The notes under the pieces are model-generated. The model did not search any database, was not told where the DNA came from, and saw only the letters and a program-made list of their open reading frames with translations. DNA of 42,682 nucleotides from Methylocystaceae bacterium (GTDB lineage Bacteria; Pseudomonadota; Alphaproteobacteria; Rhizobiales; Beijerinckiaceae), in NCBI GenBank assembly GCA_900299115.1, contig OMIO01000098.1, forward strand, positions 1-42,682. The letters run 5' to 3'. The position numbers and the translations under genes are program-made. Numbering within the stretch: position 1 is the first letter of the stretch; each line of letters begins with the position of its first letter. Positions 1 through 42,682 of the stretch are shown here, piece by piece.

Positions 1-40
1 GCTTTTGGCGAAGCATTTCGCTTGCATTCTGGGCAGTCAG

Positions 41-1459
41 CTATGCACTTTGATCTTGGATACGGGCGATGCTCTCTTCGCGTCCTAGTATTTCAAGCAC
101 ATCAAAAATTCCAGGCGAAGTCGCGCGGCCTGTAAGCGCCGCGCGGAGCGGCTGCGCCACTTCGCCTAATTTCACCCCAAGACATTCTGCCGCCTCGCGC
201 ACGACTGTCTCTGTGCTTTGTGCGTTCCATGTCTCAAGAGCTTCAAATTTTGGACCTAATACGGCTAATCTTGCGCGCGCATCAGCATTAAGAAGTTGGC
301 CCGCCTTTTCATCCAGGCTCAACGGCCGTTTGGCAAAGATAAATGCCGCGCCGTCGATCAGCTCATTGAGCGTTTTAGCGCGCGCTTTAAGACCAGGAAG
401 CGCGGCAAGCAATTGATTTTTTTTCGTTGCGTCAAGCTGCTGCGCGAGTTCTCCGCCGCCAGCGAGATAGGGCAGCGTATCAATCAGCGCTTTCAATAGC
501 TCATCGTCATTGGCGTCACGCAAATAATGGCCATTCATGCTTTCTAATTTTGCGTAATCAAATCGCGCAGGCGAACGATGAACTTGGCCAAGATCAAATG
601 CGGCAATCATTTCTTCAAGCGAAAAAAACTCTTGATCCCCTTGAGACCAACCAAGTCTGACAAGATAATTACGCAGCGCAGCGGGGAGATAGCCCATCGC
701 GCGGTAAGCATCCACGCCCAGCGCGCCATGACGCTTGGAAAGTTTTGCGCCATCTGGACCATGAATAAGCGGAATATGGGCAAAGGCAGGCGCGCGCCAT
801 CCCATCGCCTCATAAATCACGGTCTGACGCGCAGCATTTGTGAGATGATCGTCGCCTCGAATAATTTGCGTAACGCCCATATCATGGTCGTCCACGACGA
901 CAGCAAGCATATAGGTCGGCGTTCCATCAGAACGCAGCAACACAAAATCATCAATATCCTTATTGGGAAAAACGACCCGACCTTGCACCGCGTCTTCGAT
1001 GATGGTTTCGCCGCTCAAGGGCGCTTTAATGCGCACAACTGGAGAAACGCCCTGAGGCGCTTGGCTTGCGTCTCGATCGCGCCAGCGGCCGTCGTAACGC
1101 GGCGGTCGCTTTTCTGCGCGCGCTAATTCTCGCATTTCATCAAGTTCTTGTTGAGACGCATAACAATAATAGGCTTTGCCGCTCGCGAGCAATTCTTTCG
1201 CCACTTCTTGATGGCGCGCGGCGCGGGAGAATTGGTAGATAATGTCCCCGTCCCAATCGAGGCCCAGCCATTTCATGCCGTCGATAATTGCGTCAATCGC
1301 TGCTTGTGTTGAGCGTTCGCGATCTGTGTCTTCAATCCGCAGCATCATTCTGCCGCCGTGGCGCTTGGCGTAAAGCCAATTGAAAAGAGCTGTCCGCGCG
1401 CCGCCAATATGGAGAAATCCAGTCGGCGAGGGCGCAAATCGGGTGATGACAGTCGACAT
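41..1459 (-). CDS. gltX: Glutamate--tRNA ligase (GluRS)
   Basis: 472-aa ORF; class I aaRS motif '[30 protein letters not shown]' and KMSKS-type 'KLSKRHG'. Confidence 0.96.
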
Positions 1460-1559
1460 GGGCGAGGGGTGTTTCCTTGGAAGGCCGTTTGGAGACCTCG
1501 TCTAGCATGCGTCGGGTGAGGGGGGAATAAGCCGAAACAATTTGCTCTAGAGATTATTT

Positions 1560-4262
1560 TTATCGAGAGGATTCTTCTCCTTGCGTTGACGAAGACGCGC
1601 CCTCATCGTCTTGTATGCGCAAGGGTTCGCTGACGCTCTCCATCTCTGCAATTTTGTCTGTCACCTCAGATCCCAATGTGAGCGCTGTAGCAGCCGCGGC
1701 CGCGGCGAGTTTTTCAAGGTCAGGAATTTGTAAAATAGTTGTTGACGCAGGAGATGTCGCTGCGGCGATATTTATGCCGGCATCTTTAAGCCGTTTATAA
1801 AGATCAAAATGTAAATCACTGCGCACGCGTGCGGATTTTTCAACGTCTTCAACGTAACACCACAGCTCAAATCTAAAACTCGTCGTCTCCATGCCAAGCA
1901 GCATGACCTGTGGCGCGGGAACCCGTAAAACGTCGGTTTGGGCCCGCGCAGCGGCAAGCATAATATCGCGCACCTGTTCTGGATCGACGGCGGCGCTCGG
2001 CGCTAGGGCGATTTTAATGCGTCCTACACGATCGCCGCGAAGCCAGTTTTTGACAACGCCAGTGACAAGGTTTGAGTTAGGAACAATCATCGTTGCCCGA
2101 TCAAATGTTTCAATTTCCGTTGAACGCACATTGATGCGACGCACATAACCTTGCTCTTCGCCCAGAACGACCCAGTCGCCAACGCGAATTGCGCGTTCCC
2201 ACAACAAGATCAGGCCTGAGACAAAATTATTGACGATTGATTGGAGACCAAACCCAATTCCAACCGAGAGCGCTCCAGCTACAATTGCAAGCTTGTCAAA
2301 GCCAATGCCAAGATAGGAAAGCGCAAGGATTGCAGCGAGGATGAAGCCTATATAGCCAAGCGTTGCGCTAATTGAATTTCTAAACCCGTGATCAAGCCTT
2401 GTGAGAGGCAAAAATTTCAGATCCAGCCAGCGCCGAAATGCCTGTGTTACAGCGAGGAGAGAGATAAAAATAAGCGCTGCGCCAATTACGCCGTAAGGCG
2501 ATATGGTTACATCGCCAATTTTAATGGCAAAAAATGCCGCGCGAAGATTGGCGAGAAAATCATCGGACTGATAGCCCCAGGGCGCAAGCGCAAAGAGCGC
2601 AGCGACACAATAAGCAAGAACAGTTAAAACGCCGCCAATTAACACGCCGATTGGAGCGAGTTGCTCTTTGTTGAGGCCAAGACTGCGCATGAGATTGCGC
2701 CCAAAGAAATTATTTGCGGAGAAAGCTGTCTCTGCGCCGCTGACCGAGAGGACGACAAGAACATAGAGCAAAAACAACACTGCGCCGAGCCATGCCGCTT
2801 GAAGGATCATGAAATTGGCAAAAGAGACATAGCCGATCGCGCAGGCGCCAATGATGAGAACTAAAGCTATCGCGCTCAACGTTTTAATAAGCGCAATCCA
2901 GTCGCGGCCTTGGGCGGTTTCTGCGGCGATTTCTTCATCCTTGGAAAGGGTTAGAAGTGGAGTTGCGATAAGTAGGGCGATGAGCATCACGCCAAAGCCT
3001 CGGGTGATGATGACGACCTGCACGCTGGCTTGAACAATTGCCTCAATCTGTTCAATGACGCGCGTAATTGACAAAATGATTGCGGCCAAGGTTAAGAGTC
3101 GGACATAAATCCGCGCTCGACGGTCCCCTGGATCCAATACGCGCCAATGTTCATGCAAGGGTGCGAATACAGCTCGAGCAATTGCATAAACGAAAGCAAT
3201 ACGGGCTACGCCTTCAAAGAGCCGTTCAAAGAGCAATGCGCCGTTTGCATCCAAAAGCGTGTAAGCGCTTAACGCATAGCCAATGGCCAAAGCCGTTGCG
3301 ACAGGGGTCGCTGCGATAATCAGCGCGCTCCAACCCGCGGCGGCTGCGCGTCGGGCTCTTGTTGGCTGCAGATTTGACTCTTTACGTCTCAAGATGCGGC
3401 GCGCCAAGAAGAATGCTGGCGGCGTAGCAAGAAAAATACAGGCAAGAACCGTTAAAAATTCGGCTTGGCGATCGCCTAATCGAGAAATAAAATTAGCGCG
3501 CTCATCTTGCCAAAAATAGCGCGTCTGATCATAGACCCAGGGCGCATCTGAAAGCGCTGCGCGCCAAAGACTTGGTGAGAAAAAACCATCAGTTCTTAAA
3601 AAAAGCGAGCGGGTGAATAAATCGCGCATTCGCGCGACAATAGTCAGCGAGATTTGCTTGGTTTCAAGCAGCATGGCCCGCGCACGCTTAAGCGTTGCGT
3701 CCGTTGTGTCAAAAATCTTGCGTTGCTCAGTAAGTTCTGCGCTCGCGGCGGCTTCAGCGGTGGCGTTTGTCGCGCTCGTCTGCTCAGTTAGCGGCGCTTT
3801 AGCGTCTTGACCGGATGGATGCGTATTTATCTGGCGCCCATTTGACTGAGGCGGGGCGCTTGAGCGTTCTGATTTTGCGCTGATCGGCGCAGTTTGCGTT
3901 TTTAACGTTGGAGATTTATTGGCAGGTGCGGACTCGGCCGGTTTTTCAGGAAGGTCAGAGGGTTTGGCGGCGGGAGCGAGCTCTTTTAACCGCGCGTCGA
4001 CCGCTGCAAGTCGTGGCGTGAGCCAATCAATGGTTTTTTCAAGATCGCCGCGAAGCGGATCAATGCGTTCGCGTAATTGTCTCAAACGCGCGTCAGTTAG
4101 ATTAGCGTCTTCAAGACTTTTATGCGCCTCATCCAATATGATGCGGCTGAGATCAAGTTTTTGATTGATCTGATCTACAGTCAGTCCTGTCTCATCGCCT
4201 GCGGATCTTCCAATCGCGAATATGAAAAGGCACAAGGCAAGAAGAATTCTAAATCTATGCAA
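1560..4262 (-). CDS. Large mechanosensitive ion channel, MscS family, with N-terminal periplasmic (DUF3772-like) region
   Basis: 900-aa ORF; signal-like N-terminus, multiple TM segments, MscS core 'ALSVGIGFGLQSIVNNFVSGLILLWERAIRVGDWVVLG'. Confidence 0.9.
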   Translation of the reverse strand: MHRFRILLALCLFIFAIGRSAGDETGLTVDQINQKLDLSRIILDEAHKSLEDANLTDARLRQLRERIDPLRGDLEKTIDWLTPRLAAVDARLKELAPAAKPSDLPEKPAESAPANKSPTLKTQTAPISAKSERSSAPPQSNGRQINTHPSGQDAKAPLTEQTSATNATAEAAASAELTEQRKIFDTTDATLKRARAMLLETKQISLTIVARMRDLFTRSLFLRTDGFFSPSLWRAALSDAPWVYDQTRYFWQDERANFISRLGDRQAEFLTVLACIFLATPPAFFLARRILRRKESNLQPTRARRAAAAGWSALIIAATPVATALAIGYALSAYTLLDANGALLFERLFEGVARIAFVYAIARAVFAPLHEHWRVLDPGDRRARIYVRLLTLAAIILSITRVIEQIEAIVQASVQVVIITRGFGVMLIALLIATPLLTLSKDEEIAAETAQGRDWIALIKTLSAIALVLIIGACAIGYVSFANFMILQAAWLGAVLFLLYVLVVLSVSGAETAFSANNFFGRNLMRSLGLNKEQLAPIGVLIGGVLTVLAYCVAALFALAPWGYQSDDFLANLRAAFFAIKIGDVTISPYGVIGAALIFISLLAVTQAFRRWLDLKFLPLTRLDHGFRNSISATLGYIGFILAAILALSYLGIGFDKLAIVAGALSVGIGFGLQSIVNNFVSGLILLWERAIRVGDWVVLGEEQGYVRRINVRSTEIETFDRATMIVPNSNLVTGVVKNWLRGDRVGRIKIALAPSAAVDPEQVRDIMLAAARAQTDVLRVPAPQVMLLGMETTSFRFELWCYVEDVEKSARVRSDLHFDLYKRLKDAGINIAAATSPASTTILQIPDLEKLAAAAAATALTLGSEVTDKIAEMESVSEPLRIQDDEGASSSTQGEESSR

Positions 4263-4343
4263 CTGAGATATTCTCCCTTTAATCTTATAATTTCTTAATT
4301 TGAAATCACGTCAATGTTGGGGCGAGGCAGGGTAACGATCGGT

Positions 4344-5387
4344 TTATTCCTGATAAAGGCGCGGTTGGCCTGATCGATCGAAGATGCGCCATAAGCCAGG
4401 CCCTTCTTCTTGCGCCGTCGCGGCTGAAATAGGTATTTTGCCAAATCCTCCCGGTAAATCCAGTACATAGATTGGTAGAGAGAGGCCGCTCACACGTTGG
4501 CTGAGTTGACGATAAATCTCCTGGCCCGTTTTGAGATCTAGTCGAAAATGGGCGGTTCCTGGCGCTAAATCAGGATGGTGAAGATAGTAAGGTTTAATTT
4601 GCATAGCCATCAGATCGCGCATGAGGCGCTCCAGCGTCGCAACATCGTCATTGACGCCCGCCAGCAAAACGCTTTGAGCGAATAAGGCAATTCCCGCTGC
4701 GCGAATTCTTTCGATCGCAGCGCGCGCGTTTTCAGTTAATTCTTGTGAATGATTAATATGCAAAACGAAATAGAGCGCTTTGTTGCTTAGCTTAAGCGCA
4801 TCAAGCCACTCCGGCGTCACGAGGTGTGGCGCAGCGGTTGGCGCGCGCGTATGTGCGCGCAACACGTGAATATGGCTTAAGGCCGCAATTTTCTCCGCAA
4901 CCCAGGCGACGCGCTGGGGAGAAAGCGCCAAAGGGTCACCGCCGGTGAGAATGATCTCATGTATTTCTGGATGCGCGGCGATGTAGCTAAGAGCTGCGTC
5001 TATTTCTTCCTTGTCGAGGAGATCCCCTTTGCCGCGACCAACAGTTTCTCGACGAAAACAAAAGCGACAATAAACCGGACAAACCGTCAGGAGTTTTAGT
5101 AAAACGCGATCGCGATAGCGATGTACAACGCCTTTTATGGGGCTATGCGCCTCATCCCCGATGGGATCGATGCGCTCATGAGAGAAATGAGTTAATTCTC
5201 TTGCGTCGGGCAGGAATTGTCGCGCAATTGGACTATCGAGATCTTTAGGCGACAGCGCGCTGGCAATTTCTGGCGTGATGGCGATGCTGTAGCGTGAGGC
5301 GACCTCTTGCAAAGCTTCCAATGAGGCATGTGGCTGAATAAGTCCGTGTGCGAGGAGGTCATCTAGAGAGATAAGCGCGCGCGTCAT
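4344..5387 (-). CDS. Lysine-2,3-aminomutase-like radical SAM protein (KamA/EpmB family)
   Basis: 347 aa; radical SAM motif 'CPVYCRFCFRRE', 'EIILTGGDPLALS'; size closer to EpmB than to full-length KAM. Confidence 0.85.
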   Translation of the reverse strand: MTRALISLDDLLAHGLIQPHASLEALQEVASRYSIAITPEIASALSPKDLDSPIARQFLPDARELTHFSHERIDPIGDEAHSPIKGVVHRYRDRVLLKLLTVCPVYCRFCFRRETVGRGKGDLLDKEEIDAALSYIAAHPEIHEIILTGGDPLALSPQRVAWVAEKIAALSHIHVLRAHTRAPTAAPHLVTPEWLDALKLSNKALYFVLHINHSQELTENARAAIERIRAAGIALFAQSVLLAGVNDDVATLERLMRDLMAMQIKPYYLHHPDLAPGTAHFRLDLKTGQEIYRQLSQRVSGLSLPIYVLDLPGGFGKIPISAATAQEEGPGLWRIFDRSGQPRLYQE

Positions 5388-5530
5388 TGATTAATTCGCA
5401 AGAGAGAGCTGGGACAGTGCGGCTGATGACGCTCGTGATGGCAAGTTGAAATAAACATTGAAGACAAAAAATCAGAATAAAGAGACTGTAGCTGTTGAGC
5501 GGAGCGTGACGCAAAGGTTGATTTGCCGTA

Positions 5531-6700
5531 TCAGGCTGCGAGATCGGCAACAACAGCGTCGAGAACGGGAAAGCCTTCAGAGCTCACGCGAAGGCGATTG
5601 TCTCTTGTAAATTCTACTAATCCATCCCCAATCAGTTCGCTGATGCGCGACTGCGACAGTTTTTTTCCTGTAAGAAGAAAATAGCGTTGTGGATCAATGC
5701 CTTCACGCAGACGTAAGCCCATTAACAGGAATTCATCGCCTTCTTGCTCACTGTTGAGTAACTCATCTTCAACAATCCCATGGCCTTCCGTCTCCACGCA
5801 AGTGAGCCACATTTCAGGGTGGCGCTCAGTCGATTGCGCGCGTCGCCCGCGCGCCGTCATCAGACGTCCATGCGCTCCAGGTCCAACGCCGGCATATTCG
5901 CCATAGCGCCAGTAAACGAGATTATGTCGAGATTCTGCTCCAGGGCGGGCGTGGTTGGAAACTTCATAGGCTGGCAATCCGTAACGTGTAGTGACTTCCT
6001 GCGTGACATCCCAAAGGGCGCGTTGCATATCCGCGTCGGGAACCAGCATTTTTCCTGCTTTGACCATGCGCTCAAACATTGTGTCTGGTTCAATGGTCAG
6101 TTGATAGAGAGAGATATGTTCTGGCTGGCGGGCGAGGGCGAGTTCAAGTTCTTTACGCCAAGCAGTTGGCGTTTGGTGCGCGCGTCCATAGATCAGATCG
6201 AATGATGTGCGTTGGAAAACGCTATTTGCGATTTCAACCGCCATCAGCGCTTCCGCCACTGAATGTTGCCGGCCGAGTTCTCGTAAATCAATGTCATTAA
6301 GCGCTTGAACGCCAAGAGAAACGCGATTAACCCCGGCGGCTTTAAAGCCTTTGAAGCGCGAGGCTTCAACGCTCGTAGGGTTAGCCTCAAGCGTAATTTC
6401 AACATCTTTCGCGAGCGACCAGTGGCGCTCGATTTGTCCTAAGATGGCTTCCACTGTTGAGGGAGACATCAGAGAGGGCGTGCCGCCGCCAAAAAAAATT
6501 GAGCCAACTTCGCGACCTGGAGCGAGCGCTGCGCGATGGGCGATTTCTACCCCAAAAGCCTCGACGAAGCGTTCTTCATCGATTTCGCCGCGCCGTACAT
6601 GGCTATTAAAATCGCAATAGGGGCATTTAGACAGGCAAAATGGCCAATGGACATAAACGCCAAAGCCAGGATCGAAGGCGTTACGAATCGTTGCTGCCAT
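5531..6700 (-). CDS. hemW: Radical SAM heme chaperone HemW (HemN-like)
   Basis: 389 aa; 'YVHWPFCLSKCPYCDFNSH' and 'IFFGGGTPSLM'. Confidence 0.93.
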   Translation of the reverse strand: MAATIRNAFDPGFGVYVHWPFCLSKCPYCDFNSHVRRGEIDEERFVEAFGVEIAHRAALAPGREVGSIFFGGGTPSLMSPSTVEAILGQIERHWSLAKDVEITLEANPTSVEASRFKGFKAAGVNRVSLGVQALNDIDLRELGRQHSVAEALMAVEIANSVFQRTSFDLIYGRAHQTPTAWRKELELALARQPEHISLYQLTIEPDTMFERMVKAGKMLVPDADMQRALWDVTQEVTTRYGLPAYEVSNHARPGAESRHNLVYWRYGEYAGVGPGAHGRLMTARGRRAQSTERHPEMWLTCVETEGHGIVEDELLNSEQEGDEFLLMGLRLREGIDPQRYFLLTGKKLSQSRISELIGDGLVEFTRDNRLRVSSEGFPVLDAVVADLAA

Positions 6701-6770
6701 CAGACTTTATCGCATGAAAGCGTGAAAAAGTTCACTGGTCTTGCCTTTTAATTGCGATCAGACGGCGGAG

Positions 6771-7055
6771 TTAGGAACGCTCTCCAGCCAAGATCTTATC
6801 TATTTCGATCAGCAGTTCGTCTGTCTCCATCCCAGCATAGACGTCTCCTGAGGGCTCTAAACGGATAACGGGCGCGGTGGTGCAGAGCCTGAGGCAGTCG
6901 CGGGTTGAGATTTTAATGTCGCCGTTGGCAAGCGCTCTATCGAAGCGGCGCGCCAGAGCTGTTTCAATTTCACAGAGTTTTTTTCGCGCAAGGCCCTGTG
7001 CATCACAACGATCTCCGACACAAATCATTAATCGCACGGGTGGCGAGACGCGCAC
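6771..7055 (-). CDS. Small (2Fe-2S) thioredoxin-like ferredoxin domain protein
   Basis: 94 aa; 'MICVGDRCDAQG' and 'STRDCLRLCTTAPVIRLEPSGDVYAGM' four-Cys pattern; starts 6 bp after the gyrB stop. Confidence 0.75.
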   Translation of the reverse strand: MRVSPPVRLMICVGDRCDAQGLARKKLCEIETALARRFDRALANGDIKISTRDCLRLCTTAPVIRLEPSGDVYAGMETDELLIEIDKILAGERS

Positions 7056-7061
7056 GCCAGG

Positions 7062-9566
<2,505 letters not shown>

Positions 9567-9637
9567 CTAAGGGGACGAAAAGCGCGCGCAGTCAACAGTT
9601 TCTTAATTATTGTAACTAATTGATAGTTCGAGGAAAT

Positions 9638-10777
9638 TCATGGGATGCGGCGGATCTGTCCCTCGATCGCCTGCAGACGGTCCGCGCGATTGGCTAATGA
9701 AGCAAATAGCGCCGGGTCCGCCCCGCTCATCCAGACTTGCGCGCCGAGCGTTTCCAGCTCGACAAACAGCGCCTCTCGACGTTGAGGGTCAAAATGCGCG
9801 GCGACTTCGTCCAGCAATAAAATTGGGGTCTTTTCAGTCATTGCAGCAACCAAGCGCGCATGTGCGATGGTCAGTCCAATGAGCAAAGCTTTTTGTTCCC
9901 CAGTCGAGCAATCGCGGGCTGCTGCGTTTTTAGGGCCATGACGAACAACCAGATCGCTGGTTTGAGGACCGCACAAAGTGCGTCCAGCAGCAGCGTCGCG
10001 TTTGCGGGAAGCCGCAAGCTGTTGACGAAATCCTTCTTCGACAACGAGTGCGGATTGATGCGCAAGCAAGTTTTCGATTTCGCCCTCAATAGCGATTTCA
10101 GCCCAAGGAAATGGGCCTTCCTTGCCTTTGGCGGCGATCGCGGAAAGTCTCAACACTGTCTCGCGCCTGCCGGCGGCAACTGCGACGCCAAGAGAGGCGA
10201 TTTCATTTTCAGCGGCGTCGAGCCAGCCGCGATCGGCAACGCCAGTTTCAAGGAGTTTATTGCGATTACGCAGCGCGCGTTCCATGCGGCTAACCCTGGG
10301 ACCGTGATCGGCGTCGACGCCTAAGGTCAGTCGATCCAAAAATCGGCGCCGCTCGCCAGCCGATCCAGAAAACAGTCCGTCCATTGCGGGCGTTAGCCAA
10401 AGAACACGCAAATGATCCGCAAAAGCACGTGCGGAACTAATTGGCGCGCGATCAATACGAAAACGCCGTTCTCCCTCCAAAGACAGGCCATGGCCTAATT
10501 GTGAGACACCGTCTTGCATCTCCAATTGGATCGAAACGGCAAAGCCGCCCGCGCCAGCGTGTCGCGCGCATTCAGTCAATTCGGCGCGACGCAACCCTCG
10601 GCCGGGGGAATACATTGAAAGCGCTTCAAGAATATTCGTTTTGCCTGCGCCATTTTCGCCCATTAACGCGACGAGTTTTGTTTCGATGACGCAGTCGGCC
10701 TGCGCGTAAGATCGAAAGTCAGTCAGCGTCAATCGGCGTACAAGCGGCGTTTTAGGGCTAGGCGAGGCGAGAGTCAT
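9638..10777 (-). CDS. recF: DNA replication/repair protein RecF
   Basis: 379 aa; Walker A 'GENGAGKTNILEAL', 'FSGSAGERRRFLDRL', 'LLLDEVAAHFD'. Confidence 0.94.
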   Translation of the reverse strand: MTLASPSPKTPLVRRLTLTDFRSYAQADCVIETKLVALMGENGAGKTNILEALSMYSPGRGLRRAELTECARHAGAGGFAVSIQLEMQDGVSQLGHGLSLEGERRFRIDRAPISSARAFADHLRVLWLTPAMDGLFSGSAGERRRFLDRLTLGVDADHGPRVSRMERALRNRNKLLETGVADRGWLDAAENEIASLGVAVAAGRRETVLRLSAIAAKGKEGPFPWAEIAIEGEIENLLAHQSALVVEEGFRQQLAASRKRDAAAGRTLCGPQTSDLVVRHGPKNAAARDCSTGEQKALLIGLTIAHARLVAAMTEKTPILLLDEVAAHFDPQRREALFVELETLGAQVWMSGADPALFASLANRADRLQAIEGQIRRIP

Positions 10778-10909
10778 TCTCTTCGCTTTGCCATGACGGG
10801 CGATGAAGAGCTAGTGAGGTGAAAGATCCCATTTTGTCTCAAGCGTTTTTGCGGGCTCAGGGCGGCCGATGATCTCTAATGCGGCTTAGAGTTTTTTAAG
10901 CCGAGCAGC

Positions 10910-12259
10910 GTGCTGATAAGCTTGGCCTTGATGCCAAAAGATGTATTGTCCCGGGCGAGAGGGAGAAGGCGTTTGGTGGGTGTAAAACTATCACAAGATT
11001 TGCGCGACAAAGAGATTTTGCTGATCGTAGGCGGCGGCATCGCCGTTTATAAATCGCTTGATCTCGTCCGCCGATTAAGGGCGCTTGGCGCACGGGTGCG
11101 CGTTGTGATGACCGCGGCTGCGAAGGAATTTGTTTCGCCTCTTGCTTTTGTTAGCCTAACCAACGAAGCCGTGCATGAGACGCTTTTTTCTGCGACTGAC
11201 GAGCAGGAAATGGGTCATATTCAACTCTCGCGTCGGGCGGATCTTATTGTTGTCGCTCCAGCAACTGCGCATCTTCTTGCACGGGCTGCAAACGGCTTGT
11301 GTGATGATTTGGCGACTACGCTTTTGCTTGCAACGGACAAGCGGATCGTGTTTGCGCCGGCGATGAATGTTCGTATGTGGACGCATCCAGCCACTCAAAA
11401 AAATATCGAAACACTGCGCAGTCAGGGTGCGTTTATTGTTGGTCCTGCAGAGGGAGAAATGGCCTGCGGCGAATTTGGTCCGGGTCGGATGAGCGATGTG
11501 GAGGACATCGTCGCCAAGATTATTTCCGCATGCATGCAAGAGACCCGATTGCCCCTGCCAAAAGGCGTCCAGCAACGCTCGCAAGCTCATGGAAACGATC
11601 TAACTGGCAGGCATATCGTCATCACTTCAGGACCGACCCATGAAGCGATTGACCCAGTGCGCTATATCGCTAATCGCTCATCTGGACGGCAGGGCCATGC
11701 GCTAGCGCATGCCGCTGTTGCGGCTGGCGCGCGGGTAACGCTCATTACCGGGCCAGTAACACTTGCGGATCCGCCGGCCTGTGAGGTGATCCACGTTGAA
11801 AGCGCCACGCAAATGAGCGCAGCCGTTGAGCAAGCATTGCCCGCAGATGTTTTTATTGGCGTAGCGGCTGTCGCGGATTGGCGCGTTTTGCAGGCTGATC
11901 AAAAGATCAAAAAAGAGCCTGGAGGCTCAGCGCCAGTTTTTACTTTAGTAGAAAACCCTGACATCCTCGCCAGCGTGGCTAAGTCTCAAAACCGACCGGC
12001 GCTTGTAATTGGATTTGCGGCGGAAACGCAAAATCTAATTGATTCAGCACGCAAAAAACTCATTGCTAAAGGCTGCGACATGATTGTCGCCAATGATGTG
12101 GGCGAAGGGTCGGAAGTCTTCGGCGGCGCTAATAATGAGGCGCATATAATTATGCGCGATAGTCTTCAGAGTTGGCCGAAAATGGACAAGATGACGTTGG
12201 CGACGAAGCTCATAGCCCTGATTGGACAGAGATTGTCGCCTGTAGGGGCCGACCCATGA
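10910..12259 (+). CDS. coaBC: Bifunctional phosphopantothenoylcysteine decarboxylase/phosphopantothenate--cysteine ligase
   Basis: 449 aa; '[36 protein letters not shown]', '[10 protein letters not shown]', '[28 protein letters not shown]'. True start may be downstream of the listed ORF start. Confidence 0.93.
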
Positions 12260-12711
12260 AGATCGCCATACAGCGTCTTCCTCATGGTCAGGGATTGCCT
12301 GCTCCCTCTTATGAGACCCAGGGCGCTTCCGGCATGGATCTCTACGCGGCGCTCCTCGAGGAACAAAAATTGATCCTGGAGCCTGGCGCGCGAGACCTGG
12401 TGCCCACTGGCGTGATCCTCTCTCTTCCAGAGGGCTTTGAGGCTCAGGTGCGGCCGCGCTCGGGACTGGCGGCAAAATATGGCGTTACAGTGCTTAACGC
12501 CCCGGGGACAATCGACAGCGATTATCGCGGAGAAATCAAGGTGATCTTAATCAATCATGGGACGCAGCCGTTTGAAATTACACGATCTATGAGGATCGCC
12601 CAGCTTGTTATAGCGCCAGTGACGCGCGCGCAGTTGATTGAAACGCATTCTCTTGACGAAACAAGCCGTGGCTCCGGCGGGTTTGGCTCAACTGGACTAG
12701 GCGGGATCTAA
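12256..12711 (+). CDS. dut: Deoxyuridine 5'-triphosphate nucleotidohydrolase (dUTPase)
   Basis: '[11 protein letters not shown]', '[35 protein letters not shown]', C-terminal '[10 protein letters not shown]'; ATG overlaps the coaBC TGA (ATGA). Confidence 0.95.
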
Positions 12712-12716
12712 TATCC

Positions 12717-13157
12717 ATGAAGCTCCTGCGGCGACCCGCACGATTTGCCTTGCTTGCCGCGCTTGATATCGCCTTACATGCCCGCGGCCGCCCTGTTTCA
12801 TCTAAGGAGTTGGCTGGGCGCTACGACTTGCCGCCGCGCCGACTGGAGGTCTTGCTGCAGGCCATGGTGCGGGTAGGGATTTTGCGCAGCCTAAGAGGGC
12901 CGGCGGGGGGCTATGAGCTGGCTCGGGAGCGGCGCCGGATTTGCGTTGGCGAGATTGTTCGAGTGGCGCTCGGCGTGGACGAAGAGGCTGGATCGGCGCC
13001 CTCGCCATTAGATCAGCTCATGGACCCCGTGCTGGCGGAGGCGGAGGAGCGGGCGTTGGCCTATCTTGATGGGGTCAATCTGGACACGCTTTATACCGGA
13101 GCCCTGGCGCTTGAGGACAAAGACAAACTAGAGCTTTTGGGGGATTTTAATATTTAG
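12717..13157 (+). CDS. Rrf2-family transcriptional regulator
   Basis: 146 aa; wHTH 'RPVSSKELAGRYDLPPRRLEVLLQAMVRVGILRSLRGPAGGYELAR'; only one Cys, so the [Fe-S]-ligating Cys triad is absent. Confidence 0.85.
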   Translation: MKLLRRPARFALLAALDIALHARGRPVSSKELAGRYDLPPRRLEVLLQAMVRVGILRSLRGPAGGYELARERRRICVGEIVRVALGVDEEAGSAPSPLDQLMDPVLAEAEERALAYLDGVNLDTLYTGALALEDKDKLELLGDFNI

Positions 13158-13281
13158 TCCCGGCCAGCTTGCTTGCGCAAGGATTGACCGCTGAGAGGAG
13201 TGAGTGGTCGGCCAATAAGCGGATATTTGTACAAAAAATTGAATAATAATGATAAATTAACTGACATAGTGAGGCCCTGGA

Positions 13282-14055
13282 GTGATTTTTGAGACCTTAA
13301 AAATAGAAATTCACGACCGTGTCGCCTTAGTGCGCTTAAATCGTCCTGAAGCGCTTAATGCCTTGAACCAGCAACTCATTGCTGAGCTTGATGAAGCATT
13401 AACCGCTTTTGAGGCGGATCCAGGGATTGGTTGCGTGGTGCTGACGGGGTCAGAAAAGGCTTTTGCCGCGGGCGCGGACATCAAAGAAATGCGCGATAAA
13501 AGCTATGTGGACGCCTTGCTTCAAGATTTTATCTCACGCTGGGACTGCGTGGCTCGCGCTCGAAAGCCAATTATCGCCGCCGTGGCTGGTTTTGCGCTTG
13601 GGGGCGGGAGTGAATTGGCGATGATGTGCGATTTTATTTTAGCCGCGGAGAGCGCTAATTTTGGCCAACCTGAGATTAAGCTGGGCGTTATTCCCGGCGC
13701 CGGCGGAACACAGCGTCTTACCCGCGCCATTGGCAAAGCCAAGGCGATGGATTTGGTTTTGACTGGAAGAATGATGGGGGCGGAAGAGGCGGAGCGCGCA
13801 GGTCTTGTGGCCCGCATTCTGCCCGCCGAGACGCTGGTCGCTGAGGCCTTAAAAGTGGCTGGTTCTATCGCTGGGATGTCGCTGCCAGCGGTCATCTCAG
13901 CCAAAGACGCGGTAAATCAAGCTTTTGAAACCACACTGGCGGAAGGCGTTAAATATGAGCGCCGATCATTTTACGCTTTATTCGCCACGCAAGACCAGAA
14001 AGAGGGCATGGCGGCTTTTGTTGAAAAGCGAAAACCAACGTTCAAACATCGGTAA
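13282..14055 (+). CDS. Enoyl-CoA hydratase/isomerase family protein
   Basis: 257 aa, GTG start; crotonase motifs '[11 protein letters not shown]', '[24 protein letters not shown]', '[14 protein letters not shown]'. Confidence 0.93.
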
Positions 14056-14177
14056 AACCAGCATTGACGAACGCCCATTGGCGCGCTTATAAGCCTCCAT
14101 CTTGGCTGCGGGTTCCGCGGCCCTATTCTTTTATGGCGCCAATCGGCCGCCCATAGATCCTTGAGGAAATAACAGAT

Positions 14178-14450
14178 ATGGCCAATACAAAGTCGGCCAA
14201 GAAAGCCGTTCGCAAGATTGAACGGCGCACGGTTGTCAACAGAGCGCGTCGCAGCCGCATGCGCACTTTTTTGCGCAAGGTTGAAGAGGCGCTGGCCGCC
14301 GGCGATGCAAAGCTCGCCGCCGACGCTCTTCATAGCGCGGCTCCTGAGCTCATGCGCGCGGCCCAGCATGGCGTCGTTCATAAGAATACGGCGTCCCGGA
14401 AAGTTTCGCGGCTCACTGCGCGCGTGAAAGCGCTTTCGGCGAAAAATTAA
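14178..14450 (+). CDS. rpsT: 30S ribosomal protein S20
   Basis: 90 aa '[39 protein letters not shown]'. Confidence 0.96.
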
Positions 14451-14487
14451 GCACTCTTTGTTAAGCTCAACGACTGGTTGAGCAGTT

Positions 14488-14519
14488 AAAAAAACCCGGC
14501 GGTTTCGCCGGGTTTTTTG
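14488..14519 (+). terminator. Rho-independent terminator downstream of rpsT
   Basis: Perfect stem-loop aaaaaacccggcg-gttt-cgccgggttttttg 38 nt after the rpsT stop, with T-run; A-run on the other side could make it bidirectional. Confidence 0.93.
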
Positions 14520-15145
14520 TTTGTTAAAGTCAGGCTCTTTTAAAACTGCAGTCTCAACAGTTCTTAAATTCAAGATGTTGATGAAACGCTCAAACAACAA
14601 TGACACAATGATGAAAATTTTTTATGCGTTTTAAGACGTGCGCACGAAACATGTCTGAATTTCAAGCCTTTGCAACTAAGCTTGGTTTTGATTAGTCAAC
14701 GCGCGCTACTTGACAAGAAGTGTAGATTGGCGGCGTTGCAGCTTGGCGCCCATGTCATAAATGCGCATAAATCCAGATAGAAATTTTTTAAAGCTTAGTG
14801 AATCATAATCTTAGGTATGAAGCGTGTTTGAGGGAGGTTTTTATTCGCTTTGAGTTTTGTAAAAATAAATCGAAATTTATTTCAATCGTTGCGCTCATCT
14901 CAGTCTTTGTGTAATTTTTTTCTGTCGGTTGACGACAGCTGCATTTGATTGCTCTGATTGGTCGACGGTGTTCTGGAGCGAGGTAATCTCGTCTCTCTGC
15001 CGTCATCAAATCTGAAATATAAATGCTCTGTTTTTCATCCCCCCGACGCGTCATCGTGTGCAGTATCGGTGCCTGACGTCTCTGCTATGCAGAGGTGCTT
15101 TTGTGCGTGATCGACGTGAATGTAAAGATAGAAGGAGGTCTTGTC

Positions 15146-15274
15146 ATGTTGAACTTTTGGCGCGTTTTTACCCACCGCTTTACGTTCAAGATGACTGGCG
15201 CTTTGCTTCTTCTAGCTTCTACGTTTCTTATGCGACCAACATCGATGCATATTTTTTCGGCGAGCATTACATAA
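15146..15274 (+). CDS. Putative 42-aa small membrane protein (below the ORF-track cutoff)
   Basis: MLNFWRVFTHRFTFKMTGALLLLASTFLMRPTSMHIFSASIT*; preceded by 'gaaggaggt' SD at 15131-15139 with 6-nt spacing to ATG; hydrophobic core TGALLLLASTFLM. Confidence 0.4.
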   Translation: MLNFWRVFTHRFTFKMTGALLLLASTFLMRPTSMHIFSASIT

Positions 15275-15403
15275 AGCACGATTTTAAATCGTTCATTTGC
15301 TCAATATATCGGCAGCTTCCATTTAATTAAACTTAATCTGAGCGTTTAACTAGCGCGCTACTTGTGCGCTTTAGTATTTAATTTGCGCTCAAAAAGGTGG
15401 TCA

Positions 15404-16915
15404 ATGTTGGAAAAACGGGATCAATCAACGCAAGAGGGCATTGCGGTTGAAGATCGAGCGCGCTGGGAGCGCGTTAGAAATCGTTTGCGCGCAGAATTAG
15501 GCGAGGCAGTCTATACTTCATGGTTTACGCGGCTTGAGCTGGATCGGATTGATGGCCGCACAATGCAATTGACCGTGCCAACAAAATTTTTGAAAAGTTG
15601 GGTGCAGTCCCACTATGCCTCACGCATTAAAGCGCGCGTCGGGAGCGAGTTTAAATCTGTAGAGCATGTTTTAATTGATGTGCGCTCCTCCGCTCGTAAA
15701 ACAAAGACGCGGGAGAACGACGGGGAGCAATCTCTAGAGCATACGCCAACAGCGATAACTGAAAAGCCGGCTTTCAGCACCTCTCTTGGAGAGAGTGAAT
15801 TTGCCACCGCTGGGGCGCCGTCGCAGCGCCGAGCGTCACGTCCCTCCGCACGCGTTGAAAATGGCGCGATTATCGGATCGCCCTTGGATCGTCGTTTATC
15901 CTTTTCGACTTTTTTAGTCGGCCCTTCCAATCAGCTGGCTTATGCTGCTGCGTCTCGTGTTGCTGAGGCGCGATCGGGCGATACGCCAATGTTCAATCCG
16001 CTCTACGCGCATGCTGGCGTTGGACTGGGTAAGACACATTTGCTGCAAGCGCTTGCCCATGCTGCAAATGAAAATCGTCGACGCGCAATCTATTTAACAG
16101 CAGAGCGCTTTATGAGCGGCTTTGTCTCTTCTTTAACAGCTCAGACCTCGATAGCCTTTAAGGAACGATTGCGAGCGATTGATCTTCTCATTATTGACGA
16201 CGTACAATTCCTTCAGGGTAAATCTATCCAGCAGGAATTTTGTCACACGATCAACGCTCTCATTGACGCCGGACGTCAAATTGTCGTTGCTGCAGATCGG
16301 CCGCCTTCAGAGCTTGAAAATCTGGATGAGCGGGTATTGTCTCGCTTTAAGGGCGGGCTCTGTGTTGACATTGGGCCGCTGGATGAGACCTTGCGTCACA
16401 AAATTCTAAGCACGCGCATTGCAACAGCGCGTGAGGCGCATCCGACCTTTCATGTGCCGCCTGATGTCGTTGCTTATGTCGCGCGCACGATTGTTACTAA
16501 TGGCCGCGATCTCGAAGGGGCGATTAACCGCTTATTGGCGCATGTTACGTTAAATGGCGCGCCGCTTACTGTTGAGACGGCCGAGGCCGCAATCCGCGAT
16601 CTTGTTCGCGCGCAAGATCCGCGTCGGGTTAAGATCGACGACATCCAAAAGCTTGTCGCGAGCCATTACAATATTTCTCGGGCGGATATTCTTTCCTCTC
16701 GTCGCACAGCTAATGTTGTGCGGCCAAGACAAATCGCCATGTATTTATCGAAGGTGCTAACTTTACGGTCATTGCCAGAAATCGGCCGGCGGTTTGGCGG
16801 CCGAGATCACACGACCGTGCTCCATGCAGTGCGTAAAATTGAAGAGCTCGCCTCGAAGGACAAGGGACTATCTGAGGTTATTGATCTCTTAAAAAGAATT
16901 TTAAGCGAGTCTTAA
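15404..16915 (+). CDS. dnaA: Chromosomal replication initiator protein DnaA
   Basis: Walker A '[16 protein letters not shown]', Walker B '[10 protein letters not shown]', DNA-binding signature '[18 protein letters not shown]'. ATG at 15404 (MLEKRDQ...) preceded by 'aaggtgg' is preferred over the TTG at 15362. Confidence 0.95.
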
Positions 16916-16944
16916 GTTAAAAAGTCCTGTTTGATCCAGGGTTT

Positions 16945-18030
16945 TCAACGCCCTGTTTTGACGCTTGTCCAAAGTCGGTTGATGTTTTGTCGTGTAGCTT
17001 GATCTGCGCTTGTGACAGTGAATAGACGCGCCAATGTCGCTTGATCGGGATAGAGCGCGGGATCATTCGCAAGGGCAGGGTCAAGAAAATTACGCGCCGT
17101 CTCTACGCCGCTAGCATAATTTGTTGCTTTAACATTTCGTGCAGCTACATCGGGACGCAGCAAATAATCAATAAATACATACGCTTCATTTACATGCGGC
17201 GCATTGCGTGGGATGGCGAGATTATCGAGGATCATCAGCGATCCTTCATTTGGAAGGATTGCGACAATGTCTGTATCTGGCCCTATCTCTTTGGCGCGGG
17301 CGCGGGCTTGTAAAATTTCGCCTGTACGGCCTACAGCAAAGCATGCCTCTCCAAAAGCAAGCGCATTGCTATAGTCAAAGACATCAAATTTCTTCACCAA
17401 GCGTCGAAGACCAGAGAGAAGATCTGCAGCGCGGCGCAGTTGATCTATATTTTTTGAATTTGGATCAATCTTGAGCATATTAAGCGCAATCGGCAGGATC
17501 TCGTCGGGACTGTCAGCGATCTCAATGCCGCAATCAGAGAATCTTTTTAAGCCTTCCGGCCTGAGCGCCTGATCCCAGCTTGCGATGGGTTTGCCAGTGC
17601 GATCTTTTAATTTTGCCGCATTATAGCCAATGCCGATGGTTGACCAGAGATAGTTCACAGCATGCGCATTGTTTGGATCAAAACGCTTCAGGCGATTATC
17701 GATCTCTGGCCAGATATTAACGGCGTTCGCTAGGCGTTTTCTATCGAGGAGTTGTAAGGCGTCTGCTTGAATCAGTCTTTGTAGAGCTGCGGCAGAAGGA
17801 ACAATGAGATCATAGTCGCCTGGATTTGCGATGAGGCGCGCCTCAAGCATATCTGTCGACTCATAGGTGTCATAAATTACTTTAATGCCTGTTTCGCGCG
17901 TAAAATCTTCTATGACGCTTGGATCTATATAGTCGTTCCAATTAAAAATATTGACAATGCGTTCAGCGGCAAGTGCGGGAGTAAGCGCGCTGCAGAGTGA
18001 TATAAACAACGAAAATACCAGCTTTTTCAT
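16945..18030 (-). CDS. Polyamine (putrescine/spermidine) ABC transporter substrate-binding protein, PotF/PotD-like
   Basis: 361 aa; signal peptide 'MKKLVFSLFISLCSALTPALAAE', 'VNIFNWNDYIDPSVIEDFTRETGIKVIYDTYES', 'GDYDLIVPS'. Confidence 0.88.
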   Translation of the reverse strand: MKKLVFSLFISLCSALTPALAAERIVNIFNWNDYIDPSVIEDFTRETGIKVIYDTYESTDMLEARLIANPGDYDLIVPSAAALQRLIQADALQLLDRKRLANAVNIWPEIDNRLKRFDPNNAHAVNYLWSTIGIGYNAAKLKDRTGKPIASWDQALRPEGLKRFSDCGIEIADSPDEILPIALNMLKIDPNSKNIDQLRRAADLLSGLRRLVKKFDVFDYSNALAFGEACFAVGRTGEILQARARAKEIGPDTDIVAILPNEGSLMILDNLAIPRNAPHVNEAYVFIDYLLRPDVAARNVKATNYASGVETARNFLDPALANDPALYPDQATLARLFTVTSADQATRQNINRLWTSVKTGR

Positions 18031-18181
18031 TATATCGAGCCATTCCTTTGCATGCTTACCCTAAAGTCATAAAGGCTGTTGCACTCTGTTGTTTTTGCGT
18101 CTGCTGATACGTCTTTAACCTTATGCTTGGAGCATTTAGGGAGCGTGACGCTGCTTTTTCTGCGGGCTGGCGCCAATTGAG

Positions 18182-18799
18182 TTACCGGGGAGCGCGCTTG
18201 GCGAGAATACGCTGCAGCGTACGACGGTGCATGTTCAATCGTCTCGCCGTTTCCGATACGTTGCGATCGCAAGATTCAAAGACCCGTTGTATATGCTCCC
18301 AGCGCACGCGGTCAGCTGACATAGGATTTTCTTGCGCGTCTGGCTTATCGATTTGCGTGGCCATTAACGCATGATAAATTTCATCTGCGTCTGCGGGCTT
18401 TGCCAGATAGTCAAAGGCTCCAAGTTTCACAGCGGTAACAGCGGTGGCGATATTGCCGTAGCCTGTAAGGATAATGCCGCGCGCGTCGGGACGCGCTGAT
18501 TTGAGCTTTGAAATAACATCAAGACCATTGCCATCGCCAAGACGCATATCGATGATTGCGAAGGCTGGCGGCTTCGTTTCGAGTGCGGCAAGTCCTTCCG
18601 CCACGCTTTCACAGGCTGTGACGCTAAAGCCGCGTGTTTCCATTGCGCGTGTCAGCCGGGTCAAACAGGGCCGATCGTCATCAAGAATGAGCAGAGTGAG
18701 CTCACCTGGTAAGGCAGGCGCCGCTTCATCTATCAGGAGATTGGGCGATGTGTCGTCATGCGGGAGCATGCGTTTATCAGAGTGATCAGAGTTGGACAT
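18182..18799 (-). CDS. Redox response regulator, RegA/ActR/PrrA family
   Basis: 205 aa; receiver 'AIIDMRLGDGNGLDVI', 'GAFDYLAKPADADE', Fis-type C-terminal HTH 'NVSETARRLNMHRRTLQRILAKRAPR'. Confidence 0.92.
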   Translation of the reverse strand: MSNSDHSDKRMLPHDDTSPNLLIDEAAPALPGELTLLILDDDRPCLTRLTRAMETRGFSVTACESVAEGLAALETKPPAFAIIDMRLGDGNGLDVISKLKSARPDARGIILTGYGNIATAVTAVKLGAFDYLAKPADADEIYHALMATQIDKPDAQENPMSADRVRWEHIQRVFESCDRNVSETARRLNMHRRTLQRILAKRAPR

Positions 18800-18856
18800 G
18801 GTTTCCGCCTAGATGAGACATTTTTAGCTTACGGTCGGCGGCGAGTCGATGGCTGT

Positions 18857-20200
18857 CTAATCATTCAAGGCGATTGATCGGTTTCGCGCGCTCGAGGGGG
18901 TAATTTCCAAAGCGGCGCGCGGCCAGGTGACGCGGACAATGGCGCCGGTGCGGGGCGGAGAAACATTCATGGTGTCAACTGTGGCGCCAGAGCGTTCCAG
19001 AAGCGTTTTGGCGATGAAAAGTCCAAGACCAAGGCCAGATTCAATATCCTTTTTTGTGCGACGGTCTGTTGGACGGCCACGCAGATAGGGATCGCCAAGG
19101 CGCTCTAACACGTCTGGCGAAAAGCCCGGGCCATCATCTTCAATTGTGATGGCAACAAGATTATTATTCCACACAGCGTCAACTCGAACCCGTGCATTGG
19201 AAAAATCCATGGCGTTTTCAACCAAATTGCCTAGGCCATAAATAATTGCCGGATTACGCGACAGCGCAGGCGGAGTTGAAGAGCCGCGTTTGGTCACCTC
19301 TAGCGCGACATCAAATTCGCGCTGCGGCTCAACGACTTCCTCAATCAACGTGTCCAGTGACTGGATGTTCATCACGCCGCCTTCATCCTCTGAATTGAGC
19401 GATTTTAGCTTGCCGAGGATTTCCCGACAGCGCGCAGATTCTTGCATAAGCAAAGCAAGGTCATCCCTGAGACTAGGCGTCGAGTCGGCGGATTTTTGCA
19501 GCTCTTTCACAATCAGGGTGATGGTGGCCAAAGGCGTGCCCAACTCATGCGCCGCCGCCGCTGCGAGACCGTCAAGTTGGGAAAGATGTTGTTCGCGCGC
19601 TAAAACAAGTTCTGTAGCAGAGAGCGCCGTTTCTAATAGACGCGCTTCATCGGCGACGCGGGCTGCATAAATGCCAATAAAGCTAGCGCTCAACGCCAGC
19701 GCCGCTAAAATACTAACGCGATAGAGCGGAGGGAATTTTAGCGCTTCATTTTCTCGCCAGGGCAAGGGCATATAATCAACAAAAAGAAATGGGGCGACCA
19801 CAAGCATCGAGACGCCAAGTAAAAATGTTAAATTTCTGGGAAGGGAGACCGCGGAAATTGTTACCGGAGCTAGAAAGAGCATCGCAAAGCCATTGGTCAG
19901 GCCGCCGGTAAGATAGAGTAAAAAGCCAAGCTGCAAAATATCGTACCCAAGCAGAAAAGCAGCTTCTATGTCGCCAAGACGAAAGCTGCGCGAAGTACCA
20001 AAGCGCAGACCAAAATTTAATGTTGCGGAAGCAACGATAAAAACGAAACATAAGCCAACAGGAAAATCGAATCCTAAAATAAAATAAACAAAGACGAGAG
20101 CGGCTGTTTGTCCAGAAATTGCAATCCATCGCAAAAAGATTAGCGTATCTAGACGGAGACGACGAACGTCATTGCCAAAGGTTTCTTGAGCGCTCGTCAT
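18857..20200 (-). CDS. Redox sensor histidine kinase, RegB/ActS/PrrB family
   Basis: 447 aa; TM N-terminus, H-box 'AAAAHELGTPLATITLIVKEL', redox-Cys context 'ESARCREIL', ATP-binding 'GLGLGLFIAKTLLERSGATV'. Confidence 0.92.
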   Translation of the reverse strand: MTSAQETFGNDVRRLRLDTLIFLRWIAISGQTAALVFVYFILGFDFPVGLCFVFIVASATLNFGLRFGTSRSFRLGDIEAAFLLGYDILQLGFLLYLTGGLTNGFAMLFLAPVTISAVSLPRNLTFLLGVSMLVVAPFLFVDYMPLPWRENEALKFPPLYRVSILAALALSASFIGIYAARVADEARLLETALSATELVLAREQHLSQLDGLAAAAAHELGTPLATITLIVKELQKSADSTPSLRDDLALLMQESARCREILGKLKSLNSEDEGGVMNIQSLDTLIEEVVEPQREFDVALEVTKRGSSTPPALSRNPAIIYGLGNLVENAMDFSNARVRVDAVWNNNLVAITIEDDGPGFSPDVLERLGDPYLRGRPTDRRTKKDIESGLGLGLFIAKTLLERSGATVDTMNVSPPRTGAIVRVTWPRAALEITPSSARNRSIALND

Positions 20201-20227
20201 AAAGCTTCATTCCATTGTTACGCGCGT

Positions 20228-21016
20228 TTAAAGCCCATAATTGCGCGCTGCGCGCCATAGACGCCATTGACGACGCAACGGCGAAATTGTGATCGGGCCT
20301 TGAGCTGGATCATAGTCCCTTTGCGCGAGTTGTTCCAGAAAAAGCGGTATGACAGAAGCAGGGAGTAAGGCCTCACGTCCTGATGTGAGCGCTCCTGAGG
20401 CGTGCAACGCCCTTTGATAATAGTCCTGCGCCAGTTTGATGAGCTGGCGACGAACTTTCGAATAATCTTGCGGACTTGTTGGGGAGCCATCAAGAGGAAT
20501 AAATTTTTGATCCGATGCGCAGAGCGTTCTGGTCAATCCAAGCGCCATTCCAGCGTCGTGAAAAGCGTTAGAGGGAGGAGCGCCAATAATTTTTGCCGCC
20601 CATTCTATTGGCGCAGCGCATGTGGAGCGGCAGTATGATTCTAAAGCTGCGCGTGTGGGCATGGGGTCATCGTAGAGATCAAAAATATGAGCTTCTAAGA
20701 GGCGTAAAAATTCTTCTCTAGGTAAAGCGTTACGGCGCATAACGTCACGCAGCGCATCTGCGACAGGATGAGCATGCGCGACGTCAAGATTGAGGCTTTC
20801 TAATGTATCGCTCCACCAGCGAAGTCTCATCTCACCCAAGAGAGGCTGCGAGACTTTAGCGCGAATGTCGCGGATTTCGGATACAAAGGCGTAGATGGCG
20901 TGGAGATCGCGGCGCACAGTGGCGGGGGCGAAAAGGCAGGCGAGCCAGAGATCTCTGTCCTGCTTGCGCAAATTAGCTTCGCAATGATCAAAATGATCAG
21001 GCATCGCCACTGTCAT
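20228..21016 (-). CDS. Squalene/phytoene-synthase-fold protein, NDUFAF6-like (putative complex I assembly factor)
   Basis: 262 aa; 'LWLACLFAPATVRRDLHAIYAFVSEIRDIRAKVSQPLLGEMRLRWWSDTLE'; the Asp-rich DxxxD catalytic motifs of true synthases are not evident; overlaps the Mth938 gene by 4 nt. Confidence 0.78.
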   Translation of the reverse strand: MTVAMPDHFDHCEANLRKQDRDLWLACLFAPATVRRDLHAIYAFVSEIRDIRAKVSQPLLGEMRLRWWSDTLESLNLDVAHAHPVADALRDVMRRNALPREEFLRLLEAHIFDLYDDPMPTRAALESYCRSTCAAPIEWAAKIIGAPPSNAFHDAGMALGLTRTLCASDQKFIPLDGSPTSPQDYSKVRRQLIKLAQDYYQRALHASGALTSGREALLPASVIPLFLEQLAQRDYDPAQGPITISPLRRQWRLWRAARNYGL

Positions 21017-21402
21017 GCGACAGCAATTAACAATGCGCCAGCGCGTCGACCTTCATCGGTGAGAAGATTAGAGGTTCGAACGGCGGCGCCAGTCGCCATC
21101 GTTTCACAACCAACGCCTGCAGCTTTCAATTTATTTTTATGCAAGGAGCTGATGGGCGTTAATTGGGCGCCTGAACCGATGATGAGTAAGTCGAGGCCCG
21201 CGGGTTCGGCTAAGGCAAGATCAATAAGCGCAGCATTGATGTCTTTGATATCGTCAAGAACAATTGCTCGAATGCCGCTGGGTAACGCGAGTATTGAGCC
21301 GCGGTGGGACATATCTGCAAAACGGAAGCCGCCGGCGCCATAATCATCAATCCTGTGACGGCCCGCAACATAGCCGGTTGCGGGGGGTGATGATGCTGTC
21401 AA
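21013..21402 (-). CDS. Mth938-like domain protein (DUF498), NDUFAF3-like
   Basis: 129 aa; 'IDDYGAGGFRFADMSHRGSILALPSGIRAI', 'LDLLIIGSGAQLTPI'; 4-nt overlap with secF. Confidence 0.8.
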   Translation of the reverse strand: MTASSPPATGYVAGRHRIDDYGAGGFRFADMSHRGSILALPSGIRAIVLDDIKDINAALIDLALAEPAGLDLLIIGSGAQLTPISSLHKNKLKAAGVGCETMATGAAVRTSNLLTDEGRRAGALLIAVA

Positions 21403-22451
21403 GCCTGCCTCGGTTTACGCGACTGAGCTGTTTTTTTCTTTACTGGCGCAGAGGGTGTCGGACCTTCGTTCTCAGGTGACTCTCCTGCGCTCTGACCATC
21501 TCGAAATTGCAATTCTTTTGACGCGGCCTCATGCGAGGCTACAGCCTTGTCGCCTTCTTCATTGCGGAGGCCAAGATAGATGAGCATTGGCGAGCAGATA
21601 AAGATTGACGAGTAAGTCGCAACAAAAATACCCCAAATCATCGCCAGCGAAAACGAGCGAATGACCTGGCCGCCGAAAGCGACAAGCGCGATCAGAGCGA
21701 GCATGACAGTTGTCGCCGTCATAATGGTGCGCGGAAGGACGGCATTGATCGACATATCGATCATTTGTGCTGTGCCGAGCTTTTTATATTTGCGCATATT
21801 TTCGCGGATACGATCGAGCACCACAACTGTTTCGTTTAGGGAGTAGCCTACAATTGTGAGAATGGCGGCAATTGAGGTTGTATTAAATTCAAGTTGAGTG
21901 ATGGAGAAAAAACCGACTGTCAGCAAAAGGTCATGCATCGTTGCAATGACGGCGCCCACTGCAAACTGCCATTCAAATCGAAACCAAAGATAGCTTAATA
22001 CCGCTAGGATCGAGAGAACAACGCCAAGCGTGCCAGATTGCACCAGTTCATTGGACACTCTTGGTCCAACAACTTCAACGCGACGGAGATCATAGTCATT
22101 GCCGAGCTTTTCACGCACACGTTCGACGGCGGCTTGCTGGGCGGCGTCGCCGCCAGGCTGTAAGCCGAAACGAAGCGTAGCGTCAGCTGGGTTGCCAAAG
22201 CCTTGAACTTCAATATCGCCAAGCTTTAAGCCTTCGCCTAAGCTGCGTAATACGCCAACTTCAGCTGAGCCATTTTTAGCCCGCAGTTCAATGACGGTGC
22301 CGCCGGCGAAATCAATGCCGAAATTCATTCCCTTGAAAACAAAAAGCGCAACGGCAATCAAGGAAAGAAGCGCAGAAAAAGGATAACTCACGCGTCTGAA
22401 ACGCATGAATGGGAATTTGGTGTTCTCCGGAGCGAGGCGCAGGAGTTTCAT
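21399..22451 (-). CDS. secF: Protein translocase subunit SecF
   Basis: 350 aa; 'GMNFGIDFAGGTVIELR', 'IVGYSLNETVVVLDRIREN'. Confidence 0.95.
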   Translation of the reverse strand: MKLLRLAPENTKFPFMRFRRVSYPFSALLSLIAVALFVFKGMNFGIDFAGGTVIELRAKNGSAEVGVLRSLGEGLKLGDIEVQGFGNPADATLRFGLQPGGDAAQQAAVERVREKLGNDYDLRRVEVVGPRVSNELVQSGTLGVVLSILAVLSYLWFRFEWQFAVGAVIATMHDLLLTVGFFSITQLEFNTTSIAAILTIVGYSLNETVVVLDRIRENMRKYKKLGTAQMIDMSINAVLPRTIMTATTVMLALIALVAFGGQVIRSFSLAMIWGIFVATYSSIFICSPMLIYLGLRNEEGDKAVASHEAASKELQFRDGQSAGESPENEGPTPSAPVKKKTAQSRKPRQA

Positions 22452-22466
22452 GGATAGATGGCCTCT

Positions 22467-24062
22467 TTAAATCGGCAAACGCGTTGGACGCGCATAGTGA
22501 TACCAAATAGCGATCATCATCTGCGTCATCGTATAGGCAGTGATAATCGTTGTTAGAATGCCCAGCGCAAGAGATACGGCGAAGCCGCGAACAGGTCCGG
22601 TGCCTAGGAAATATAAAATCGCAGCTGCGACAAACATTGTGACATTGGAGTCAACAATTGTCGCAAAGGCGCGCTTGAAGCCCGCGTCAAGAGAGGCGAG
22701 GATAGTGCGTCCTGCATGATTTTCTTCTCGGATGCGTTCGTAAATCAACACATTCGAGTCGACCGCCATTCCAATGGTCAAGACAATCCCCGCGATGCCT
22801 GGCAAGGTTAGCGTTGATCCTAGCAAGACGAGACCAGCGAAAATAAAGGCGATATGCACAAAAAGCGCGAGATTGGCGAATACGCCAAAGACGCCATAAG
22901 TGATGAGCATATAAACAACAACTAAACCAGCGCCGACATAGGCTGCGCGTTTGCCTGCGTCGATAGAGTCTTGACCAAGGCCAGGACCAACGGTGCGTTC
23001 TTCAACAATATTGAGCTTTGCAGGAAGAGCGCCGGCGCGCAGAAGGATGGAAAGGTTGTTGGCTTCTTCTACGGTAAAGCGACCAGATATCTGACCTGAA
23101 CCGCCAGTAATTGGCGTTAAAATACGCGGCGCCGAAATTACCTTATTATCCAAAACGATCGCAAAGAGCCGGTCGACGTTTTTAGATGTGACTTCGCCAA
23201 ATCTTTGCGCGCCACGAATGTTGAAGCGGAAATTTACGACAGGTTCGCCGCTACGTTGTTGATCAAAGCCAGGCTGCGCGTCCGTTAAATCCTCGCCCTG
23301 CACCATAACCTGCTTTTCAATTGGCAGTTTTCCGGTTCCATCCTGCTGCTCGAGTTCTTCTGAGTCTGCTGGATTTTGACCGGCTTCGGCGACAAGTCGA
23401 AATTCAAGCTTAGCTGTTTGACCCAAGATTGTTTTGAGTTGTTCTGGATCTTGCAATCCGGGAACCTGCACAATAATGCGATCGTCGCCTTCGCGTTGAA
23501 TGGATGGCTCGCGCGTGCCCAGCGCATCGACGCGTCGACGAATAACCTCTATCGATTGATCAACCGCGCGTCGTGTTTTTTCAACGAGTCCCGCATCAGT
23601 TACTGTCAAACGAATTAAGCCATCTGGCGTTTCTTCCACATCAAGCGGCGAGTCGCCGCCGCCTCCTGTGCGCGCGCTGAAACCATTGCGAAGCAGACGG
23701 AGTTTAGGAAGGACCCGCTCTCGATCCGAAGCGTCTGCAACGCGAAGTTGAACGCCTCGCGGCGTAGCGCCAATGCCGCCCGTGATGGCGACTTTTTCTT
23801 CACGTAAGATACGACGAACGTCTTCCCGCAAGTTTTTGACTTGCGTTGTCAAAATATCAGCTTTGTCTACTTCAAGCATGACATGCGAGCCGCCTTGAAG
23901 ATCAAGGCCAAGCACGATTGTCGGCGGCGTGAGCCATGAAGGCAAACGTTCTTTCAAAGCTTCATAATGCGCAGGCGTTATCATGCTCGGCGCCACTACG
24001 AGGATGGCGGCAAGCGTCATCGCCACAATAGCGATGAATTTCCAGGTCGAGAATCGCAGCAT
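22467..24062 (-). CDS. secD: Protein translocase subunit SecD
   Basis: 531 aa; 'LGLDLQGGSHVMLEVD', 'GMAVDSNVLIYERIREE'. Confidence 0.96.
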   Translation of the reverse strand: MLRFSTWKFIAIVAMTLAAILVVAPSMITPAHYEALKERLPSWLTPPTIVLGLDLQGGSHVMLEVDKADILTTQVKNLREDVRRILREEKVAITGGIGATPRGVQLRVADASDRERVLPKLRLLRNGFSARTGGGGDSPLDVEETPDGLIRLTVTDAGLVEKTRRAVDQSIEVIRRRVDALGTREPSIQREGDDRIIVQVPGLQDPEQLKTILGQTAKLEFRLVAEAGQNPADSEELEQQDGTGKLPIEKQVMVQGEDLTDAQPGFDQQRSGEPVVNFRFNIRGAQRFGEVTSKNVDRLFAIVLDNKVISAPRILTPITGGSGQISGRFTVEEANNLSILLRAGALPAKLNIVEERTVGPGLGQDSIDAGKRAAYVGAGLVVVYMLITYGVFGVFANLALFVHIAFIFAGLVLLGSTLTLPGIAGIVLTIGMAVDSNVLIYERIREENHAGRTILASLDAGFKRAFATIVDSNVTMFVAAAILYFLGTGPVRGFAVSLALGILTTIITAYTMTQMMIAIWYHYARPTRLPI

Positions 24063-24120
24063 CTTATCGCTATTTCTTCAAAGAGGTTGGGTCTGCGCGT
24101 TAATACGGCGCATGATGCGG

Positions 24121-24555
24121 TCAGGATTTTGTAGAAGCGGGCGCTTCTTTGACCGGCTCACCCTTAGCGCGGACTTCAACGATGGCGCTGCGCAATAGTC
24201 TTACGCGGACATTTGGCGCGATTTCTACTTCCACTTCATCGTCATCGATTGATTTTGTGACTTTGCCGATGATGCCGCTGGAGGTCACAAGCGTATCGCC
24301 GCGACGCACGTTGCGCAGCTGCGCCAGCTGCTCTTTTTCGCGACGCGCGCGAGGGCGGATAACAAGAATATACACTATGCCCATGACGACAAAGATAGGC
24401 ACTAACTGAGCAAACAGATCCGGAAGAGAGGGCTGCTGGGCCGCTGGGTCTGGCTGCGCCCCGGAGGCCTGAGTCGCCGTGGTCATTGGCGGCGTGGATT
24501 GAGCAGGGGCCGCCGGCTGAGGCGTTTGCGCCATGGCGTCCGGGATCAATTTCAT
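24121..24555 (-). CDS. yajC: Preprotein translocase subunit YajC
   Basis: 144 aa; 'YILVIRPRARREKEQLAQLRNVRRGDTLVTSSGIIGKV'. Confidence 0.93.
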   Translation of the reverse strand: MKLIPDAMAQTPQPAAPAQSTPPMTTATQASGAQPDPAAQQPSLPDLFAQLVPIFVVMGIVYILVIRPRARREKEQLAQLRNVRRGDTLVTSSGIIGKVTKSIDDDEVEVEIAPNVRVRLLRSAIVEVRAKGEPVKEAPASTKS

Positions 24556-24704
24556 TGTGTTATCTCTTCATGTCTTAGGACGCATCGCGCAGTAAGCGGG
24601 ATGCGAGGCTGGAATGGGCGCGGACTATAGCCGCTCACTTGCCGAAAGCAATGCCGATCGGGCTAGAGCGGCTGGTTTTCCGGTCTCTTGAGGGTTGAAT
24701 CGTC

Positions 24705-25865
24705 TTAATGGCCGGATAATTCCTCTGTAAGCCGCCGCATGAAATCGATACAGGCGGAAAGCTGAGAAATGTCGATAAACTCGTTTGGCTGGTGCGCTTG
24801 CTCGATACTGCCTGGGCCGCAAACGACGGTGGGCGCGCCTGCACGCTGAAAATGACCGGCTTCCGTCGCATAGGGCACTGCAATGGTCGCATTTCGACGC
24901 GCTGCGCGTAGGGCGAGCGACTCGGCGGGAGAGCCAATTTCAGGTCTGAGTCCGGGCACCTCATTTTCTAAGATGGTTTCAATGCCTGTTAGCGGGAAGT
25001 GTTTGAAAATTTCCTCATGAAGCGACTGGGCGTAATGCGCCAATTGATCTGCGACATAAGCGGGCGCAAGGCCCGGCAATCCTCGCGCTTCCCAGTGGAA
25101 AGCGCAATCTCTAGCGACGATATTGCGGGCCGTGCCGCCCTGAATCATGCCTACATGAACGCTCGACCAGGGTGGATCAAAGCGCCCGCTGGGATCTCCA
25201 AGCAATCGCAGTTTTGCGCCAATACGCTCCAGCTCGACGACGAGCTGGCAAGCGATATGGACTGCGCTAACGCCGCGATGAAGATTGGCTGAGTGAATTT
25301 CAAAGCCTGTAACGCGGGTGATGTGGGTAGACACGCTTTTATGCGCATCGGCGACTTGCATAGAGGTCGGCTCGCCCACGATCACCGCCGCGGGCATGGG
25401 TAAGTCAACGCCCATGCGATGAATAACGTCAAGAGGGCCCCGACAGGTGGTTTCCTCATCATAACTCAACAAAATATGGATTGGCCGTGAGAGCGCTGCG
25501 GTTTTAAAATGCGGGATCATCGCGAGGCAGATCGCGCCAAAGGCCTTCATATCGACAACGCCTCGCCCCCAGAGGCGGGAGGGATCTCGAACCATTGAAA
25601 AAGGGTTTGTTTTCCAGTCCTGGCCCTCAACGGGCACAACGTCTGTGTGGCCTGACAAAAGGACGCCCCCAGAGATTTGGGGGCCGATCGTTGCAAAGAT
25701 GGCCGCCTTATCGCCATTGGCGTTGGGCGCTCGGATAAAAGGAATATTCTGCGCCGTCAGATACTCCGCCACAAAATCAATTAGGGGCAGATTAGATTTG
25801 GAGCTCTCTGTGTCAAAAGCGACAAGGCGGCCTGTTAAATCGATTGCTTGTTCAAGGAGATCCAT
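24705..25865 (-). CDS. argE: Acetylornithine deacetylase (M20 family)
   Basis: 386 aa; 'GGVLLSGHTDVVPVEGQDWKTNPFSM', 'LWGRGVVDMKAF', 'LSYDEETTCRG'. Confidence 0.9.
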   Translation of the reverse strand: MDLLEQAIDLTGRLVAFDTESSKSNLPLIDFVAEYLTAQNIPFIRAPNANGDKAAIFATIGPQISGGVLLSGHTDVVPVEGQDWKTNPFSMVRDPSRLWGRGVVDMKAFGAICLAMIPHFKTAALSRPIHILLSYDEETTCRGPLDVIHRMGVDLPMPAAVIVGEPTSMQVADAHKSVSTHITRVTGFEIHSANLHRGVSAVHIACQLVVELERIGAKLRLLGDPSGRFDPPWSSVHVGMIQGGTARNIVARDCAFHWEARGLPGLAPAYVADQLAHYAQSLHEEIFKHFPLTGIETILENEVPGLRPEIGSPAESLALRAARRNATIAVPYATEAGHFQRAGAPTVVCGPGSIEQAHQPNEFIDISQLSACIDFMRRLTEELSGH

Positions 25866-26257
25866 TAATTGAGCGTCGGTTTTGAGAGGGGGCTGTCGAG
25901 GGAAAAAGCCGGGATCATCACGTCAAAAGACTCCCCATTATCAGTAATCATCCGGTAGCTGCCTTGCATCATGCCTGAGGATGCGCACAAGGGGCAGCCA
26001 GAGGCATAGCGGAATATATCTCCGGGTTCGAGCATGGGTTGTTCACCGACAACTCCAGGTCCGCGAACTTCTTCACGCCGTCCATTGGCGTCAATGATGA
26101 GCCAATGCCGCGAGAGGAGTTGAACCCTTTGCGTCCCAAGATTGGCGATCTCAATTGTATAAGACCAGAAAAAACGGCCTTGTTCAGGGTCAGATCGATC
26201 CGGCATAAAATCCGGGATCGCTGTTACCTGAATATGATTTGTAATCGCGACGTACAT
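25865..26257 (-). CDS. apaG: ApaG domain protein (Co2+/Mg2+ efflux-associated)
   Basis: 130 aa; 'FFWSYTIEIANLGTQRVQLLSRHWLIIDANGRREEVRGPGVVGEQPMLEPGD'; stop overlaps the argE start (TAATG). Confidence 0.93.
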   Translation of the reverse strand: MYVAITNHIQVTAIPDFMPDRSDPEQGRFFWSYTIEIANLGTQRVQLLSRHWLIIDANGRREEVRGPGVVGEQPMLEPGDIFRYASGCPLCASSGMMQGSYRMITDNGESFDVMIPAFSLDSPLSKPTLN

Positions 26258-26339
26258 AGTCCTTTAAATAGTGCGCCAGCTTGCCAGGTCGACGTCTTAT
26301 TGTGAGAAACGCCTGAGCTGGGGTTAAGGGCTTTGGCCG

Positions 26340-27593
26340 TTAGTTTTTAATCGCAGCAAGCCCGGCGCCAAGATCCTCTAAAAGATCCTCAATATCTTCA
26401 AGTCCCACAGATAAGCGCAGCATACCCTCACTTATACCCAAGGCGGCGCGCGCTTCTGGCGTTAGGCGCTGATGGGTTGTTGTGGCTGGGTGGGTGATAA
26501 GGCTTTTTGCGTCGCCTAAATTATTCGAGATTTTGATGAGCTCTAACTTATTAGCCAATTTAAACGCTGCTGCTTTTCCGCCTAAGACATCAAAGCTCAC
26601 TAATGTTCCGCCACCAGTCATTTGCTTGTGCGCAAGTTCAGCTTGAGGATGGTCTTTACGAAATGGATAGAGCACGCGAGCGATAGATTTTTGTTCAGCC
26701 AGGAAATCCGCGATCAGGCTGGCGCTTTTAGTTTGTTGCGCTACGCGGAGTGGTAAAGTTTCCAGTCCTTTCAGCATGACCCAAGCATTAAAGGGCGACA
26801 TTGCGGGACCGGTTTGACGTAAAAAATTATGAATGCTTTCATCAATAATCGCTTGAGAGGCCAATATGACGCCGCCAAGACAGCGGCCTTGTCCATCGAT
26901 ATGTTTCGTCGCAGAATAAACAACAACGTCAGCGCCAAGCTCGAGAGGTTTTTGCAACAATGGCGTAGCGAAAACATTATCAACTACGAGTTTGGCGCCA
27001 GCTTCATGCGCAATATCGGCGATCGCCTTTATATCGTAAATTTCAAGGCCTGGATTCGTTGGGCTTTCAAGGAAAAAAATCTTAGTTTCCTTGCGAACTG
27101 CTTCTTTCCATTTTGCTAGATCGGCGCCTTCCACCAAGGTCGTAGCAACGCCAAGTTGTGGAAGAAGATTTTCAGCAACGTAAAGACAGGAGCCGAATAA
27201 AGCGCGCGCCGCAACAACATGATCGCCTGCTTTGAGTTGCGCAAGCATGCTTGCCGTAACCGCCGCCATTCCGCTCGCTGTCGCTCGCGCCGCTTCTGCG
27301 CCTTCCAGTAGACACATGCGTTGTTCAAACATCGCGACAGTGGGATTTGAAAAGCGAGAGTAAATGAAGCCGGGATCTTCGCCTTTAAATCGCGCTTCAG
27401 CTGCTTCCATTGTTGGATAAGCAAAACTTTGAGTTAGAAACAGAGCCTCGGATAATTCGCCAAAATGAGAGCGCAGGGCGCCTCCATGCACAAGCTGCGT
27501 GGCGGGACGAAATTTTCTTGGCGGCGCATCGGCGACCATCATCAATCCTTTCAGCGCGCGGCGGGCGAAGTCGCGCAAAATGAGGCGTTTCAT
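26340..27593 (-). CDS. metZ: O-succinylhomoserine sulfhydrylase
   Basis: PLP Cys/Met-metabolism family; 'RPATQLVHGG', 'EDPGFIYSRFSNPTVAMFEQRM', 'VVYSATKHIDGQGRCLGGVIL'. An internal Met (27542/27539) is an alternative start. Confidence 0.9.
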   Translation of the reverse strand: MKRLILRDFARRALKGLMMVADAPPRKFRPATQLVHGGALRSHFGELSEALFLTQSFAYPTMEAAEARFKGEDPGFIYSRFSNPTVAMFEQRMCLLEGAEAARATASGMAAVTASMLAQLKAGDHVVAARALFGSCLYVAENLLPQLGVATTLVEGADLAKWKEAVRKETKIFFLESPTNPGLEIYDIKAIADIAHEAGAKLVVDNVFATPLLQKPLELGADVVVYSATKHIDGQGRCLGGVILASQAIIDESIHNFLRQTGPAMSPFNAWVMLKGLETLPLRVAQQTKSASLIADFLAEQKSIARVLYPFRKDHPQAELAHKQMTGGGTLVSFDVLGGKAAAFKLANKLELIKISNNLGDAKSLITHPATTTHQRLTPEARAALGISEGMLRLSVGLEDIEDLLEDLGAGLAAIKN

Positions 27594-27646
27594 TCCCCCT
27601 CAAATGCTTTGTTTGTTCAAAGCCTAGGGCGGAACGGGCGCATTTT

Positions 27647-27720
27647 ATCTTTTAGCGCCTTGTTTTTCATGGCGGCAAGCCGATCGGCGCTTAGCCTGTT
27701 CGCCCCGCACAAGAGGCGAG
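27647..27720 (-). promoter_or_regulatory. Candidate SAM-II-type riboswitch upstream of metZ (3' conserved core only)
   Basis: On the minus strand: ...ggcttgccgccatgaaaaacaaggcgctaaaaga..., resembling the SAM-II conserved run CUUGCaGCCACG..AAACAA...GCUAAAGA as I remember it; the canonical 5' 'GGUGAUUUG' segment is not visible. Confidence 0.35.
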
Positions 27721-27834
27721 ACTTCATAGAGCTGTCAACAGGCTCAAGAACCCAACGGCTTGAAACAGGGGGCAAATTGGCGCTTATGCGCTTATAGGCC
27801 TCTGGCGCAGGGACAAGAACAGGATGAATGGCGC

Positions 27835-28938
27835 ATGAGCGGCGTATTCTCAAGTCGACAGATCTCAGGACTGATTGAGGCGGGCGAGGTGAAACTCGCA
27901 GCGCCCCTGTCGCAGGGTCAAATTCAACCAGCGAGCCTTGATTTAAGGTTAGGCGCGAAAGCCTATCGCGTTCGGGCGAGTTTTCTTCCTGGAAAAGCGC
28001 GCACGGTCAGCGAACTCCTGTCCGATCTCAAATATGATGAGATGTCCCTGGAGGAGGACGGCGCAGTTCTCGAGCGTGGATGTTTTTATGTCGTGCCGCT
28101 TTTGGAGAGTTTAGCCCTCTCATCTCGCGTATCCGGCGCGGCGAATCCGAAAAGCTCAACTGGTCGGTTGGATATTTTTACGCGTCTGATTACGGATCGT
28201 GGCGATCGGTTTGATGAAGTTTCATCAGGCTATAATGGACCGCTTTATGCCGAGGTTTCTCCCCGTAGTTTTTCTGTGCGCGTTCGTAAGGGATCGCGTT
28301 TAAGTCAATTGCGTTTCAGGGCGCATGAGCAAAGCGTGTCGCAATCGGGTCTTTTTTTGAGCGATAGCGCCCTTGCTGAGCTCCATAAAAAAACGCCGCT
28401 AGTGGATGGACCCCTCACGCTGCGCGACGGCGTTGTTTTGAGAGTAGCTCTTGATGCGGCGGCCTTTGGCGGCGTTGTTGGCTACCGGGCGCAAAAGCAT
28501 ACGGATGTAATTGATGTAGACCGGCTCGACGCTTATGCGATTGACGATTTTTGGGATCGTCTTCCAGCGCGCGATGATCGGCTCATTCTCGATCCTGGCG
28601 ATTTCTATATCTTGGCGTCTAGAGAAAAATTAGCGATCCCTTCTGACCTTGCTGTTGAGATGGCTCCGATGGATGCGGCAATCGGCGAGTTTCGCGTTCA
28701 TTACGCAGGTTTTTTTGATCCAGGGTTTGGGCTGGGCGCGGATGGCAAACCCAGCGCGCGCGGCGTTCTCGAAGTGCGATCGCGGGAAGTTCCTTTCATT
28801 TTGGAAGACGGGCAATTCATTGGTCGTCTTGTTTATGAGCAAATGTGTGAACCGCCTCAAGCGCTTTACGGACAGGCGGGCGTTTCCAATTATCAGGGGC
28901 AAAGCCTCAAATTATCAAAACATTTTCGCGTTGCTTAA
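27835..28938 (+). CDS. dcd: 2'-deoxycytidine 5'-triphosphate deaminase, long (two-domain) form
   Basis: 'GVFSSRQISGLIEAGEVKLAAPLSQGQIQPASLDLRLG', 'NPKSSTGRLDIFTRLITD', second dUTPase-like domain 'AGFFDPGFGLGADG...RSREVPFILEDGQFIGRLVYEQM'. Confidence 0.9.
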   Translation: MSGVFSSRQISGLIEAGEVKLAAPLSQGQIQPASLDLRLGAKAYRVRASFLPGKARTVSELLSDLKYDEMSLEEDGAVLERGCFYVVPLLESLALSSRVSGAANPKSSTGRLDIFTRLITDRGDRFDEVSSGYNGPLYAEVSPRSFSVRVRKGSRLSQLRFRAHEQSVSQSGLFLSDSALAELHKKTPLVDGPLTLRDGVVLRVALDAAAFGGVVGYRAQKHTDVIDVDRLDAYAIDDFWDRLPARDDRLILDPGDFYILASREKLAIPSDLAVEMAPMDAAIGEFRVHYAGFFDPGFGLGADGKPSARGVLEVRSREVPFILEDGQFIGRLVYEQMCEPPQALYGQAGVSNYQGQSLKLSKHFRVA

Positions 28939-29002
28939 ATGAAACGGCTGTTTGGGCTGGCGCTTGTATCGCGCTGGCCTCTTGCTGCTAAGTAGACGCG
29001 TT

Positions 29003-30226
29003 GTGATTCGACTTCTTCATACGGCTGATTGGCATTTAGGCGCCACCCTGCATGGGTGGTCTCGCGAAATTGAACACCGCGCAGCTTTGGCGCAATTGGT
29101 GAAAATTGCCCATGCGCAAGCTGTTAACGGCGTGATCATCGCCGGCGATGTTTTTGATAGTCTCAATCCTTCGGCGGAAGCCCAAAAGCTTTTATATGAA
29201 ACCTTGCGCGATTTACGTGCGGCTTGCCCCAATGCGGCGATTGTTTTGATCGCTGGCAATCATGATCCGGCGGCGCGGTTGGAAGCGCCTCGGGCTTTAT
29301 TTGATTTCATTCGCGTCGTTTCAGTTGGCGTAATATCTCGTGAGCAAGATCAATTTAATCTCCGCCATCATCTGATCCCGCTATATGACGAGAGTGGTGA
29401 GCTTCGCGCTTCTATTTTAGCGCTGCCTTATCCACGCGCAGCGGATTTACCGCTAGGATCTTCTGTGACGCATGGCTCGCCGCTTGTGGAGGCGGTTCGC
29501 GTCTTGTATCGAGACGCTATTGATGCGGCGCGCCGCAACATTGGCGCGCATCCTTTGATCCTAACAGGTCATCTGCATATTGCTGGCGGCTTAGAGTCTG
29601 AAGGCGCAGAGCGACGTATTTTGATAGGCGGCGAACATGCAGCGCCGAGCGATATTTTCCCAGACGATGTGGCCTATGTTGCATTGGGTCATTTACACCG
29701 GCCACAAAGCGTTGGGCGCGCCACTATCCGCTACGCAGGCTCGCTCATTCCGATGTCAAAAACAGAAATTAATTACCAGCATGGCGTTAGTCTTGTCGAA
29801 ATCGATACAACTGGGGCGTCGCATATTGTCCACGTACCATTTGTTCGACGGATTGATCATTTGAAATTGCCAATCAGCGGCGCGCTAACAGTGTCGCAAC
29901 TCGAAGCGGAATTAAGTCATTTATGTAAGGATATTCAGGTAAGCGCTGTGGAGTTGGCGCCCTTTCTTCATCTCACTTTGCTGATTGACGGTCCCGCAAC
30001 AGGCGTCAAGGCAGAGGTAGATGCAATTTGCGATAAATTTCCTGTGCGCCTTGTTTCATTAAATTTTGAGAGGCTCGAGCCGGCACCAATGGCCCCACCG
30101 GCGCCTCAGCGCTTAGCTGATTGCGCGCCAGAGGCCTTATTTCGACGCGCTTTTGTGAAAACGCACGGGGTTGAGCCGAGTGCGGAGCATTTGAAATGTT
30201 TCGATAGTTTGGCGCAGGAGGCGTGA
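29003..30226 (+). CDS. sbcD: Exonuclease subunit SbcD
   Basis: 'MIRLLHTADWHLGATLHGWSR' from GTG 29003, 'GVIIAGDVFDSLNPS', 'VLIAGNHDP', 'VALGHLHRPQ'. Confidence 0.92.
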   Translation: MIRLLHTADWHLGATLHGWSREIEHRAALAQLVKIAHAQAVNGVIIAGDVFDSLNPSAEAQKLLYETLRDLRAACPNAAIVLIAGNHDPAARLEAPRALFDFIRVVSVGVISREQDQFNLRHHLIPLYDESGELRASILALPYPRAADLPLGSSVTHGSPLVEAVRVLYRDAIDAARRNIGAHPLILTGHLHIAGGLESEGAERRILIGGEHAAPSDIFPDDVAYVALGHLHRPQSVGRATIRYAGSLIPMSKTEINYQHGVSLVEIDTTGASHIVHVPFVRRIDHLKLPISGALTVSQLEAELSHLCKDIQVSAVELAPFLHLTLLIDGPATGVKAEVDAICDKFPVRLVSLNFERLEPAPMAPPAPQRLADCAPEALFRRAFVKTHGVEPSAEHLKCFDSLAQEA

Positions 30227-33200
30227 ATGCGCATTCTAGCGATTAGAGGCGCAAATCTTGCAAGTTTAGCTGAGCCTTTTGTCCTTGATTTTGAAGCGCA
30301 GCCTTTACGCTCATCTGGCCTATTCGCGATCACAGGCGAAACGGGCGCGGGCAAATCGACGCTGTTAGATGCGCTTTGTCTCGCGCTTTTTGATAAATTC
30401 CCGCGTGTAGTATCTGCAAGCGGCAGTGAGGGGGCGCCGGACGCTTCAGGCGAAACGCTAACTTCAGGCGATCCGCGCATCATATTGCGCCGTGGCGCAA
30501 GCGCTGGCTATGCGGAAGTGGATTTCGTTGCCCGAGATGGGGAGCGCTATCGCGCGCGCTGTGATTTATTACGCGCCCGCGGCAGCGCAACAGGCCGATT
30601 ACAAAATCGGCTCCGTAGTCTTTGGCGGCTTGAGGCGATGGGATCGTCTTTGCAAGCCATTGAAACAGGGATTGAGCCTGTTAATCGACGCATCATTGAA
30701 TTAACGGATCTAAATTTTGACCAATTTCGTCGAACGGCCTTACTCTCCCAAGGTGATTTTGACGCGTTTCTCAGAGCCGACGCGCGTGAGCGGGCTGAGT
30801 TATTAGAAAAAATAACGGGCGTTGAAATTTATGCAAAATTATCTCAGCGCGCCTTTGAGGAAGCGCGAGAGGCGCAAGCGCGCGTTCAGTTGTTAGAAAA
30901 TAAACGCGCCGAGGTAGGCGTGCTTGCAGAGCAAGAACGCGCAGAAACATTGCGTGAAGTCGCTGAAACTCTCAAGACGCGTCAGCAATGTGAAGAGTCT
31001 TATCTCAGTGCGCAAAATGCTTTGCGTCAATTAGATCTTTTTGACCAGGCGGAGGGTCGATTGATCCTTGCGCAGCAAGCGCAAGATGAAGCTCAGCGCG
31101 CTCTGGAGGCTCTGGGGCCAAAGATTGCGCAACTAGAAAAACGTCAGCGTTTAGAGCCCTTGCGTCTTATTTATCATAAGGCCAAAGAGGCTGAAGATTT
31201 GACGCATAAGCTTGAAAATGAGGCTGAGACGTTAAGGGTTCAATTGGGGACGGCTCAGGAAGCTTACACCAAGCTCGCTGAGGACGAGGCTACAGCGCAA
31301 CAACGATTGGTGGAAATTAACCTCAAGCTTCAGCGACTTTCACCGCTTTGGCTAGAGGCCTCAAGACTAGATGTCGCCATAAAAACACTCACCCCAGGCG
31401 TGGTTGAGGCGCGTGGAGTAATTAATAATCATATCAAAAAATTTGAGGAAAATAGATCCGCCTTAACGCAAAGGGAGCAAAGACGTTTGGATCTCTCCCT
31501 TGAGCGCACAGCGCTTATAGGGGAGTTAGCGACTTTTGCGGATATTTTGCAATTAGGCGAACAATTAGAGGAAATCGAGCGACGGCTTGATGCGCGTCAG
31601 GCGCTTCGAACAGAAAATCAAGTAATGCTCACGCAGCTACATCTTTTAAAGCAGCAGATTGTGAGTTACGCGCATGATCGAGAGCAAATTGATGCCTCTC
31701 AAGCGCATGCATTAGCCCAGAGAGATCATTTTCTTCAAGATATTCATAAATACGAGGGTCTGCTTCAGGAAAAGCGCGCGGATACTGTGGAACAAAGATT
31801 TAAAGAGAGTTTGGATAAAATCTCGACAGTTAATACGCTTTTGGAATGCGTTACCCGATTTTTAGAAACAACGAAAGACAAAGGAGTTATTGACGAATTA
31901 TGCGTAGCGCTCACGGCAGAGCTGAGCGAGATTTCGGAAAAACTAATTAAATTAAAGGAGCGGCATGCATGCCAGCTCATAGAGGATATGGAGGCGAGAA
32001 AGCTTGGCGACCTCGCAGAGGCTATGAACGCGCCAGAAGCTATGCGCCTGCGCGCCGCGCTCCAGCCTGACTGCCCTTGCCCAGTTTGCGGAAGCCATGA
32101 GCATGTCTTCCTTCATGAAGAGAGCGCGGCACAGCAGCTTGTTGCCGCTTTACGCGCGAAACGCGAAGCAACGCTGCAACTGACGACGCAAATGGGGGCG
32201 GAAGTAATTACCCTCAGCGCGCGAGAATCCGCTTTGCGCGCGGAAATAATCGCCCTGGATCGTCAAAATGACGATCTATCAACAAAAATTACAAATGCTC
32301 AACAGGACTTTCAAAAATTTTTGAAATCAGGATGCATTGATCTCGCGCCAATGGAAATTGAACAGGCGTTGGAGCCGTTAAAGAAAACCCAAGAAGGCTA
32401 TTTGACGGCCCATGCTCAGCTGGAGCAGAATTTTAATTTAGTGAAGGATCTGCGCGGCTTGCGGGATAAATTACGCAGCAGTTTAGATGGTATTAATCAA
32501 ACTCTGACTGAGCGCCAGGAAACTTTGGCGCAGCTTAGCGAGAAAACAAATCTTAAGCTTGTTGAACAGTCGCGGCTAAATCAGCTTTTTTCAAGCAATC
32601 AAGGCCGGCTTGATGAGTTAGATCTCTATTTGTCCCCCATCCTAAAAGCCTGCGGGATCAGTAGAGAGGAAATTGACTCTATGCCGAACCAGGCGCGCCA
32701 GGCATTAAAAGATCAGGCTAGACGACTTTTAGAATTGCGCAATGCGTGTGATGCCTGCGAGAAGGAATTATTTTCTTTAGATTTGGAGATTCCGCATCTT
32801 GAAGCGCAAAAAACTGAATTTTTAAAAGACCTGAAGCTTGCTCAGCAGTTTTGTGATCAAAAAGAAAATTCCCTGCGTTTGATTAAAGAACAGCGCCTTG
32901 CTGTTTTTTCTGATGGAGATATTGAGTTAAATCAAAAACAAGTTGAGGCTGATCATAGCGCCGCAAAGGAAACGTGGGAGTTAATAAGAGAGCAGCTTAA
33001 GGAAATTGAAAAAAATATCGCTATAATTGAAATGCAATATACGGAACGTTCCAAAAAATTAGATTTTGCCCGAAAGCAGCATCAGGATTTAGAGGCGCAT
33101 ATAAGATCATTAATAAGAACGTCAGGTTTGGAAGAGTCGCTTTTGCGTCAATTTTTTGACAGTGATGAAGATTTTTCACAGATACAAGAACTCGTAGATG

Positions 33201-33967
33201 CGGCAAAAAAAACTTTAGCGATAAGGCAGTCAACAAGAATTGCGCGCTTTAATGATTTAAAAGATATCGAGAAATTGCTAGATCCGGATCTTTCCAAAGA
33301 TCAGCTTAGTGAGAGAAGCGAAGGACTAAAACAGCAAATTGACTCCTGCTCGATTAGAGTAGGGGCGTTACGACAATTGCTTGAAACAGATGACCTTGCG
33401 CGCACACGCATTCACGACATCAATCAAGATATTTCGCTTGCAGGGTCTAGGCGCCAGATTTGGGATGAAATCAATGAGGCGATTGGTTCAAAAAGCGGTG
33501 ATAAATTTAGGCGCATTGCTCAAAGCATGACCCTCGAGCATCTCATTGTTTTAGCCAATCAGAGGCTTATATATTTTACGACGCGTTATGTTCTTGAAAA
33601 ATCATCCGAAGTGGATGGGTTGGGCATTCACGTAATTGATCGAGATTTAGGCGATGAGCGACGATCGACGCGAACGCTTTCTGGTGGAGAGCGGTTCTTG
33701 GTTTCTTTGGCGCTGGCGCTCGCGCTTGCCGGCCTCGAAGGTCGAGATTCCTACATTGATACCTTATTTATCGATGAAGGGTTTGGATCATTGGATGGCG
33801 CGACCTTAGATATCGCAATTGACGCATTGGAGAATTTACAAGGTCAGGGTCGTCGTGTGGGGGTAATAAGCCATGTGGAGGCGTTGCACCAAAGAATCGC
33901 GACTAAAATTTGTGTCGAACGGCGTGGCGGCGGAAAAAGCGGTGTGCGGATTGAGGGCGCTTTCTGA
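30227..33967 (+). CDS. sbcC: Exonuclease subunit SbcC (SMC-like ATPase)
   Basis: 1246 aa; 'FAITGETGAGKSTLLDALCLALFDKFPRV', long coiled coils, zinc hook 'CPCPVCGSHEH', 'TLSGGERFLVSLALALAL...DTLFIDEGFGSLD'. Confidence 0.95.
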   Translation: MRILAIRGANLASLAEPFVLDFEAQPLRSSGLFAITGETGAGKSTLLDALCLALFDKFPRVVSASGSEGAPDASGETLTSGDPRIILRRGASAGYAEVDFVARDGERYRARCDLLRARGSATGRLQNRLRSLWRLEAMGSSLQAIETGIEPVNRRIIELTDLNFDQFRRTALLSQGDFDAFLRADARERAELLEKITGVEIYAKLSQRAFEEAREAQARVQLLENKRAEVGVLAEQERAETLREVAETLKTRQQCEESYLSAQNALRQLDLFDQAEGRLILAQQAQDEAQRALEALGPKIAQLEKRQRLEPLRLIYHKAKEAEDLTHKLENEAETLRVQLGTAQEAYTKLAEDEATAQQRLVEINLKLQRLSPLWLEASRLDVAIKTLTPGVVEARGVINNHIKKFEENRSALTQREQRRLDLSLERTALIGELATFADILQLGEQLEEIERRLDARQALRTENQVMLTQLHLLKQQIVSYAHDREQIDASQAHALAQRDHFLQDIHKYEGLLQEKRADTVEQRFKESLDKISTVNTLLECVTRFLETTKDKGVIDELCVALTAELSEISEKLIKLKERHACQLIEDMEARKLGDLAEAMNAPEAMRLRAALQPDCPCPVCGSHEHVFLHEESAAQQLVAALRAKREATLQLTTQMGAEVITLSARESALRAEIIALDRQNDDLSTKITNAQQDFQKFLKSGCIDLAPMEIEQALEPLKKTQEGYLTAHAQLEQNFNLVKDLRGLRDKLRSSLDGINQTLTERQETLAQLSEKTNLKLVEQSRLNQLFSSNQGRLDELDLYLSPILKACGISREEIDSMPNQARQALKDQARRLLELRNACDACEKELFSLDLEIPHLEAQKTEFLKDLKLAQQFCDQKENSLRLIKEQRLAVFSDGDIELNQKQVEADHSAAKETWELIREQLKEIEKNIAIIEMQYTERSKKLDFARKQHQDLEAHIRSLIRTSGLEESLLRQFFDSDEDFSQIQELVDAAKKTLAIRQSTRIARFNDLKDIEKLLDPDLSKDQLSERSEGLKQQIDSCSIRVGALRQLLETDDLARTRIHDINQDISLAGSRRQIWDEINEAIGSKSGDKFRRIAQSMTLEHLIVLANQRLIYFTTRYVLEKSSEVDGLGIHVIDRDLGDERRSTRTLSGGERFLVSLALALALAGLEGRDSYIDTLFIDEGFGSLDGATLDIAIDALENLQGQGRRVGVISHVEALHQRIATKICVERRGGGKSGVRIEGAF

Positions 33968-34003
33968 AACGATCTCGTCAAAGCGAATGGCGCAGTTAAG
34001 CCA

Positions 34004-35464
34004 ATGACATATGACTTACTCATAATTGGCGGGGGAATTAACGGTTGTGCGATCGCTCGTGATGCTGCCGGGCGGGGTCTGTCAGTTTGTCTTTGCGAGC
34101 AAAATGACCTTGCAAGCGGCACGTCATCCGCCTCCACTAAGCTCATTCATGGCGGATTGCGCTATCTAGAGCTTTTTGAATTTAAGCTTGTTCATGAGGC
34201 GTTGGCGGAGCGCGAGAGACTTCTTGCTAGCGCTCCACATATCATTTGGCCTTTAAAATTTGTTTTACCTTATGAGCAAGGCGGTCGACCGATCTGGATG
34301 CTCAGACTTGGGCTTTATATTTACGATCATCTTACCTGGCGTAAACGACTTGACGGATCGCGTATGGTTCGGCTTTCCGGCAATGACTATGGCGCGCCAT
34401 TGAGGGAGGCATATTCTTTAGCTTTTACCTATTTTGACTGTTGGGTGGATGATGCAAGATTTGTTGTTCTCAATGCTCTTGACGCTAAAGAACGCGGCGC
34501 AGAGATTAAAATTGGCGCATGCGTCATTGAGGCGCGGCGCATAGGCGATTTGTGGCGCGTCAAGTTGACGGATGGACAGGAGCTTCTCGCGCACAGTTTA
34601 GTGAACGCTTCCGGTCCATGGGTTTCAAAAGTTATTGAGGATGTGTTGCAAAGCGCAAGCCAAAAGCACGTGCGGCTTGTAAAGGGCTCACATATTGTGA
34701 CACGAAAGCTTTATTCAGGCGATCAGGCTTATATTTTACAAAATAGCGATGGGCGGATTGTCTTTGTTATTCCCTATGAAAAAGAATTCACCCTCATAGG
34801 CACAACAGATGTGTCCTTTGACGCGCCGCCTGGACCAGTTACGATAAGCGACAGCGAGCGAGATTATCTTTTATCTGTTGTGAGTCATTATTGGCGTGTT
34901 CCAGTATCGCGCGAAGAGATTATTTATAGCTATTCAGGTCTTAGACCTCTTTACGACGATGGCGCCTTAAATGCATCAGTTGTGACGCGGGATTACGCCT
35001 TTGACCTTGATGTCGCACAAGGACATGCGCCAGCGCTGTCCATATTTGGCGGAAAATTAACAACATCCCGCCGATTAGCCGAGCATGCTGTTAATCAATT
35101 AAGTCAATTTTTTAAGCATGCGGGGCCAGCTTGGACAAAAGAAGCAAAACTTCCCGGCGGCGAGAGTTCGTTCGAGGATGCGTATAAAACACTGAGGCGA
35201 CAGGGGCCTTTTTTAAGCGAAGGAGAGGCCTATCGCTTAGCGCGGGCTTATGGCGCTCGCGCAACTCGTATTTTAAAAAACGCTAGAATTAAGCAAGACC
35301 TTGGGCGTGATTTTGGCTGCGGCTTATATGAAGCGGAAATAGCCTATTTAAAAGAGCATGAATGGGCTCGGCGTGGAGAGGATATCCTTTGGCGACGCAG
35401 TAAGCTTGGCCTATGCATGAGCGCGAGCCAGCAACAAGCCTTATCCGCTTTTATGGGCGGTTGA
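34004..35464 (+). CDS. glpD: Aerobic glycerol-3-phosphate dehydrogenase
   Basis: 486 aa; 'DLLIIGGGINGCAIARDAAGRGLSVCLCEQNDLASGTSSASTKLIHGGLRYLE', 'IGTTDVSFDAPPGPV'. Confidence 0.93.
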   Translation: MTYDLLIIGGGINGCAIARDAAGRGLSVCLCEQNDLASGTSSASTKLIHGGLRYLELFEFKLVHEALAERERLLASAPHIIWPLKFVLPYEQGGRPIWMLRLGLYIYDHLTWRKRLDGSRMVRLSGNDYGAPLREAYSLAFTYFDCWVDDARFVVLNALDAKERGAEIKIGACVIEARRIGDLWRVKLTDGQELLAHSLVNASGPWVSKVIEDVLQSASQKHVRLVKGSHIVTRKLYSGDQAYILQNSDGRIVFVIPYEKEFTLIGTTDVSFDAPPGPVTISDSERDYLLSVVSHYWRVPVSREEIIYSYSGLRPLYDDGALNASVVTRDYAFDLDVAQGHAPALSIFGGKLTTSRRLAEHAVNQLSQFFKHAGPAWTKEAKLPGGESSFEDAYKTLRRQGPFLSEGEAYRLARAYGARATRILKNARIKQDLGRDFGCGLYEAEIAYLKEHEWARRGEDILWRRSKLGLCMSASQQQALSAFMGG

Positions 35465-37193
35465 ATATTTTTGTTCCCGCAAGCGTTGAGTCTGCGCCAT
35501 GAATAATGCTCTTTGCCAATGCCGGGGCGTAGTTAGCGATATGATGTGAAAAAAATTCAGCGATTGCCTCACGTCGCATGCTGTGAGGGTCGTTGTTTTT
35601 CTTTGCTCTTTCAGCCGCCTTAATCAGCAAAGTCCCGCCGCGAGCGAGCGCAAAAAGACGCAGATAGGGCGTTGCGCCAGCAAGCGCGATATTTTGATCC
35701 TGCTTTAGCGCTTGCTGGATGAATGCGCTTGCTTCTCTTAATGCTTGCACAGCAATGATGAGATCTTCGCAGTCATGATCCTGTGCAATTTTATCCATAT
35801 CCTTCAATTCATTTTCAAGAATTATTCCTTCTGAGAGCAGAATTTTACGCATTGTTAAATCTATTGCTTGCACGCCATTAGCGCCTTCATAGATGGCGCA
35901 GATGCGGGCGTCGCGCATGAGCTGGGCTGCGCCTGTTTCTTCAATATATCCCATTCCGCCAAATATCTGGACGCCAAGCGATGTCGTTTCATTGGCGATG
36001 TCAGATGAAAAGGCCTTGGCGATTGGCGTGAGGAGGCTCGCGCGCTCGAACGCAGCTTTCGCTTTAATAGGATCTTTTTCGCGGGAAGCTCTATCCAGAC
36101 TCGCGGCGGTCTCAAAACAAATGCTTCGTGCGGCGCTTGTAAGACTAGCCATGGTTAGCAACATGCGCATAACATCAGGGTGGTCAATAATAGAACTCGT
36201 TGCTTTAGCCCCTAGCGCGCGCCCTTGTTTGCGCTCTAGAGCATAGGCAAGAGCCATTTGGGTAGCGCGTTCCGCCAATGCCACGCCTTGGATGCCCACA
36301 CTCAGACGGGCATTATTCATCATGGTGAACATACAGGCGAGACCGTTGTTTTCTTCGCCAATTAAATAAGCTGTTGCGCCTTGTGTATCGCCAAATGACA
36401 TTGTGCAGGTTGGGGAGCCATGAATGCCAAGTTTATGCTCCAGACCAACGCAGCGTATGTCATTGCGTCGCGTGAATCCGCCAGCGTCATCTGCTAAGAA
36501 CTTTGGCGCAAGAAACAACGAAATGCCCCGCGTGCCCGCTGGCGCATCTGGCAAGCGCGCGAGAACGAGGTGAATAATATTTTCTGATAAGTCATGTTCG
36601 CCATAGGTAATATATATTTTCTGGCCGTAAATACGATAAGACCCTTTTTCACTGCGCTCTGCGCGTGTTCGGAGCAACGCGAGATCTGTGCCGGCTTGGG
36701 GTTCAGTAAGATTCATGGTTGCAGGCCATGCGCCGCTGATAATGTGAGGCAGATAAATATTTTTTAATTCTGCTGAGGCGTGGGCCGAAAGCGCTTCAAT
36801 CGCTCCATGACTTAATAGGGGGCAAAGCGCAAAAGCCATATTGGCGCTGTTCCAGATTTCTGTACAAGCTGCGTTAAGCAATATTGGCAGCGCTGAGCCC
36901 CCATATTCTGCCTCGGCCGAAAGTCCATTCCATCCGCCGTCTTTCCATTTTTCATAGGCTTCTTTCCAGCCGGGCGCAGTTGTGACGGCGCCTGCATTAA
37001 AGCGCGCGCCAATTTGATCGCCAATTTTATTCAGCGGCAATAATTGCGTCTTAGCGAATTTTTCTGCTTCTAAAATTGTTTGTTCGGCAAAACCATCGGC
37101 GAGATCTTGGAATGAACCGGACGCCATCTCTTCTTCGCGCGCAGCCAGTTTTAAGGCGAAGAGGATGTCGTCTGTTGGGGCATAGGGCGTCAT
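35451..37193 (-). CDS. Acyl-CoA dehydrogenase with C-terminal extension domain
   Basis: 580 aa; 'WPATMNLTEPQAGTDLALLRTRAE', 'HKLGIHGSPTCTMSFG', 'QIFGGMGYIEETGAAQLMRDARICAIYEGANGVQAIDL'. Confidence 0.92.
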   Translation of the reverse strand: MTPYAPTDDILFALKLAAREEEMASGSFQDLADGFAEQTILEAEKFAKTQLLPLNKIGDQIGARFNAGAVTTAPGWKEAYEKWKDGGWNGLSAEAEYGGSALPILLNAACTEIWNSANMAFALCPLLSHGAIEALSAHASAELKNIYLPHIISGAWPATMNLTEPQAGTDLALLRTRAERSEKGSYRIYGQKIYITYGEHDLSENIIHLVLARLPDAPAGTRGISLFLAPKFLADDAGGFTRRNDIRCVGLEHKLGIHGSPTCTMSFGDTQGATAYLIGEENNGLACMFTMMNNARLSVGIQGVALAERATQMALAYALERKQGRALGAKATSSIIDHPDVMRMLLTMASLTSAARSICFETAASLDRASREKDPIKAKAAFERASLLTPIAKAFSSDIANETTSLGVQIFGGMGYIEETGAAQLMRDARICAIYEGANGVQAIDLTMRKILLSEGIILENELKDMDKIAQDHDCEDLIIAVQALREASAFIQQALKQDQNIALAGATPYLRLFALARGGTLLIKAAERAKKNNDPHSMRREAIAEFFSHHIANYAPALAKSIIHGADSTLAGTKIFNRP

Positions 37194-37348
37194 GAAGGTG
37201 GGTCCAGGTCAAGAGTTACGCAGAGAGGTATTTTAAAGCGACCGTCTGTGGGGAAGGGCCGCGCCGCCAGATGGTTTTTCTTTGCGGCGCCCATTGAAAA
37301 GTGTAAAAGCCTTTTGATCGTGAGGTAAAGAGAAGATGATCTGCGTTT

Positions 37349-37570
37349 ATGCCGCTTTTTGACTATGCCTGCGCGGCTTGCGCGCATGAATTTGAGGCTC
37401 TGAGTCGTTTCGATGAGACGCCAGCCTGTCCTATTTGCGGCGCGGCGCAGGCGCAGCGTCAACTTGCTCATATTGCAAAACCCATTACAGAGAGCGACCC
37501 AGGGCTGAGCTGCCAGCGGACGGGCGGCGACGCCTGTCAGGGCTGTCCAGCTCTGGCGGGAGAATTTTGA
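37349..37570 (+). CDS. FmdB-family zinc ribbon protein
   Basis: 73 aa 'MPLFDYACAACAHEFEALSRFDETPACPICGAA'. Confidence 0.88.
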   Translation: MPLFDYACAACAHEFEALSRFDETPACPICGAAQAQRQLAHIAKPITESDPGLSCQRTGGDACQGCPALAGEF

Positions 37571-37658
37571 GCGCCATAATCACCCCTATGCGCCAGTTTT
37601 CATGGGGTGGATAAGAAAAATGCGGGTTTCTTCCCCTCAGGCAGTTGACTTGCGTCAC

Positions 37659-37704
37659 GGGAGTGTGAATCTCCCCAAAATCCGCCAGCGGTTCTTGCTG
37701 GCGG
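37659..37704 (+). other. Two tandem RNA hairpins in the infC leader
   Basis: GGGAG-tgtgaat-CTCCC (37659-37675) and CCGCCAGC-ggttctt-GCTGGCGG (37682-37704); no T-run follows, so not a canonical intrinsic terminator. Confidence 0.5.
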
Positions 37705-37765
37705 GGAAAGACGCAGCCGGCGCTTTGGCTGCTCATCAGAGCGTTTATCAAAAAGGAGATGTTCC

Positions 37766-38305
37766 ATTCGCCGACCTATGAAGACCGCTGCGGCCCCATT
37801 GAAAGAGGGACCGCGCATCAACCGAGACATTCGCGCCCGTGATGTGCAGCTAATTGACGCCGAGGGCAAAAATCATGGCGCTATCCCAATTCAGGACGCG
37901 CTGACCATGGCGGAGGAGGCAGGATTAGATCTCGTTGAGATCGCTCCAAACGCTGAGCCCCCAGTGTGCAAGATCCTTGACTACGGACGTTTTCGCTTCG
38001 CCGAGCAAAAGAAGGCGGCGGAAGCGCGCAAAAAACAGAAAGTCGTTGAGGTCAAAGAAATTAAATTGCGGCCTGGCATCGACGATCATGACTATGACGT
38101 TAAAATGCGCGCCGTGCGACGCTTCTTTGAAGAAGGCGATAAGGTTAAAGTGACGCTGCGTTTTCGCGGCCGCGAAATCGCGCACCAAGATCTTGGCTTT
38201 CGGCTTCTGACCCGTGTGAAGGCAGAGACAGAAAAGCTAGCTAAAGTTGAGCTGGAGCCATCAATGGAAGGTCGCCAGATGGTTATGGTTCTTGCGCCGC
38301 GTTGA
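37766..38305 (+). CDS. infC: Translation initiation factor IF-3, probable AUU start codon
   Basis: IF3 motifs '[61 protein letters not shown]'. In-frame ATT at 37766 lies 7 nt after 'aaaaggag'; gives (M)[10 protein letters not shown]. The ATG at 37778 has no SD at suitable spacing. Confidence 0.93.
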
Positions 38306-39249
38306 GCCAGCTTTCCTTCTTTCGCTCTCTTGCCACAGCTTTGCTTGAAAGAGCGCCCCCAATTAGCGAGCATGGTCGGCAGCAAAAGCTTGAGACGTTT
38401 TGGCGTTATCTCAAGCCGGCTGCAGCGCTTGGGGTTGTTTTTTTCTTCATCTCGATCGAGGCGCGCGCGCAATTAGCTTTGCCTGGCGCTGTTGCGCCAA
38501 CGCCAGCAGGCGTCAATGCGACGTCAGGAAGAAAAAGCGCCAGCGGCGGTGAAGCGCATTTGCGTCCTGTTATGCTAAAGGCTCCGGCCGAAGACACGAT
38601 TATTGGCAAAACTCTTAAGCGCGATGGGTTTGGAAGCGAAATTGAATTTTCGCGTAATGGCGCTGATTTAGAGATAAAGCGCTTAATTTTTATTGGCGAT
38701 CGACTATCGCGTTCAGGCGAACAGTGTCGCGTTGAGGTCTCTGGCGCGTCTATTAAGCTTGCTGCAAAAGATGGTCTGACAGGACTAAAGCGTTATCAAA
38801 TTGATGCGCCAGCGTGTGCATTTAGCCTTGATGTCTTAGATGGCGCAGTGCTTGTTTCTAATGAGGGCAAGGCTTGCGAGCTGAAATCGTCGGATTGTCG
38901 AGCAGACCCCGCTGGACTTTGGGGTATGACAGAGGGCGAGTTTGATCCGAAAAAGGCCGCAGATATGCTTGCAGCGCGCGCTGACGTTGAAAAGACAATG
39001 CGCGGTAATTTTCGGGCTCTTTATGATCGCAATAAAAAAGAAAAAGAGCTTCGAAATTCAATTGTTCGAGAGCAGGCAGGTTTTTCATCAAGGCGTGAGG
39101 AGATTTGTCGATCTTACGCAAAGGAATCTGAATTTGGATACTGCGCTTTAAGATTAACGGAAGCGCGCGCAATCCTGCTCGGAGCGCAATTTGCCGCTGG
39201 ATCAAAAGCGACAGAGCCAAATAAAGGCGCTCCTGGATCAACCCGCTAA
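38302..39249 (+). CDS. Hypothetical secreted/periplasmic Cys-containing protein
   Basis: 315 aa; hydrophobic signal-like '[21 protein letters not shown]'; conserved-looking '[16 protein letters not shown]'; possible TTG start overlapping the infC stop. Confidence 0.6.
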
Positions 39250-39316
39250 ATCCTTCGTAGGGGCGAGGTTGCGCCAAACTATTTTTCTCTAATTTCTATA
39301 GTTCATAAAAAAATTT

Positions 39317-40153
39317 TTAAGTATTTTTACGCATTAACATGCCGCGAGCAGGATCATAGGCTATAAGCGCAGCGATCAGAAAAACAGCGGTGTAAGCGCT
39401 TACGGCGGCGCAAGAGATCCAATCAAATTTTTGATAGAAAGAAAAGCGGATCAGCTCAACGGCGTGTGTGAAGGGATTAAGGGCGCAAGCGTAATAAAGG
39501 TAAGGGCTCGATTCTTTTACGCGCCAAAGAGGATAAAGCGCGGAAGAGGCAAAAAACATAGGAAAAATTACGAAATTCATCACGCCAGCAAAATTTTCAA
39601 GCTGTTTAATCAAAGATGAGAGGACCATGCCAAGCGCCCCAAGCATGAGTCCGCAGAGAGCCAGGGCAGGTAAGACGGTCACATAGCCCCATAAGCTCGG
39701 CGGTTCAATTTCCCAAAAATACGCAATGAGTAAATAGGCATAGACTTGTAAGATAGAAACAAAAACGCCTGCAAAGAGTTTAGAGCTGAGCAAAAACCAT
39801 CGTGGAAAGGGAGAAATCAGCAGCGTGCGCATACTGCCCATTTCTCTGTCATAAACCATGGACAAGGAAGATTGCATGCCGTTGAAGAGCTGGATCATCG
39901 CCATCAATCCCGGCGTGATATAAACCTCATATAATATATAGGTGTCATAGGGGGGGATAATTGAAATCCCCAGCACTTGACGAAATCCAGCGGCAAAGAT
40001 GAAGAGCCAAACGAGTGGGCGCACAAGCGCAGAAATAAAGCGCTCGCGTTGATGTAAAAATCTAAGTCCCTCCCGCCAGACAATGCCCCAGAGACAAATC
40101 AAATATTGCCGAAGAGCAAGAGGTTTAATGCGGTCTTGCGCAGTCAAGCTCAT
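39317..40153 (-). CDS. ABC-2 type transporter permease, PQQ-alcohol-dehydrogenase-system associated (PedC-like)
   Basis: 278 aa; 'LVRPLVWLFIFAAGFRQVLG', 'YDREMGSMRTLLISPFPRWFLLSSKL'; six hydrophobic segments. Confidence 0.85.
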   Translation of the reverse strand: MSLTAQDRIKPLALRQYLICLWGIVWREGLRFLHQRERFISALVRPLVWLFIFAAGFRQVLGISIIPPYDTYILYEVYITPGLMAMIQLFNGMQSSLSMVYDREMGSMRTLLISPFPRWFLLSSKLFAGVFVSILQVYAYLLIAYFWEIEPPSLWGYVTVLPALALCGLMLGALGMVLSSLIKQLENFAGVMNFVIFPMFFASSALYPLWRVKESSPYLYYACALNPFTHAVELIRFSFYQKFDWISCAAVSAYTAVFLIAALIAYDPARGMLMRKNT

Positions 40154-40908
40154 ATTAAAGGCCTTTCGGCGTGATTTCCTGTGATTAAGGCGAATGCTTC
40201 GCTAATTGTAGCGGCTCCAGAATTTTTAATAATATGATCTGCGCGTCCTGTTGCGAGTATTTTTCCTTGATGAAGAATAATCACTTCGTCATCATGATCG
40301 ATCTCATCAATCAAATGCGTTGTCCAAAGAACGCTTAAGTTTTGCTCTTTCACAAGGCTGCGCACTTGCGCAATAAGGTCTGCGCGCGCCTTGATGTCTA
40401 AACCTACTGTAGGTTCATCGAGTAGGAGCAAATGTGGCGCATGCATCAAGGCGCGTAGAATTTCAACACGTCGCATTTGTCCGCCAGAAAGCGTGCGCGC
40501 TTTATCCTGTGCGCGTCCTGATAGGCCTGCGCGCTCCAGCGCAGCAAGACCTAAGGCGCGGGCTTTCTTGGGCTCAATGCCATGTAAAGCGGCGTGATAG
40601 AGTAGGTTTTGTATCAGACTGAGTTCAAGGTCTAAGGTGCGTGATTGAAAGACGACGCCTAGCTGACGTAACGCAGCGCTGGGGTGGCGAATAATATTAA
40701 GGCCAAAAATATTTATTTCGCCCTGTTGAGCAGCATAAAGACGCGTAATGAGGGAAAAAAGCGTTGTCTTACCAGCGCCATTTAACCCCAGTAAGACAGT
40801 AAATCGGCCTTGTGGCGTGGAAAATGTAACATCGTCAAGCGCTTTGCGCGCGCCATAGGCGTGGGTGAGGTTGGTTACGCAAAGGGCTGGAGTAGGTAGC
40901 GCGTTCAT
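40150..40908 (-). CDS. ABC transporter ATP-binding protein (PQQ-associated type)
   Basis: 252 aa; Walker A 'GLNGAGKTTLFS', signature 'LSGGQMRRVEILRAL', Walker B 'LLLLDEPTVGLD'; 4-nt overlap with the permease gene. Confidence 0.93.
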   Translation of the reverse strand: MNALPTPALCVTNLTHAYGARKALDDVTFSTPQGRFTVLLGLNGAGKTTLFSLITRLYAAQQGEINIFGLNIIRHPSAALRQLGVVFQSRTLDLELSLIQNLLYHAALHGIEPKKARALGLAALERAGLSGRAQDKARTLSGGQMRRVEILRALMHAPHLLLLDEPTVGLDIKARADLIAQVRSLVKEQNLSVLWTTHLIDEIDHDDEVIILHQGKILATGRADHIIKNSGAATISEAFALITGNHAERPLI

Positions 40909-41873
40909 TGCGGCGCCACGACAACGCCCCAGGGAAATGCTCCAACAGGGATAGATTTAATAACTTTAAGATTGGCGACGTCTATCACAGAAACGTCATT
41001 CGATACGCCATTTGCAGTGAGCAGATATTTTTCATCGGGCGTAAAGGCTAAATGCCATACGCGTTGACCAACGAGGAGATATTTCTCAACCTCTTTTGTC
41101 TGCGCGTTAATTACAGCGACGCGGTTTGCGGGACCAAGCGCAACAAAGGCGTGAGCGCCGTCGCGCGTAATCGAGACGCCTATTGGCTGAATGGCCTCCT
41201 TTGACAGGCCTGGGATGTCAAAGGAGATTTTTTGTTTGATCGTTTTTTTTTCAGGATCAATGACGCTAACTGTGCCGCCAACTTCTGAAGAAACCCAAAG
41301 CTCTGATCCATCATGTTTAAAAGTTGCAAATCTTGGACGGTTGTCTACGAGAATATTGGCAATAATTGTTTTTGTTTTTGTATCTATAATATGCGCCATA
41401 TTTGTTGTTTCGGACGTATTAACAAGTAATTTTCCATCAGGGCTAATCGCCATGCCCTCTGGCTCTACGCCAACTGGAATATCGCCGATTTGATCTTTGC
41501 GTTTAATGTCAATCAGCGTGACCAAATTATCGTTTTCATTGGAGACATAGATTGTTTCGCCATCTGGACTAAGCGTTAATAATTCTGGGTCAGGTCCCGA
41601 GGGCAGCTTGCCGATGATTTTTTGAGCCTTGGCGTCGAGCACTTGAATCGCATCATCATCGCCGGCGCAAATATAGAGTTCTGATCCATCCTTATTTAAT
41701 TCGACGCCGCGCGGCCGCCTGCCAACTTTAATAGTCGCGACGACATCGAGTTTATCGGTGTCTATAATGGAGATTGTGTTGCCTTTTTCATTGCTCACAT
41801 AAGCAAGATAGGCTGTAGCTGGAGAGGCGAAGGTTAAGGCTACAAAAATTAAAATTAGAAGCAATTTGTTCAT
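40905..41873 (-). CDS. YVTN-repeat beta-propeller protein (PQQ-dependent-catabolism-associated type)
   Basis: 322 aa; signal peptide, about seven ~42-aa repeats such as 'YVSNEKGNTISIIDTDKLDVVATIKVGRRPRGVELNKDGSELYI'. Confidence 0.9.
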   Translation of the reverse strand: MNKLLLILIFVALTFASPATAYLAYVSNEKGNTISIIDTDKLDVVATIKVGRRPRGVELNKDGSELYICAGDDDAIQVLDAKAQKIIGKLPSGPDPELLTLSPDGETIYVSNENDNLVTLIDIKRKDQIGDIPVGVEPEGMAISPDGKLLVNTSETTNMAHIIDTKTKTIIANILVDNRPRFATFKHDGSELWVSSEVGGTVSVIDPEKKTIKQKISFDIPGLSKEAIQPIGVSITRDGAHAFVALGPANRVAVINAQTKEVEKYLLVGQRVWHLAFTPDEKYLLTANGVSNDVSVIDVANLKVIKSIPVGAFPWGVVVAPQ

Positions 41874-42682
41874 TTTAGCCTACATTTGGTTTCGGGCTGA
41901 TCATAGCCGAGCGTGTCGAGTTCGCTGGTTTGATGAAGAAACCCCTCTTGCGGCGAGACAGATATAGTCATGCGTCCATCAGAAAGAAGAATGGGTTGGC
42001 GTAACTGCTGGTTCCAAGATCTAATCGTTAAACGGACGCCTTTGAACGCCGCAATTGAGAAATCTTTACCCAAAATATAGTTCAGCAAATCTGCCGGTCG
42101 ATTTGATTGCGTTCGCACCGCCGCCTCGCCGATCACGCGCATTGCAAGCCAAGCGGCGTTATCCCTTGAATTCATTGTCCGATGGTAATTTGTTATAAAT
42201 CTATTTTGTAGTTGATGGGCCCCCCATTGTTCATGAGCGGCGTCCCAATTGGTTGGATATAAGCCAGCTGAGCCGACAACAAGCTTTGGCTCCCACGTAT
42301 GGTAAGGTAAATAAGCGGCAAAGACATTGTTTTCATCAAGCGCAAGTAAGACATCATAGCCTGCGGCATTTTGAGTAAGCGTCGGCATTTGTCGTTGCGT
42401 TTGGACGGATCCTGAGTCGCTTCGGCGCCCACCGCCTGTGTCTTCGTAGAGTCTTTCTTCAATAATTTTTGCGCCAAATTTCTTAGCGGCCCGGCGATAG
42501 GCTTGCGCGAGCAAGTCATCTTCCGGATGTGAGCCCTTGATCAGGAGCCAGCGTCGCCATTGTTTCCAGATAAGATATTGCGCTAGTCCATCTGCAAGCA
42601 TTGCGCGATCGGGCGCAATATGAATGATATTCGCTCGACAATCTTCTTCGCGCAAACTCACATCGGACGCAGAGATATTGAA
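41870..42682 (-). CDS. ABC transporter substrate-binding protein (PQQ-alcohol-dehydrogenase-system type), 5' truncated by the window edge
   Basis: Reading frame stays open past the listed start: ...FNISASDVSLREEDCRANIIHIAPDRAMLADGLAQYLIWKQWRRWLLIKG; the 'start' at 42661 is an internal GTG (Val). Confidence 0.82.
   Translation of the reverse strand, partial: FNISASDVSLREEDCRANIIHIAPDRAMLADGLAQYLIWKQWRRWLLIKGSHPEDDLLAQAYRRAAKKFGAKIIEERLYEDTGGGRRSDSGSVQTQRQMPTLTQNAAGYDVLLALDENNVFAAYLPYHTWEPKLVVGSAGLYPTNWDAAHEQWGAHQLQNRFITNYHRTMNSRDNAAWLAMRVIGEAAVRTQSNRPADLLNYILGKDFSIAAFKGVRLTIRSWNQQLRQPILLSDGRMTISVSPQEGFLHQTSELDTLGYDQPETKCRLK

Follow-up and report, generated by a model that had tools for sequence, protein, structure and literature searches.

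The operon and its family assignment

What does a transporter carry that joins an export-type permease to an importer-type binding protein and a secreted beta-propeller? This question is raised by four genes at the end of the window, which here means the whole analysed stretch of 42,682 nucleotides, i.e., a complete contig (C98) of the genome under study (G000, in the following the own genome). The contig end cuts the gene of the binding protein. The assembly comprises 2,075,057 bases (2.07 Mb) in 195 contigs and is rated 98% complete. The propeller is 94% identical to those of its closest named relatives, and by these relatives the host is predicted to be a small-genome Methylocystaceae/Methylocystis bacterium, i.e., a Methylocystis-type methanotroph.

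All four genes are encoded on the minus strand between positions 39317 and 42682; the binding protein comes first, followed by propeller, ATPase and permease (Table 1). The plus strand reads TCAT at each of the three junctions, i.e., start and stop codons share 4-nt ATGA overlaps, which confirms the chain of successive overlaps noted in the preliminary description of this DNA. Among about 70 related loci, the ATPase-permease overlap is -4 in 58. The junctions between binding protein and propeller and between propeller and ATPase are more variable among relatives, partly because start codons were chosen automatically. The gene order is kept in relatives, and therefore the arrangement is not due to chance.

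Table 1. Genes of the operon and their start/stop overlaps in the window.
Feature	Position	Strand	Evidence
LutA/PedA1-type periplasmic binding protein, type I (Leu/Ile/Val-like) fold, 5' end missing at contig end	41870..42682	-	TIGR03863, Foldseek
LutB/PedA2-type secreted seven-bladed YVTN beta-propeller, 322 aa, signal peptide ending ASPATA	40905..41873	-	TIGR03866, structure model
LutE/PedB-type ATPase, 252 aa	40150..40908	-	TIGR03864
LutF/PedC-type ABC-2 (DrrB-like) permease, 278 aa	39317..40153	-	TIGR03861, PF01061
ATGA overlap, binding protein stop / propeller start	41870..41873	-	sequence
ATGA overlap, propeller stop / ATPase start	40905..40908	-	sequence
ATGA overlap, ATPase stop / permease start	40150..40153	-	sequence

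Profile searches were carried out with the NCBIfam models of the PQQ-linked (PQQ-alcohol-dehydrogenase) ABC system at their curated cut-offs, and with Pfam. The propeller (TIGR03866, 514 bits, cut-off 287), the ATPase (TIGR03864, 324 bits, cut-off 302) and the permease (TIGR03861 phenyl_ABC_PedC, 391 bits, cut-off 241) all pass, and the permease matches PF01061 (ABC2_membrane) as well. The truncated binding protein reaches 383 bits with TIGR03863 (cut-off 413.6) over profile positions 87-347, approximately 86 N-terminal profile positions being lost at the contig end. The full-length binding proteins of the same operon in the two nearest relatives score 447 and 454 bits and thus exceed the cut-off. 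The family matches together with the structure models bear out the unusual pairing, remarked on earlier, of an ABC-2 permease with an importer-type binding protein and a secreted seven-bladed propeller.

Judged by these models and by published descriptions, rather than by direct alignment to the proteins of Methylorubrum extorquens AM1 or Pseudomonas putida KT2440, the four genes are the predicted Methylocystis version of lutABEF/pedA1A2BC. The operon is a further example of an already known transporter type and not a new system; this type, a lanthanide importer, has been defined by mutants. The earlier view that the transported substrate is not established is out of date, as lanthanides were identified as the substrate in 2019-2020 on the basis of mutant, uptake and electron-microscopy data (PMC7391723, PMC6839425). 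In a 2026 review, PedA1A2BC is regarded as a lanthanide transporter (PMC12997753).

Co-occurrence with lanthanide-type dehydrogenases

A general role in PQQ metabolism or enzyme maturation predicts that the system also occurs in genomes with only calcium-type enzymes, while a lanthanide role predicts its absence there. We compared 211 other alphaproteobacterial genomes with a completeness of at least 90%, searching for LutA at E <= 1e-40 and for PQQ alcohol dehydrogenases (ADH) at E <= 1e-100, with up to six dehydrogenase candidates scored per genome. The type of each dehydrogenase was read from the second residue downstream of the catalytic Asp: Asp at this place indicates the lanthanide type, and Thr, Ser or Glu calcium or other types. 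This second Asp is the marker of lanthanide-type enzymes described in PMC9291206.

LutA was found in 24 of the 31 genomes with at least one D-x-D ADH, a class in which some proteins may not use lanthanides, in none of the 22 genomes with other types only, and in 2 of the 158 genomes without an ADH hit. Fisher's test gives p = 3.5e-9 when counted by genome, although genomes are not independent; counted by taxonomic family, the contrast is 17/22 versus 0/12 (p = 2.3e-5). The calcium-type comparison is thus a genome-scale test that separates lanthanides from PQQ in general as the reason why these genes travel together, and its outcome argues against a general PQQ role.

Speaking against the lanthanide reading, seven genomes (G043, G064, G096, G160, G233, G241 and G242) carry a D-x-D ADH without LutA; these may possess another lanthanide importer or may not use lanthanides. 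Two genomes have LutA without an ADH hit: a partial dehydrogenase is present in G200, and G151, which likewise counts against this reading, shows only remote matches and no credible ADH.

Gene neighbourhoods in related genomes

The gene neighbourhoods of relatives were read by tblastn. As in the window, the operon is followed in Methylocystis relatives by a conserved hypothetical gene and infC. The fullest island upstream comprises genes for a MauG-like di-heme protein, a response regulator, a histidine kinase, a DUF1614 protein, a LutH-like receptor and lanmodulin (LanM), and then lutABEF. The lanmodulin of Methylocystis islands matches NF053806 above its cut-off. By our own count of loci in the Methylocystis group, LanM precedes lutA in 17 and LutH lies within the island in 11. 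A LutH-like receptor and lanmodulin usually accompany the transporter, but not in every case. The operon is located within 15 kb (<=15 kb) of PQQ-ADH genes in 10/24 class-level and 4/4 order-level genomes which have both. These neighbours, the family models and the published work on the ped genes of P. putida support the connection, proposed earlier, with PQQ alcohol dehydrogenases and with the Ped system. Gene identity, order, co-occurrence and neighbours are established in the present analysis.

Three further observations concern this region. In the two nearest relatives (L034, L035) a MauG-like gene abuts lutA, and the receptor, lanmodulin and two regulators are absent from the site; compared with L047, L053 and L054, the lut island of the closest relatives thus lacks lanmodulin, LutH and the two-component regulator. 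The di-heme enzyme directly upstream of lutA (L034:294-1349, L035:5661-6761) is MauG/MbnH-like, scoring 191 bits with TIGR04039, which is below the cut-off, and such an enzyme is found repeatedly next to the lanthanide island of Methylocystis genomes. Finally, 195 plasmids, mainly from Sinorhizobium, Pseudosulfitobacter, Azospirillum and Rhizobium, carry propeller homologues (records H1-H15), so at least the propeller part of the system is often plasmid-borne.

Proposed function and alternatives

In M. extorquens AM1, growth on methanol with La is abolished in lutE and lutF mutants and slow in lutA and lutB mutants; when lutA, lutE or lutF is mutated, La deposits remain in the periplasm (PMC7391723). 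P. putida without pedA1A2BC requires approximately 100-fold more La for PedH-dependent growth, whereas PedE (Ca) growth and pedH expression are unaffected by the deletion (PMC6839425). Against an import role, no lanthanide deposits were visible in KT2440. Pseudomonas aeruginosa PAO1, which has no rare-earth-dependent enzyme, is without PedA1A2BC (PMC12997753). That lanthanides need the transporter to enter the cytoplasm was shown for AM1 and deduced for P. putida; by homology, the same may be extended to the operon of the window.

We read the operon as the lutABEF/pedA1A2BC lanthanide transporter, which imports lanthanides across the inner membrane, and give this reading a probability of roughly 0.87. 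Free or chelated lanthanides would cross the outer membrane through a LutH-like TonB receptor. LutA, together with the propeller LutB, would present them to the LutE-LutF ABC-2 transporter, which would use ATP to move them into the cytoplasm, where the imported metal would serve XoxF-type PQQ methanol dehydrogenases. Permeases of the ABC-2 class usually export, so the case for import is built on the published mutants and on the accompanying binding protein, and a permease of an exporter class is apparently importing. We infer the direction of transport for the LutABEF protein set as well as the form of the ligand (ion or chelate); the cited lut and ped literature yielded no assay that directly measures transport or binding by a LutA, LutB, LutE or LutF protein.

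The opposite direction is very improbable. As an exporter, the complex would secrete a compound that chelates lanthanides (a lanthanophore), PQQ or an assembly factor, with binding protein and propeller acting outside. This would suit a permease and an ATPase which are otherwise closest to the DrrAB exporters, and methylotrophs do make lanthanide chelators, e.g., methylolanthanin (PMC11317620). However, the La that accumulates in AM1 lutA, lutE and lutF mutants does so in the periplasm (PMC7391723). Export of PQQ would moreover be needed for calcium-type enzymes too, yet LutA is missing from all 22 genomes with only non-lanthanide types, and growth on PedE is independent of the transporter (PMC6839425).

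It is very improbable that the operon encodes a periplasmic device for maturation of, or metal insertion into, PQQ dehydrogenases instead of a transporter. Such a device would account for the frequent vicinity to PQQ-ADH genes counted above, but not for its absence with calcium-type enzymes; furthermore, lanthanide alone activates apo-PedH in vitro (PMC6839425), and lanthanide is mislocalised in the AM1 mutants (PMC7391723). We rejected a generic PQQ or maturation role on the 0/22 count. The preliminary description had considered a sensing, cofactor, metal or maturation device. Its metal option stands, maturation falls with the missing co-occurrence, and sensing is disfavoured in P. putida because pedH is expressed independently of the transporter.

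That the operon encodes an ordinary importer of branched-chain amino acids or an ordinary exporter of drugs or polysaccharides is scarcely credible, and this reading was rejected: LutA has a LivJ/AmiC fold and the permease is of the ABC-2 type, but the Peripla_BP_6 match of the binding protein is weak (48 bits for the complete protein, 28 bits for the truncated copy of the window) while the PQQ-ABC models score hundreds of bits, and the neighbourhood in relatives consists of lanthanide-use genes.

Structure models of binding protein and propeller

A full-length homologue of the binding protein was modelled with moderate confidence (pLDDT 74) and shows a type I Leu/Ile/Val-binding fold; Foldseek retrieves LivJ/AmiC-type proteins. 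The propeller model has 28 strands in seven blades of four (mean pLDDT 94), and the nearest solved fold is the archaeal YVTN propeller 1l0q (TM 0.87). A sequence search of solved structures yielded no relative of LutA or LutF and only generic propellers for LutB; thus, no ligand site can be transferred from a known complex.

Conservation in LutB is lopsided. Near-invariant residues make up 83% of the B-C loops and 65% of the D-A loops, which form one face, compared to 0% of the C-D loops on the opposite face and 39% of the A-B turns. The conserved face carries E29, D72, D74, D95, E113, E137, E155, D177, E197 and E226 together with R53, R179 and R271, and E97, E139, R55 and R181 are located just inside the adjoining strands. 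Conserved loops on the same side may be common to YVTN propellers in general. According to the model, this acid-rich face is a putative interaction face that could bind metal or chelate, and we infer that LutB acts through it as a docking or hand-over protein.

A more specific role is tentative and rather doubtful: LutB could be a periplasmic chaperone for lanthanides or lanthanide chelates, its face with near-invariant Glu/Asp and Arg taking the metal from LanM or LutH and passing it to LutA or directly to the importing ABC-2 permease. If true, such a chaperone would do for lanthanides what the AztD-AztC relay does for zinc, and a permease of the exporter type would import by an unusual mechanism.

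Comparison with described systems

The LutABEF system of M. extorquens AM1 has the same four components, i.e., binding protein, exported protein, ATPase and membrane component (PMC7391723). Its lut cluster contains lutH and lanM, like the Methylocystis relatives of the window, whereas in the own genome both genes lie on a contig other than lutABEF. By locus numbers, lutC and lutD are inserted between lutB and lutE in AM1 (PMC7391723), while the four genes of the window are contiguous and overlapping. PedA1A2BC of P. putida KT2440 (PMC6839425) is the same four-gene operon without insertions, and the window permease scores above the PedC model cut-off. In P. putida, the operon lies inside the ped cluster with pedE, pedH and pedS2R2 and without a LutH homologue; the host of the window, in contrast, is a predicted methanotroph with a LutH-like receptor and LanM.

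The AztABCD zinc system pairs a propeller-type metallochaperone, AztD, with a binding protein, AztC. It likewise combines a periplasmic propeller, a metal-binding protein and an ABC transporter, but the resemblance is one of layout only, as the permease and binding-protein types differ; the AztD model gives 22.5 bits with the window propeller at a cut-off of 400. The DrrAB and NodIJ ABC-2 exporters share the fold class of ATPase and permease. The window proteins score well below the DrrAB and NodIJ cut-offs, and these exporters are without binding protein or propeller.

Lanthanide and PQQ genes elsewhere in the genome

The own genome encodes pqqC (350 bits, cut-off 240) and contains four 5' fragments of PQQ methanol/ethanol dehydrogenase genes, each cut by a contig end, which is the expected outcome when a fragmented assembly contains multi-copy genes. 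Of the genes proposed as a check in the preliminary description, PQQ dehydrogenase fragments and pqqC are thus present in the genome, and PQQ dehydrogenases adjoin the operon in many relatives, so this check did not refute the PQQ link. A DNA pattern search of the own assembly did not find the D-x-D metal motif of XoxF, most likely because the multi-copy dehydrogenase genes are broken at contig ends, leaving only the 5' fragments. The PQQ dehydrogenase of a Methylocystis relative (L026) has a DYD motif.

The small contig C167 encodes a lanmodulin that scores just below the cut-off (134.1 bits, cut-off 135) and, convergent to it, a LutH-like TonB receptor which shares 59% identity with the one adjacent to lanM-lutABEF in L054. 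By these sequence matches, the own genome is predicted to have a receptor in the outer membrane, a lanthanide protein in the periplasm, a transporter in the inner membrane and the enzyme class that uses the metal.

At the C terminus of the C167 receptor (L119:2054-5026, minus strand; also L120:2079-5561), an extra region of approximately 300 aa resembles a second outer-membrane barrel; in the L120 homologue, this region gives a weak match to PF13505. Comparably long open frames (about 1170-1190) exist in several Methylocystis genomes, and the L054 receptor (828 aa) is without the extra region.

Three of the four dehydrogenase fragments, on contigs C95, C26 and C62 (L115:2-730, L116:2-457 and L117:2-985), show, in front of the XoxF-like core, an added N-terminal segment with a related helical motif (about 60-100 aa). 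In the C62 copy, the N terminus is extended by another 190 aa or so with a likely membrane segment, and C26 and C62 are identical over 121 bases up to the contig break.
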